Source of the DNA: Peltaster fructicola
Lineage: Eukaryota; Ascomycota; Dothideomycetes
Direction: 5' to 3'
Assembly (NCBI GenBank): GCA_001592805.2
Contig: CP051141.1
Span: forward strand, 558,001-622,000
DNA: 64,000 bases
A program made the translations under genes and the position numbers. The stretch's first letter is position 1. Every line of letters begins with the position of its first letter. This document shows, one piece after another, positions 1 to 64,000 of this stretch. The notes below the pieces were generated by a model. That model did not search any database, was not told the origin of the DNA, and saw nothing but the letters and a program-made list of their open reading frames with translations.

Positions 1-3000
1 CACCAGTAGAAGCTTTTGTGCCCTCTCCATTTGTGGACGAGCTTGGCTTGAACTCTGGTGCTTCAGCATTGAGCTTGTTGGTAGCATCTGCATCTGCCAT
101 CTCTGTATCACCATTGCTTTGCTCAGTGCCTGCTGATTGCTTCACCTCGCTCATCTTGAAGTCTTGCGGAATAACCCATTTCTTCTCACGGTTCTTGAGT
201 GGGCCTTGCAATGACGTGGCGGCAAGCTTGAGATCGTTACGAGGATCATCATCAGAGATTGCCTTGATAGCATCCTGCATTGCTTTGCCGTGAAACTTGA
301 GTGCTGGGAAGACTGTATGGACTCCCTTGAGCACGATGATGCCGTTTCGGATATGCATATACTCCTTAGACTCGAAGCAGATCTTGAAAGCATCCTTGAC
401 AGCGTTGTGCCAGCTAAAGAGGATGCGACGGAAGTCCTCATAGTCAAGCCATGCTGTTGGCTTGCCAGTCTCATCGAACTCTGTAGCGAAGCCTGTGTGT
501 TCTTTCTTGCTGCCATAGGCCTCATGCTCGAAGGTCTTCTTGCTGCTGTGCCAGTTTGACAAGTGCTTGAGCACCTCACACAAGAAGCGCCCAAAGTTCT
601 CTGCCTCTCGTGCTGAGCATGAGTAGATGATATTTGCGAGCAGTGACTTGCGGATCAACTGATCTAGGAGTGCATACAGACTGAAGCCAGGTGTGTTGTT
701 GTTGTGGAGAATCTTAAGCAGGGTAGAGCAGTAGTTGGCGTCCAGTGCAGAGTACAGAGCACGAGGTAAGAAACACTCTTGCAGCAGGTTGAGGTGTTGT
801 GCAGCCTTGACTGACTCGTCAGTGTTGAGCTCAAACCAATGCTTTTTCTGTGTGCCGAGCCAGTGTCGAATGCCGTTCACAGCGCCGACGCGCTGGTGCA
901 GCTCAGCGAGAAGTGATTTAGCACGATCCTCGAGTGCAGTCATCTTCTTCTCTCGTTCCTTGATAGCAACGACAGAAGTGTCAGAACGATCCTTCGAGAT
1001 CTCCTTGCGCTGAGCTTCGAGTCGATCTCTTTCAGCCTCGTAACTGTCGATCGGGCAATGAACATCTTGAGGTGTCAGACTCCAGAAGGTAGTGTAGAAG
1101 TGCATGTTGACTCGTTGTGACAAGGTGCCGGTGACAGAGGGAAGGCGTTCGACAATCTTTGCAAGTACAGGATGCCATGGCGTCGTTTTGACAGTTGTTA
1201 CATCTCCGTTCGTCTGCTTAGCGTCCTGCATGACCACATCTGCATCCTTCTCTTGGTTCTTCTGGGCTTTGTCCATCTCAGTCTTGTGGTGAGCGATAAT
1301 GTGTCGTGAGATTGCAAAGGCAGCTGCAGGCTCAAGACCGAACCGACCTATGAGGTCAACGACATCCGGCACAACCTTCTCGAACTCCTCTGGCGTCGTG
1401 TGTGATCGAAGCATATCAAGGTACTGTGCGAAGACTTCATGGATCTTGTCCATGTTGTTGCCTAGAACTTTTAAAGGCATGTCTTTTGAGCCCTCGCGAT
1501 GCGCATACATGTGTATCTCTTGTGCAATAGCGATCAGCATCTGAGCGACGATGCGAGCATCAGTCAATGCCTTCATAAGGCGTCTGGCTGAGCTCTTGCG
1601 CTTGTGTCGATTGTCTGCAAGCTGCTGAACGGTGACGCTTTGCAGTACTTCACCGCCAGTCATGGCGATGAGCTGAACGTCGTTGAAGTTCATGTCAGAC
1701 TTAATGCCAGCCATCTCAGCGATGACTTGATCGATGAGCTCCAGATCCGTGGAGTCTCCCTTGCGCAACTCTGATGCGACATATTGTAGGACTGGCGATG
1801 GGTTGACACTGCTGTATCGTGTGAAAAGAGAAGCGACGAATTGGGAAAGTGCCTGCAGCCATGCACTTGTGAGCATGCCATCTGCTTGCATGCGGTCACG
1901 GCCTTGGCCACTGAGAGATCGAATGAGCACCCAGGTTAGAACGTCGAATGCCAATGGGTTGAAGTAGTGGACACTGTCGACAAGACCAGGAATCATGTTG
2001 CTGTAGCTCTCCAGCTGGTTGATGAATGTCATCATGACAATGCCGGGAGAAGCAAATGCGACCTTGGCAAGAGCTCTAGCTTGGATCTTGCCACTCTGGT
2101 TGGTGATGCGGCGTAAGACGTCCTTGACCTCAGCGCGATTCTTGTCGAAAGCGGTCTTGATAGCTGGCAGGCGGGAGGTTTTGCCTGTATACCACTCTTC
2201 GTAGAGACGGAAGCGAACGGTGATGGAGAACGTGCTCAAGAGTTCAAACATCTCCTGGTTGAGACCAGGATTGTGCTTGGTCAAGCTGAGAGCAGGCAGC
2301 AGGGTGCCTTTGACGAAAGTGACCCAACGATCAACGTTGGCCTTTGATGTATCCTTCTCCAACCAGTATCGAGTGAGTCGAATGAGTGTGACCATCAATA
2401 GGATGTCTTGTCCGACTCGAACTCCAAGAACGTTCATGAAGCTGCTAGCGAGAGCGAAGAAATCGTCGATTGTCTGACAGACAGGAATGTTATCTTCCCA
2501 GTCGACGTAGTAGTGACGCTCTTCGTAGCCGTCACCATTATCTGCATTGTCAAGACCAAGATGCTTGCGAACTCGGCCGCGTGGTCGTGGCGCAAGACGT
2601 AGTGAGCCATCAGCATTACTGATCATATCAATTGGCTGTGGCTTCGTCTCGCGTGTCCAACCTTCGGCTTGGTATGGGTGTACAGGCTTGGCGACCTTAC
2701 TGATCATGTGATTGACGATTCTGTGCAAGAAGCGTGGTAGTGCCGGGTCGAGATCAACAAGCCATGGAAACTTGCCAAGAATGTAAAGAGCTTCAGGTAG
2801 GGCGCCGATGGCGAGAAGTGCCTTGAGCAGCAGGATCTTCTGGTTTGTTGGTGGACCTGGCTGCTTGTCTGTCTCGTCGTCTTTCTTGTCAGGCTTTGGT
2901 GATGCACCGCCGCTCTTGGCAGCATCTGCGCGAAGGTTTCGAACAGCAGGAACAGTATCGTCTGATAGCGCACCTGCCATAAGGAGAGCGTTCATGCCAC

Positions 3001-4633
3001 CACCTGGACGATCCTTGCGATCACGCTCTTGCTTCTCCTTCTCAAGGCGTTCCTTCTCTTGCTCCATGTCCTGGTCGGTAGGATAGAGGTGAGGATACAA
3101 GTCGCGCAGAGACACGAAGCCAATTTTGATGAGGAGAGCTGCAAGGTACATGAGATTCTCGGGCATGACGTCTGAGACATCTCGTGTTGGTGAAGCATAG
3201 TAACGCAGCTTGAAACCGAGCAGCTGAGCTGCATCAGGGTTGCCCTGAGGTGGCAACATCTTTGTGGCCTTCATGTACTTGCGGTTCTCGTTGATGCGCT
3301 TACGCTGGTCAGCTGTGATATCTCGGCCCTTGGCATCAGCCTCTGTCTGCACTTCTTGCTCGAGCAGAGGAAGGATTGCTTCGTAGTTGGTGATCTTGCG
3401 ACCGCCAAGCTCGAAGAAAGCGTTGATACCCTCAGCCCGGGCTTGGTTCCAGAACTTGACATCGCGCTCGTCACGACTCTTCTGTAGGATCGGACGTTCT
3501 TCGTCAGGATATTGCCACTTCATACAGCCTGGCCATGACCAGTTTGGTAGAGTACCTGGACCAAGTTGGATGTACTCCACGCCATCGACCGTGAAAGGCT
3601 CTGGCCACCATGGACTGCATCTGAAGAACTTCATGAAGAAGCGATATGCCTTTACAAGAGAGTTGGCGCTGATATCGAGGATGATATCCAGGACTCGGCC
3701 AACGTCAAGGTCAAAAGCACCAACAAGAGCCATGACGCGAGTGACAGACTTGAGTCCCATCTCAGGATCAGCTGTCTCACCATTTGCCTCCTGGCTTGTG
3801 TTGTAGTAATCTAGTGATCCCAGCTTGGCATAGCCTTCAGACTCCTCGCGGAGGAGGTTGAAGTTTGCCTGCCGATACAGAACGTTGGTGGTCTTACGAG
3901 TGCGCATACGGTCGAAAGTGCCACGCACAAGACCCAATGACTGTAGGAGTGAGACGTCAAGCTCGGAGCGGAAAGTCTCGAGATCGATGCCAGTGTTTGC
4001 AGCGATGACAGCAAGTGACTTGCGCTTCTGGTCCTTGTCGTCAAGAAGTGAGATGGTATCAATGAACAACGAGCTTATGTCCAGATCGTCCTTGTTTGTC
4101 TTGCTGATGAGTTCGTGGACAAACTTGCCAGCTTCGGCAGATTCGAATCTCTTGTCGAGTGCTGCTCTAACCAGCTCTTGTACGAGAACGCTCGTTGTGA
4201 TGTAGTCCTGGCCTACCATGCTGTCGAGCAAGGTCTGGCGTCCTGTCTCTTTCCATGTAGCCACGATGTCCTCTGTGAGGTAGTCGTATGTGTATGGACG
4301 GATAGGTTTGTTTGGCTCATCATCAACAAGCTCTGGCAGGGTGTATGCTGGAACTTGTGGTGGTGTGAATGTGAATTGTGGAGATGCGGTGGTTTGTTCG
4401 TGGTTCTGAAGGCGTGAAGGGACTGGCGCAGGGGAGTCATTCTGACTGTCAGATGGCTGATTGTGCATACCACCTCTTCTACCACCACGGCCACCGCCAC
4501 GGCCGCCGCGAGGACTGTTCAAGCCGCCACGAGTTCGGGCGATGTCCATGGTAGCGGGATCATGCTGTGATGGTCTGCCGTCTTGTGAGTTTTGATTATC
4601 CGGACGCTTGCGCTTTCCACTGCCTGGCGCCAT
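1..4633 (-). CDS. THO2: THO complex subunit 2, N-terminal part (runs off left edge)
   Basis: Seen: one uninterrupted frame of about 1544 codons from an ATG at 4633 to the left edge; the frame at both ends agrees, so no intron is needed. It opens with a basic, Gly/Arg-rich tail (RGGRGGGRGGRRGG near residues 40-60) and continues as a long helical protein with a charged coiled stretch near 1000 (plus-strand position), e.g. EAERDRLEAQRKEISKDRSD. Known: Tho2 is the scaffold of the THO/TREX complex, which couples nuclear Pol II transcription to mRNP packaging and export; the family is usually 1600-2400 residues, so the C-terminus lies outside the window. It is transcribed away from the BAR-domain gene, with about 600 bp between starts. 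THO7, another subunit, lies at 58416. Family assignment is by recognition of the overall protein, not by search. Confidence 0.88.
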   Translation of the reverse strand, partial: MAPGSGKRKRPDNQNSQDGRPSQHDPATMDIARTRGGLNSPRGGRGGGRGGRRGGMHNQPSDSQNDSPAPVPSRLQNHEQTTASPQFTFTPPQVPAYTLPELVDDEPNKPIRPYTYDYLTEDIVATWKETGRQTLLDSMVGQDYITTSVLVQELVRAALDKRFESAEAGKFVHELISKTNKDDLDISSLFIDTISLLDDKDQKRKSLAVIAANTGIDLETFRSELDVSLLQSLGLVRGTFDRMRTRKTTNVLYRQANFNLLREESEGYAKLGSLDYYNTSQEANGETADPEMGLKSVTRVMALVGAFDLDVGRVLDIILDISANSLVKAYRFFMKFFRCSPWWPEPFTVDGVEYIQLGPGTLPNWSWPGCMKWQYPDEERPILQKSRDERDVKFWNQARAEGINAFFELGGRKITNYEAILPLLEQEVQTEADAKGRDITADQRKRINENRKYMKATKMLPPQGNPDAAQLLGFKLRYYASPTRDVSDVMPENLMYLAALLIKIGFVSLRDLYPHLYPTDQDMEQEKERLEKEKQERDRKDRPGGGMNALLMAGALSDDTVPAVRNLRADAAKSGGASPKPDKKDDETDKQPGPPTNQKILLLKALLAIGALPEALYILGKFPWLVDLDPALPRFLHRIVNHMISKVAKPVHPYQAEGWTRETKPQPIDMISNADGSLRLAPRPRGRVRKHLGLDNADNGDGYEERHYYVDWEDNIPVCQTIDDFFALASSFMNVLGVRVGQDILLMVTLIRLTRYWLEKDTSKANVDRWVTFVKGTLLPALSLTKHNPGLNQEMFELLSTFSITVRFRLYEEWYTGKTSRLPAIKTAFDKNRAEVKDVLRRITNQSGKIQARALAKVAFASPGIVMMTFINQLESYSNMIPGLVDSVHYFNPLAFDVLTWVLIRSLSGQGRDRMQADGMLTSAWLQALSQFVASLFTRYSSVNPSPVLQYVASELRKGDSTDLELIDQVIAEMAGIKSDMNFNDVQLIAMTGGEVLQSVTVQQLADNRHKRKSSARRLMKALTDARIVAQMLIAIAQEIHMYAHREGSKDMPLKVLGNNMDKIHEVFAQYLDMLRSHTTPEEFEKVVPDVVDLIGRFGLEPAAAFAISRHIIAHHKTEMDKAQKNQEKDADVVMQDAKQTNGDVTTVKTTPWHPVLAKIVERLPSVTGTLSQRVNMHFYTTFWSLTPQDVHCPIDSYEAERDRLEAQRKEISKDRSDTSVVAIKEREKKMTALEDRAKSLLAELHQRVGAVNGIRHWLGTQKKHWFELNTDESVKAAQHLNLLQECFLPRALYSALDANYCSTLLKILHNNNTPGFSLYALLDQLIRKSLLANIIYSCSAREAENFGRFLCEVLKHLSNWHSSKKTFEHEAYGSKKEHTGFATEFDETGKPTAWLDYEDFRRILFSWHNAVKDAFKICFESKEYMHIRNGIIVLKGVHTVFPALKFHGKAMQDAIKAISDDDPRNDLKLAATSLQGPLKNREKKWVIPQDFKMSEVKQSAGTEQSNGDTEMADADATNKLNAEAPEFKPSSSTNGEGTKASTG

Positions 4634-5233
4634 GCTGCTTGTGTGTTGAGTCTGCAGCAAGGCGTCAGGTATGCTAGATTAGGATTGGGTATGCAGCATG
4701 CGAGAGCGCGCAAAGCTTCGATCGATTGGAGGTAGTGGTTGTTTGTGGTGAGTGTCAGTTGTGTGCAGGTCGTGCGATAATGTTGATGACTTGGTTGGTA
4801 AGTTGGTTGATCCTTTCGTGTTCAATTTTGAAGGCATGAGAAGATGGAAGGTCGTAAAGGAATGCAATGAGAGAAGGTCGAGTTATTGCTGCGCGTTGTG
4901 ATATCGCGGGTGACTTTGAATGATGTGAACCTCTAAAGCATGACTCGCGAGCCGCGAGGCTGGAGCCGCGAAGAGCTACGCCTAAAACGGACTAATTAGT
5001 CATCCGAGAGAGCATTCACTTCCTCCGCTCTAAATTGTTGTCATGCATCTGTTATCGATCCCAGCGGTCTCGCAAGGTCAATGTAGATGCACCCTCATCA
5101 CGACCTCTGTCACGCAGATGCTTTCCTCGTCACGTCTCATGCGTGTGTCCAAGGCAACAGCTTGTGGTTGACCTATGTCTTGTGCTGATCTCAGGACGGT
5201 CTTTCAATAGCTCGGAAGCTCATCTCACGCAAC
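4634..5233. promoter_or_regulatory. Divergent intergenic region THO2 / BAR gene
   Basis: About 600 bp between two divergent starts with no convincing ORF. It holds an imperfect palindrome CGGACTAATTAGTCATCCG at 4988-5006, with CGG/CCG outer triplets of the kind bound by Zn2Cys6 dimers, and a local repeat of GAGCCGCGA near 4950-4975. Promoter function is inferred from position only. Confidence 0.35.
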
Positions 5234-6197
5234 ATGCAGAGAAGGCTGAGTCTCTTGAAGCAATGGGGTAAAGAACGGTTCGGAAGTCAGCGTCCAACGC
5301 AGACTAGCGATGAGTTCAAGGCAATGGAGGCTGAGATGCAGTTGCGTCACAACGGTGGGTTGATCGAGTAGTGCTTCGCCAGTATCTGATGCCGACCAGG
5401 CTTGACACGCCTACAAACTTCTACTAGAACATATCTTCGATGGCTTTCGAAGCGTTACCCGAAAGACAAGGACAGACAGTTGCCAGTTGGACAACTTGGC
5501 GCTGCCATGGCCGAACATGGCAACGACTTCGACGAGGACGTCGAATTTGGCCAGTGTCTGATCGCTATGGGTCAAGTGCAAGACCGTCTAGCTCGTATAC
5601 AGGAAGCATATCTTGCCAACGTCAAAAGCTGCTGGATGGAGTCCTTGGATCATTCTCTAGCACACATGGCAGAGTATCATGATGCTCGCAGAAAGCTTGA
5701 GAGTAAGCGACTCGCATACGATGCGGCTAGATCTCAACTGCAAAGCAGCCGAAAGGACGACCCTCGACTCGAAGCTGCTGTTATCACGCAGAAGAGACAG
5801 TACATCGAAACGTATCGAGACGTGAGCAGGCTAATGCGTGAAATAGTAAGTGCTAAGCTACGCGCTCGACAGTGCTAACCATTGATATAGAGCGACGCCG
5901 AGAACGACAGTATAGTCGATTTGACAAGCTTCGTTGGTGCTCAGATCGCATATCACGAACGGTCTCGTGCAGCACTTCTATCCTTGAGGGACCACTGGCC
6001 AGCGTAGGTCCATCATAGCCAAAGTCATCTCATCTGACAATGATAGATCTGCTGGGCTGATCGAGAGAAGCGAGCTCAACGGCAAGTCTGACCAAAGATA
6101 TAGGAGTGCTCGGTCGATGTCGTCAAACATGGATCTAAGAGCCCAGAATGCAGACACCGAGAGCGACACGGCTAGCGAGGCATCTTCCCGTGAATGA
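5234..6197 (+). CDS. BAR-domain protein, 4 exons
   Basis: Exons by splice reading: 5234-5354, 5400-5845, 5891-6003, 6047-6197 (276 aa). All three introns are 43-45 nt with GT-AG ends and keep the frame. The N-terminus (MQRRLSLLKQWGKERFG) then EAEMQLRHNGLTRLQTSTR and a long heptad-rich helical middle match fungal amphiphysin-like BAR proteins, which bind and bend membranes at endocytic or cortical sites. No SH3 domain is seen; the tail is Ser/Arg-rich (RYRSARSMSS). The third exon could also stop at a TAG if the third intron were retained. An alternative last intron (6190-6234, with a cctaatg branch site) would read on to a stop at about 6464, so the C-terminus is uncertain. The product is probably cytosolic and membrane-associated. 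Confidence 0.72.
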
Positions 6198-6733
6198 GAG
6201 GGTTTGAGAGGCAGATCCTAATGGGAACGAGCAGGATGTTTGTTCAAAATTCAGGTCATGCCAATCATTCGAGGACATCCACCAAGAGCATGTCCAGGAT
6301 TCAACATGGCGAGCCTCCTTGAATCTCCTAGCCTCGCAGCCACAATATCGCAGGTTTGTTGCGCAACAGCGAATCCTCGAGTCGCTCTAACCGTGGACTG
6401 GAACGCAATGGCTACTCAGGTCTTGCAATTGTTGAACACCGCAAGCAGTCAGTTGCAGGTCTGAGAGTATGATGTTGCTGAAATACTCGGAGAAAGCACT
6501 CTTCCCGCCACGCATGGCCGAGTGTATGGATGAGCCAGGCTGGACAAGGCAATGAGCATTGCCTGATGCAAACCGAGCAATACTGTAGCTACATTTGTGT
6601 CGCTAGACCTGCCTCAATCATGTCACCTTGCAGTGACGTTCCGTTCGTCTCATCAAATAAACTGGGGTCCACTTACCTACATGTACTTCACTCTGACCTC
6701 TATTCACGCGTAGCACTCCAACGACGAGCAGCA
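6198..6733. other. Intergenic, possible tail of BAR gene
   Basis: Roughly 535 bp between two plus-strand genes. Positions 6235-6400 hold protein-like stretches in more than one frame (RTSTKSMSRIQHGEPP in one, LNLLASQPQYRRFVAQQR in another), so the BAR gene's 3' end may once have extended here. The rest is presumably terminator and promoter; no clear motif is seen. Confidence 0.3.
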
Positions 6734-8717
6734 ATGGACGACTCCGACAGCAGCTCGTTGTCATCAGTAGCGCCCGATGAAGAGGTTCAGAAGCTCGCGC
6801 CCATCTTTCTCAAGGCGAAGAAAGCTACGAAGCTGATCGCACCACCACCCAAGACACCTCCGAGACCAAAGCGAGCACCATCACCTCCTCACGAGGATGT
6901 CTTCGCGGACAATCCTGACGTCGCGGTACGTTCAAGACATCATAGCCACGACTTGGCGCGTTGATAACGCGTGTAACGCAAACTACAAGCACGTTTGCTG
7001 ACCGGACATCTATAGTTCATCGTCATGTTCAGATCACGATTCCACGCTGCCTTTCCACCCAAACTCGCCCACTTTGGACCGCAAGATATCGAACGAGGAG
7101 TTTTTGACGATGTGCCTAGCCCACAAGCCGAGGCGCTGCTCTGTGCTCTGCTAGGGTTGGTACTCAACCGCAAGAAGCCTGTGGAGTATGTTGTTCGGTG
7201 GAAGATCGAGACGAAATGCTGACAATGAGTAGGCAAGGACATCACGGACGCGCTCTTGAGGAAGCAATACAGACGCACAAATCACAATGGCCTCTTCAAT
7301 GGGAGGGCAAGAATCCTCTATCAGGAAGTCAGGATTTCAAGACTATGACGCCAGAGAATAGAGTACGTGTCGCATTAAGCTGCGCGATGGATTACTGACA
7401 GTATAGCTCTATCTCCTGCGCACATTGATCATGTGGTCACTCACATCATCTGAAGAGATCTCCGCCATAATCCGAAACAGCTACAAGCAGAATCGACACA
7501 ACGATGACGAGAACCAGCCACTTTCTGTACAGCCATGGGGAAGAGACGGTGACAAGCGACGATACTTTCTGGTCGAAGGGCAAGACGACACGAGCTTTCG
7601 AGTCTATCGTGAAGGCCATAGGAGTGTGAAGAATATTCAGTGGTACAGCATGGCGGGTGATATCGAGGAGGTCAAAGTTTTGGCAGAAAAACTTGACAAG
7701 GATGATGGTTCGCAAGCAGCACGCACTCTAGCACAGCGTATGCTTGCTGCCATTCCTCGCTTCGAAGCCACAGAGGAGGTGAGTATGAAGTCGCAATCGT
7801 CAACATCTGCTGACCGAGCACAGAAGCGCAAGCGTCGAGAATACAGACAGGTTCGCAGGGCGCAGTTCACTAGGCCTGAGCCAGGCTTCTCGTTGTACGA
7901 AGGCCGCACACGTGGCAAGCGCATGCGCTACACGTATGATGAGGACGATGAGAACGCGTTCCTCTCTGATGCTACTTCCACGAGACGCTCCGGTCGACAC
8001 TCCGAACGGGATACTCCCGTCGACGCAGGACCAGTCACAACTCTCAGCGGACGTCAAGTCAAACCTCGTCGTGGTGGAGAATATGGAGCCAGCCTGCTCA
8101 GTGGTCAGAGCACAACCTACGACACACCAGACTATGATGATGGCACAGATGCTAGTGACGCGGTCCTGCCAGCTGGACGTGCAACTCGCGGTGCTCGTGC
8201 CTCGAATGGTCAAACTACTAATGGCAAGCATCGGTACGTGGACGACTACAACGACGAAGACATGAGCGAGGAAGAGGATGCAATACCCAGTGGCGAAGAG
8301 TGGGATAGTGAGGAGAATGAAAAGGACGACTACGATATTCCCGATGCAGATGCAGAAGATGAGGACGAAGATATCGATGAAGAGGAGCTTGACGAACTGG
8401 GAGTGTCCTACGAGCCGAAAAGCCTAGTTGTCAAGCTCAGAGTCTCCGGAGCATCGAATACGCAGCCTGAGGTCGCATCAGACACGAAGCAGGAACAGCA
8501 CAAGGACGACATTATAGCTACGGCGGCCCTTGATACACCAACACACCTTGCGCCTGCTCCAGCGCAGGCTCCTCTATCGGGATATCCAACACCAGCTTCA
8601 CTACCACTAGTCATGCCGAAGACAGAATACAGTGCTCCAGCTACAGCACAACCAGTCTGGCAGCAGGCTGAATCACATCAGCCTGTTCAGCCAGTCATTG
8701 TACAACAACCACAATAA
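6734..8717 (+). CDS. DDT/WHIM-domain chromatin-remodelling-type protein
   Basis: Exons: 6734-6925, 7016-7185, 7233-7362, 7407-7778, 7824-8717; the introns are GT-AG and restore frame. The 45 nt intron at 7779-7823 is a multiple of three with no stop, so retained transcripts would also be open. After a Pro-rich start the segment MFRSRFHAAFPPKLAHFG plus PSPQAEALLCALLGLVLN resembles the DDT/WHIM1 helical module, and GRDGDKRRYFLVEG followed by SFRVYREG resembles the WSD (WHIM3) motif of ISWI-partner proteins (RSF1/CECR2/Itc1 type). The second half is a low-complexity tail: a basic RKRREYRQVRRAQ patch, long Asp/Glu runs (8330-8400) and a Pro/Ala/Gln-rich end. Likely role is nuclear, nucleosome spacing or chromatin binding; this is inferred from family resemblance and no PHD or bromodomain is seen. 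Confidence 0.65.
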
Positions 8718-9009
8718 GCGTCCGCTAAAGCTTTCGCTATAGCAGCAGTTAATGTCTCTCTGAAAGCATCACACAAGTACATCCATAGCGACGTTGCTTG
8801 ATAGACATGCATGGCGGATTTGTACCTGTATGTCTCGCAGATAGCGACATGGAATCGCTTGAATAGCCAAATGCACTTGTTCTATGCTTTCATCAATCAT
8901 ATCATCGTCCGACGTAGTCGTCGATTCGTTGTTTGCCGTCCTTGTGGTCTAAAGTATGCCATCTGAGCTCGCAAGCCATGCTTTACCACGAGCTTCACCC
9001 ATCCTTGGT

Positions 9010-9357
9010 CTATCGAGGGCCCCCTGCTCGCCAATCACGAGGTCTGAAATAGGACACCATTTCTTGCAGGTTGCGTTCAGCTTGAGCTGTCTTGGCCTGT
9101 TCCGCCTGTATCGCTTGAGCGTTGCGATGTTTCTTCCAAGTGTAAGCTTCTTTGAGTAGCAGTAGACGTCGTCGGAGGTCGTCTGCGATGTTGGAAAGTG
9201 CTTGTATCTCTTGTTCAATCGAGACAACCGCAGTCTGTTGTTCTGATCGGCGTCGTTCGTGACGCTGGGTGTGTCGCGGCATTGTGTTTGGCTTTGGTCT
9301 GCTCCGGATGATGCACATGTATTGTTGATGCTCTTGCTTGCAGAGAGCCGCCTTCAT
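9010..9357 (-). CDS. Small coiled-coil protein, hypothetical
   Basis: Single-exon ORF of 115 aa from the ATG at 9357, or 90 aa from an internal ATG at 9282. The sequence from the second ATG is a strongly helical, heptad-like stretch (IEQEIQALSNIADDLRRRLL then AIQAEQAKTAQAERNLQEMV) preceded by a basic segment RHTQRHERRR, loosely like a truncated bZIP or a small coiled-coil adaptor. The function is not recognised. It sits between the 3' ends of the DDT/WHIM gene and a minus-strand F-box-like gene. It could be a chance ORF, but the composition is protein-like. Confidence 0.42.
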   Translation of the reverse strand: MKAALCKQEHQQYMCIIRSRPKPNTMPRHTQRHERRRSEQQTAVVSIEQEIQALSNIADDLRRRLLLLKEAYTWKKHRNAQAIQAEQAKTAQAERNLQEMVSYFRPRDWRAGGPR

Positions 9358-9452
9358 ATATCTCGGTGGTGTTTGTCAGCAGATGCGCAGTATCATACTG
9401 TGTCGCCTGCTACACAAACATTGCTTCACATCGTGATTGCTCGTGAGTTGTG

Positions 9453-10592
9453 TTAGTCGATATCGTTCCCATATACACACAAAGGCACTTGCTCGCCTAG
9501 CGTCCTATCGATCATGCCCTGGTCACTTCGACCGGAGTGGCGCTGTCTTGGCTCATTGCTCTTCATGCGAGTCTCGAGCTCATGAGCAAATTCATCAGAT
9601 ATAGTGCCAGTGATATGGACATCTCGAACACCGGCAAGGTCGCCGAAAGGCTCAAGCATCTCTTTGACATCTTTGAGCGTTGTGTCTTTGGTCTCGTTGG
9701 GTGTCTGGCAATTTGAAGTGTTTGGCAATGTCTTGATCGTCTCAAGCACGGCATTAGAGCTGCTGATTCTGATGATGACTTTTGCCAAAGTTTCTGTATG
9801 GATGCCCTCTGTGCTCTCGTCCGCATCATGGCCAGGTTGGAGTGCCAGTACAAGCCTCGACACCTGCTTTCGCAGTCCATCGACCAAGCCTCTTCCACTG
9901 ATATTAAACTTGATCATTCCAGTGTAGCTGTCCACATGATCGACGTGAATGACCACTTTGCGTACCAACTTCAGATACTTCTCAGGCATGAGCTCCAGGA
10001 ATGGGTAGCCTCTACTCGGCGCCAGTCCGCTAGGTAGCAGCCATCTGAAGCGAAATGTGATGCCAGAGTATGTGACAAACAATAAGAAAGTACTGTGACC
10101 GTAGATCATAGCGGCGACTTCATCATGAATCTGCCTGCATACAGCGAGTAGAGAAGTGCATCCGCGTACCCAGACGACAGGAGGAGGCGAGTGGTCTTTG
10201 GCTGACCGACTCGCTCGTCCAGTCTCTTCCACAGACGGCAGCGCCATCCCTTTGGCACTACGCTTCTGCACTGCAGAGAAATTGCGTGCATGGCTGCCAA
10301 GTGGATTCGACTGCTTCAGTTCCTGGGTGTGAGGTATCAAGAACGAGTAGATGTGTTGTCGAAGCTCGAGCGGCAACCTCAGCAGAGGGAACTTGGGCAT
10401 GACGCTTGCTGGTGACCGCGATCGCTGTTCGAGTTCATCGTACGACTCGTGGCGATACAAGGGCGGCGCTCGGTTGTGCGATATGAGTGTTGTTGGTGCG
10501 AAATGAGGCGAGACATCATAGTCGCGACAGTTGTAGTGTCCGGTATCCATGCTGATGGAAGAGGTGAAGTCTCCAAGCGAGATCGAAGCCAT
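9453..10592 (-). CDS. F-box-like hypothetical protein
   Basis: Single exon, 379 aa, ATG at 10592. Residues about 70-85 (FPLLRLPLELRQHIYSFLIP) carry the LPxELRxxIYxxL signature of the large fungal family with a degenerate F-box-like N-terminus. This is followed by the usual LLAVCRQIHDEVAAMIYG motif (about 150-165) and a LLFVTYSGITFRF beta segment. Members of this expanded fungal family have no established substrate; a role in protein recognition is plausible but unproven. The last 80 residues are hydrophilic. The neighbours do not suggest a pathway. Confidence 0.65.
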   Translation of the reverse strand: MASISLGDFTSSISMDTGHYNCRDYDVSPHFAPTTLISHNRAPPLYRHESYDELEQRSRSPASVMPKFPLLRLPLELRQHIYSFLIPHTQELKQSNPLGSHARNFSAVQKRSAKGMALPSVEETGRASRSAKDHSPPPVVWVRGCTSLLAVCRQIHDEVAAMIYGHSTFLLFVTYSGITFRFRWLLPSGLAPSRGYPFLELMPEKYLKLVRKVVIHVDHVDSYTGMIKFNISGRGLVDGLRKQVSRLVLALQPGHDADESTEGIHTETLAKVIIRISSSNAVLETIKTLPNTSNCQTPNETKDTTLKDVKEMLEPFGDLAGVRDVHITGTISDEFAHELETRMKSNEPRQRHSGRSDQGMIDRTLGEQVPLCVYGNDID

Positions 10593-10914
10593 TATTTATT
10601 GGATAGGACGGCACGCGAACGAGTGCAGACAGTCCACCACACCTACTATGTACATTCTCAGATGTCTGCCTGATGGTTTACCAATCATTCGTCGTCGTTG
10701 ACAGGCCTTTGGATATGGTACGTCGATGCAGGCTCCAGAGCAAACTACACACACAAGATCAGGCAGCAATTGACACTAGACCATCAATCGTGCACAACGG
10801 CACTGGCGAGATATCGCTACTTCGTGGATCTATGGCGTATATAGCCTGATTGCTACAGCAGCATCAGAGACTTCGCCAGTCGACCTCTCGTTGCATCCTG
10901 TCGCAATCTTTCTT
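10593..10914. other. Intergenic
   Basis: About 320 bp upstream of the F-box-like gene and downstream of the secreted protein gene. Nothing recognisable beyond short A/T-rich stretches. Confidence 0.4.
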
Positions 10915-12054
10915 TCAGATGATGTTGTAGTACTGCCACTGTCCACAGGCGCTGTTGGAGAGATACCACTCAGGATAAGCAACCTGATAAGCTGCAACGG
11001 GACCAGGAAATCGAACGTCACAAGTCTGGTCGAACGCATGATTCTTGAAGAACAGGTAACATGGCTTCGAGCCGACGGCACTGTTTATACCGTAAGCACT
11101 ACCCACACACAAAGCATCCTGCTGGCACTGCTGGCAGCAATCGACAGCGTCCAGAGATGGTGGATTCGCACCAGTAGGAAGATTTCCCTGGAAGATGTCC
11201 ATGTTCACGCCGGCCACATAGCCTTGCTCTGCGGTGCCAGTAACACGAAACGGCGACTTAGCTACCAGATTATTCTTGCGCTGACAAGCCTCGTAGATCG
11301 TAGATGTCGCCTCACTGCGTGTGCTCGTGATTGTCGATGTGACATACGTATAGCTAGTCGAGGTGTTTGCAACAGTGCTATAATAGTGCGCTGTGATAGA
11401 TTGTATTGTGTCCGTGAAGGTGTAGGTTGTGGACGGATCTGCCACATACGTGGTAATATCTGTGGGCCAATAGCTGGTAACAGTGATAGATGAGTTTGGG
11501 TAGCTGTGAGTGACATAACGATAGAACATTGAGTTACATATCAACGGAGTGAATCCCGGCGCAGTAGGCTGGGTGACAGTAGCTGCAGCTGGTATCACGA
11601 CGAGCTGTGTCGACGTGCTGACTAGGCTCGTTGCCGTCACAGTCGAGGCCCAGATGATGCTTAACCCTGCGCCGATCGAGGTTGACCTTACTTCCTCTAC
11701 AGCAGTCGTCGTGAAGGTGTATGTGCTCCTTGGCGTGGTGAGATACGTCGTGAAGAGCGTTGTCTCGTAAATTGTATATGTCGACGGCGTGATAGGAGGG
11801 CAGCCATCGATGTACATGAGATTGGTGCTTGTTGTCAAAGTAGTGGTCGGAGACAAGGCACGTACCGGGCGTGACGCTGACAGAGACAAGTCAGGTGTTG
11901 AGTAAGGGCTCGTTCTTATCGACATCGGCTTGGACGATGGGTAGCCAAGTGCAGTTGGAGTGTTTCTCTGAGAAGTGAATGAGGAACCATATGCGCCGGA
12001 GACTGTCTCGGCGATTGCAGGTCCGCAGATAGTCAGGATACGCAGCAAGATCAT
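10915..12054 (-). CDS. Secreted Ser/Thr-rich protein with PAN/apple-like C-terminus
   Basis: Single exon, 379 aa. It starts with a signal-peptide-like MILLRILTICGPAIAETVSG. The next 240 residues are very rich in Ser, Thr and Tyr (YTFTTTAVEE, TSYTYVTSTITSTRSEATST), typical of O-mannosylated fungal cell-wall or secreted proteins. The last 100 residues contain clustered cysteines (DAVDCCQQCQQDALCVGSAY, CYLFFKN, TCDVRF, NSACGQW), resembling apple/PAN-like modules that bind carbohydrate or protein. No GPI-type hydrophobic tail is seen, so the protein is probably released or wall-bound. The function is inferred from architecture only. Confidence 0.65.
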   Translation of the reverse strand: MILLRILTICGPAIAETVSGAYGSSFTSQRNTPTALGYPSSKPMSIRTSPYSTPDLSLSASRPVRALSPTTTLTTSTNLMYIDGCPPITPSTYTIYETTLFTTYLTTPRSTYTFTTTAVEEVRSTSIGAGLSIIWASTVTATSLVSTSTQLVVIPAAATVTQPTAPGFTPLICNSMFYRYVTHSYPNSSITVTSYWPTDITTYVADPSTTYTFTDTIQSITAHYYSTVANTSTSYTYVTSTITSTRSEATSTIYEACQRKNNLVAKSPFRVTGTAEQGYVAGVNMDIFQGNLPTGANPPSLDAVDCCQQCQQDALCVGSAYGINSAVGSKPCYLFFKNHAFDQTCDVRFPGPVAAYQVAYPEWYLSNSACGQWQYYNII

Positions 12055-12539
12055 GCTGAAGTAGTCAAGTCAGTTGTCTCGGAAAAGCGATAGAGTGACA
12101 GAAAGGCAGTTCAAGGCTGAGGTCACAACAAGATAAGTGATGTTGTTTACCGTGTGCTTGCTCCCATGTCATGAACAACACGAGTGCGTGGCCGAAGGCG
12201 AGCATCCGCATCTTGCAAGTCGTCATTACGAGCCTCGTGCTACTTTGTGTAGTGGCACATGTGTCTTGAGGCAGGCTGCCGACCTTTATCGCATGTCGTG
12301 TTCAGGAGCTCGATCTCAGCTTACGGTGCATGTATCTGTTACCTGCGCTCATGCGCGTATGCAGTCAGCTTCGTCAGGCTCTTGTTGGGACATCGAGCAT
12401 GTCAAGAGAGTCATTGCAAGAGTCTGCAAGGTGTGTTATGTGTTGTGAAAAGGACGGTGGAAGAGTCTACCCTTTTGAGTGAAGCTTTCCGCGGAGGAGA
12501 CGCGACACGTGACAGCAAGACCTAGACTGCAATCACTTC
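12055..12539. other. Intergenic, convergence of upstream region and 3' end
   Basis: About 485 bp between the start of the secreted protein gene and the stop of the dehydrogenase/YWTD gene, both on the minus strand. Nothing convincing is coded here. Confidence 0.4.
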
Positions 12540-14595
12540 TTACATAGCTACCACAGCATGCCAAGTTAGTACTTGTAGAAGGTCAGACCCGAGTAAGCCT
12601 TGGCAGGGCCTCGTACAGCTTCTCCTTGGCATGTCCTTTGTGCTGCACTTCCACAGCCGGCCACCCAGATCAGCAACGTAGAGGCAATCGTTCGCCTTGT
12701 CCAAGCGAAGACCGATGCCCTCACCGAGCCCTTGGGCGATAATTTGTCTTCCGAGAACCTTCTCGACGGCTGGAGGTGAGCCAATGAGCTGCTTCTTGTT
12801 GAGCGTGTTACCAAGTGGTAGCTCTCCTCGATCGGTCCAATATAGCACTCCATCATCGTCATCGAACTCGAGGTCAATGCACTCCGGAAGATGCTCCTGA
12901 TGATGATCAGTGACAGATCTTCTTCGATCAAACATACTTACACGACGACCTCGACGTCATTCCTGTTGGCGGCAGTCATGCCAGCTGGCAGCTCCAGTCC
13001 TGCAGAGAAGATGCGACCAGTGCCGCCTTTGGCGTAACCTTTCTGCGTCCAGAAGAACTTCTTGAGCTTCTTGGACAAAGTGACACCTACCATGCATGTT
13101 ATTCATGATCCGATACGATGGGCAAGACAGTCTTACCAACAGGCCAGAAAACAGCGTCTTCTGACTTCTCGGGCTCTGTACGCCAGTCACCAGTCTGGTA
13201 CAGCAATTCAAGCTCGCTGCCATCAAAGTTGACACGGTATATGCTCAGCCCTTCGCGATCGCAGTAGTAGATCTTGCCGGCCTGTTCCTATTAGTAGGAA
13301 GCCACCACAGTGCTCACCTGGACATACCTCATGATCAATAGTGAGCTGTTTTGGGGTATGGACCTTGCCAAAGGGCACAACGTCCTGCACATCTGTACCA
13401 TCGATCTTTGCTGACTGCACAGAGCCATCATTCTTCTTCGGATCGCCCATGTTGGTCCAGTACATCCGGCCCGTGGCTTGAGAAATGTCGATACCATCTG
13501 GACATGGTAGCTTGCCAATGATCTCGACTGGTCGTGAGCTGGGATCCTCAGCAGTGAAGCTCAGGATCTGACCGCTGTGGAGGAAGTCAGGGAACTTGCC
13601 GTTTCCATCGATGGCTGTAGCAAGTCCAATATTGAGTAGGAGGATCTTTGTCCTGGACCCTGGAGCAGGTACTGGATACAGGCCACCATTACCACTCTTC
13701 AAACCTAGCATGCCCTTCGAGATGTAGTTCTGCTGTAGCCACTTGAGGTGACCGTCAGCTAGATGTCGGTCCTTGATGTAATGCTCTTCGATGTGCTCAA
13801 CAACATCCAAGCCCACTTTGTCCATCAAGGCGCTGGTACAAGTCAGCAACTATCAATGGCTTAATGGCTGACTAACCATGGTCCTATCTCCTGTCTGACA
13901 TACTGCTCGATCCACATCTTGTCAATGGTCTCAGGTGTTGCCACACCCTCAGCAAGCACAGACAGTACTTCTCTCTTGATAGCCGCCCATATGCGGTTGA
14001 AGATGAAGCCGGTCGATTCACGAAGAGCCACAATAGGATGCAAGCCTGCTTCCTTGTGTCTCGCTTCAAGGAAAGGGAAGATACCTGGCGAAGTATAGCC
14101 AGAGGTCATCAACTCTACGATGACTGCTTCTGGTGGCATCATGTAGTGAGTATTGAGCACTCTCTTCTTCGTGTCATCCTGGAGCTTGGTGATGAGGTCG
14201 CTGCTCTTGTAAGAGCTGCTGTTGGTAGCCAGGATGCAGTCCTTGGGAGCATACTTCTCTAGGTCGAGGAAGGTACTCTCCTTGATGGATAGAATCTCTG
14301 GAACAGCCTCGAAGATCAACCAGCAGTCCTTGACAGCGGTCTGCAAGTCCTCCAGGGCCTCGACTGATCCAGCGTCATGATGGGTCAGAGCAGTGAAGGT
14401 GGTGATGTTCTCGTGGATGAACTGCAGTGCTTGATCTTGTGACTTCTGAGAAGGATCACGAATGCGAACATGGTGTCCAGCAGCAACGAAGCATGCGGCA
14501 ATACGTCGTCCCAGCACGCCGCCACCAAGTACACATACTGGTCGTGATTGCCAGTTCGTAGGCGGTTGCCAGTTGTCTTGGGTAGTCGATGTCAT
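12540..14595 (-). CDS. 3-hydroxyacyl-CoA dehydrogenase fused to YWTD beta-propeller
   Basis: Exons: 14595-13877, 13832-13328, 13281-13137, 13086-12944, 12896-12540 (about 622 aa). Residues 15-200 form the NAD-binding Rossmann domain (VCVLGGGVLGRRIAACFVAAG; NTHYMMPP; ESTGFIFNRIWAAIKRE). Residues 200-270 are the C-terminal 3HCDH domain (GPCALMDKVGLDVVE across the first intron). The rest is a YWTD/LDLR-class-B propeller: GRMYWTNMGD, GKIYYCDREG, KFFWTQKG, GVLYWTDRGE and CLYVADLGG blades. The enzyme part should oxidise a 3-hydroxyacyl-CoA (fatty-acid-like substrate) with NAD; the propeller's role is unknown. The fourth intron uses a gtgtaag donor to keep frame. The last 40 codons look shifted: a neighbouring frame encodes a more family-like tail (GPAKAYSGLTFYKY and stop). 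No signal peptide is seen. Confidence 0.78.
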
Positions 14596-15470
14596 ACTGT
14601 ACAGTGGTTGTGAGCTGATTGAGATGTGTTACTGGATGTGAATGTGGCGTCAGGTTGATATATCAATCAAAATCGACGAGCTCAGCCGGCAGAGCTCAAG
14701 GTTGTCGTCCCTGCCGATCTGCAGACTAAGTTCGAGAAGGGTCCTGCATCCACCACCGTCGATATGGGCTTCGTTCGAATGACAGTGCTATCGCTATGCT
14801 GTGTCATGGTGATATGTCACTCCTACGCTAGCCATGAGGTCATGTTCTTGTCCAGATAGTATGCTGCAGCTCCCTTACGTCGGTACCATACTGACATCGT
14901 CGGCTATCGCAGCTCAACAATGATATCAGGGCGTGGCTATGGAGAACACGTGTGGTGCTGCACACATCAGAGCTTGAAGCTGAAGCTTTGCCCATGTGCT
15001 GGGCCAGACCACAAAGCCGGCCGCAGAGCTCGATCTGTGTTGGCATTGGGCACTCCTCGCTGACTGGAAAGCTGTCCAGTGTGCATGAGGGTCTGCATAT
15101 CCTCAACGCTGCGAGTGATCCATACTTCGGTATATACAGAGGTCTGAATGTGCTCATCCTTGTGAATCCATACGAGCTGTCGTCCGGATGCAACACCATT
15201 ATTTGACTAGTCAGTCTCGGATCTTGCATTAGCTCGGTAGATCACTGATTACGCATCTTCGGAAGTGCTTGGCACCGACCTCAACTTTGAGCTCGCTGAG
15301 GCCGACAATGCTGCAGCTTAGAGCTCTGCAAGCCATTGAGGTCATTACTGCATTCTGACCCTGAACCTTCTAAGAGGCGATGTATTGACAACGATTGCCT
15401 GCGAGACAGCTCATGGACATCCCGCTCAACGGAGAAGCAGCAACAGGGACTATTCATGGTGGAAGGGGTT
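14596..15470. other. Intergenic between two minus-strand redox genes
   Basis: About 875 bp. ORFs here (for example on the minus strand at 14840-15229) lack family resemblance and normal composition, so none is called. Presumably it holds the promoter of the dehydrogenase gene and the P450 3' UTR. Confidence 0.4.
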
Positions 15471-17420
15471 TCAAACATGCTGCATAATAGAGGCTGAACA
15501 TAGCTCTGTCCTTGAAGTGCTCCTCTCTAGCTGCAATGATAGGATGATCGTATAGCTCTCCCTTCTGCGCAAACTCCAAGCTTGAGTCTTGCTTGGCCAT
15601 GTCGTACGTCTTGTGGTCTTAACATACAGATTGTTCGGACGGATGAGCTGAAACCATGGGTCGTATTCTGTGGTGATATCGCCTTCTTTCTCCCAGTGGT
15701 AGCGATAGACGAATTTACACATGAAGATCTTGACCTCAAGCAAGGCAAAGTTGAATCCAATGCACATCCTTTGGCCCATGGCGAACCTGGACATATGTTA
15801 GCAGCTTCAACGATATATCGAATCGAAGACTCACGGAATGTACGTAGCCTTTGGCTTGCCTTTCAGAGTATCGGGACCCCATCGATCAGGATCATAGTAT
15901 TCTGGACGGTCCCAGACCTTTGGATTGTTGTGGATGTGATGCAGCGCCGCAATGACCACTGTTCCCTTGGTAACACGATAGCCACCGGGCAGGACAAGAT
16001 CCTTTTGTGCAGTGCGACCGGGCTGGAAGGACGGGTTGTGTCGTCGTTGAGTCTCCTTGACAATCTTGTCGAGCTCAGTCATTTTGTCGATCATCTCAGC
16101 GGTGATGTTAGTCGTGTCTGTTATGTCGTGGTCGATAAGCTCTTGCAGTAAACGAGCTTGTAGGTTCGGGTATGTTGTCAAGCAGTATATCAGCCAAGAC
16201 AAGAGCGACGAGGTTGTAGTGAAACCAGCACCACTTGCAACCAACAACGCAGGGATCATATTTTCCGTTGGCAGGTGAGCACCGCTTGAGTCAACAGCTC
16301 GTGCAAGGTAGTCTAGATATATCAGCAACTGCTTTTCACTGAGATTTCCAAGACATACCGATGACGTTGGCAGCTTTGAGAGCAGCATCTTGCAACGGAA
16401 GGTCCTCTGTACCGCTTGACCGTGCTCGAGCAGCGTCGTCAACGAGCTCTTTGGTCACAGAATCTTGCAGAAAGCGTAGTCTTGCAGGATCACCAAAGGG
16501 CAGATGGTTGTACCAAGCTCCATGGGCCGCGATCTTCTTGGTGAGTGAGAGGGACTCGGCCACATGCATGATCATCGGAGCAAGAGGCGAGTCAATGTCC
16601 TCAAAATGCTTGTAGTCCTTGCCTAGTACGATCTTGGCAACAGTACCGGAGCTCAACTTTAGCATGTATTGATACACATTCCAGGCTTCGTTGCTGGCCT
16701 CCAGCTTGTCGAACACTGACCAAGTCTCGTCAATGCAGCCATTCATGATTGGAGCATAGTGGCGAACAGCTTTAGGACCGAATGCTGGTGGGAGAAACTT
16801 GTGGACTAACTTCCAGGCGGGATCGCTTGTGTCTGCAACAAATACACCTGCCATGGAATTCTTGATGGTGTACAAAGGATGGCTGGGTACGATCTCCTTC
16901 GAGAAGAATTCAGACTCAGCGAAGATGATCTCAGCGAGCTCGGGATCATTGGTTTGGACATTCAGGGCGCCGTAATTGATCGTGCGAAAGATTGGGCCGT
17001 ACTTGTCGAATAGTCGCTGGTTGTTGCCCAGGTGGTCAGGAAACACTAGATGTGTCAGCTAAGCCATGTGAGACCACAATACGCACCCCCCAAAAGTAGC
17101 TGCCAACAAGAGGAAGCAGGGTAGGTCCTGGTAGCTCTCGAAAGACGTGTCCATTGACACGGATGAGGACGGTGTCCTTGCCGTCAATGCCTTTCAGATC
17201 CTCTATAGCACTTTCGTCGGTACTGTGCTGAAATGTCAGACCTGTTGACGAATCAGTCGGTGACAAGCATTCAAGACGAAAAGTCACCTTCTGGCTTCAC
17301 AACTCCCAGGAGACCACCAATGACCTGCTTCAAAGCGTCGATGTCGGCAATTGTACCGATATCGATCTCAAACTCTTCGCTGGCCTTGCCACCTGCAGGC
17401 TTGAAGCGTCGAGTTGTCAT
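15471..17420 (-). CDS. Cytochrome P450 with unusual soluble N-terminal extension
   Basis: Exons: 17420-17288, 17241-17083, 17045-16359, 16312-15835, 15786-15471. Seen: the heme loop FAMGQRMCIGFNFALLE (FxxGxRxCxG), helix-K ETQR (ExxR), RPEYYDPDRW, and an I-helix GAGFTTTSSLLSW in which the usual acid before Thr is replaced by Thr. There is no N-terminal membrane anchor. Instead about 90 residues precede the PGPTLLPLVGSYF entry, with alternating strands around one helix (FEIDIGTIADIDALKQVIGG ... TVLIRVNGHVFRELPG), which suggests a small beta-grasp-like domain. After the C-terminal LIRPNNLYVKTTRRT the annotated frame runs to a stop at 15471, while an adjacent frame encodes a more natural tail ending AACLKPLPP at 15454. 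The likely role is oxidation of a lipid or secondary metabolite; the substrate is unknown. The gene diverges from a b5/b5-reductase gene. Confidence 0.82.
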
Positions 17421-18469
17421 ATTGTGCTCTGGCTGTATTTAAAGTGAATGGAGTGGTTGAGAGAAGAGGTGTGCTGGAGTGGGAGGTCGTAGAAACCGCT
17501 TCGACACAACTCTTCGGATCCAAAAGACATAGCAGCCGCACATTACCTCACCATACAACATGATGCAGTTGTTGAGCTTACTACGAGATGATAAATCGTG
17601 TCAATGACAGTACAGCAGCCGTGTCGACAGACGACCGATCCATGATGCCTAATCAGATTCCAGGGCGCTCTACCTCATCAGGTAGAAGTCACGCGGTAGA
17701 CCACATCGTATGCTGTCTTATGCGAGCCAGGTGGTGATCTGGCTGCCGGTGATAGGATGTTGTGAAAGAGCTGAGGTATATTCAGGGATAGCAAGGCTAA
17801 AGGAGCGCCAAGACCTCACTCCGTCATAAGCCGAAGCTCCACAACTGCTAGACGCAGGCTGCATGCAAGTCATTTTCAATTAATCGCTCTGTAAGTTTGT
17901 CCCATCCTCACACTGCATTGCATAATCTGCATTGTACCACTAAACCAGCCCTTAGGCCGAAGAAGCTTTCAAACTTCTAGCGATTCCTTCAGGGTAACCT
18001 TTGCTACCGTCCGACAGCTGCCCACAACATTACGGGAAATCATTCGAACCTCCTAACGTGGCAGAGCGTCTGTGACGTGAGGCCTACCGAGCCAAGATAT
18101 GCAGTGATGCTAAGTAGCACGACAACAAGAATGTCTGACTTGCTTACTCGAGTATTCTTGGCATAGCAAGGGACAACGGGCCCATATCTATCTGGCTTTG
18201 TCAATCTGCATGCACAGAGCGACGATACCGACGTATAGCACGCCTTGCTCAACACATGGGTTGCGCTGCGTCAACATGCACCATACCAGGAGAGTCTCTG
18301 CATGCGAACACCGCATGCTCTGTCAGGTAAGTTGTAATCAATAGAGCTTGAGCTCAGATGAAAGCAGCATGTGTATGCTGCAGCTCATGGCAAGCAAATA
18401 CTCTGCTGTCCGTAGACATTTCCTTGTATCCCGGCACCACTGCTTCTCAAGTTCTTTTCTTCCAGCAAC
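17421..18469. promoter_or_regulatory. Shared divergent promoter region of P450 and b5-reductase genes
   Basis: About 1.05 kb with no credible ORF, flanked by the two divergent starts. It contains a short inverted repeat CTACCT-CATC-AGGTAG at 17670-17685 that could be a regulator site; this is inference. The arrangement would allow joint control of an oxygenase and a possible electron donor. Confidence 0.35.
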
Positions 18470-19930
18470 ATGGATTCATCACCAGACCGTAAGGAGCTCA
18501 AGGCTGGCTGGAAACACGAGACAGAGGTCAAGACACTTACGAAGGAAGATGTTGCCAAGCATAAGACAAGGCAGGATCTCTGGATTACTGTCCATGGCAA
18601 TGGTGAGTGTATGACTAGCCAGCGAGCGACGGCTAAACCATTTAGTCTACGATGTGACTGCTTACGCCGCCGATCATCCTGGTGGTGCCGACGCGCTGGT
18701 TGAGGTGGCCGGTCAAGATGCCACAAGTGCTTATGAGGATGTTGGCCACTCAGATGATGCTGGCGAGATAATGCAGTCCTTTCTCGTAGGCAAGCTCGAA
18801 GGCGCCTCTCCTGGCTCTCCAGCAGCATCCACGCCCACGCCCAAGCCAGCCAGTGTCCAAGTCGTTAGACGTCCTGAAGCTCAGTCAGGAGGCAGTGCCG
18901 TTCCACAACTGCTTCTCCTGATACGAACGCCACAGTTCGGCATTGCAGTCCTCGTTGTCGGAGGTCTTGCTGGTCTAGTACTCGCAAGCAAAGCTCTAGG
19001 CCATGGAGGTGGCTTCGTGCAAGGGTTCCTCACGGCTTGTGCAGGCATAGGTGCAGCTGGGATCGCAGCCGAGAGAATATTTGTCAAAGCACAAAACAGC
19101 CAAAGTCGCACCTTCTCGTCTTGGCCAGCACACGGGAAGAGTTCGACCGCAAGGATCTCGGAGTTTCACCCGGTCGGATCGCTCACACCAAACACGTACT
19201 CGAAAGCACAAGCTGCGGTCCCAAGAAGGAAGTGTCCAACGAGATCTGGCTTTCACCCTCGGACCTCCCGAGCAAATACTCTGTGCTAGGTCTCCCGATA
19301 GGCCAGCACGTTGCCATCAGAGGCACAGTGGACGACTCCACGGTGGTGCGAAGTTACACCCCTATCTCAAACAACAGAGATCTCGGACGACTTGACCTCA
19401 TCATCAGAGTGTACCCTCAAGGTCAACTCGGCAACTACCTCAAGAACTTGAACATTGGCGATGAGGCTGAGATTCGTGGGCCAAAAGGAGCTATGAAGTA
19501 TCGCAAGGGCTTGTGCAAGGAGATCGGCATGGTCGCAGGCGGCACAGGCATTACACCCATGTATCAGCTCATTCGAGCTATCTGCGAGGATCCCACAGAC
19601 CAGACGAAGGTCAGCTTGATCTATGGTAATCGATCAGAAGGAGACATCATGATGCGAGAGAAGCTGGACGGATTTGCAAAGGCTGTGCCAGAAAAGTTCA
19701 CGGTCTATTACACTCTTGATAAGCCAGGACCGGCTTGGAAGGGTGGCAAAGGCTACGTCGACGCTGAATTGCTTCGAAAGTACATGCCCAAGGCGTCTGC
19801 GGATACAAAAGTCTTGTTGTGTGGACCTCCAGGTATGGTGAACGCAACCAAGAACAATCTGGTCTCTGTCCTTGGTTTCGAGCCTCCTGGCAGTGTGAGC
19901 AAGATCAGTGATCAAGTCTTCTGTTTCTGA
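18470..19930 (+). CDS. Cytochrome b5 / NADH-cytochrome b5 reductase fusion
   Basis: Exon 1 is 18470-18602 and exon 2 begins at 18646. The first part is a b5 heme domain (VYDVTAYAADHPGGADALVE, first axial His in HPGG, second in VGHSDDA). A Pro/Ser linker and two hydrophobic segments follow (IAVLVVGGLAGLVLASKAL; GFLTACAGIGAAGIAAERIF). The second half is the reductase: LGLPIGQHVAIRG, FAD motif VVRSYTPIS, NADH motif MVAGGTGITPMYQL, CGPPGM and the terminal VFCF. It would pass electrons from NADH to lipid-modifying enzymes or P450s at the ER. Odd: the b5 half and the reductase half are in different frames. The change lies between about 19100 and 19230. A 53 nt GT-AG interval at 19173-19225 would restore frame, but its donor is weak; a frameshift is the alternative. 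Confidence 0.75.
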
Positions 19931-20167
19931 GGCAGGGTAGCTGCAGTCTATAGCTACACACATGCAGAATGAGAATGACAATCAGCTATGAGTCCTTCAG
20001 TGCGACCCTCTGCATACTGGCGTCTACTCTGCATCTTGGTAGCGTTCCACAACAAAGACATCAACATGTCAGATAATCCATCTTCGTATGAGGTCCACTT
20101 CAGCGCTTCCTGACTTGAATCATGATTGTGAAGTAGCATTCAGGGAGACATGACTGAGACGAATTCG

Positions 20168-21232
20168 TCAGACATGGGAAGCGGCTTGATCACACTTCCT
20201 CTGCCAACCCGCCAGCATCTTATCATCGTCAATGTCATCCTGTTTGACATCGAGGTAGCCTTTGGGAGTTTCAGACCGTGGTACCACAGCGATAGTCCGT
20301 CCTGTACAGTGTCAGCACATCCCCAGGAGCACACACCAGACCTCACCATTGAGCTTGACGTCCGATGCAATGTGCAAGATGGCAGTGGCTGCATCGTCCA
20401 TTGAAGCAAGGTCAATTCCGTTTGCCATGATTTTATCTGCAACCTCGGCTGACATGACCTTTGAACGAATATACCTGATCATCTGTCAGCGTAAGACTAA
20501 CATTTTGACTTGTGTGGCTTACCAGGGCGCAAGGATGTTGTAACGAACGCCATGGTTTGGACCTGTTCGACGCATGCATCTCATAATGCCACGCACGCCA
20601 AAACCTTGGCAGCAGCATACTGTGGAGCGACCCGGCCGGTCGACATAACCTGCAAGACTTCCAGTGATTAGCACAAGCCTGTCCCTGTCGGCGCCTGCTG
20701 GCTGACGAGGCAAGTAATGGTTCGCGAGCTTAATAGTGTACATCGTGCCCACAATGTCGGTCTCAATGACATTCACATTTGGCTTGACAGGATCACCCTC
20801 TGGTGTAAGAGGTGACTCGAGGAACACATCATCAGGGCCAGAGATTCCTGCGTTGGCGAAGACGATGTCGAGCGTTCGTGCTGGAGACTCAGCGAGAGCT
20901 GTCTTGAAGAGCTTGAGCTGGTCTGACCATGACATGATGTCGCACTGAACAAATCTGAGCTGCTTGGGTCCAAACTCGTCGAGCAATCGCTTGCCAGCGT
21001 GCTCAGAACGGGCTCCGACTGTGACGAAGGCGCCATGTTGTACGAATGCTCTCACAGCAGCCTCACCCAATGCCCTCGGGCGCGCCCCCAGCATATGATG
21101 ATAGTCGTCTCACGACGACTTACCACTTGTTCCGCCTGTAACGACAATGCTCTTCCCAGCAAGTACGCCAGCGTCGAAGGTTGCATTTGGTGAGAGAGCT
21201 TGATCAGCTGTGAACTGGATATGTGGCGCCAT
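20168..21232 (-). CDS. Short-chain dehydrogenase/reductase with frame breaks
   Basis: Exons: 21232-21124, 21074-20523, 20474-20347, 20301-20168. Family features: exon 1 has SIVVTGGTSG (the TGxxxGxG Rossmann start), then FVTVGARSE, DIVFANAGISG (NAG motif), LVLITGSLAGY, and RYNILAPWYIRSKV after the active site. The end reads RTIAVVPRSETPKGYLDV. Odd: the 49 nt first intron leaves the next exon one base out of frame, just where GIGEAA should follow. The catalytic YxxxK (PQYAAAK) lies in another frame from its flanks, so the open frame reads VCCCQG instead. Homopolymer GGG and TTTT runs mark these places. Either assembly errors or a decaying gene would explain it. The expected activity is NAD(P)-dependent oxidation or reduction of an alcohol or ketone. 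Confidence 0.7.
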
Positions 21233-22034
21233 TGTGCTTTCGAATGTAGAAGGAGGATGTGATGTTGCTGAAGGGGACAGGCCAATCTATTATCGAGAGT
21301 AGTCTGTCAGGCTCGTTGTTAAGTATGATGCTATCGCACCACCCTTGGAGACCGCGCGCATATGCATCGCTACGAAGTCAGTGGCTTGTCGCCAAATCTT
21401 GTAACGATGACCAAGCTCCATGCAAGCTCCGAAGTAATGCATGCAGCGCAAGCCCGATTCAGCTGCTTCCTCAACACGCACAGCACCCTATATCCCTGAC
21501 CAGTCTTGTTGCGCAACATGCAGCAAGTCTGATGTCATGATACAGTCAGGACTGTCTCCACCCTCGATGTAGATGCCACTCTGCCGCCGACCTTGAAGAA
21601 CCTGAGATCTGGTTGTACATTGCAAGTTGGGCTAGCCCGCAGTAACGAAGACGTCAGAGAGAGGTGATCTGTTGCCATTGGTCGCACTCTGGACGACTCA
21701 AAATGGGTAGAACGCGCCAAGACGTGTACGCATGTTGGTCTACAAGAGCATTCGACTGGTCCCAAGAAGTAATGGCCTCATGCAAGCACTTAAACGCGAA
21801 AGGCACGCGTCTCTAGCCATTGGCAGATGGAATCGGACAGACCCTGACTAGGCAGCTAGCGCGACAAGTTGCCACATCTCTATCGACCGTGCGCGGTTTC
21901 ACGGATCGCATAACAAAATATACGAATGTTTACCCATTCAATCTATACAACACCGGAGATACTCTCCTCCTGAGTAAGACAGTACTGTGTCTTTCCAGAC
22001 CACAAAGTCACATTCTGGACTGTCATCGTTCACC
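21233..22034. other. Divergent intergenic region SDR / RAD16
   Basis: About 800 bp with only short ORFs of unlikely composition. Contains two divergent promoters by position; no recognisable elements. Confidence 0.4.
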
Positions 22035-24995
22035 ATGGCACGCTTAAGGCACAAGGCCTGTAAGTATCCCTTTGCCACCAGAAGTCGTTACAATGCGGCT
22101 TTTGCGCATGCTGCAAACATTCTGACACCTCCATAGTGAAGGCTTCTTCTTCAGTGCTGCCAAATCACTCCTCTGCAACCTCATCTCGAGTCACTCGCAA
22201 GAAAGCAAGTACGAGCTACAAGACTGAGATTCTTGACTCGGAGGACGAGATTCGAGTCAGTACGGATCCCAACACCAAGAGATTACCGGCAGACATGCAG
22301 ACCTCTAAGGTATCATCCAGCGGTAGCCCGACAGCTAGTGGCTCGATGGCTAGCACTCCTCGAGATCCTCTCAGCGACTACGATACACCAGATACTACTC
22401 CAGCATTGTCCACCAGGGCAGGACCGAGTCTGAAACGCAAGCGTGGTAGCAATCTCAAGATCGAAGACAACGACGCTGCTATGGCTCTAAAACTGCAAGA
22501 AGAGGAGTACACAAAGGATACAATCTCAAGCAAGCGCATCAAGCACGAAGAAGCAGATCAAGAAAGCGAGCTTAGTGAGCTTAGTGAGCCAGAGTCGCTG
22601 TCTTCTGATGCGATACCCTTGATACGTCGTGCTGGCTTGCCCAGATTGAATGCTGAGATCACACGAGCCGCACGAGCTGCGGTCAATAAGGTTGTCAAGA
22701 AGGCGATGGCGGAGCTATCTGATGCCGATGAGCATAGTGTGTTCGACGACGAGGATAGTTTTGTCGACGACGAAGACGACGATGCTCTCGACAGCGAGGA
22801 GGACTCTCAAGATGATTCTGCGCTTCCGGTCGTTGGACTTACCTCTACTAGAGCCAGAGGTCGACGGCATGGCAACGTCACTGCTGCTAGAGCGCAGCAG
22901 ATCGGGCGCCAGGTCCATCGCATTGCGCACTCACGCCGTGCTAATCGCAAGCATCGAGAGCGTCTGAAACTCGAGGAGGCCCATCCTGAGATCAAGACCA
23001 TGTGGCAGGATCTCGAGAAGATTTCTGTCATCAAGCCAGTCCAAGCACCGCAGCCAACTGCAATCACTCGCACCCTCAAATCATTCCAGCTTGAAGGCCT
23101 TGATTGGCTGGTCAAACAGGAGCAGTCTTGCTACAAGGGCGGTCTTCTCGGTGACGAAATGGGCATGGGCAAGACTATACAGGCTGTCTCCCTCATCATG
23201 TCGGACTATCCCCAGAAGCAACCATCTCTCGTTGTTGTGCCGCCTGTCGCACTCATGCAGTGGTCCACAGAAATTGGCGAGTACACAAACGGCAAGCTCA
23301 ATGTGCTAGTCTACCATGGACAGAACAGCAAGATCAAGTTGCTCAAGGTCAAAGACCTCAAGAAGTACGATGTCATCATGATCTCGTACAACAGCTTGGA
23401 ATCGCTGCATCGCAAGCAGACCAAGGGTTGGAGTCGTGGCGACGACATCATCAAGGAAGATTCACCAATTCATGCCATCAACTTTCACCGCCTCATTCTT
23501 GACGAAGCTCACTGCATCAAGACTCGTACAACTGGAGTGGCCAAGGCATGTTTCGCACTCAAGGGTACGTATAAGTGGTGCTTGTCCGGGACACCTGTGC
23601 AAAACCGCATTGGAGAGTTCTTCTCGCTTCTGCGCTTCCTTGAGGTCCGACCATTCGCAGACTACTTCTGCAAGCGTTGCGATTGCGCTATGGTGCATTG
23701 GGCTGTCGATGCAAGCCACAATTGCGTTGGCTGTGGCCACACTGGCATGGAGCATGTCTCGGTCTTCAATCAAGAGCTACTCAACCCCCTGACGGAGTCC
23801 ACAGACGCGAAAGAGCGTAGCGCCGCAATGGCAAAGCTGCACATGATCACTGCTCGTATCATGCTTCGCCGTGTCAAGAAGGACCACACAAGCTCGATGG
23901 AGCTGCCACCAAAAGAGGTCATCGTCAGCAGCAACTTCTTTGGTGATGTCGAAAAGGACTTCTCCACCAGTATCATGTCGCAGTCTGAACGCAAGTTCAA
24001 TACCTATGTCAGCACCAACGTTGTACTCAACAACTACGCCAACATCTTCGGTCTCATCATGCAGATGCGACAGGTTGCCAATCACCCCGATCTGATTCTA
24101 CGAAAGCACGCCGAGCAAGGTCAGAACGTGCTGGCATGCCAGCTCTGTGATGAGGTTGCTGAGGACGCCATACGCAGTCAGTGCAAGCATGATTTCTGTC
24201 GAACTTGTGTCAAGAACTACATGGCCACAGTCGAAGCCACCGGAGCCGTACCAGATTGTCCTCGTTGCCATATCCCATTGGCCATCGATCTGGACCAGCC
24301 TGAGATCGAGCAGGATGAGGACCACGTCAAGAAGTCATCGATCATCAATCGAATCAAGATGGAGGATTGGACTTCATCCACCAAGATTGAAATGCTTGTC
24401 TACGAGCTCTACAAGCTGCGCTCCAAGAAGCAGACAACCAAGTCGATCGGTGAGTTTCTCGCGCCAAAGTATGGCATATGCTAACGTCACTGCAGTCTTC
24501 AGCAACTTCACCAGCATGTTGCAGCTTGTCGAGTGGCGTCTCCGCCGTGCAGGCTTCAACACTGTCATGCTCGATGGGTAAGTCAATGCATACTAGCGAA
24601 GCACAGTTGACTGATCAGTGTACAGCTCCATGACACCGATCCAACGTCAACGCTCCATCGAATACTTCATGACCAATCCTACCGTCGAAGTCTTCCTCGT
24701 TTCACTGAAAGCTGGAGGTGTGGCTTTGAACCTGACTGAAGCCTCACGGGTCTTCATTGTTGACCCGTGGTGGAACCCAGCCGCTGAATGGCAGTCAGCA
24801 GATCGTTGTCACCGTATTGGTCAGCGTCGTCCTTGTGTCATCACGCGACTCTGCATCGAAGACTCCGTCGAGTCACGCATGGTCATGCTGCAGGAGAAGA
24901 AGGCCAACATGATCAACAGCACGATCAACAACGACAAAGCATCGTTTGACAAGCTCACTCCCGAGGACATGCAATTCCTCTTTCGTGGCAGTTAA
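22035..24995 (+). CDS. RAD16: Rad16-type SNF2 helicase/RING protein
   Basis: Exons: 22035-22059, 22137-24449, 24496-24577, 24626-24995 (about 929 aa). The tiny first exon gives MARLRHKA. An acidic, disordered N-terminus of about 290 residues precedes the SNF2 ATPase: [14 protein letters not shown] (Walker A), LDEAHCIK (DEAH box) and [12 protein letters not shown]. Between them lie Rad16-type inserts: a zinc cluster [11 protein letters not shown]...CVGCGH and a C3HC4 RING ([10 protein letters not shown]...CPRCHIPL). The C-terminal helicase half ends with [22 protein letters not shown]. Known: Rad16 with Rad7 recognises damage in silent chromatin during global-genome nucleotide excision repair and acts in a ubiquitin ligase. 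Length and domain order fit the family. Nuclear. Confidence 0.93.
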
Positions 24996-25147
24996 AAAGA
25001 CTGGTGGGATAAAGAATAGCTTACTCGTGGAAGCCATGGCATACACAGGGGAAGTTAGCAAGCACAATATGCTTACGAGGGCATGCGACAAGTGATTCTG
25101 AGCGATCCTTAAGTGTACCATATTCTATACCCATCATGCAAGTGTAC

Positions 25148-26161
25148 TCAATACAATTCTGTAACGATTCCAACCTCGATATCGCGAACAGCGTCTTTTA
25201 GCTCCTCCGGATCACCACCTCTCTGCTTGACAACCAAGGCTAGAGTCTCGCTGAATACTTCACCATTGTTGCCAAACCACTCGCCGAGGCCTGTTATGAA
25301 GGATTCTACCTGCGCCTTAGAAAAGCATTGCTCTCGCAAGAGCAGTATTTGCTCAGGGTCAAGCTTCATCATGTCCTCCACAACGTAGTAATGCATGATG
25401 TCGTCGCCCCAGCCATCAAGACTTACATCTGGAAACAGTGATGAACTCAAGCTGGCATGATACTTTGAGTTGTAGCATGAATCTTGCAGCGCTGAGCTCG
25501 ATCGTGCATAGTTGAGATGAATGCTGACCTGACTTGGTATGTGATCTTGGAAGCGTTTATGGAACCTGGCTCGCATCTTGCCGTTGGACGGACATATGTT
25601 GTTGGCAATGACATCCCGAAGGACAAGATGAACATCCAGCATTTCAGCAAGCTCCTCGCCGTTGAAGTTGTGGAGCAGTGCTGTACGCTCGTACATGATA
25701 GCGGGGAGCAGCCGAGCGGTTCGTGGATGTGCTGAATTATGATAAGCTCTATCGAAGAGCCAAAGACGATACAGTGCTCGTCTGAACAAGAAGGCCTCCG
25801 CTTCAGTGAGAAGTCGTCGGTTCGCGAAGTCGTCTTTCCACTTCCGCATTGGATATATCTCAGTCCATCTCTTCGCGACGCGGCCGACTCGCAGCATCTG
25901 TTGAAGCAGCGCCTGTGAAAGTCCTACAGATCGGCGGATGTGTGCTGATTGTGACGCATTGTGAGTGACGAGCTGGACGATCTCGTCTATGGGACCAAAC
26001 TCTACTTCTGCAGCTTGCTGGAGAATGTTCAATCGCTTAGAGGTCTGGAAGGTGTTTCGCATGCGGTGGCACGTTGTTGAAAGGTTGATCACAGAATCGA
26101 CTGTGGGAAGACACAGATAGATCTGTGTCAGGATCTCGACTGGTAGTGTGTCTAAGAACAT
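25148..26161 (-). CDS. F-box protein, hypothetical
   Basis: Single exon, 337 aa. The N-terminus MFLDTLPVEILTQIYLCLPT then VINLSTTCHRMRNTF is a clear F-box (LPxEIL...L..TC). The F-box would bind Skp1 in an SCF ubiquitin ligase. The rest is helical with no LRR, WD or Kelch repeats seen (WTEIYPMRKWKDDFANRRLL; EAFLFRRALYRLWLFDRAYH), as in many fungal F-box proteins of unknown target. The last 60 residues (DPEQILLLREQCFSKAQVES) look alpha-helical. Its stop is about 150 bp from the end of the convergent RAD16 gene. Confidence 0.8.
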   Translation of the reverse strand: MFLDTLPVEILTQIYLCLPTVDSVINLSTTCHRMRNTFQTSKRLNILQQAAEVEFGPIDEIVQLVTHNASQSAHIRRSVGLSQALLQQMLRVGRVAKRWTEIYPMRKWKDDFANRRLLTEAEAFLFRRALYRLWLFDRAYHNSAHPRTARLLPAIMYERTALLHNFNGEELAEMLDVHLVLRDVIANNICPSNGKMRARFHKRFQDHIPSQVSIHLNYARSSSALQDSCYNSKYHASLSSSLFPDVSLDGWGDDIMHYYVVEDMMKLDPEQILLLREQCFSKAQVESFITGLGEWFGNNGEVFSETLALVVKQRGGDPEELKDAVRDIEVGIVTELY

Positions 26162-27131
26162 GCTGGATATTACGAATGTTATGGATTAGGTGAAATGTGT
26201 TGCTGTAGATGCGTTCAGCGGGTTGTCTCGCTCTACGCTTCAATCTAGAGTCCCTGCTCTTCTGCTGATGTTGTGACGGATACTGGACAAGTAGGTTGCT
26301 TGCCAGCAGGAGATGAGCTCTTTACTGGACGTCGACCCCTCCGTTGGGGCTATAAGAAGAAGTTGAAGTTGCATATTGATCGCAACTTGATGCAGTGAGC
26401 AGCCCTTCACGGGTAGCAGTCGTCGATGGCAACATGTTTGTGTGTAGTGAGAGAGAGATGGATGAGTCGGTGAGCTTATGACTGTGTTGATGGCAAGACC
26501 AAGCTAGATCAAGAAAGGGCTAGCTCCAAGAGCTGTGCAGCAAACAGCATTGCATATTTTGAGCCTCACACGCCCACTGACATGGTGTATCTAGCAGAGC
26601 TCGTTATCGGCGAGTGTCCTACAGAGATGACGATGCAGAACGCAAGCCTTGATGTTGAGGGTTTGCACACCCTCCATCGCACTAATGATTTGCCGCCCTC
26701 GAAACTCTGCTTCCAGTGGCCATGCTTTCTCCTGGCTGCTGAGACTCGCTCGACCTGCACGAGGAACAACTCTGGGTAAGCATATACTTCGACGATGAGT
26801 CCCAGTACGTCTCGACTTGCCTCATGTGCACAAGTCGACCGCTCTCGGACAACAAGCATTAGCAGAAAAGATATCTTGCTTTTGAGCTCGACGAATGAAT
26901 AGCTTCCAGATGGCCTTTGCCCGCAAGATTATTCGACGAGACATGCAGTCTGCCACGAATAGTGGGCACGTATACATGACTGCAGAATGGTCAACGTTAT
27001 CCTCAGTCTCCAGCACTATTCTTCTTCCTGCTGGGCAATTCACAACACCGCGCAAATCTCATACCGCTGACACGTCGTTGAGCATTGCTGTCGTTTGCCA
27101 AGATCGACTGACCCGGCTCTGAACGAAAACA
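26162..27131. other. Intergenic, no confident gene
   Basis: About 970 bp between the F-box start and the secreted-protein start. A plus ORF at 26582-26779 ends at a plausible gtaagc donor and an overlapping minus ORF spans 26566-26859, but neither resembles a family. Probably two divergent promoters. Confidence 0.35.
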
Positions 27132-27700
27132 ATGGCACCATACATCGAATGGCTTGTCCTCGCTTGCGCAGCCATCATCGCACACGCCACCGCTTTGCTC
27201 CCACAGACCAACGCTGGAAGCCCAACAGAATCGCAATCTGCTCAGGATGTTATAGCTCTCGAGTCTTCGCACAACAAGCGTCAGGCTTTCTTTCTGCAGC
27301 ACGGCAATGGAGTCTGTTGTCAAGAAGAAGGTGACGCCCTCGCGCGATCCGAGATCACAGAAGCTTTCAAGAGGCTCTCAGCTGATTGTGACGCCGGCGG
27401 CGATGGCTTCCTTCCTGGCTGGTCTCCCGGTCACTCTGGTAGAAGGAGTGCCAGTTATGGCAATGTTACAGTCTTTGCTTGTAATTTCGATGGCCATGCT
27501 CAAAACTGCCTGGCCGAGGAGATCTTCCCTGCCCGTAACGGAGTGTTCCATCAGTGCGGTATCGATGGACTTCACTCGAGTCCTGGTCAGTCTTGATATG
27601 CCCTTCAGCGTGTCTTGCTGACCCTCATCTAGGCTGGTACGAGTATCGTGGTTGTAGAAAGACATACGGCGTGGTTCGTACAGGAAGTCCCTTTTGCTGA
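27132..27700 (+). CDS. Small cysteine-rich secreted protein, effector-like
   Basis: Exons 27132-27585 and 27633-27700, 173 aa; the intron is GT-AG with a gctgac branch site. Seen: a signal peptide (MAPYIEWLVLACAAIIAHAT), a propeptide, a Kex2-type KR at residues 49-50 (SSHNKRQAFF), then a mature region with eight cysteines (VCC, DC, AC, NC, QC, GC, FC at the very C-terminus). The second exon supplies WYEYRGCRKTYG and the last two cysteines. This combination is typical of processed, disulphide-rich fungal secreted proteins, including plant-interaction effectors and antimicrobial proteins; which applies here cannot be told. No homologue is recognised. Confidence 0.68.
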
Positions 27701-28149
27701 CTTCTCTCGAGAACTGCTGTTCACTGCATTTCTTACACGCCTCAAGGCATCACATAAGGCACATCGCCTCTTGCTCTCTTGGTAGAAAGCAGTATGGATT
27801 AGTCCTGCACCCAGTATCACCATGAATACTCTCACTAAAGCGCCCCATTAGTGCCGATCTTAGGAGCGAATCCAAGGCGGACTACTGCCTCACAGCTCAG
27901 GACAGCAAGACGTGTGTTCGCAAGCAAAGGTTGAGGTAATGTGTTGTTAGACGACATGATATACATGTACGTCATGATTAGTCACCCAGTCTTCGCTGCT
28001 GAATGCGTGGATTCATTCACATCAACAACCTTGCAAGACACTCATTAATACTTTGACCACACTACAACTTCGTTGATCCGCAAGTTAAAACAAGCCACCA
28101 CAGAGATTCCCAACCAAACATCTAGGGCGCACACCTTCAAGACTCAAAT
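27701..28149. other. Intergenic
   Basis: About 450 bp between the secreted-protein gene and the SNARE gene, both on the plus strand. Nothing beyond a presumed terminator and promoter is seen. Confidence 0.4.
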
Positions 28150-28986
28150 ATGGCGTCGTCGTCAGCAGCAGCCTCGCCGCTCTTCTATGCTTGTATAGCA
28201 TACCACAACACCATCCTTGCCGAACACACATCGAGCGCAGCGTCAGGAACAAGCTCCCTAGCTTCCGTCATCTTGCCCAAGATCAATCACGATACAGCCG
28301 ACAAGCGCACCTACACTCACGAGCAGAACTTCATCCACTACATCGCAGACGCCGCACCTTCGTCGAGCAAGCAGGACAAACTGAGCGCTGCAGGCCTGAC
28401 TTATCTCGTTATTGCAAAATCAGACCTTGGCAAGAGGATACCCTTTGGTTTTCTTGTGGAAATTAAGAAGCGCTTCTTGAAGGACTATGATGCTGAGCAG
28501 ACGAACTTTGGTGGCTTGCCTGCGTATGGTGCTGCAGCCTTCAATACCCAACTGAGACAGCTCATGATGGAGTTCGGTACCACCAAAAAGGGACAAGATG
28601 ATGCACTGCAGAACGTAAAGAGTGACATCGACAATGTGAGAGGAATCATGACTGAGAACATCGAAAGAGTGCTGGAGAGAGGAGAGAGGTGAGTCTTGCC
28701 ATGCTACAACTGAATGTGACTAACATACTCAGGATTGACCTACTCGTCGATAAGACCGACAGGCTTGGAGGTAGTGCGCGCGACTTCCGCATCAAATCCC
28801 GAGGCCTTCGTCGACAGATGTGGTGGAAGAATGTCAAGCTCATGGTCCTGCTTGTTGTCGTAGTGATCTTCTTGGTCTATCTATTGGTTGGATTTGGCTG
28901 TGGTTTGCCTGGTCAGTATCCTAAGTCTCAACAGTTTCACTAGCTGACACCATTTAGCTTGGTCCAAGTGCATTTATCACGGGTAA
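28150..28986 (+). CDS. Longin-type R-SNARE (VAMP7/Nyv1-like)
   Basis: Exons 28150-28688, 28733-28911, 28958-28986 (248 aa). Residues 10-130 form a longin domain (LFYACIAYHNTILAEH; FIHYIADA; GLTYLVIAKSDLGKRIPFGF). The SNARE motif follows (QNVKSDIDNVRGIMTENIER then GERIDLLVDKTDRL, with the zero-layer Arg in this block), then the WWKNVKLMVLLVVVVIFLVYLLVG membrane anchor from about residue 212 and a short lumenal tail, WSKCIYHG. The protein would act on vesicles fusing with the vacuole or endosomes. Introns two and three split the SNARE motif and the tail exactly in frame. Nyv1 and VAMP7 orthology cannot be separated here. Confidence 0.9.
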
Positions 28987-29595
28987 CCTTCGACCGTTGA
29001 TATCAAAAGAACGACTCGTGCCCTTCAACTGAGCCGTATCTTCTCAAAAGCGCGGTCAACATCGTCTGGTCAGCTCGTCCTAAGCGCACTACTGCAAGGT
29101 CCAACGTCGATCTTGCATTATATCTGGTGCCAGCATATGCAAGCACAGCACGGCTATCTCGTTCCAACAACAGGCATAGAAGACGGGACAGGATCCGCTG
29201 CTTATCAGAAGCATAACCACGCAAATCTCAACGATATGCCGGCACCTCAACAAGCTGCACTATCTCTCGTACGAATCTTAGTCGACACCAGGAATGCTCA
29301 CGGCAAGTTCTCAACAGCAGGACAAGGAAGCTAAATTGGCTGCCTGCAAAGCAATCCGACACTTTGACGTAGACAGCCACTATCATGGTCAGCTGCTCAT
29401 TCGCTGATAGTCAGCGTCATCAGGGTCTTGCAAAGCCACGCCGGCGATCTCGCAGCCAAACACATGAGACCTTGCATGAAGTATCCTGGGGAAGAGCACT
29501 AAGGAAACTCTATCACCCAGCACATGGAGCGGGCGTGGCGAGCTGCGTGGCCTCGATGCAGTGCTTTGTAGTCATTAGCTTATGGTACCTCACCC

Positions 29596-29950
29596 TTGCT
29601 TCTGATCTCCTGTCCTTTACATCTACAGATCGTCCTATACCAGGCGAACATATCATTGAAGTACTTAGGACGAAATGCCAGGATTTATGTGTGTCTACCT
29701 TTACAATGTTCCACATGCTCCGATGAGACTGACAAGGCTCGCAGCGTGAAGAGCGGCGTCGTGGCTGGCGTGATGGCAGCAGGCACCGCCGTGGCATACT
29801 ATGCAACACAACAAGCAGAGTCACGACGAGGAAGCATCATCAGACCACAACTCGGAGACTTTGGTGTGCGGACAGAGCGATCAGGTAATTACTGCCGCAT
29901 ACCATATCACTCTCGTTACTGACATTCGAGCAGGCGGTGGCATCTGACGG
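29596..29950 (+). CDS. Possible small membrane protein, multi-exon, start unresolved
   Basis: The region 28987-30110 has no long ORF, but 29745-29884 encodes a natural-looking segment (VKSGVVAGVMAAGTAVAYYA, then TQQAESRRGSIIRPQLGDFG). A GT-AG intron at about 29885-29932 then gives GGI and a stop at about 29947. Upstream, exon candidates end at 29690 (gtgtgtct donor) and the acceptor gctcgcag lies at about 29746. One hydrophobic Gly/Ala helix suggests a single-span organelle membrane protein. The start codon and the first exon cannot be fixed from sequence. It could be a non-gene. Confidence 0.3.
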
Positions 29951-30110
29951 CTTGATGTGACACAAGATAGAGATGATGATGCCTTATGCTTCATGCACAG
30001 ACTTAGTGGATTATGCTTATACTTATGCCAATATAATGCTGAACGCTTCAAGAAGATAATCCCAAACGCCATTGAGCTGAATGGTTTGCCATCTGGACCA
30101 TTGCCATGCC

Positions 30111-33100
30111 TCACATCTTCAGTGCCGTCTTCGGTCGTTCAGCATCTTCGTTTGCAGGCGGATCTCCACCGCTCCCAGTCACTGTATCAGGACTACCCGC
30201 TGGTCCTGGAGCGGCGGCGCCGTCCTCAGCATCGAGTGACTGCATCCTGCGCTCGGACTTCTTCTGCGTCTTCTTCAGCTTTGAGTTGCCACTTATCCTG
30301 CCGATAGGAGTCTTCGAGGGAGCACCGCTGATAGAGCTACTGATCGATACCGTCATATCCTGTCTCTGCTTCGACTTGGAAGGCACTTCGAGCTCACTGT
30401 CTCTCCGGGAGCTTCCAGCGGCGTGCGACATGTCCTTGATTTCCCTGAGCACTTCTCGGAAACCTTCCTCGAGTGTATGCATTCGAGCAAGCATGATGCG
30501 GTTGACCATGCCTTTTTCTTCTTCTTCACTGCGCCTACGCTCAGCTTCCCGCTGACGTTCAAATTCTCGCTCTCTCATCATCTGCTCGCTGAAGGATGCT
30601 GGCATACCACTGATACCGCCAACATCGAAACCGCCATGAGTCCACTTATTGTCGCCGATTTCACTTGCGAGATCAAGAGCACGAGCGGTGAAGGAGGGTT
30701 GTCGTTGAATCTGTTTCAGATTGATCCAGGACATACCTGCAGCTGCAGCATTTGGTGCAGTCTTGAGTCTGGCGAGACCAGGACGCTTTGGCGTCTCGTT
30801 GACGGTCGACTTCGGTTTGTTGACCTTGGCCGGTGTGTTCGCGCCACTGTTTCGTCTAGTATTAGTGCGCAGAAGCCGTTGTTGTGATGTAGACAACTCC
30901 GGCTGTGGCGCAAACAAGATGGTACCACTTGATGCATTGCGACCATGAGATCGTCTTGATTGAGGAATGGTGGCATCATAGCTCGGATGGTGCGAAAGTC
31001 TCGCCCTTGCAGCGTTCGACATTCGATTGATCGGACTCTTGCTGGCGGTGGGAGTGTGGAAGAACTCATCATCACTACCAGTATCTTCCGCAGGCGTGCG
31101 ATTCTCTTTACTAAGCATGGATAACGCACTCTCGCCAAGGTCCGGTGCTCCAGAATCTGACTCGTCGTTTGTCTCAGCGTCGCCATCAGCATCAGTTTCC
31201 TGTGGAGCTGGCGAAGTAAAGGCAAAGGGCACAGGCTCATCCTCCTCGTCGATTCTTTTCGGCCGTCGCGAGACGGTGTTTGAGAACAGATCGGGATCGC
31301 TTGCAACACTGCGACCACCGCGGGAGCTGTCGCGATACTGTCTGGCGAAACGCTCTCCTGTGGCAGCACGCTTCATGCCAAGTCTTCGATGCTCCAGTCG
31401 CTCGACCACACTTCTAGGCTGGTCCATTGGCGGGCTTGCACCTCCTTGATCATCGGCTTGCTGCATCCATTTGTCGACAACATTCGTGCTAGTGCCCCGG
31501 TCGATGTCCATGTCCACTGCAGTCGTGCGAACAGTGCTGCCCCTGAAAGGCTTCCTGAACACCTCATCCAGAGCACGATCCTTGTGGAAGCTCATGACTG
31601 ACGGCTCCCTCAGACGATGCTGACCAGGGCTAAAGACTGCAGGTGCCTTGTTGAGTGAGAATGCCAGTGGCTTCCGTTGTGCTGGGTTGTGCCTTTGCAC
31701 GAGATCTGTTGGTTCGTATGCAGACTTGGCGAGGACCAGTCTTTCATACACGCAAATGGTCCACAGCACGGGAAAGTGGGTGACTTTGATCACAGTCCTG
31801 TTCAGCTTGATATACTGCCTGAACGGTAGCACAAGCCTAAGAGGACTCAATAGCCAGCCCATGACGTTTGTCGGAGGTATGTAGCTAAAGAGTGTATCAG
31901 ACTTGACCATACTCAGCGTGTTGATGGCGAATAAGAACTGGTGCTCCTCGCTTGCATTTTGCACAATCGCCATGAAACTGTTGGTCAGCACTGTGATCAA
32001 TATGGTGACGATCAAGAAATGACAGATAATCAAGAACATAGTCATGATGATCTTGCCAAGAATGTTGTAGCCAGCCCACTTCTCCCAAGCAGCAGGTGTG
32101 AAGCCCATCAATAGCTGGAACAGGGCATATGCGACCGCGCCGCCGTCAGTGGCCTCATCAGAGAATGACAATGTGAAGGCTACGAAGAAGCCAGAGCAGG
32201 AAATAACGATGAGAACCAGGATCGCTAGCAGATCCTGAGCCATCATTCTGAATGCAATCAGAAGCTGTGAGAAGTAGCGGTAGTGATCCAGCACGCTGAA
32301 CAGTCGAGGAAAGAGGAGCACAGCCGTAGACGCGAGGACATCGTAGGACATGCTTGCAATGCGATGCTTGCCTTCTTCAGCTAGTACGATTCCGTACAGT
32401 CGTAAAGCATAGTAAACAACAAAGAGCAGCAGAATACCAAGATCGAAAGCATTCCAGAAACTGAGGATATACAGACCAAAGCCTTGCTCAGTGAAGCCGA
32501 TGATCTCGTCTAGCATGTACCCGATCGACCATATCCAGAAGAGGACTTCCAGAGGTGTGATGTAGAGACTGCGGTCTACAAGCACAGCAATGTACAATCC
32601 GAGCATGGTTGCGAAGGACACTGTCGAGAAAAGCTGTCGATAGCGCGGTACACGAAGTCGACTGAGCTTGAAGAGTGATGCTTCCCGTGGGTTGTACAAT
32701 GTGACTGTCCGCCGAGTCACGTCCATCTCAGGAGGTCTCTTGATCGCACGTGTGTTCTGAGCTTTGCGTGATATGATCGAGTCCGCCGGCAGTGCGGCTG
32801 GCGTGTGATTCTCGTTCATGGTGCCATATCCGGAGCGACCACGAGGCTGTGATTGAACGTCTGAGGCTGCCTTTGGCTTTCGATGCAAACTGTCTGCTTC
32901 CGAGTAGAAGACAATTGTGCCAGCCCAGATAGCCTCAAGATGCTGGACAACTAGAGGGTGTGCAAGAAAGCGCTTCGCCTGTGCTTTGATAGCAATCTCG
33001 ATAGTGCTCACTCGACCAACCTTTCGAATGCGGCCATCTCCATAAGTTGACGAGTCCCATTTGACACCTCCTTGGTTGTTCGAGGCCATGCCTCTCAGTG

Positions 33101-33710
33101 GATCGAAGTCATATGACAGGGCATCGATCAATTCTCGTACGGTATACTCCTTCACCAATCGCATGGCCAGCAGCTCGCTCATCAATGCTCTTGTCCGTAG
33201 CACACCAAGGTTACCTGGTGTCATCTGAGACTCTTTCTGAAACTGCAAGCAGTTGGCTATCAGAGCACATAACGTCGCTCGATTGAAGTGATTCGTTCGG
33301 ATCTGTAGCTGAATAGGCTTGACGAGGAATTGGCTGACTTGTGGACTGCGAAGTTGGTCCCACGATAGTGTAGTTTCGCATCGCTGGACGACAAGTGCGC
33401 GAATGGCATGTGTGATGTTGTAGAGCGGCAGTCGGTCTAGATGAGCAGCTGAAAAGATGGGTAGCAACGGTGTATCAATTTCGTCTTCATTGTCTTCGTC
33501 TTCTCCCTCCTCATCCTCATCTTGGGCCCTCCTGTCAAAGTATGATGTCTGCCCTGGCTCTCTTGTCTGTCTGACTCTTGCAGCACCGTCGTTGACAGCC
33601 TGTCCTACAACGCGATTGCGTGAAGTTTCTGGAGATTCGGCGAAGGGAGAGTATTCATCGTGGTCGTCATCGCGTCTGTGACCTCGAGGCGGCTTGAGAT
33701 GGTTGAACAT
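30111..33710 (-). CDS. YVC1: TRP-type vacuolar cation channel, Yvc1-like
   Basis: One exon; the first in-frame ATG is at 33710 (about 1199 aa), and the frame stays open a further 57 nt upstream without an ATG. The N-terminal 300 residues are cytosolic. Membrane helices follow from the LYIAVLVDRSLYITPLEVLF region through VLFWIWSIGYMLDEIIGF and LGILLLFVVYYALRLYGIV, then the pore region (AYALFQLLMGFTPAAWEKWA) and the S6-like IIMTMFLIICHFLIVTILIT. Known: Yvc1 releases vacuolar Ca2+ and responds to stretch or osmotic shock. Unlike yeast Yvc1 (about 675 aa), this protein has a disordered tail of about 500 residues rich in Ser, Pro and Arg, with a coiled segment (EFERQREAERRRSEEEEK), as in many filamentous fungi. 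Confidence 0.87.
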   Translation of the reverse strand: MFNHLKPPRGHRRDDDHDEYSPFAESPETSRNRVVGQAVNDGAARVRQTREPGQTSYFDRRAQDEDEEGEDEDNEDEIDTPLLPIFSAAHLDRLPLYNITHAIRALVVQRCETTLSWDQLRSPQVSQFLVKPIQLQIRTNHFNRATLCALIANCLQFQKESQMTPGNLGVLRTRALMSELLAMRLVKEYTVRELIDALSYDFDPLRGMASNNQGGVKWDSSTYGDGRIRKVGRVSTIEIAIKAQAKRFLAHPLVVQHLEAIWAGTIVFYSEADSLHRKPKAASDVQSQPRGRSGYGTMNENHTPAALPADSIISRKAQNTRAIKRPPEMDVTRRTVTLYNPREASLFKLSRLRVPRYRQLFSTVSFATMLGLYIAVLVDRSLYITPLEVLFWIWSIGYMLDEIIGFTEQGFGLYILSFWNAFDLGILLLFVVYYALRLYGIVLAEEGKHRIASMSYDVLASTAVLLFPRLFSVLDHYRYFSQLLIAFRMMAQDLLAILVLIVISCSGFFVAFTLSFSDEATDGGAVAYALFQLLMGFTPAAWEKWAGYNILGKIIMTMFLIICHFLIVTILITVLTNSFMAIVQNASEEHQFLFAINTLSMVKSDTLFSYIPPTNVMGWLLSPLRLVLPFRQYIKLNRTVIKVTHFPVLWTICVYERLVLAKSAYEPTDLVQRHNPAQRKPLAFSLNKAPAVFSPGQHRLREPSVMSFHKDRALDEVFRKPFRGSTVRTTAVDMDIDRGTSTNVVDKWMQQADDQGGASPPMDQPRSVVERLEHRRLGMKRAATGERFARQYRDSSRGGRSVASDPDLFSNTVSRRPKRIDEEDEPVPFAFTSPAPQETDADGDAETNDESDSGAPDLGESALSMLSKENRTPAEDTGSDDEFFHTPTASKSPINRMSNAARARLSHHPSYDATIPQSRRSHGRNASSGTILFAPQPELSTSQQRLLRTNTRRNSGANTPAKVNKPKSTVNETPKRPGLARLKTAPNAAAAGMSWINLKQIQRQPSFTARALDLASEIGDNKWTHGGFDVGGISGMPASFSEQMMREREFERQREAERRRSEEEEKGMVNRIMLARMHTLEEGFREVLREIKDMSHAAGSSRRDSELEVPSKSKQRQDMTVSISSSISGAPSKTPIGRISGNSKLKKTQKKSERRMQSLDAEDGAAAPGPAGSPDTVTGSGGDPPANEDAERPKTALKM

Positions 33711-34544
33711 CTGTCTGCAAGCTGTGTAAGTCTTCAAAGGAGCCTGCCCCTGTGCTATCGCTGGCACAGCAAGCTGTCGATCAAATGCAAGTCAGTAATG
33801 ACAACAGACAATGTAGCTGCCCAGAGAATGGCGGGACCAGGAGTAAGGAGAGAGAGCCGAACACCACCCTTCTCTGTGCAGTCACGCCTCTACCTCTTCG
33901 TGTAACATGACCTTATCTTTATGGTCATGGTGAAGGCAGATTCCCACGTGAACCGTAGATATATGAGGGTGGATGCACGAGCCAGAACCAATCATGGAGG
34001 GTCAAGTCGGCATGCTTGACCATTGCATGACAAGCGAGCCGTTGATCAATACGCGGACTGATCGAGCTAGTCCTGCTAGACTGCACCTCTGCGCGACATA
34101 TGACCCACACAAGTGTCTCTGCAGTGAATAATAGCTTGTGATTCGGTTCTGTTAGATTGAGTCGTCGTGCTTTCATAGAGATGCTGCGTTATTCGCGTAT
34201 CAAATTTAAGCTCAGACGAAGGGGCGGTGGGGTCGCCGCCTCCGAATCTGGGGCTTTTTGACCATCAGAGTGAATCAATCTTTGACCTACATAACGACTG
34301 TGACTGCACATCTCCAATACGAGATAGCTGCGAGACATATCCATCGAGTGGTCTTGTTCATTGTGCTGCATCTGACAAGCATCATCGATTAGATTCTAGC
34401 GGTGAATGCCACCAGTGGTCACACACAACACCCCCACTCTTCGACACATTTTCGCAGCCGCTGCATTCGCGAGCTCAAAAAGCATACACCACCTTAGACA
34501 ACGCGGCTGATCATTAACCCCCCTCCTCGCCATCACCATCCGTC
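33711..34544. other. Divergent intergenic region YVC1 / eIF1AD
   Basis: About 830 bp, no credible ORF. Positions 33770-33850 could hold a 5' leader or an upstream exon of the channel gene, because a cttgcag acceptor-like site lies just before its ATG. Confidence 0.35.
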
Positions 34545-34943
34545 ATGCCAAAGCCGAAGAGGAATGTTGCTGCAGTTGCAGAAGCCACACTGTCACCGCC
34601 AGACACTCTCGGTGAGAACGAGCACATCGCGTGTGTGAAGCAAGGAGCTGGCAACCACCTCTACCACCTGACACTCCCAAGCGGCTCTGAGATCCTAGCT
34701 GAGCTTCCCTCGAGATTCAGGTCGACGATCTGGTTACGGCGGGGTTCGTATGTGCTAGTCGATACAGCTGCCCTTGCAGATCGTGACAATAAGCTTGCTG
34801 GTATCATTGTCAATCTGGTTGGCGACTATAAGACATGGCGCAAGATGGCGTACTGGCCGCCTCAATTCGAGAAGAAGTCTCTGATGGACGACTCTGACTC
34901 CGAGGATGACCGATTTGACCTTCCACCTTCTGACGAGGACTGA
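34545..34943 (+). CDS. EIF1AD: eIF1A-domain (EIF1AD-like) RNA-binding protein
   Basis: Single exon, 132 aa. After the KPKRN basic start the S1-like/OB fold runs through HIACVKQGAGNHLYHLTLPS, EILAELPSRFRSTIWLRRGS and YVLVDTAALADRDNKLAGI, then an acidic C-terminus (DDSDSEDDRFDLPPSDED). Length and acidic tail match the EIF1AD family, a conserved nuclear and cytoplasmic relative of eIF1A whose role (ribosome biogenesis or stress) is only partly known. Its TGA stop (34941-34943) directly abuts the ALG3 stop (34944-34946) on the other strand. Confidence 0.88.
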   Translation: MPKPKRNVAAVAEATLSPPDTLGENEHIACVKQGAGNHLYHLTLPSGSEILAELPSRFRSTIWLRRGSYVLVDTAALADRDNKLAGIIVNLVGDYKTWRKMAYWPPQFEKKSLMDDSDSEDDRFDLPPSDED

Positions 34944-36232
34944 TTACGCCTTGGCTTTCTCGGCTGGCCGCAGCCACAAGGATGATGTGCCGAACCAGCT
35001 TGCAGCCACCGTGCATGCGAGACAGCTGACCACTACCATCGAGCTGGCATTGGTGCTGGGAAACACATTCCACGCCCACTCTTGAGCTGCCCAGACTGTG
35101 TAAATCAGCACTGGGTGTACGCCACTTCGCCAGAGCAGGAAAGGAGTCGACCATGCGATGTATGCATAGAACTGGTAATGCAGACTCCTTGCGCAAAGAC
35201 ATCCTACAGCTATCGAGCTTAGTATCGCATATGCGATGTAGTCTGGTGTCACCCGTCGCGAAATGCGATCCTGCTCAGCCAGGGTTGGAGGACTGAGAAG
35301 AGCTGGGAAGACTTGAGTGATGCGGAGGCTTGATGGCCTGAGCCAGCGAGTGGCGAGGAAGCCAGCGACGAGCGATGCGTGACCTACAAGCAGAGTGAGT
35401 GAGAAGGGTCTCGACAAGAACGTCTCTTCTCCAACAAAGCGCCAATTGACCGTCCACTTGAAGAGGAATTGTCGGCTGAGCTCAAAGGCACGACCAAAAT
35501 AGCTTGAAGCATGTCGAAGCAAGAACTCGTGTCCAAGCAAGATCTGCCACTGAGCTATCACCAATGCTTGCCTCAATGCAGAATCACGACCTCGGGCTTG
35601 CCATAGCACTACACCGACTGCAGGCAAAGCAAGCAGAAGACTCATCTTCACGCCAAGACCCGAGCTGTATGCCAAGGAGCCGAATGTCCACAATCGCCGT
35701 TGATATAGGTAGATCGCGAGGAACAGGAAGAAGACTGCGAAGCCATCATTGAACAATCGCAGGACGAAGATCGAGTGCAGTCGCTTGCTCAGTATCAGTA
35801 GTGGAAAGATGATCGGTGGGACCTTTGCTTCTCTGTAGCACAGCATGACTATGGCGAGAGTGCTTAGATAGAGTCCTGCGAAGAGCCATTGAGCAAGAAG
35901 AACATTCGCTCCAGCATCAGTGATGCCAAACAGTAATCGGTAGATGTAGACGTGTCCTCCAGGGTAGACAAGAGGTCCAGTGTCACCATAGATCTTGACA
36001 TAGTCTCGCTCTCCAGATATGTAGATCGCGATCTGCTTCATATATGCCTTCCAGTCGATTTCAGTATCTTGTTTGGTCAGCGTGTCTTGGCGTAGAGTTG
36101 CGTGTACCTACAAGGTATGAGCTTGATGATGCCTGCGCAAAGGACAGCATCGGCAAGCCACAGCGCTGGTGCGATCCATATCAGATGAGAAGGATCATAG
36201 ACTATACGTAAAGCCTGTCTGATGAGATCCAT
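34944..36232 (-). CDS. ALG3: ALG3 dolichyl-P-mannose mannosyltransferase
   Basis: Exons 36232-36112 and 36067-34944; the 44 nt intron rebuilds IPYTEIDWKAYMKQI, a hallmark of the family. MDLIRQALRIVYDPSHLIWI matches the usual N-terminus, so the ATG at 36232 is preferred over one 60 nt upstream. Many hydrophobic helices and the lumenal loop GDTGPLVYPGGHVYIYRLLF follow, then KRLHSIFVLRLFNDGFAVFF and SLHYQFYAYIAWSTPFLLWR. Known: Alg3 adds the first Dol-P-Man-dependent alpha-1,3-mannose to the Man5GlcNAc2-PP-dolichol intermediate in the ER lumen. The C-terminal KAKA could be an ER-retrieval-like basic tail. Confidence 0.95.
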
Positions 36233-36570
36233 CGTGCTCGTTGTGCTGTAGCTGTCATACAATGATGTTGTTACTGCTAAAGACTTCATCAACCTGAGGC
36301 GTCAATGGCTGTACGGCGCTCCAAAAGAGCGCATCTCTAAATTGTGCGTCTTCAGCTTACCAGAGGCATCACACACGATCGACATCCTCTCACGCTTTCC
36401 TCCTTCTCCCTTTCGCTTATAAGATTCCTTGTATTACTGGCTCGTTGATGCTGGAGACATCTTGAGCTGGCTGTGCACTGACTGTCTATGACATGGAGTT
36501 ATACTCAGCTTAGCCTCGTGGTGATCGAGTGACGGAGACATAGGCTCTGGGACATCATTGGCGTCAATTG

Positions 36571-38025
36571 ATGCAAGGCGTCAGGTCAACAATTAGTTGC
36601 ACGAGGTGCAAGACTCGCAAGAAAGGATGTGACTTCAAGAAGCCGACATGCACAAGGTGCGAGCGTTTGCATCTGGTCTGCAAGTACGAGCCTCGCCGAT
36701 ATGCATTCGTGGAAGTCTCGTGCAAACCTGGCACTACTCTCAGCATGCTTGCGACAGCTCCTGCTCAAAGCCCGACGACATTCCTAGCTCTGACTTCGAG
36801 TGCATCGCTGCTGTGCACTGATCGCACCTTGCAAGCAATGGAGGCATTCTGGACAATCTACTTGCCAACTGAGAAGCAAGGCCAGGATGGCAGTATCGGC
36901 GGCCTACTCTCAGCGCCATGGGTACCTGTTGTGCGTGAGATCGCTGAAGCCGAGCACTATGTCAAGAAGGCTTTAGAAGCTTGTGCATATGCTGGGCTTG
37001 GCTGGATTAAAGACGACCACTCGCTCGTCCGCTACGGTATGCAACCATATGTGTATGCTCTTCGAGGGGTCAACAAGGCACTGCAAGATCCACGACAAGC
37101 TACGAGCGACACGGTGCTGGCAGCTTGCCGTGTATTGAGCCTGTTTGAGATGCTGCGCAAGCTCCCAGCTTCTGGTCGTGAGGAAGTTCAAGCCACGAGC
37201 TGGCAGACTCATGCCGCTGGTGCATATCAGCTACTTCGATTCAGAGGCAGAGTAAGACACACCAGCAGCCATGGACTTCATCTCTATGACGGCGTACGTT
37301 TGATGGGTGTCGTGCAAGGACTGAGTCAACGTCAAGCCAACACTTTCACCAAGTTGTGCTGGAACCTTCCACAACGAGACCTTCGAGACGAGCTCTTCGA
37401 CTTGATGAGCTCCGTGCCCGAACTGTTCGAGGCATCTGATCAACTGCTAGCCGAGTGCTCATGCCACACCGTTCAGGTGACCAGGGAGTTGTTGATGCAG
37501 AGAGGCAACGACTTGCTGCAACGCTACTTGGTCGTTGCTCATGCTTTGACTGCATGGGAGAGTAGAGCTCTGAGTCTATGCCAGCCAGACGTCCCTCAGG
37601 ATGGCAGCTTGTCACTTGCTGGTGAGTGCAAGTCTCATGGCTATGCCTTCTTCTTCATTTGTCAGCAGTACTGGGCCTCATGCTTGATGACATACAGCTC
37701 ATATCACACTCTCCATGGATGCGTTCAATCTCTTTGGTCAGTAGAGAACAACAACACCGCACGGCCGATACTTGTTTGCATGGATCCGGAGCCTTATATG
37801 CACAACATCGTCAACACATGCTCACACTTCTTCACTCCACAAGCTGGTCTCTGGTCGGCTCAAGCAGCAGTATTCCCATTCAGTGCGACATTGATGTATT
37901 TGTTGCGGAGAGGGCGCCGCAACTCGCCACTCTTTGACACAATCATAAACACAATAGCAAGCAACAAGACCGGCACGGGGATGGCAGACTTTGTACATAA
38001 CATAATGCAGCGATCAAGCAGATGA
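36571..38025 (+). CDS. Zn2Cys6 fungal transcription factor
   Basis: Single exon, 484 aa from the ATG at 36571. The binuclear zinc cluster is at residues 9-36 with correct spacing (CTRCKTRKKGCDFKKPTCTRC then a sixth Cys in LVCKYEP). It lies directly at the N-terminus with no long linker. The rest is a helical fungal-specific regulatory domain (TLQAMEAFWTIYLPTEKQ; ALEACAYAGLGWIKDD; YFLICQQYW-like helices near 37650). This architecture (short protein, N-terminal cluster, domain of about 400 residues) is common for regulators of accessory metabolism or morphology. The target is unknown, and no adjacent pathway genes point to one. Confidence 0.88.
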   Translation: MQGVRSTISCTRCKTRKKGCDFKKPTCTRCERLHLVCKYEPRRYAFVEVSCKPGTTLSMLATAPAQSPTTFLALTSSASLLCTDRTLQAMEAFWTIYLPTEKQGQDGSIGGLLSAPWVPVVREIAEAEHYVKKALEACAYAGLGWIKDDHSLVRYGMQPYVYALRGVNKALQDPRQATSDTVLAACRVLSLFEMLRKLPASGREEVQATSWQTHAAGAYQLLRFRGRVRHTSSHGLHLYDGVRLMGVVQGLSQRQANTFTKLCWNLPQRDLRDELFDLMSSVPELFEASDQLLAECSCHTVQVTRELLMQRGNDLLQRYLVVAHALTAWESRALSLCQPDVPQDGSLSLAGECKSHGYAFFFICQQYWASCLMTYSSYHTLHGCVQSLWSVENNNTARPILVCMDPEPYMHNIVNTCSHFFTPQAGLWSAQAAVFPFSATLMYLLRRGRRNSPLFDTIINTIASNKTGTGMADFVHNIMQRSSR

Positions 38026-38387
38026 GATTCATCGACAGCCCTCGAGCTGTACTTTTCGATGCCTCCATGGCATGTCTACAGTATCAATCATGTGAACTAT
38101 AAGCATGTCCAGGCGAGCCCGTTCTTGTGTCAGGCTGGCAGGTCGCCATGATTGGGAGCGCATCGGACAATAGAGCAAAAGTGATCGGGACGCTGGTTGC
38201 GGAGGAATGTCTATTGGGAGGTGTACAAGTGGGAAACAACGCTGACGCTCCGTGAGCTGCGAACAATAGCCTTCTCTTCACAACCGCATCGTACGAGCAC
38301 TATCCTTGGATGCGCCTGATTGTCTGAGCATATTTATCAATGTGTAGCTCTTGCAACGGCTGAGGTGTCCCGACTTGCCTACCAAGT
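38026..38387. other. Convergent 3' region
   Basis: About 360 bp between the stops of the Zn2Cys6 gene and the MARVEL-like gene. No coding or repeat signal is seen. Confidence 0.4.
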
Positions 38388-39072
38388 CTAGACGTCGGTA
38401 GCTGATGTCCTCTTCTGAGCCATAGATGCGTCGCTCGCCACGACACGCTGAGACAAAGGGAAGCGGAATCGTAAGAGTAGGACCGTGCTTGCTAGGAACA
38501 GAAGCCTACATCCAAATTAGCAAGACAAGCATATGAACGCAACGTGAGCGCTCACCATTCGATAAGTGCCAGAGCGAGAATTGCACCAAGGATGCCTTCC
38601 GAGATCTTATGTCCTAGGACTTCGTAAGACACGGCCTCATAGACACCAGTCGAGGAGTAGTGAGCCTCTGGTATGGAGGTACCGTAAAGCGTCAGGACAT
38701 TCACGAACATGGCCCAAGTGATGAGCCAGAAGATGCATCCAAGTACGACCAGTATTAGAGCGGCGACCCGGCTGTATGCATGGTAGATGCTTCGTGTTGT
38801 TATCAGGAAGTAGACGGCGAAGATGATCGAATGGCATGCCTGAGCTACGTTAGTATCCATGGAAGAGCAGACACTATCCTACTCACCACGAACAGGCCGA
38901 TGCCGACGGCACCTGGCAGGACACCAAAACTGATGAAGGAGCCAAGGTCACCGTTGGAAATGACCCATTGTAACCAACTCAGCAAGCCCAGCTCGGTGAC
39001 CGCCAGGACCAGCTGCGCACAGATCAAGCTCAAAAGAACAGGGGAGGATGGAATGTGTTCGTAGCGCGCCAT
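38388..39072 (-). CDS. MARVEL-like four-helix membrane protein
   Basis: Exons 39072-38887, 38839-38556, 38505-38388 (195 aa), all introns GT-AG and frame-keeping; without the last intron the protein would end early at LIEW. Four hydrophobic segments are seen: LLSLICAQLVLAVTELGLLS, IGLFV joined to ACHSIIFAVYFL, ILVVLGCIFWLITWAMFV and ILGAILALALIEWLLFLAST. A short lumenal loop with YGTSIPEAHYS sits between helices 3 and 4. The cytosolic tail is basic (RFRFPLSQR). This is the fold of fungal MARVEL/Nce102-like proteins of the plasma membrane, but no catalytic motif exists and family membership is by topology only. Confidence 0.7.
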
Positions 39073-39432
39073 GGTAGAGACAATAAGATATAGACTTGTA
39101 GAGGAGATGCTGGATGAAGAGAGGCGATTGTGCAGCGCCTATGGTTGGATACTTATACCTCGACCTGTCCAAGATCTATGATCGTTACGTTGAGCTTTTA
39201 GACACCACCAGTCCGCTGAAGGTGTGATCGTCAAGTGGTTATCCCAGAAAGTCTGAGTTGTAGTGAGCATGATGTTACTGTCTGCGAACCATGGATGAGT
39301 AGTGTCTTGAACGCTTCCAAGCTAGGCATAATATCGGCGTGCCTAATTTGCACACTTCAGATGGCTAATTTGCACACTCACGTGACCGAGCCTTACCTGA
39401 TATGATTAGCGCGATAAGCTGAGAAGTGGGCA

Positions 39433-39484
39433 GCGCTGTAGATTTAGGTGAAAATCACTAAGAAATCCTCAGCGCAACACATCA
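39433..39484. repeat. Left subterminal inverted-repeat arm of the MITE
   Basis: 52 nt arm that matches the reverse complement of 39797-39848 with few differences. It begins GCGCTGTAGATTT and ends GCGCAACACATCA. Confidence 0.8.
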
Positions 39485-39796
39485 AAGAGCTATACAGCCA
39501 CCAAGATAGCTTGATATAGGCACATATAGATGTAGGAGTGATATATAGAAGGCATTCAACCGTTTGGAAGGCTTTTTAGCCATCTAGACTGCCTATAGGC
39601 TGCGTCAGAGAGCTCAATCAGCTCAAATATATCAGTTAGAATTGCTTAGGGTCCTAAGTAATATCAAGGAGCTGTAGCAGCCTCAATCACAGCTCAAATC
39701 GCTCAGTAATAGAGTGATATAGACTCTATTCACTCACTACTAACCATAGCTTCCTATTTGAGACGATATAGGTGTTGTGAGTGAAGTAGAGTGAGA

Positions 39797-39848
39797 TGAT
39801 GTGTTGCGCTGTAGATTTCTTAGTGATTCACATACAAATCCTCAGCGC
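39797..39848. repeat. Right subterminal inverted-repeat arm of the MITE
   Basis: Partner of 39433-39484. It begins TGATGTGTTGCGC and ends AATCCTCAGCGC, then leads into the right terminal repeat. Confidence 0.8.
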
Positions 39849-39912
39849 GAGTCATGTGGAGTGTGCAAATTAGCCATCTGAAGTGTGCAAATTAGGCACG
39901 CCGGCATAATAT

Positions 39913-40562
39913 GGAGGTACTCAGCGCTCGCGACCGACAGTGCGAAGCATTCTTCTGTTGACAACGTGCCTCAGATCAGCACGCAGTCCTGATGTCGTCA
40001 CAGATCTCTCGAGAGATACGAGGACGGCTACGTAACGAGAGAGTGAGGCCAGCTCAAGTCTTGACGGAGATCTGCGCAGGCATAGCCACATGTCAGTAGT
40101 GGCATCGGAACAGCTTGTAAGCAGGATGTCGATTCAAGGAGCGATCACTACTATCACATATACTATGTATTTGCTCTGACTGTCGTTCGAGTGAGTAGGT
40201 TCGATTCAGCTTGTGCAGATGGTTGGAAGCCTGCTCATGGGCTTACTCGTCGTTACAGTCATCTCTTCCGGCGGTGGATCCCTTGCTAGAAAATTGTTCC
40301 GCCAGCATTGACTTCACCTCATCCTCTACACAACCATGATATAACGACCACATCACGACTAACGACTGGTAAGTACAAAGCATACACGTCAACACCTCAC
40401 ATGATGAACGTATATCATAATCTGTCAATCCCCTGACTGTCCTTCGATGGGCATTTGACGACTACCTCATACTAGTGTCTTTCTGACCAGCACAACACTT
40501 CTCCTACCCAGCAATACCCTCCGACCTCGGGTTACTGACCCAATCGCAGTTTCTCTTTCAGC
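39913..40562. other. Intergenic upstream of SEN34
   Basis: About 650 bp between the MITE and SEN34. It returns to normal base composition right after the target duplication. The stretch 40380-40560 is the presumed SEN34 promoter and leader. No gene is seen. Confidence 0.4.
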
Positions 40563-41543
40563 ATGGCCACGCAAGTGCCAGCAGTTCCTGTCCAGGAGCC
40601 TTTTCCTATCTTTATGCTCGCGCACAAATACCTCATTTACGACCCCAACGTCATCGCACACATCCGACAAGCCTACAACATCTCTGGCGTACTCATCGGC
40701 AGTCTTCCACAAGCACCACAGCAAAATGTCTTCCTGGGCGCACCACTCGAGCTCATGCCTGAAGAAGCACGACTTTTAGTCGAGAAAGAGGTTGGCTACA
40801 TCGTGGATGATGTTAAGGCGCACAAGCAGAACTTCCTCAACGGCGGGCTGTCTCTTGAAGAGCGAAAAGCATATCAGGACGCATTGCGAAAGCAGGGGAG
40901 CACAGCTGCGAACGAAGCTAGCAAGCGGACGGAAGAGAGAAAGAAGACGGCTCTGAAGCAGAAGGCTGAGCAGGCAGCATCTGGTGATTGGAACGATATA
41001 CCAGAGGACATGCTGCGTCCACCGACTGGACCGAGAAAGAAATCTGGTATGGCTGACGATAACACTCCTACGGATGAAGCTAAGAAGCAGGAGACCGAAG
41101 ACGACCCTGATAATGCGCTGTTTTCGACGCCCGTAACGTCGACACTCAAAAGCGCCGTTCCGGCACCTATGCCACTTGCACTCACGCCGACGACTTCGCA
41201 ACCTCCACTGAAGTATGCGAACGAATCTCGACCGCTTCCAGATGTGTCAGCATCCTACGACTTGTATAAGTACATGCACGACAAGGACTACTTTCTCGCA
41301 CCTGGTCTGCGATTTGGTTGTCAGTACATGGCATACCCTGGCGACCCCTTACGCTTCCATAGTCACTTCTTGTGCAATGGCATGGACTGGGATCAGGAAT
41401 TCGACCTGCTGGACATCGTAGGAGGTGGTCGACTCGGCACAGGTGTCAAGAAGGGCTTCCTGATCGGAGGCAAAGAGGTCAACGAGCATGCAAGTGGCGA
41501 GCAGAGCATTCGACCCTTCTGCATCGAATGGGCTGGTATGTGA
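40563..41543 (+). CDS. SEN34: tRNA-splicing endonuclease subunit Sen34
   Basis: Single exon, 326 aa. The N-terminal domain has YLIYDPNVIAHIRQAYNISG and LIGSLPQAPQQNVFLG, then LPLELMPEEA-type text (PLELMPEEARLLVEKEVGYI). A charged coiled linker follows. The C-terminal nuclease fold reads LYKYMHDKDYFLAPGLRFGC, then QYMAYPGDPLRFHSHFLC, containing the catalytic Tyr and His (YPGDPLRFHSHF), and ends IRPFCIEWAGM, as is usual for Sen34. Known: Sen34 cuts the 3' splice site of intron-containing tRNAs within the Sen2/15/34/54 complex. A catalytic Lys is expected in KKGFLIGG or nearby. Full length for the family. Confidence 0.93.
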   Translation: MATQVPAVPVQEPFPIFMLAHKYLIYDPNVIAHIRQAYNISGVLIGSLPQAPQQNVFLGAPLELMPEEARLLVEKEVGYIVDDVKAHKQNFLNGGLSLEERKAYQDALRKQGSTAANEASKRTEERKKTALKQKAEQAASGDWNDIPEDMLRPPTGPRKKSGMADDNTPTDEAKKQETEDDPDNALFSTPVTSTLKSAVPAPMPLALTPTTSQPPLKYANESRPLPDVSASYDLYKYMHDKDYFLAPGLRFGCQYMAYPGDPLRFHSHFLCNGMDWDQEFDLLDIVGGGRLGTGVKKGFLIGGKEVNEHASGEQSIRPFCIEWAGM

Positions 41544-42025
41544 CACTGTCTGAGCACAGTCACATTGCCTCACGATTTGAGAAAGCAGACATTCTACAAT
41601 CACAATTGTGATTCATGACGAGTGTAAGCACGAATGGACTGCCGCTTTGGCTTCGCACTCAATTTCTGGAAGCATGGTCACTGCACGATACGCACACCAT
41701 CTAGAGGAACACTATGCCATTCAATGCTACCGCAGGCTATCAAGGTATCGCCAGATTCTGAGACTCTACAAAGTATCGCCAGGTCGATCTTCCTGCGCTT
41801 CCGAATCGGACATGCCTGGGCGTGCGAGCACAACTCACAGACTACTCGAGATCTCATCTTCTAGGCCCACGTTCGGTCTAGAACATCTCCTACCCATCCA
41901 GAATATCATACGAAACGCCTGCACAGCCTAGTCCTGCTCACAGATCTGCGCAATGGTCAGGAACTTTCCATCGGAGCAAATCCCGGTCTAAGGAGCGATC
42001 ACTTACAGCAGCAATGGTGTCTGCT
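41544..42025. other. Intergenic downstream of SEN34
   Basis: About 480 bp; overlapping short ORFs in two frames do not look like protein. Nothing is called. Confidence 0.4.
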
Positions 42026-42421
42026 CTACTGCTTCTTGCTGGGCCTTGCCTTCGCAATCGTTGGGTGTGGGTAACGCTGCGTTTCTGGTGGTGTCGAGCG
42101 TGCTCGCGCCATCGGCACTTGTCCTTCGACTTGTTTGCTTGGCTGTGTGGCCACAAGCTCCTCCTTCCGGCTAAGCAGGTCGTTGGTGAGCAATGCGGCA
42201 ATGGCATTGTTGTCGCAGCTTTTGTGGTCTGCCATATCGCTCTGATCGATCCAAGCCCCGATGAAGGCAAGAGATTCGGTTTCAGCAGCTTCGGGTTGAT
42301 CTTGTTCAGTCATGACCCGTCGTTCAGGATCGATGTCGGAAGGTAGCATATGAGCACGTTCTACAGACGGAACAGAATGCGTGTTGACTTTTGAGCTTAC
42401 GACCAGAGGCTGAGGAGGCAT
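42026..42421 (-). CDS. Hypothetical 131 aa protein
   Basis: Single-exon ORF with an ATG inside a GAGGCATGCCTC palindrome. It is hydrophilic and low in hydrophobic residues (LPSDIDPERRVMTEQDQPEA; LTNDLLSRKEELVATQPSKQ; ending KARPSKKQ), as in a disordered regulator, with one helical part (LAFIGAWIDQSDMADHKSCD). No family is recognised. It is convergent with SEN34. It may be a chance ORF or an exon of a longer gene. Confidence 0.38.
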   Translation of the reverse strand: MPPQPLVVSSKVNTHSVPSVERAHMLPSDIDPERRVMTEQDQPEAAETESLAFIGAWIDQSDMADHKSCDNNAIAALLTNDLLSRKEELVATQPSKQVEGQVPMARARSTPPETQRYPHPTIAKARPSKKQ

Positions 42422-43110
42422 GCCTCCTAATGCATAGCTGCTATTGTCTGATTGCTATCCATGCTGGCCGACAGTATCGTTTGGACCATGTGGTCAAACC
42501 GGACACCAAATGACACCAGACAGATAGCACTTATCCATACCTTGGGCCATGGACAGGTACGCCGGCATGCCTTAGGATTGTGACCGTGTCCATACTTTGG
42601 CAGCATCAAAGTGCCTGAAGATAGTGAATTACTGGAGTAAAAGTTCTAGACGGTCTTGTCTAAAGCTGTCTAGCAGAGGCCGCACGACCCGGGACGCACA
42701 GGGCGATGCATAGTGTTATTCTCCAATAGGCATTGAAACGACATTTCTGCTCGAGACGGCCGGTGAAGTCGAGGACCGATCTGATCTTGCATGGTTTGGA
42801 GGACATGCCAAAGCGTACACGGACCCCGATTTGCGCCTATGCGCAAATCGGGGTCCGTGCACGCTTGGCATACATGTAGTTTCGGGTGGTATGAATCATC
42901 ATGCATTTGCTTTGAGGATGACTTGTTCGTAATTCATCGCACGCATGCCCAATTGCAGAGGAAAGACAGTCTTTGATGCTTCTGTTGCTGAGATGCGGCA
43001 TGCCTCCCTGACGCGTGTGGCAGCATTCGTGCGATCAAAGAGAAGATGATCGCTCAGGCTGTCGAGCAATCATCTTTGCTCGACAGACACTTCCTAAGAC
43101 TTTTGCCGTT
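42422..43110. other. Intergenic with large hairpin
   Basis: About 690 bp without a confident ORF; see the hairpin at 42806-42870. The region leads to the C2H2 gene start at 43111, so part is promoter. Confidence 0.4.
42806..42870. repeat. Near-perfect inverted repeat, 30 bp arms, 4 nt loop
   Basis: The left arm ends ACCCCGATTTGCGC (42806-42836), the loop is CTAT, and the right arm starts GCGCAAATCGGGGT (42841-42870). The arms differ by one extra A and one mismatch. The arms are G/C-rich and the sequence could extrude as a cruciform or form an RNA hairpin on either strand. Not in a gene; about 240 bp upstream of the C2H2 gene. Confidence 0.85.
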
Positions 43111-43710
43111 ATGAACTTGGCTCCTTTCGCAACTTCATTCGATGCTGCAGCTCAAAGGCTGTCCAAGGTCCAAGGAGAAGTAGAGAGGACTGGAAATCAA
43201 CAGACGGTCCTTACACGAGATGCTTTCGCTTGTGCGATATGTGGTGTTAGCAAGACCACTCAGAGAGCACTAGAGTGGGTGCCAGAACAGCGAGTCCAAA
43301 TGTCACTCACACACTGCAGCCGACACCGTAAACAGCAGCATGAATTCAAGTACTTTTGCAATATTCCTTACTGCAGGAAAGGTTTTGGCACTCAAGGCGA
43401 CATGACGAGACACAGAAAGTCGCACATCGAGAAGGCGTCCAGACACCGATACAATTGCAACCATTGTTCTTCGACTTTCACTCGAAAGGACAACCTGTCC
43501 CGACACATGCGTGCTAAGCATGACGGCTATCAGCAGCCTGCCGGATCATGGACAAATATTGACAGCCATTCGTTTGCAACGACCACACAGCCTGCATATT
43601 CCTCGGAGACCAGTAATGGCGATTCTCACTTCGATCACAGTGCAGGGCTCGTCTTTGATGTGTTGGAGAAGTGGTCCATGGACATGGTCGAGGCCACACT
43701 ACAACAGTAA
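43111..43710 (+). CDS. C2H2 zinc-finger protein
   Basis: Single exon, 199 aa from the ATG at 43111 (the frame is open upstream but without another ATG). A first degenerate cysteine pair (FACAICGVSKTTQ) precedes two C2H2 fingers: YFCNIPYCRKGFGTQGDMTR with HRKSH, and YNCNHCSSTFTRKDNLSRH with MRAKH. They are arranged as the usual tandem DNA-binding pair of fungal C2H2 proteins. The tail is Ser/Thr-rich and ends FDVLEKWSMDMVEATLQQ. Small size and single exon fit accessory regulators of ascomycetes. The target is unknown. Confidence 0.8.
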   Translation: MNLAPFATSFDAAAQRLSKVQGEVERTGNQQTVLTRDAFACAICGVSKTTQRALEWVPEQRVQMSLTHCSRHRKQQHEFKYFCNIPYCRKGFGTQGDMTRHRKSHIEKASRHRYNCNHCSSTFTRKDNLSRHMRAKHDGYQQPAGSWTNIDSHSFATTTQPAYSSETSNGDSHFDHSAGLVFDVLEKWSMDMVEATLQQ

Positions 43711-44115
43711 ATGGACAGTGTGTGCTGTCTTCGTAAGTCCGTTATAGATTGTTGTAGATCCGAAGACGGTCGCCAACAAGCAATCGTCTGTTCTCCTTAG
43801 GAGAGAGACAGTATTCGGACAGTAGATCAACTGCTGATCAGGTACCATTGGCAGCTCTCCCGCCGTCGAAACGATGCCTCTGATTGGATGGATGCGGCTC
43901 TTTGACATTTCAGATAGTAAAGGCGAATGCGCTTCATCGGACCAGGGATTATCCTTGTCTAGGCTCAGCCTCGTGTAACATTAACATCAAGTTATTGGCA
44001 ATGATGCGGAGAGATACCATGCGTCATTTGTTCAGACTATATTTTCGTCTGCCGTGTGTCGCCGTTGCTAATGCTTCTCACCAAAATCGTTGAAGCTGAA
44101 TAGCATATCAACAGC
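43711..44115. other. Intergenic
   Basis: About 400 bp between two plus-strand genes; short ORFs only. Nothing recognised. Confidence 0.4.
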
Positions 44116-45752
44116 ATGGAACAGATCATTCCTGCGAGACATGGAGTCGCAACTTTCGTGCCAGCCGGCCGAGTGATCAAGATCGTCAACACATCGGGCA
44201 CGCAGGTCGTAGACACCTGGGCATTTGCCTTGCCAAAGCCAGAAGCAAAGCTCGGAGAGGTCGCAGAAGCCAAGCAAGAAGACAATGCTGAAGAGACCGG
44301 GCAGTCCACACTGAAGGCCAAGGAACAGGCCCAGGAGCCTGTAACCCCAGCTGCCACGCCAAAGAAGGGCAAGAAGAAGACTGAACTGCCTAGTCAAGAG
44401 GAGGCTGAAAAGGCCACTAGCCAGGCTGCTGTACCGGAGAAGAGCAAGACTGCACAGAAGTCAACATGGAGCTCATATGTGCCGACTCTGCCAAGTTGGT
44501 CTTCGAAGAAGGACAGTCCGAAAGATGGTAAAGAGGCGACCCAGCGGCAGAAGGATTCTAGTACATGGGCATCGTACTTCCCGACTGGCAAAGGTTTCAG
44601 TGCGTACATTCCAAAGAGCGCCAGCGATACCATCTCTGGCTTTGCGTCTTCAGTGAGTGTTGCTACTATTGCGCGAGCTAGGACTGACTTGTCAGCAGCA
44701 TTATCGTGACCCGAATAAGTCTGTCCTGGAGCAATTGCAGGATTTCTCGAAGACACCGGTTGGTGCTGCAGGTATGTCTGTGGATTCGACGTGAAGTCGT
44801 GCTGACGCTGGCAGGCCTTGCTGCCGTGAGTGGCTCAGGTTATGGTGGATCATTGTATGCCGGATATCAAGCTTATCAGAACGTCCCATCAGAGGTCCCA
44901 CCGATGGAGTTCCTGAGCATGCCGCACTCGCGAGCTGCTACACTGCATCTGAGACCACAGACGAACGACACCCTTGTCAGCAATCTCAGAGAATCGATCC
45001 TGACATTGGTTGAGGACTCCTCGCCGGGCATCCACGACACATTGATGGCTGCTTGTGATCCACAGAGATATCGTGGTCTTGGAGTCGAGAACTGGCATGA
45101 GCATGGCAGCTGTGCTGAGAATCTTGTACTGGCCCTCAAGGAGCTCAACGATCGCGCTGGTCTCAAGGGTGCCAAGGCGGTGGGTGCCGATGTCACGATC
45201 AACAGTGTGCCAGCACCACTGCATCTGTTCATGAATGTGCCATGGGCTGAAGGAGAGCTGAGCTTTGATAAGCCCGAAGGAAAGGAGGGCGACTTCGTGA
45301 GATTCCGAGCCGAGCGAGATGTTGTGGTAGTAATGTCTGCATGTCCTCAAGATGTGCTCGACATTAATGCGAAGAAGCCTACTGATGCGCACTTCATCGT
45401 GGAAGAAGACCCCGAGGAAGCCCAAAAGAAGCAAGGCAGAAGACGAAGTCAGCCACGCAAGCTCAGCTCGTATCGTGCTCCGTCGACAGTGGCAACTGGT
45501 GATCTCGGCGACGATGACAAGAGCCGGACCGGTTCGAATCCACCAAAGAAAGCCACGCCGCGAAAGACGACTAGGCGTACCCTGAGTGCTCAGGAAGGAC
45601 CGACAGCGGTGGAGAAGACGACTTCGCCGCCAGCTGAGCAAGCGAAGCCGAGCGAAGATGCGGTCGAGAAGCCGGAACAGCAAGCATCATCAAGTCCTGC
45701 GCCGAAGAAGAAGCCACGAAAGCTCAATGCGAAGCCTAAGCCAACAGGCTAG
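44116..45752 (+). CDS. DUF1989 (urea carboxylase-associated) protein with large insertion
   Basis: Exons 44116-44652, 44696-44771, 44815-45752 (516 aa). DUF1989 starts at residue 5 (IPARHGVATFVPAGRVIKIV, NTSGTQVVDTWAF). It then stops for about 190 residues and resumes at MEFLSMPHSRAATLHLRPQT, SILTLVEDSSPGIHDTLMAA and VVVVMSACPQDVLDINA. The insertion holds a charged low-complexity part, repeated W-SYxPT motifs (WSSYVPTLPSWSS; WASYFPTGKGFSAYIP) and a Gly-rich hydrophobic stretch (LAAVSGSGYGGSLYAGYQAY). The C-terminus adds about 130 basic, disordered residues (KKATPRKTTRRTLS). Known: bacterial DUF1989 proteins accompany urea/guanidine degradation enzymes. The function of this fungal form is unknown. 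It ends 16 bp from IPK2. Confidence 0.78.
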
Positions 45753-45768
45753 ACGGAGCGACGATTAC

Positions 45769-46758
45769 TCAATCTTTCGGCAGACCATCAAGTAACAGTT
45801 GCAGCTGCTTCTCAATATTAATCATGCCAGTGATTAGGTTGTCGTCCTTGCCTTGACCAGGACACCAGGACGAATGAGCAAAGTCGATCAGCTTTAGGCG
45901 AAGGATTGGTGGTTCATCTTCATCGATCTCATCGTCCTCGTCCTGCTCTTCATCAGCACTGTCTTGCATCTGGCTGATCTGTAGTCCAGCCTGCTGCAAC
46001 AATCGTTCTTGAAGTGCTTCCGGATCACCCTCAAATACTATCAGTACTGATGCAGAGTAAAAGCGACTCTCCTTTGTCTCGAGAAGCATCCGAATGTCAC
46101 GCAGCTCGTCGAGTCCAGCAGCTATGATCTGCCTGCCAGTGATCAGCCTCTTAGGAGTGTTTGTGAGACTGTCAAAGTAGGTCTTGAATCCAGCAATCAC
46201 GGTTTCCTTGTCAAATCTTCTGCCGTACAGCTTGTCGTAAACGTCGTAGTCATTCGTGAGAGTGTTCCAAACTTTCATGCCTGCAATGCGGAAATTGAGA
46301 GAACCTGTGGTCGTCTCGCCGGCAACTTTGTCAAGGCGAGCTGCCTTCTCAGCAGCTGTGCCAGGTGCATACAATCTTGCGCCAAGCTTGAGGTCAATCA
46401 CGCTGGGATGAGTGAAGCCGTACTCGAGATTCTCCAGCACTACTGCGGTCTCAGCGGCAATCTTCTTGCCCTGTGACTTCGGAAGGTCTATGCCTGATGT
46501 CTTGACGAGCTCGTCTATGTGTCCTGCACTTGCTGGTGGTGAGGGAGGTCCAAGTGTGAGAGTGCCCATGAATGTTGGGATGAATTGGGCGAAGTCTGGA
46601 TGCTTGATGGAACTGTCTTGGTAGAAGTCAACTTCTGCCTGTGTACATGGCTTGACGACGACCTCGCCGGCTTCGTCTGAGAGGACTCCGTCATGGCCTG
46701 CAACGCTTGCGAAAGGCTGCAATGAGCTTTGATCCAGTGCTTGATTGTTCTCGTCCAT
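45769..46758 (-). CDS. ARG82: Inositol polyphosphate multikinase
   Basis: Single exon, 329 aa. Family motifs: PxxxDxKxG as HPSVIDLKLGARLY (about residue 118), SLNFRIAGMKVW, and LRLKLIDFAHSSW near the C-terminus, where the Asp binds metal. An acidic insert (SADEEQDEDDEIDEDEPP) just before the last motif is like the acidic loop of yeast Arg82/Ipk2. Known: it phosphorylates inositol trisphosphate to higher inositol phosphates in the nucleus and affects transcription, phosphate sensing and mRNA export. Full length for the family. Confidence 0.92.
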   Translation of the reverse strand: MDENNQALDQSSLQPFASVAGHDGVLSDEAGEVVVKPCTQAEVDFYQDSSIKHPDFAQFIPTFMGTLTLGPPSPPASAGHIDELVKTSGIDLPKSQGKKIAAETAVVLENLEYGFTHPSVIDLKLGARLYAPGTAAEKAARLDKVAGETTTGSLNFRIAGMKVWNTLTNDYDVYDKLYGRRFDKETVIAGFKTYFDSLTNTPKRLITGRQIIAAGLDELRDIRMLLETKESRFYSASVLIVFEGDPEALQERLLQQAGLQISQMQDSADEEQDEDDEIDEDEPPILRLKLIDFAHSSWCPGQGKDDNLITGMINIEKQLQLLLDGLPKD

Positions 46759-48057
46759 GATGTTGCTGGGTCACTGGAATGGACGAGCACGAGGCAACAC
46801 TCTATCGATGTAGTCCTCGTGGGGAGCTCTCGTATCGTGTAACAGCATACTCTGATCGAGCATCAGCAGCAATCTAATTTGTTGTATACGAAGAGTGAGG
46901 TGGGTGATATGGGACGGGAGTGACGCTAATCCGTTCTAAGCACGCATCCACCAGGACAAAGGTTTGTTGGTAGGACAACATCCTCCTATCTCACAACATC
47001 CACCGCAGCATATCCCGTCCTCAGTCTGCCTCAACGTCAGTCGAAATATTATGCGGTCTATACCAAACCCAGCGTACAAGCGCCTATGTCGCGCGCGAAG
47101 CATCAGCTGGGCAGTCCGTTATGTCTCGGCTTGTGAGCCATGAGACAACACGCCCTATAACACGTCTTTCTGATTGCATGCCGATCATGCTTCGTCGTGG
47201 TCAGCCAGCGGAGCCAGTGCTACGAGCGTTGTAGCTCTGGCTCGTCCGTGGACGCCTCTCACCATTATGGTGTGCAACCATCGGCGCCAAGTTCCACCGC
47301 TCACATACATCGTAAGCTTCAGAACTCAATCCGCGCGAACATGTAGATATGCGTCGCCGACCGAAGGGTAAGTATGTAAGAGAAGGATGCACAAGTGTCA
47401 ACAACGAGAAAAGGATGTCGAAAAGCGAGACGATGTCTCAAGGAACGAGACGACGCGAGAAACTCCATGGCATGGCACTCGCACACATCGGCCATTCTGT
47501 CAAGGCACGAGAACGAAGCTAGCAGACAGCAGTGGTTGCATGCTCATGGATGCGCTGTAATGGTGAGTACAAGCTCTATTGTTGGTGGACATGCAATGCG
47601 TCAGCAGCAGCAGGGCCTCAACCATCTAGTACTGGGTCTCGCAATCTCATGCTGCACTTACAGGCTATAAGCTTGTGCTTGAGTAGATGTAGGCATGAGT
47701 TATGCTGGAGTAGGTGAGTAGAAAACTCGAGAATTATTACAGTGCACACCTGCTTCGAAAGCTCGGTAGTACATCCGACACTGTTTGCAGGCATACTTAC
47801 GAACGCCGAGCTCTGTATCGGAGATAGCCACCTCAGTTGTGTTCAACACATGCCAATGCTCTTCAGTCCTGTGATGATGTGAATACAAAAGGGCACTAAG
47901 CGCTCTAGCGCGTTGGCACTGCGAACCACTCTTCAACAACACAAACCAGTTCGCAGCGTTTGTTCACAATATCTGCCAGGTAAACAATCGACACCTCTTT
48001 CTCAGTCACCTTTGCTGGCTCTTTGCAGTACTAAGAGCACGCAGACACAACTGCAAC
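46759..48057. other. Longest quiet intergenic stretch in this half
   Basis: About 1.3 kb between divergent IPK2 and the La/Arb1 gene. Overlapping short ORFs on both strands (for example minus 47700-47942) do not form a gene I can support. No repeat or tRNA was seen. Presumably promoters and possibly noncoding RNA. Confidence 0.4.
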
Positions 48058-50052
48058 ATGCAGAACTCCAACGACCGACCACCAGAGATACTCATCACTG
48101 ATGCAACGGGCAATGCACAATCACTCGACAAACCTGAGGGCACAGTGGGCTACGAGCACACTCCATGCTCACAAATGTCTGCGATACAGGCAGTGGCGCC
48201 TTTCAATGAGGCTGACACCCGCCAAATCATATGTCAGGTCGAGTTCTATCTCAGCGATCAGAATCTACCCACCGACAAGCATCTCCTTGGGCTTACAGGC
48301 GGTGATGGCAACGGCGCTGTCAGTCTCAACCATATCTGCGGCTTTAGGAGGATGCGCAACTTCAAACCACATCGTGCCATCAAGGAAGTCCTTCAACAGA
48401 GTGCTGTCATAGACCTGATTGATGATGGCAAGAAAATCAAACGACGCTTCCCACTGATGATCCCGCTTCGTGTTGCTCCCGAGATCGACCTTGAGCGTGA
48501 CTATGTCGAAAGAACATTGGCAGAGAATCCTCACCTCACAAAGAACATGCTTAAGCCAACTGGCTTCGAAGAGTTCTACACCGATCCACCAATCTCACCA
48601 CAGCAGTACGAGCAGAACCGCAAGCTGTACGATCCAGACTTCAGCTTCACTACACGCATCGAGCATGCCGTTCGTCACTACCGTGCACGTCGCAAGATGC
48701 ACGTCAACACTCTGCAGGTCTTCGAGAAGTGGATGCAATTTGGTGGTATAGTCATGAACCCTCTCGTACCTGGTGGTGGAAAAGAAGAGTATGAGGGTCT
48801 GAGCAAGGTGGAGATTGCTGCCATGACCGAGACACATTCTGTCGATGACAGTATCCTAGACCACGAGGATGAGCACTACGTCGACTTCGAGCTGGTCGCT
48901 CTTGCGTTCTTGTCGACTGAGTTTCCTGCTCTTTGGCCGAACACACCAGCAAATGTCCACAACGTCTGCAACGTCATGGTCAACTTCCTCAACTTCCTAC
49001 TACACCATGATGCTTGTCCAGAATATGCCAAGCAGATCCTCTCTGCACGTCGAGCAGTGCATGAGGCTGAAGCAGACTTGTGCAAAGTGCCTGCTGCGGA
49101 CAAGAGTCTCCAATCAACTCATGGTTTCAACGCAGCTTGTTCTGTGCTTCATGCTGAGCAGTACGAGTCCTCTGCTGGTGGCTCGACATGGCTCACGCAG
49201 CATTCCCATGGCCTCAGTGTCGACGATGCTACTGCTATCTTCAAGACTGCGCTTGTGGCATTCGCAGATGAAGAGCAGCTTCCTGAGATCGAAGCACGCT
49301 TTGCAGAGCTTGATGTCGTCAAAGAGCGTCGTGCACTCTTACCTGCTGAGGGTACTGCGGCCCGAGCGGATGTCCGATCCAGCTCCTCAGTCAATGGGTC
49401 AGCATCTTCTGGAAGTCACAGTGCGTCGCCATACGAATGTCAAGGTCAGCAAGTTGACCACTCTGAAAACGGCAGTGTTCATCCTTCGACCGGAAGAGAG
49501 CAGACGACTCAGACCGAGCCCGAATCTAGTCTTAACTCCAGAAGCCCATTCTCGGTCATCCTCAGCGAGACCGTCGGTCTCGAAATCATTGGTCTGGAGG
49601 TAGCAAGCGACTATGCCTCAGCCATCTTCGATGCAGTCGCTGGCACCATCATACAACGCATGGGACGCATGCATTGCCGCAGGTGGACGGCACCGCTCGC
49701 TGTTCCTCAAGATTTACCTGCCAATCGTACACAATTGCCGAGCACACTAAACTTCATCGTTGACGAGAGCGTCTTGGAGCATTGCGAGATAGGTATGAAG
49801 CTCGAAGCTACCGTCAGACAGCTTGATATCGGTGTTTGTTGGTTGGATGAGATCGAGCGAGTTCATCCAAAGTTCTACACTACAATCCCAAACTTTAAGG
49901 TCGTGAAGCAGAGTCGTCGCGAGGCAGAGTTCCTGGAAGACTGGTTTGCTGCCAGGACTGAGTATGTAGTCGCGGCATCCAGCGAGCTTCACGATATGCC
50001 TACATCGGCAGCTGTCCTTGGAAGTGAGAGCCCTTCGCCTAGACAAGAGTAG
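48058..50052 (+). CDS. La-motif / Arb1 fusion (Argonaute siRNA chaperone subunit)
   Basis: One exon, 664 aa. Residues 50-135 are a La-type winged helix: QVEFYLSDQNLPTDKHLLGL, LNHICGFRRMRNFKPHRAIK and DGKKIKRRFPL, the usual La signature. Residues 165-345 match Arb1: FYTDPPISPQQYEQNRKLYD, RIEHAVRHYRARRKMH, KWMQFGGI, HYVDFELVALAFLSTEF and LLHHDACPEYAKQILSARRA. After a Ser-rich linker, EIGMKLEATVRQLDIGVCWL and VHPKFYTTIPN match the Arb1 C-terminus. Known: Arb1 with Arb2 forms the ARC complex that holds duplex siRNA on Ago1 in fission yeast heterochromatin silencing; La motifs bind 3' U-rich RNA ends. No RRM is seen. The fusion is in a single uninterrupted frame, so it is not a splicing guess. Nuclear RNAi function is inferred. 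Confidence 0.85.
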   Translation: MQNSNDRPPEILITDATGNAQSLDKPEGTVGYEHTPCSQMSAIQAVAPFNEADTRQIICQVEFYLSDQNLPTDKHLLGLTGGDGNGAVSLNHICGFRRMRNFKPHRAIKEVLQQSAVIDLIDDGKKIKRRFPLMIPLRVAPEIDLERDYVERTLAENPHLTKNMLKPTGFEEFYTDPPISPQQYEQNRKLYDPDFSFTTRIEHAVRHYRARRKMHVNTLQVFEKWMQFGGIVMNPLVPGGGKEEYEGLSKVEIAAMTETHSVDDSILDHEDEHYVDFELVALAFLSTEFPALWPNTPANVHNVCNVMVNFLNFLLHHDACPEYAKQILSARRAVHEAEADLCKVPAADKSLQSTHGFNAACSVLHAEQYESSAGGSTWLTQHSHGLSVDDATAIFKTALVAFADEEQLPEIEARFAELDVVKERRALLPAEGTAARADVRSSSSVNGSASSGSHSASPYECQGQQVDHSENGSVHPSTGREQTTQTEPESSLNSRSPFSVILSETVGLEIIGLEVASDYASAIFDAVAGTIIQRMGRMHCRRWTAPLAVPQDLPANRTQLPSTLNFIVDESVLEHCEIGMKLEATVRQLDIGVCWLDEIERVHPKFYTTIPNFKVVKQSRREAEFLEDWFAARTEYVVAASSELHDMPTSAAVLGSESPSPRQE

Positions 50053-50286
50053 CTGACAAAGACGCCGCCATGATCTGCAGTGTCGAACAAATGCTTGAGG
50101 GGTCTGCGGTCGGAATCCTCTCGGATGCACAAGCTTCTGCAATGCATTGGAGTGGGGCTCCACCATTGCGTAATTGTTGATGTGCTCAGTATTGTACACT
50201 TACTTCTCAACTCATTGTCCTGCTTAGAAATACCTCGATTGTGACACTGTCGGACGTACTCGGTACATATCCGTTGCATCCTATAT

Positions 50287-51439
50287 ATGACGACCAGCTA
50301 CCTCAGAACCATACCTATCCGTGCACTGCGAACTATTCCAAGAATCAGTTCGATCTCCTCACAGCTCCAAACATCACGATCATTCGTTCGTACGATGGCT
50401 TCGATTCCAAAGACCATGAAGGGTGTCATCATCGAGAAGACTGGCGGCCGAGATGTACTGCAGTACAAGACTGATCTGCCAGTGCCAGAGCCAAAGGAAG
50501 GCGAGATTTTGGTTCACAACGACTATGTCGGCATAAACTACATCGACACGTGAGTAGAATCAGATCGTTAGCAGAGCATGACTCACTTCACCCAGTTACT
50601 TCCGCGAAGGAGCATATCCTGCACCACATATGCCCTACATCCTAGGACGAGAAGCCGAAGGTACCGTGGTTAAGGTGGGCAGTGGCAAGACCTACGGCTT
50701 CAAGGAAGGCGACAAGATCGTCATGCTGGCTCAACTGACCTACGCCGAATACACAGCAGCTCCCGCAGAGAAGGCCAGCAAGATTCCAGAGGGTCTACCA
50801 CCAAAGCTCGCCGCTGCTGCACTGCTACAAGGTCTAACCGCTCTGACTCTGATACGGGACGCCCACCATGTGCAGAAGGGCGACTGGGTTCTTGTACATG
50901 CGGCAGCAGGTGGTATGGGTCTGTGGCTGTGTCAGTTGCTCAAGGCCATCGGAGCGAACATCATCGGCACCGCTTCCACTGAGGAGAAGATCGCACTCGC
51001 AACTAAGGCTGGCGCTCAGCACATGATCAACTATAGCCACGAAGACGTCAAGTCGAAGGTCCTCGAGCTTACCAACAACAATGGCGTCGCCGTTGTATTC
51101 GATGGAGTTGGCAAGGACACCTTCGATACCTCTTTGGAGCTCGTAGCACGAAAGGGTAGTCTCATTTCATACGGCAATGCATCTGGTGCTCCAGCACCTC
51201 TGAACATCGCTCGTCTAGCAGCAAAGAATGCCAGATTGATGCGTCCGACACTGTTCAACTTCATCGCTACCGAGGAGGAGTTCAACGGCTACACACAGGA
51301 GCTCTTCGGCTTCTTGAAGGACAACTCGATCGATGTGCGCATTCACGAGGTGTATCCCTTGAGCGAAGTGGCAAGGGCACATGAGGATCTCGAGGGAAGA
51401 AAGACGACTGGTAAGCTTTTGTTGGATCCTAGCAAGTAG
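50287..51439 (+). CDS. ZTA1: Quinone oxidoreductase (zeta-crystallin-like), probable mitochondrial form
   Basis: Exons 50287-50549 and 50596-51439 (368 aa); the intron rejoins NYIDTYFREGAYPAPHMPYI, the classic substrate-site motif. The N-terminal 40 residues are basic and Ser-rich without acids (MTTSYLRTIPIRALRTIPRI), like a mitochondrial presequence. A second ATG (MASIPKTMKGV) would give the cytosolic form. The nucleotide-binding motif is VHAAAGGMGLWLCQLLKA. No zinc-ligand cysteines are seen, as in the zinc-free QOR branch of medium-chain dehydrogenases. Known: NADPH-dependent reduction of quinones and enones. Naming after yeast Zta1 is by general resemblance. Confidence 0.85.
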
Positions 51440-51559
51440 CTATAGGTAGTCCGGTGTAGACCACGAGTCCACCAACCGCCCTAGTAGTAGCATGACCATG
51501 CTTGACACCCACGCCATCCGCCATGCATGCAATCATTATCGTTAGACGTCCTCTCCAGC

Positions 51560-53287
51560 TTAGTAGCTTCTGCCAAACAGCACCCACATCTTGGCCCCGT
51601 TGTTGCATTTTGGGTTGATACAATGAGTGCCCTCCTTGATGTCCTCTGGCTGCTCGGCTGGGATACAGAGACTCTTGGCACCCATGCTTGGTGCTCTGGC
51701 GTCGACTTCTTGACCTTCAACGTTGCCAGCAGAGTCCTTCTTGATCTCGTCTTCGCACTCACCGCCAGCACAATGTGGAACGAGAATGACGTTCTTGGCG
51801 TTCAGCGTTGGTACAAAATCCTTCCAATCGCGGACGATCTTGCGGTGCGCAGCATACTCTTCGGTGGCCTTCTTCAGCATGCCAGCCTGGATCTCCTCAA
51901 GCACTTCTGGCACCTTGGTGGCTATGTCGGCGATTGGCATGGTGTCTTTGCCTTCTTGTGTACGACGAGAGAATGTGACGACCGACTTCTCGATGTCCTT
52001 TGGACCAATCTCAATGCGCAATGGCACACCCTTGAGCTCCCAGTCGTTGAACTTGAAACCCACATTGTAGCCCTCCCGGTCATCGACCTCAGCACGCACT
52101 CCAGCTGACTTCAAAGTCTTCTTAATCTTGTGTGCTTCGTCGTACAGATTCTGTCTAGCCTCATCAGACATCTTTGCTGACATGCCGACTGGGATCACAA
52201 TGACCTGGATGTTGGCGACACGTGGAGGAAGGACAAGACCTTTGTTGTCACCATGAATGAGGATCATAACACCAATAGATCGAGTGGTGAAACCCCAGCT
52301 GTTCTGCCAGACGTGCAGCTTCTCACGCTTCTCACCCTCCTTGAGTGATGGATTTGGATCCTCAACGGTGATGTCAAACATCTTAGCGAAGTGCTGGCCA
52401 AGACAGTGCGATGTGGCAGCCTGGATACCTCGACCGACACCCGGAATGAAGCCCTCGATCGTGGTTGTGTAATGTGCACCTGGAAACTGCTCGTTGACGG
52501 TCTTTTTGCCCTTGACGACTGGGACAGCGAGCAGCTCCTCGTAGATGGCAGCATAATGGTCGAGAATCTCAAGAACCTCCTTTCCAGCCTCTTCTTCGGT
52601 CATGTGTGCAGTGTGGCCCTCCTGCCACAGGAACTCTCTCGATCGTAGGAATGGAACAGCATGCTTGAACTCCCATCGCACGACGTTGTTCCACTGGTTC
52701 AGCTTCAATGGCAGGTCTCTGTGGCTTCGAATCTTCTTTGCATAGTAGCTGTACATGGCAGTCTCCGACGTTGGACGCACAGCCAGTCTCTTCTCGAGCT
52801 TTGTCTTCCCGCCTTCTGTGACCCAGGCGACCTCAGCTGCGAAGCCCTCGACGTGCTTCTCCTCACGCATCAAATTGGCTTCCGAGATGAACAGAGGGAA
52901 GTAAGAGTTCTCAACACCCATTGCCTTGATCTTCTTATCGAAGAAGTCGCGAATCTCTTCCCAGATCATGTACGATCTTGGCAGGTAGATGTAGCATCCT
53001 GGGACGTCGGTGAACTCCAGCAGCTCTGCCTTGAGTATGACCTGCTGGTACCATTCTGACAGATCATCCTCCTTGTTGACAGTGATACCGATAAGCTCTT
53101 TCTCGTCCTGCTTCTTCGCCTGTTGTGCCTTTGGCTGCTGACTTGGTTTCGACTTTGCTGCAGCCTTCTGGTCCTTGCGTTCCTTGTCTTGCTTCTTAGG
53201 CTTGGCGGTTGGTGCAGCCGACTCGGAGGTGGAGGGTTTGTTGATATTAAGATCGTTCATCTTTGCTTCGACGCCGTCGGCGGCCAT
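51560..53287 (-). CDS. Cytosolic prolyl-tRNA synthetase
   Basis: Single exon, 575 aa. A Lys-rich tail of about 60 residues (KKQDKERKDQKAAAKSKPSQ) precedes the class II core: LYLPRSY-type motif 1 (GCYIYLPRSYMIWEEIRDFF), VRPTSETAMYSYYAKKIRSH, motif 2 (WNNVVRWEFKHAVPFLRSRE, FLWQEGHTAH) and motif 3 (SWGFTTRSIGVMILIHGD). The anticodon-binding domain has LPPRVANIQVIVIPVGMS and a C-terminal zinc-like domain ending KMWVLFGRSY. This is the eukaryote/archaeal ProRS type. It ligates proline to tRNA-Pro in the cytosol. The basic tail may bind RNA. Convergent with the quinone oxidoreductase, about 120 bp apart. Confidence 0.94.
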   Translation of the reverse strand: MAADGVEAKMNDLNINKPSTSESAAPTAKPKKQDKERKDQKAAAKSKPSQQPKAQQAKKQDEKELIGITVNKEDDLSEWYQQVILKAELLEFTDVPGCYIYLPRSYMIWEEIRDFFDKKIKAMGVENSYFPLFISEANLMREEKHVEGFAAEVAWVTEGGKTKLEKRLAVRPTSETAMYSYYAKKIRSHRDLPLKLNQWNNVVRWEFKHAVPFLRSREFLWQEGHTAHMTEEEAGKEVLEILDHYAAIYEELLAVPVVKGKKTVNEQFPGAHYTTTIEGFIPGVGRGIQAATSHCLGQHFAKMFDITVEDPNPSLKEGEKREKLHVWQNSWGFTTRSIGVMILIHGDNKGLVLPPRVANIQVIVIPVGMSAKMSDEARQNLYDEAHKIKKTLKSAGVRAEVDDREGYNVGFKFNDWELKGVPLRIEIGPKDIEKSVVTFSRRTQEGKDTMPIADIATKVPEVLEEIQAGMLKKATEEYAAHRKIVRDWKDFVPTLNAKNVILVPHCAGGECEDEIKKDSAGNVEGQEVDARAPSMGAKSLCIPAEQPEDIKEGTHCINPKCNNGAKMWVLFGRSY

Positions 53288-54394
53288 GCTAATGTGAGTG
53301 AGACTGATTGTGTAGCTTCACTATTGTGAGTTGAGCGCGTCTTATCAAGCAAACCTGTACGTGTCGCGACTCATCCCTCGTTGGAGTCACCTTCGAATTC
53401 AGACACCGTTTGTCCCACATTGATGCCCGCAATGTGCTTACAGCTATGATTCGTTCGGCCTGGACCGCCACTAGAAATGGGCATCTCGCAGAACCACATG
53501 TCGTGTTGCCGTATGCATCGCGCCGCTCCGGACTGTCAATGATCGCTGCAGGATGCACATGCACACGGCATTGGGTGCGGAGGGTCCATTATGGCTTGCG
53601 CAGCAGGCTGGATGCGTCTGTCCAAGATGCTGCTTGCTGCAACGCACGAAAGAACAAAAGATGATGATGATGGCGGCGGCCATTTGCATCTGCCTGGGCT
53701 GTACCCCGGAATGTGGTCAATGCCGTCGGTACCAAAGACAGATCAGTAAACAAGCGATCTCCCTCTAGCAACTCCCTCGGCCTCAGACCATAATTTGCCT
53801 TAGACACTCCTGACAAGGTCATCAGAGTGGGCACCGCAATCTTCCCTTATCACTCATCTGTAACAGAGCCTTATCACATGCTCCAGGCGGCAGAATTGAT
53901 CAGAAATTCTCCTTGTGAGTAAACAACGACATGTGACGTTTGAAAAGCCTTCCCCTGCAGACGATCTACCAGTCGAGCACAGCCGTCTTCTGTCACGCCT
54001 TGCTGCATCAGGTCAAGCACTCACTGTCACTGATTCTCGATCGTGCGGCAACTTGCAAATCAGGTCCTGTGGCGACGAAGTAACCAGGGTCAGCCTTCTT
54101 CGATTCACTGGTAGCCGCTTGACCCCGATTGCACGAAAGTGCTCGAAGATCGAGGCAGCCTCTCGTTGCGCTTCGCAGGAATTAGTGATCCTCTTTACGA
54201 GCGGTACACTCGCACGTAACTATCGTCACTCGCACTCACTACACAACTCGAAACCTTATGTTGTAGGCAGCCGAATTCTGCCCACAGACCATTTGCTTAT
54301 AGGGCGATCATCCTTCCGTTGTCCCTCGCTCTTCTTTTCTTTGACTACAATACCTCTCATTCAACCTTCTGTCATATTTCTTATCCCCAGGAAG
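53288..54394. promoter_or_regulatory. Divergent region ProRS / sterol desaturase-like gene
   Basis: About 1.1 kb between divergent starts. From 53915 to 54394 the frame of the downstream enzyme stays open by about 160 codons but without an ATG. Its sequence is not family-like, so it is taken as leader. A cttatccccag acceptor-like site lies directly before the ATG, suggesting a 5' UTR intron. Confidence 0.4.
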
Positions 54395-55453
54395 ATGGCA
54401 GTCGCCGGCAACGATATCCCAGGTCTTCGTAACCTGAAGGACTCGACCAAGTCAACATGGCGAAACGACAAGAGCCAGTGGGGCTTCGAGCACTGGATCC
54501 TTGAGATTTTGAACATGCACCCAACCGACCCAAGCAAGCCCATTCCACGACACGCAAAGACAGAGAAGATCCCAGTCGTTGACCCATGGACTGCGAACTT
54601 GTTCGTTATCGTGCACGCCGCTTGGCCTATGGTCTTGCAGCAGTTGTACATCTGGTACAGCGGCAAGAACCTACACCCAGTCGCTGCATTCCTGCTTTAC
54701 ATGGTTGCATATCAGTTCAACGCCATCAATGAAATCAACATCATTCAGCGACTTGGTCACCGCTACGGTTTCCTCGACGGTGACAAGGCCGACCGAGATC
54801 AGATCCCAGACGTCGGTGTCGCTAAGGCTTTCTGGTCGCTCATTGGAATCACCAGCATTCGACCACTCTACCACATCTTCATTGCATACCGTGTCAGCGA
54901 GGCACCAACGCTCTCTTGGTGGATCCCAGTCGAGCTTGCACTGTACGCAATCCTCCTCGACCTGTTCTTCTACATCTACCACCGATCATGCCATGAGCTC
55001 GATGCTCTGTGGAAGTACCACAGAACCCACCATCTTACAAAGCACCCAAACACCATGTTGTCCTCGTACGCCGACACTGAGCAGGAGATCATCGAGATGG
55101 TTATCGTTCCACTCTTGACATACGGTTCTCTCAAGCTTATGGGTTTCCCAATGGGTTTCTACGACTGCTGGGTCTGCCTTGAGTTCCTTCTGTTCGCAGA
55201 GGCTTTCGGTCACTCTGGTGTCCGTCTTCACATCATTCCACCAGGAACATCAGCATGGCTTCTGCAGCTCTTCGACTGCGAGCTTGTGACTGAGGACCAC
55301 GACCTGCACCACCGTAAGGGATGGCGTCAGTCCCACAACTACGGCAAGCAGACCCGACTATGGGACCGCATCTTCGGCACTTGCCATGACAGAATCGAGT
55401 CAGCAAAGGGCAACATTGACTACGACAATGTTGTCACTTTCCCAATGTTCTGA
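54395..55453 (+). CDS. Fatty acid hydroxylase/sterol desaturase family enzyme
   Basis: One exon, 352 aa from the ATG at 54395 (GAAGATGGCAG context). The three histidine clusters of di-iron membrane oxidases are in order: HRSCH, HRTHH and HDLHH (with HSGVRLH before the last). Hydrophobic helices surround them (LFVIVHAAWPMVLQQLYIWY; WIPVELALYAILLDLFFYIY). Codon use is strongly biased (many CGA and CCA/ATC triplets), hinting at high expression. The N-terminal KSQWGFEHWILEILNMHPTD and the absence of a b5 domain fit fungal C5-sterol-desaturase-like enzymes; C4 methyl oxidases are an alternative. Substrate is therefore uncertain. It likely acts at the ER. Confidence 0.82.
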   Translation: MAVAGNDIPGLRNLKDSTKSTWRNDKSQWGFEHWILEILNMHPTDPSKPIPRHAKTEKIPVVDPWTANLFVIVHAAWPMVLQQLYIWYSGKNLHPVAAFLLYMVAYQFNAINEINIIQRLGHRYGFLDGDKADRDQIPDVGVAKAFWSLIGITSIRPLYHIFIAYRVSEAPTLSWWIPVELALYAILLDLFFYIYHRSCHELDALWKYHRTHHLTKHPNTMLSSYADTEQEIIEMVIVPLLTYGSLKLMGFPMGFYDCWVCLEFLLFAEAFGHSGVRLHIIPPGTSAWLLQLFDCELVTEDHDLHHRKGWRQSHNYGKQTRLWDRIFGTCHDRIESAKGNIDYDNVVTFPMF

Positions 55454-56573
55454 GCAGGTCGAACATTTGAGAACCTGGCTCTAGCACGGCAAAGTACATC
55501 CTGATTGCCTAAGCGGCATTACAGCATTCCCCTAACAGACTGTCACATTGTTCACCACATCGAACTCGACCATGTAGGAGTGTCCTCACAGCCTCCGGCC
55601 TCTGTCGCCACACAATCTTCACGACAGGGTTTCGGACACAGCGGAGGATGAGTTGACGATAAGACTCGTCGACGTTTTCTATACCACGATACCACACGTA
55701 ACACAATGCATTCCTTTTGATCATCAAACTTCTGTGTGTGCTCATGGCTCAAGTTACACTATGTGCTGTGTTGTCTGCTCTCTATGGCGAGACTACCGGT
55801 TGATGCTTGGCTACCTTTACCATCGTGATAGTGCTGCTGCTTCGTGATTCATGACCAGATGAGTGATCCTCGTGACTGACCTTCCAGGCGGTGAAATAGC
55901 CTCAAGAACAACCGCTGGTCACACGAACGGCGCACTCCCTACTTCGTCCTGTTCCTGCGCCCCATGATCTCATTCTCGCAGTACGTCCCTAAGTATCGCC
56001 CGAAAGGCTGGCTGCATGTCATGACGTCGGTGGACCAAGATCTGGACCCTTCGCCGTTACAACACAGATCGAACTATGCTTTTGACTTCAACGAAGGCTG
56101 AAGTATGTGGTCGATCAGGGCTCTGCAAGATACGCGACCGCCATCGTGCATGGGTCATGCGGCAGGTGGAAGGAATAGAAGAATCGAGGCGCTTCGGCTG
56201 TGATATAATCACGGAGAACGACGCACCCATGGGCGGTCTTCCTTGCACAACTCCGTCGGAAGCATGTGAGTGTTCCAGCCTCAACTGACATCATGATAGA
56301 GTGCTGGTTGATGACGACGATCGTGATGAGGACATTGTGAGCAAGCACGTCTGTTGTCAACTCGAGTTCGAATAACAGTGAGTTGTGTTTATAGCAGACC
56401 ATGTCTCGGAGCATGAAATCGCATGCATGCGAATATGGCTACAGCCTAGCCATGACGAGTGGCTATGAGTTTGTTCTGGTCTTACGGAACATCTGTTCCT
56501 GCTTGAGCAATAGTCTTTGGCCAGGGTATGGGCCGCCGCGACAGTCTCAGAATGTCCGACTTGTCGGCAGCAC
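55454..56573. other. Intergenic, mostly uninterpreted
   Basis: About 1.1 kb with short overlapping ORFs; no family match. Includes the terminator of the desaturase-like gene. It may include 3' exons of the putative gene that follows on the minus strand. Confidence 0.35.
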
Positions 56574-57052
56574 TTACATGAGCGCTGTATGGGCATTGAT
56601 CAGGATCGAGACCCAGCCAGCGTGGTCGTATTGTGCAAGCAATCGTGGAGCAGAGCTGTGACTCTTCTTGACATCCGGGTTGAGCTGTAAGACGACAACT
56701 TCCACTATCTTGCTGTAATTGGCCTGGATATGCCCTGGGAAGATTGGATAACCTGACTGCAATTTGCGTGTTTGGTTTCATGGTCTGCTCATGATGGTAG
56801 TACGAGCTGCTGGAGAAGTACGAGTAGTGACGCAGCTTACGTCTCGATGTAAGCACCTGATCGTGGGGTTATGTCTGCCATAGTCGCGCGTATATAGCTA
56901 CGCTCGACAAGAGGCGATTCGTGCCTTACGAGGACAGATGAAGGCTCGTCTATGGAAGTAGAACTGTCGAGAGTGAAGCTCTGGAGACTCGACATGGCTG
57001 CATTGAAAACCCAAGCACCAGCCACCTCCACAGCCACACGAATCAGCGTCAT
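56574..57052 (-). CDS. Putative multi-exon gene, unrecognised
   Basis: Two protein-like frames on the minus strand. First, 57052 to about 56846 (MTLIRVAVEVAGAW, or a second ATG giving MSSLQSFTLDSSTS ... SPLVERSYIRATMAD). It ends at a gtaagc donor. Second, about 56759-56574: QSGYPIFPGHIQANYSKIVE, then VVVLQLNPDVKKSHSSAPRL and YDHAGWVSILINAHTALM, ending at a gtaagt donor. The intron between them could not be fixed in frame, so exon borders are approximate. The second segment has alternating hydrophobic composition unlike chance. The function is not recognised. Confidence 0.35.
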
Positions 57053-57332
57053 AAGCTATTCACGCCTCATGACTGGCAACTTCAGCTTCACATCGCTCGT
57101 CTGATCTCTGCTTATCCACGTCAGGTGAATTTCGTCCTGTACAACACTCCATTATGAATGCGCTTCGCTTCAGAGATTCTGTCTCCTTCGTCTGTACGAG
57201 ATTTGTCCCTTAACGACTCCATCGACAGAAGCACATTATCATTGAACAAAGCAGCAAAAGTGAAGCACTATCGAAGTGAATCGCGGTTTCGAGTCTCGGC
57301 AATATAGCAGCTATATCGCTATCATAGCCAAC

Positions 57333-58232
57333 ATGCCAGCTCCAAGTCTCAAAGATATGGCTCTTCGAGCTGTGAAGAAGAACATCAAGGAGGTCGAGGA
57401 TCTCGGCAGCCTTCCATACACCCTCTGCGCCCCTATCATCGACGCTATCGTCGACCCAGCACATCTTCTCAAGCTGCAGGAGAACAGTCCCCACATTGCC
57501 GAGTATACTGTCGCCAAATGGAAAGAGTTCCTCTTGCGCGACGTTCCGTCCTGGAGTCGAAACAAGGTTTATCCTGCGAAGCCTGAGCTCTGGTCCAAGG
57601 TCTACTACGACGAGAAGAAACGTGCCACAGAGGAAGCCGAAGGGATGCTTCGCGATGGCTATGCTTCTATCGCTGCCAAGCGGACCCAACAACGCATACA
57701 TTACGTCCCTGAGCTGATCCTCCCTTCCACGAAGAACAGCAAGGTCAACAAGCGAATCCCAGCTAGATCGGCAATCACGAATGCCGTCATGAAGGACGTA
57801 GCGAAGGCTCGATTGCTTCGTCCTCCACCAAGGATCAAACCACCACTCAGACACGATGGTGTTGCCCCAGCATACTCGAGCAAGGTCAAAGCGGTGTCTG
57901 ACTCCATCATTGGCAAGAAGGTCAAGGAAGCGAAGCAGTCACCGATCGCCCCTGGTCGCGGTGGTAGGACAGCATCACCTACAGAGGATGACCCTTTGGG
58001 GCTATGGGGCCCTCCAACGACCACTCCCACAAAACCAATTCCGCCAATGCCTCAGAAGGTGACCGCTCAGTCTCCAATACGAGCCTCAGTGCCTCAAATC
58101 CCGGCATCGCCAGTCTCGAGGCTCTCGCCGATTGAGTCTCCTGCCACGCCCACTGAGAAAGGACCAGTGCGCGTCTTGAAGCGTCCTCCCGCTAGCATAA
58201 CCAGAGGAGCAAAGCGTACACGATTCTCTTGA
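57333..58232 (+). CDS. ELA1: Elongin-A (Pol II elongation factor SIII subunit A)
   Basis: Single exon, 299 aa. Residues 1-110 carry the elongin-A domain: LKDMALRAVKKNIKEVEDLG, SLPYTLCAPIIDAIVDPAHL, LQENSPHIAEYTVAKWKEFL and RDVPSWSRNK. The F-box-like core LPYTL..P.I pairs with elongin C in a ubiquitin ligase that acts on stalled Pol II. A helical segment (YYDEKKRATEEAEGMLRDGY) follows, then a Pro/Ser/Lys-rich disordered tail (PTTTPTKPIPPMPQ ending KRTRFS). Fungal elongin A is shorter than the animal form and lacks the TFIIS N-domain, as here. Confidence 0.92.
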   Translation: MPAPSLKDMALRAVKKNIKEVEDLGSLPYTLCAPIIDAIVDPAHLLKLQENSPHIAEYTVAKWKEFLLRDVPSWSRNKVYPAKPELWSKVYYDEKKRATEEAEGMLRDGYASIAAKRTQQRIHYVPELILPSTKNSKVNKRIPARSAITNAVMKDVAKARLLRPPPRIKPPLRHDGVAPAYSSKVKAVSDSIIGKKVKEAKQSPIAPGRGGRTASPTEDDPLGLWGPPTTTPTKPIPPMPQKVTAQSPIRASVPQIPASPVSRLSPIESPATPTEKGPVRVLKRPPASITRGAKRTRFS

Positions 58233-58415
58233 TACCATTGACCATTCCTATGTAGCAATACTGTAACATAACTCGATCAGCATTCTGTGTTATCTCTTGT
58301 GTGAATAGCTCGAAGTGACCAATCATACGACTTCGTCCGCGCTAGCGCAGTCAATGTCACTTTCTGCTATACATAACCTCCGACTTGAGCTTCACAATCT
58401 CTCCAACACCAGACA

Positions 58416-59462
58416 ATGTCGCATAACTTCGGCTGGCTATCAGAACAAGCAGCAGAGGACGCTCTGCATGCCGAGCGCCTGCTCTTCATCGAGGAGAAAC
58501 CATTCCACAGAGTGACAAGACGGCTGCTAGCTGACGATTCGACACTACGAAATATACCCAAACAGCAAGCTACACCACCTCCAGAAGGTGAAGAAGGCGA
58601 AGACGGGACAGGTACGACAGCCTTGCAACCATTCTCACGCGAAAAGTTCTGGGAAGATGTTCTAGTCGACTTTGCCGCACTTCAAAGCAGCATCACGCGT
58701 ATACAACTCATACATGCATCAAACGAGCGCGAAAGAGAGCGGTACGCCAACGAGAAGAGCAAGATATTGGCGAGCGCGCAGGCAGTCCGCGATAACACGG
58801 TCGTGCTACGAGAACAATTAAGTGAGGCGCAATCGATTCTTCAGCTTCGCAAAGGCTATGACGAGCTTGCTGGAAGGATCCTGGACGACAAGAAGCTAAA
58901 GAGCAGGGACGAGGCGAAGCAAAGCATTGCGACACTCGAGCAAGAGATTGAAGAGCTGCAAGCTGAGGGTACACATATCGAAAGTCTGTGGATCGCTCGG
59001 AAGGAAGGGTTCGAGAGGGTCGTCGCCGAAGGCAAGGCTTTCCTGCAAGACATCAAAGGCATTAAGGATCAACCTGATGAGGATCTTAAGGGCGAAGACG
59101 AAGACATGATCGATGGCGAGGACGAATATAAAGGGGACAGCACTGTGGGCACACCTCGTCCAGATGGCTCAAATACACCACGCGCAGAAAGTGGTAACAT
59201 GACCCCGTTGTCTGGCTCCAACAATGACGATCTCGATGATGCTGGGCAAGAGGAGCAACGAACACAGAGCAAACTGCGAGAGACAGAGTTGGCGGAGGAG
59301 GTCACACCATCTGCAGACGTCGAGCCAACACAAGAGTCCTCAGCCGTGAACGGCAGCTCACAAGCTGTTGAGCCGTCACAGGAGACTCTGCCAGATCCTG
59401 TAGACGACAATGTGGTTGAGGAGGACGATAACGTCGTTGTCGAGACTATGGACGAAACTTGA
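58416..59462 (+). CDS. THO complex subunit 7 homologue
   Basis: Single exon, 348 aa. The N-terminus MSHNFGWLSEQAAEDALHAE and ERLLFIEEKPFHRVTRRLLA is followed by FWEDVLVDFAALQSSITRIQ and a long heptad coiled coil (NERERERYANEKSKILASAQ; DNTVVLREQLSEAQSILQLR; ATLEQEIEELQAEGTHIESL), matching the THOC7/Mft1-type domain. The last 130 residues are acidic and Ser/Thr-rich and low complexity (NNDDLDDAGQEEQ; VEEDDNVVVETMDET). Known: Tho7 is an intertwined coiled-coil subunit of THO/TREX. Tho2, the scaffold, is encoded at the left edge of this window. It ends 6 bp from the TBCA stop on the other strand. Confidence 0.85.
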   Translation: MSHNFGWLSEQAAEDALHAERLLFIEEKPFHRVTRRLLADDSTLRNIPKQQATPPPEGEEGEDGTGTTALQPFSREKFWEDVLVDFAALQSSITRIQLIHASNERERERYANEKSKILASAQAVRDNTVVLREQLSEAQSILQLRKGYDELAGRILDDKKLKSRDEAKQSIATLEQEIEELQAEGTHIESLWIARKEGFERVVAEGKAFLQDIKGIKDQPDEDLKGEDEDMIDGEDEYKGDSTVGTPRPDGSNTPRAESGNMTPLSGSNNDDLDDAGQEEQRTQSKLRETELAEEVTPSADVEPTQESSAVNGSSQAVEPSQETLPDPVDDNVVEEDDNVVVETMDET

Positions 59463-59468
59463 TGGGTA

Positions 59469-59899
59469 TCATGCTGAGATCTGCTTGAGGGCGGTCTTGG
59501 CGTTGTTCACAGCCTCCTGTGCACTGGCAACGTCCTCTGAGGAATCGCTCTTGCTTTGGCTCTGAGATTAATCAGCTGAGTCTTCAATCTGCGGGCTCAC
59601 ATACCAGCCCGCGCTCCAGATTGGAGAGTGCTTCCTCGATCTTCTGTCGAAGCTCTGGGAACATAGCCTTTGTCTCATCGGCTGCCTTGTTCTGATATGG
59701 CTTAGCAATGGTAGTCTCGACGTACACTGACACGAACCTCTTGTCGCAGCAGATACTCTGCATTCTCATCATCACTGGGTTTCTGCAGCTTGGCGATTCG
59801 GGCTTGTTGTTGTTCGAGCTCCTTATGGTAGCTCGCCTCTTCCTTGACCAGCCTGTTGACAGCAGACGTGGCGATCTTCAACGACGATGATGGTGCCAT
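59469..59899 (-). CDS. RBL2: Tubulin-specific chaperone A
   Basis: Exons 59899-59738, 59700-59605, 59561-59469 (116 aa). The two introns are 37 and 43 nt and both in phase 0. Sequence SLKIATSAVNRLVKEEASYH, KELEQQQARIAKLQ, AADETKAMFPELRQKIEEAL and VNNAKTALKQISA gives the three-helix bundle of cofactor A (TBCA/Rbl2), which captures free beta-tubulin. Length is typical (about 110 aa). Confidence 0.93.
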
Positions 59900-60334
59900 C
59901 TTGATGTGTGGTACACTCGTCGCGTGTGCAATTTCATCCCACTGTGCTAATGGCTTGACTCTGCTTCCACTACAGAAAGTGGGCGCTGCACCCAGAATTG
60001 ACTACACGGCCGGCGGTCCGAGCGCCTTCAGATCTGCATGACTTCACTATGCTCCCAGCTTCATTTCTTCTTTCTCTTCCTACAACTTCAACGAATCCTG
60101 TTGCAAGTCAACATGTCGTCCTTCATGATCATCAATACCAGTTCTCAACCACTCTTTCAGCCTGGCACAACGAACAGCTACTGTCGGTCCTGCCGTTCCG
60201 CATGTAGGTCTGTTCGACATAAAGGTCTCGCATCTTAGTGTGGAAGTGTGGCAGGTGAATGGTCGAGAAGATCACTCCATCCGCATGGTCCATCGTCAAG
60301 ATTATCTTGGACCGCTTTGTGTACTACCCACAAT
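59900..60334. promoter_or_regulatory. Divergent promoter region TBCA / DUF4246
   Basis: About 435 bp. Short ORFs only. No motif supported; presumed promoters by position. Confidence 0.35.
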
Positions 60335-62335
60335 ATGGACAACATAGACAACATCGTGACACTGCAACTGCCAGGTTTTGCATTACCTCTGACATATGAT
60401 CTTCCAGGCGAGGCACGCTTTGCACATGGCATCAATGAGTATTTCCAAGCCCCTGCAGTCACTCGTGTTGAATTCGAGATCACTGCAACGATCAACAGCA
60501 TCACAAATGTGACTGACTGGCAGACTGATGTTTTCGATGACTTGATACTTGAATCATGGAAAGGAGAATTCGGCTCGTCACTCAGCGACAAGTCATGGCA
60601 ATGGTGTGTGACCGAACTACGAGACAAGGCTGTCGAGTTCAACAAAAAGGGTTTCGTCAGAGTCCTCGACACGGGCAGCTGTGTCTGCAAAAGCAGTATC
60701 ATAAACTGTGTTGACAAGTTTCAGGCATTGGACCATCTGCATGAAGACTCAACATGCATTGTTGATCCTCAGCTATATCCTCTGGTTTGGGGTGAGACGC
60801 AGATTCGTGATACGTCATTGTCCACTATACATCATATGCTGCAACCAGGCATGATATCCCCTAGTCAGCAAGAACTTGATCTTGAGCTGGAAGAGCTTGA
60901 TAGTACCTGCGCAGAACGACTAGCCCAACGCCGCAAAGGGTTTCGCGAGGATGTCTCTGACAACGCATATGATCCTTGTCAGCATTGGTGGTCGACAAGA
61001 TACCAAGCACTCCCTTGTGAGTACTCCGGAGGGATCAGATCCTATATCAATAATCTTCCGCCATCCACGAAGTATCAGGCGATCGAGCAGATCATACGAG
61101 CGAGTATTCCGATGTGGAACGAATGCTTGATAAAAGGCTCATCAAAGGACGCAAGGGAAAGTCTCGGCCAGACACAGCGAGGACGTTATCCACTGCGTAT
61201 TGTCACTTTCGGACCTGAGTGGCACAATCGTCTACCAGAATGGGCCAGGGTCTTCTCCGATCATGAAATAGCCATGATGGAGCTGTACGCAGAAACCAGA
61301 GCTCTCGTGCACGACAATATCAAACCAACAGATTGGCATCGACATTGCAACGCTCGACATACCCTTAAGAAATTGCGTTACCTTGAAGGCGCACCTAAGG
61401 TCCCACAGGTCACAGAGGAGCACTGGAAGCTCGCTGAGAGTTATCTTGGTAAACGATTGGATCGCAGTGTCGATGTCTGGCCCGAGATCCAGTCAACCTC
61501 TGATCTCCGAAGGTATTGGACGCATCCAGAGCCAGTGATATCTTACGAAGATTGGCGGACCGGACAGCACGTCGATAGTGCCATCGTCTCAATGGTACGG
61601 CAACAAGTTGGTTATGAAAATGAGTCTCAGAAGCTGGCACTGCCAACCCATGAGCAGTACCAGGTAGTGCTGCCAGATGATCTTCAGCTTATTGTGAAGA
61701 TCAGTGCAGAGGCTCAAGACTGGGGGCTTGATGGACATATGAATGAGCACATCGTAGCTCGTGCATTGTATGTCTATCATGGTGCCTGCGAGGTTTCCTT
61801 CGCACAGGAGACACCACTACCTCTGGACGTGTATCGTCTCCGAGGCGTCCGTCAGCCAAGGAATATGTGCGAGCCTTACCGGTATGACTCCATACCATGG
61901 GCCGACGATATGTCCGCTTTCCTGGACACATTCGGTATCGAAGAATCCGATCTAGACGGAATACCCATGCAAGAAACAGGCACAATCTCCATGACTCCAG
62001 GACGATTGATCACATGGCCGAACGTGCTCGAGTATTGTATCGAGGGAGAAGCGCGATATATTCTTATATCACTTGTCGATCCAAATATCAAGATTTGCTC
62101 GACGGCACATGTACCTCCCCAGCAGGAAGATTGGTGGAGAAAGGCTGTCAGTCAAGTCCTGCAGCAGAGACTTCCTGTTGAGCTTGTGGACTGGATCATG
62201 TCTTACTACGAGCCTCCGATGACTCGGGAACGAGCTCAAAGGCACAAGGAGGAGATGCAGAAAGAAGACCAGTATCTGACAATGGCGAGACATGCTAGCA
62301 TGATCGACTGGGACCTCCACGGGTCAGATCAATAA
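60335..62335 (+). CDS. DUF4246 family protein
   Basis: Single exon, 666 aa from the ATG at 60335; the frame is open 87 nt upstream but with no ATG. Family signatures are spread through the length: LQLPGFALPLTYDL at the start, VTRVEFEITATINSITN, WQWCVTELRDKA, WGLDGHMNEHIVARALYVYH, then TPGRLITWPNVLEYCIE, ILISLVDPNIKICSTAHVPP and LPVELVDWIMSYYEPP near the end. DUF4246 proteins are widespread in fungi and have no established activity. Conserved His and Asp residues in the middle part (GHMNEHIV) and in the PNVLEY region could be metal ligands of an oxygenase-like fold; that is speculation. The end resembles an amphipathic tail (ERAQRHKEEMQKEDQYLTMA). Confidence 0.85.
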   Translation: MDNIDNIVTLQLPGFALPLTYDLPGEARFAHGINEYFQAPAVTRVEFEITATINSITNVTDWQTDVFDDLILESWKGEFGSSLSDKSWQWCVTELRDKAVEFNKKGFVRVLDTGSCVCKSSIINCVDKFQALDHLHEDSTCIVDPQLYPLVWGETQIRDTSLSTIHHMLQPGMISPSQQELDLELEELDSTCAERLAQRRKGFREDVSDNAYDPCQHWWSTRYQALPCEYSGGIRSYINNLPPSTKYQAIEQIIRASIPMWNECLIKGSSKDARESLGQTQRGRYPLRIVTFGPEWHNRLPEWARVFSDHEIAMMELYAETRALVHDNIKPTDWHRHCNARHTLKKLRYLEGAPKVPQVTEEHWKLAESYLGKRLDRSVDVWPEIQSTSDLRRYWTHPEPVISYEDWRTGQHVDSAIVSMVRQQVGYENESQKLALPTHEQYQVVLPDDLQLIVKISAEAQDWGLDGHMNEHIVARALYVYHGACEVSFAQETPLPLDVYRLRGVRQPRNMCEPYRYDSIPWADDMSAFLDTFGIEESDLDGIPMQETGTISMTPGRLITWPNVLEYCIEGEARYILISLVDPNIKICSTAHVPPQQEDWWRKAVSQVLQQRLPVELVDWIMSYYEPPMTRERAQRHKEEMQKEDQYLTMARHASMIDWDLHGSDQ

Positions 62336-62997
62336 CGGTGAGTGCAATGCCTCATGATACATTTGCAAGAAGCCCTTGATATTCTGGCGCTGACCGTGGA
62401 TGGGCCGAGTCGGCACGCTGAGCACTATGAGCAGGCTAAGTCTCGAGGACAACATCTCCGTTCGGCTGGATCAGACCGTGCTTTGCTGGCAGGAGAGCAG
62501 CTTCCGGAGGCCTCCCACGGCTCTCGAAGTTGTCACAGATCTGTTCCATGGTAACCCTTCAATGCCGTCCTTAATGTTAATATACTCGACCACTCTGCGA
62601 TCTGTCTCTCTTTGATTCGCCTCTACAACACCAGAGAAGGCGCTTTGCGGCACGAGCTGCCACATCAACCGCCTTGCTAGATGGCTTGCTCGATTAGCGA
62701 CCTACCTTATAGACGTTGTAATACCAGCATAACTCAGATGCGAAAAGGCATCATTACCGGCAGCAACGAGTGCTGACAATGTAGCCCCGACAGTACCGAA
62801 GAAAGTGATGGTATGTGTTATCCTGTTCGTAGCCATTTCTTGAGCTAGTTCTGATTGGCCACGAAACCACTTTACGCGCTCAGAGCTCAAACGCGTACCC
62901 TCGCGTCTTTTACGCGATTGCGCCGTGGGGTCTTCACATCATTGTACTATGTACTGCTCTCATCTTGAGATTCATCATCACAACACAACGCAGCATA
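62336..62997. other. Intergenic with gene-like fragments
   Basis: About 660 bp between DUF4246 and MCM4. On the plus strand 62400-62612 reads SRLSLEDNISVRLDQTVLCW then ESSFRRPPTALEVVTDLFHG, like the C-terminus of a protein kinase (CW...RRPTALEVV) without the rest. On the minus strand 62840-62702 (MATNRITHTITFFGTVGATL) ends at a gtaggt donor. Neither is a complete gene. Confidence 0.35.
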
Positions 62998-64000
62998 ATG
63001 TCTTCGCCGGCACAGCGCAGATCGTCACGCGCTACACAGAATAGTATTCCGCGACGTACAGATCGACAAGAACTTCCTCCTATCAGCAGTCCAGCAGTCT
63101 CGGACATCAATGGTGCAGATAGTCAACTTCGATCAGAAGCTTCGCAAGCAGGCGCACCTAGTTCTGATGGCTTAGGACCAGATATTACACCAAGAGCAAG
63201 CAATAGGACATCACAGGATACTTCACAGAGCCAGGCACCAGCAACTTCGTCGCCTCTGTTCTATAGATCTAGCCCTGGTGGCAGTCAAAGTCAGAGCATC
63301 AATGGAGGACGTAATGGACGTGCGAATGGTGCAAGTTCGTCTTTGAGACGAAGCGTGGCACCAAGCAGTGATGCTGCTACACCCAGAGCGAACGCAGGTT
63401 ACGGTGGTGCGTAAGGAAGAGACATGCGCGGATCCTGCTAACACTACTAGACTCGTCTCCCGTCTACTATGCCTCATCATCCGATGCTGCAGGGCCTACA
63501 AGCAACGCTCAGCGTCAACATGGTTCCGACTCCACCAGTCTGCTGCGATCATCTCTAGGCAATGGCACGAACGCAATGAACCGACGACATGATATTGCTT
63601 CAGACCTTCTCGAGCCAAGCAGTAGCCGACGACGTATGTTTGTCGACGAGAATGGCGTGCCAGTCGTGGACGACGGCTCAGACGCAGCCACCTTTTCAAA
63701 CCTCAACCCGAACACATCAGACGCAGATATGCTGGGAGGCAGCTCAACGAGATATGTCTGGGGCACGAACGTCTCGATTATGGATGCAATGGCAGCCATG
63801 AAGGACTTCCTGCTCAACTTCGAGAAGAGGTATCGAATGATTGCGGATGGTGAGCTTGCTGAAGACGAAACGCTTGATGCAGATCACCCTGGTCACGAGA
63901 AAGAGTATGCCACAATGATGGGCACGATGCTGGAGCTTGGCGTGCGCTTCTTGTACTTGGACTGCAAGAACCTCAAGTCCTATCCTTCTACGAAAAAGCT
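62998..64000 (+). CDS. MCM4: MCM4 replicative helicase subunit, N-terminal part (runs off right edge)
   Basis: Exon 1 62998-63406, then a GT-AG intron of 44 nt (63407-63450) and exon 2 from 63451 to the edge. The first 190 residues are a long Ser/Thr/Pro-rich disordered tail (MSSPAQRRSSRATQNSIPRR; SQSQAPATSSPLFYRSSPGG; EPSSSRRRMFVDENGVPVV), as is usual for Mcm4, a target of DDK and CDK. The MCM N-domain begins at TRYVWGTNVSIMDAMAAMKD, then FLLNFEKRYRM and MLELGVRFLYLDCKNLKSYP. The helicase core is beyond the window. Known: Mcm4 is part of the Mcm2-7 ring of the replication fork. Confidence 0.9.

Follow-up and report, generated by a model that had tools for sequence, protein, structure and literature searches.

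The Arb1 protein encoded in the 64,000-nucleotide stretch of Peltaster fructicola DNA analyzed here (the window) carries a La motif at its N-terminus. In this fused protein, La-Arb1, a known subunit of the Argonaute siRNA chaperone complex (ARC) has a conserved architecture that is undescribed in the literature we searched and already labelled automatically in databases. Most related Arb1s have a lysine-rich tract where La-Arb1 has its La motif, an exchange suggesting that the loading step involves a reading of RNA 3' ends. We therefore propose, tentatively and with slightly less than even confidence, that the La motif grips and shields the 3' end of the small RNA in ARC, having replaced an RNA contact made by the basic tract.

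A first-pass annotation of the window, made from the DNA sequence, had described a La motif and Arb1 in one uninterrupted frame (Table 1), and both Pfam profiles indeed score above their curated cut-offs in this frame: 60.8 bits against 37.1 for the La motif (PF05383; E 1.1e-16, residues 57-114), and 321.9 bits against 25 for Arb1 (PF09692; E 9.4e-96), with the latter covered in both halves (profile positions 3-267 and 255-397). These are the two Pfam families in the 664-aa protein when E values up to 1 are considered. Profile matching thus identifies the N-terminal domain as a La motif and not as an unrelated winged helix, and its fold is that of a La winged helix. With the profile spanning both halves, and with La-Arb1 as the only Arb1 found among the best candidates that a whole-genome search with PF09692 scored, the protein resembles the Arb1 subunit of ARC known from, for example, fission yeast, a likeness that runs through the family profile only, fission yeast Arb1 not being among the matches listed. 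Residues 431-496 form a low-confidence insert, a further difference from known Arb1, and almost no other fused protein has a counterpart to it (over pairs, the mean aligned fraction is 0.03); the exception is the nearest relative, P0002, which has a longer insert at the same place. A sequence search for solved structures related to Arb1 returned none, giving only KaiC at E 1.5 or worse. The genes flanking La-Arb1 are ordinary.

Table 1. Features of La-Arb1 and its neighboring genes, in window positions.
Feature	Position	Strand	Remark
Whole La-Arb1 coding frame	48058..50052	+	one open frame, 664 aa + stop
La motif (winged helix), residues 50-135; Pfam core 57-114	48205..48462	+	
Span with the six 3'-end pocket positions Q60, F63, Y64, D73, H75, F96	48235..48345	+	
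Linker, residues 136-157, poorly conserved	48463..48528	+	23% mean pairwise identity
TGFE motif, start of the conserved Arb1 part	48559..48570	+	
Arb1 domain, N-terminal and helical part, residues 160-415	48535..49302	+	
Low-confidence insert, residues 431-496	49348..49545	+	
Arb1 domain, C-terminal part (second profile stretch)	49489..49902	+	
Predicted five-strand barrel, OB-like, residues 497-612	49546..49893	+	weak match
Inositol polyphosphate kinase (neighbor)	45769-46758	-	
Zinc-binding dehydrogenase family protein (neighbor)	50582-51436	+	
Prolyl-tRNA synthetase (neighbor)	51560-53284	-	

For the purpose of placing La-Arb1 among its relatives, we used three protein searches, each scoring about 8000 candidates and yielding 10, 13 and the best 120 of 121 matches. 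Among the matches listed, 136 were Arb1 relatives besides the window's own protein, a count that leaves out P0011, a La-related protein without Arb1. Both domains were present in 16 of these listed relatives (17 with the window's protein), and 120 were without La. The 16 fused clusters represent 129 member sequences (the sum of the member column), and the domain positions in these relatives place the two domains in the same order as in the window. Named fused members come from Aureobasidium (three clusters), Cladosporium halotolerans, Taxawa tesnikishii, Dothideomycetidae sp. 11243 and Dothideomycetes sp. NU459. The three species that were looked up (T. tesnikishii, C. halotolerans and Aureobasidium pullulans) all belong to the Dothideomycetidae, and P. 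fructicola itself is placed in the Dothideomycetes, incertae sedis. No Pleosporomycetidae or Eurotiomycetes were seen among the named matches, many matches carrying no name and classes being assigned by recall. One fused cluster, P0008, is a fungal-type La-Arb1 filed under Quercus suber (cork oak) in nr, and looks like fungal contaminant DNA in a plant assembly.

We also built a tree of 48 Arb1 cores, each taken from the TGFE motif onward, with every one of the 17 fused proteins and 31 of the 120 non-fused ones. The fused proteins form one clade in it, with a support of 100/100. The simplest reading of these sequence relationships is that the fusion probably arose once and was then retained for a long time. 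They also bear on the concern that the join might be an artefact of assembly or annotation, or a chimeric gene. The frame is a single open one, 16 other clusters with 129 member sequences carry both domains, and the fused proteins form a single clade, all of which speak against it; we consider an artefact of any of these kinds exceedingly improbable, and rejected an assembly or annotation error as the explanation for the join. The assembly error between two genes that the first-pass annotation had feared is excluded by the other clusters with both domains.

The same annotation had known of no described Arb1 with a La domain. This stands for the literature searched: we found no description of an Arb1 with a La motif, La domain or La-type domain in open-licence PMC literature, and likewise nothing there on RNAi Arb1 in Dothideomycetes. 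Several of the papers that matched deal, by their titles, with ABC proteins, and in PMC5913888 the matched term belongs to a gene label. The statement does not extend to databases, where such proteins are automatically labelled "HTH La-type RNA-binding dom...".

Scoring the best candidates across the genome, the search for the La family found two other places: L001, the genome's own La protein, which has a La motif and an RRM by Pfam, and L002, a LARP1-like protein that, among PDB sequences, matches S. pombe C1527.03 and LARP1 best. La-Arb1 is thus no substitute for the La protein, which the genome has separately. The fused motifs resemble the own La protein most, with a mean identity of 43%, against 24-35% to seven other La/LARP motifs, and in a tree that took in one fungal La protein, the fused motifs and the own La group against the other seven with a support of 99/99. 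In addition, most fused members share the TGG..N loop of true La (Lhp1), and most its basic R[RK]-x-PL end. In the best tree the own La is nested inside the fused motifs, with weak support; a topology with the fused motifs as one clade was not rejected (p-AU 0.264), nor was, at 0.05, one that groups them with LARP1 motifs (p-AU 0.083). Judging from these comparisons, the likely source of the La motif is a copy of the first domain of a true La gene.

Unlike true La, La-Arb1 has no RRM and is joined to Arb1: in line with the first-pass annotation, the Pfam search at E values up to 1 found no RRM directly after the La motif. The annotation had noted this absence as a difference from classic La and LARP proteins. 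It is not unique among La-motif proteins, as yeast Slf1p and Sro9p also have a La motif without a known adjacent RRM (according to part of PMC4287443). These two are, by the same part of that source, associated with mRNA and ribosomes and nearest to LARP1 and LARP4, whereas the motif of La-Arb1 belongs to a partner of Argonaute and is placed with the own La by the best tree. Structures of the human LARP1 La motif have been solved in complex with AAA and with U6, going by the structure titles. Since La motifs without an RRM exist, and since structures of the LARP1 La motif with RNA are available, the missing RRM is no bar to RNA binding.

We then compare the N-terminus of La-Arb1 with that of its non-fused Pezizomycotina relatives, which we take to belong to the Leotiomycetes, Lecanoromycetes, Sordariomycetes and other classes. 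Both share the same Arb1 core from TGFE onward. Ahead of this motif, 57 of the 120 non-fused proteins were readable, that is, had TGFE with at least 30 residues ahead of it, and only these 57 bear on the swap; the other 63 are partial or are without a TGFE anchor preceded by 30 residues (they include P0090, P0092 and P0115, where a PGFE near residue 200 is not the N-terminal anchor). To score the tract, we took the 45 residues ahead of TGFE and counted K and R in the 15-residue stretch that has most of them. With a cut-off of 7, chosen after the values had been seen, a basic tract was present in 54 of the 57 readable non-fused proteins and in 0 of the 17 fused proteins (52/57 non-fused at a cut-off of 8), counts that, like those for the pocket below, ignore the kinship of the rows, the 17 fused proteins representing one evolutionary event. 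The median number of K and R was 10 for non-fused proteins versus 5 for fused ones, whose maximum was 6. Based on this distribution, the La motif sits where the basic tract was, and La-Arb1 differs from related Arb1s in having the one instead of the other. An example of a tract directly ahead of the anchor is KKKKKKSSGKNKKPNP-TGFE. The non-fused exceptions without a tract are P0017, P0058 and P0066; P0045 from Monilinia laxa, a congener of the latter two, does carry it. In ordinary Arb1s the tract often has 6-8 K/R in a row, e.g., in P0019, P0020 and P0045. We infer that this lysine-rich tract binds RNA. The idea that ordinary Arb1s might hide a degenerate La motif was rejected, as a La profile built from the 17 fused motifs had no match in the 120 non-fused Arb1s, with a best E value of 2.9.

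Human La residues Q20, Y23, Y24, D33, F35 and F55 are the positions that we take to form the pocket for UUU-OH 3' ends, and the six residue letters agree with the human La sequence as aligned. At these positions La-Arb1 has Q, F, Y, D, H and F. Among the fused proteins, position 20 is Q in all 16 rows that cover it (P0016 has a gap), positions 24 and 33 are Y and D in 17/17, 16 proteins have F at position 55 and one has W, and 16 have an aromatic residue (Y/F/W) at position 23, where one has H. Position 35 is His in 12, Tyr in 4 and Phe in 1; the eight comparison motifs have Phe in six, Tyr in the own La, which differs in this from most fused members, and His in P0011. The affinity for U ends may therefore be altered. 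When six columns are drawn at random from the 90 La columns, they are less conserved than the six of the pocket (P = 0.0065). Considering that 11 of the 14 invariant La columns lie outside the pocket, its conservation reflects the fold in part. Across the fused proteins, the mean pairwise identity of the La part (52%) equals that of the best Arb1 part (52%) and exceeds that of the C-terminal barrel (38%) and the linker (23%), and on these grounds the La motif looks to be held by selection.

Fission yeast loads duplex siRNA onto Ago1 within ARC, for which both Arb1 and Arb2 are needed, and these two proteins inhibit the release of the passenger strand (parts of PMC5985592 and of the review PMC3380556). 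Small RNAs bound to Argonaute are trimmed by Triman, tailed by Cid14 (A) or Cid16 (U), and degraded by Rrp6 (part of the review PMC6232588). Given this loading in ARC, and this trimming and tailing, a La motif on Arb1 is placed at a stage for which the 3' ends of small RNAs are important. Under our proposal, the basic tract of an ordinary Arb1 would be an RNA contact that is blind to sequence, and in the fused lineage it would have given way to a structured grip on 3' ends, supplied by a copy of the first domain of the La gene. The La motif in ARC would then keep hold of the small RNA by its free 3' end, either the 2-nt duplex overhang or the terminus of a strand awaiting trimming or tailing, until the PAZ domain of Argonaute takes over. 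Such a grip would help to keep the duplex in place and would protect the end against exonucleases. The motif may also prefer U ends, and hence uridylated small RNAs, a possibility that we hold with less certainty. It is doubtful that the La motif goes further and, in ARC of the Dothideomycetidae, recognizes uridylated or untrimmed ends and so decides whether a small RNA goes on to the silencing complex or is discarded; we know of no such checkpoint in small-RNA loading from other fungi. The PAZ domain of Argonaute already binds 3' ends, so a second reader of these ends may be redundant, and in human La the RRM shares in binding the 3' end.

The position of the La motif, which is that of the basic tract, would also suit a sturdier general tether for RNA or other nucleic acid that replaced the lysine-rich tract without any reading of 3' ends, and both the change made to the pocket by His at position 35 in 12 of the 17 proteins and the lack of an RRM fit such a role. 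A generic tether, however, would have no need for the near-invariance of Q20, Y24, D33 and F55, or for a set of pocket positions whose conservation exceeds that of La columns taken at random; we consider this reading unlikely. The closeness of the motif to the own La, a protein with a La motif and an RRM, raises the further idea that it feeds RNA polymerase III transcripts, or other precursors with UUU-OH ends as bound by true La, into RNAi. True La, however, uses its RRM for high-affinity UUU binding, and the RRM is missing here. In addition, ARC of fission yeast holds duplex siRNA and not Pol III precursors, according to part of PMC3380556, and we regard such a feeding role as improbable.

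We give a similarly low rating, and if anything a lower one, to the La motif as a protein-protein module for which RNA binding is secondary and which would dock, for example, a tailing enzyme or an exonuclease. The invariant positions outside the pocket and the three matches to PAP-associated nucleotidyltransferases (PAP_assoc) in the genome would allow for it, but the conserved set includes the RNA pocket, and no result indicates a partner. For our proposal of a grip on small-RNA 3' ends, the exchange of a basic stretch for a domain with a known mode of RNA binding points to the Arb1 N-terminus as an RNA contact in these fungi. The idea is directly testable, as point changes could disrupt the La pocket while leaving Arb1 untouched. 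If 3'-end reading is true, it would join small-RNA loading with the surveillance by 3' trimming and tailing of fission yeast (PMC5458512).

The genome resembles other systems with Arb1 in having Argonaute, Dicer-like, RdRP and Arb2 genes. Piwi matches fall in three genes, there are two RdRP genes, and among other RNase III matches two genes have paired RNase III domains, one of them with a Dicer dimerisation domain. At one locus (L027, C2:599000-608000), a Dicer-like gene (RNase III pair, dimerisation domain and helicase C) adjoins an Argonaute gene (N, L1, L2 and Piwi) on the same strand. One Arb2 gene was found with PF22749; a match to PF09757 (Arb2-like) was rejected as Arb2, as it lies on a histone deacetylase gene. 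PF04857 (CAF1), with which we sought a Triman-like trimmer, matched two genes. For P. fructicola, part of PMC7181583 reports a genome of 18.99 Mb in five chromosomes of 2.77-4.89 Mb, in which transposons make up 0.05% of the genome and have no full-length copy. The Argonaute, Dicer-like and RdRP genes have thus been kept despite the transposon content that this part of the source reports.
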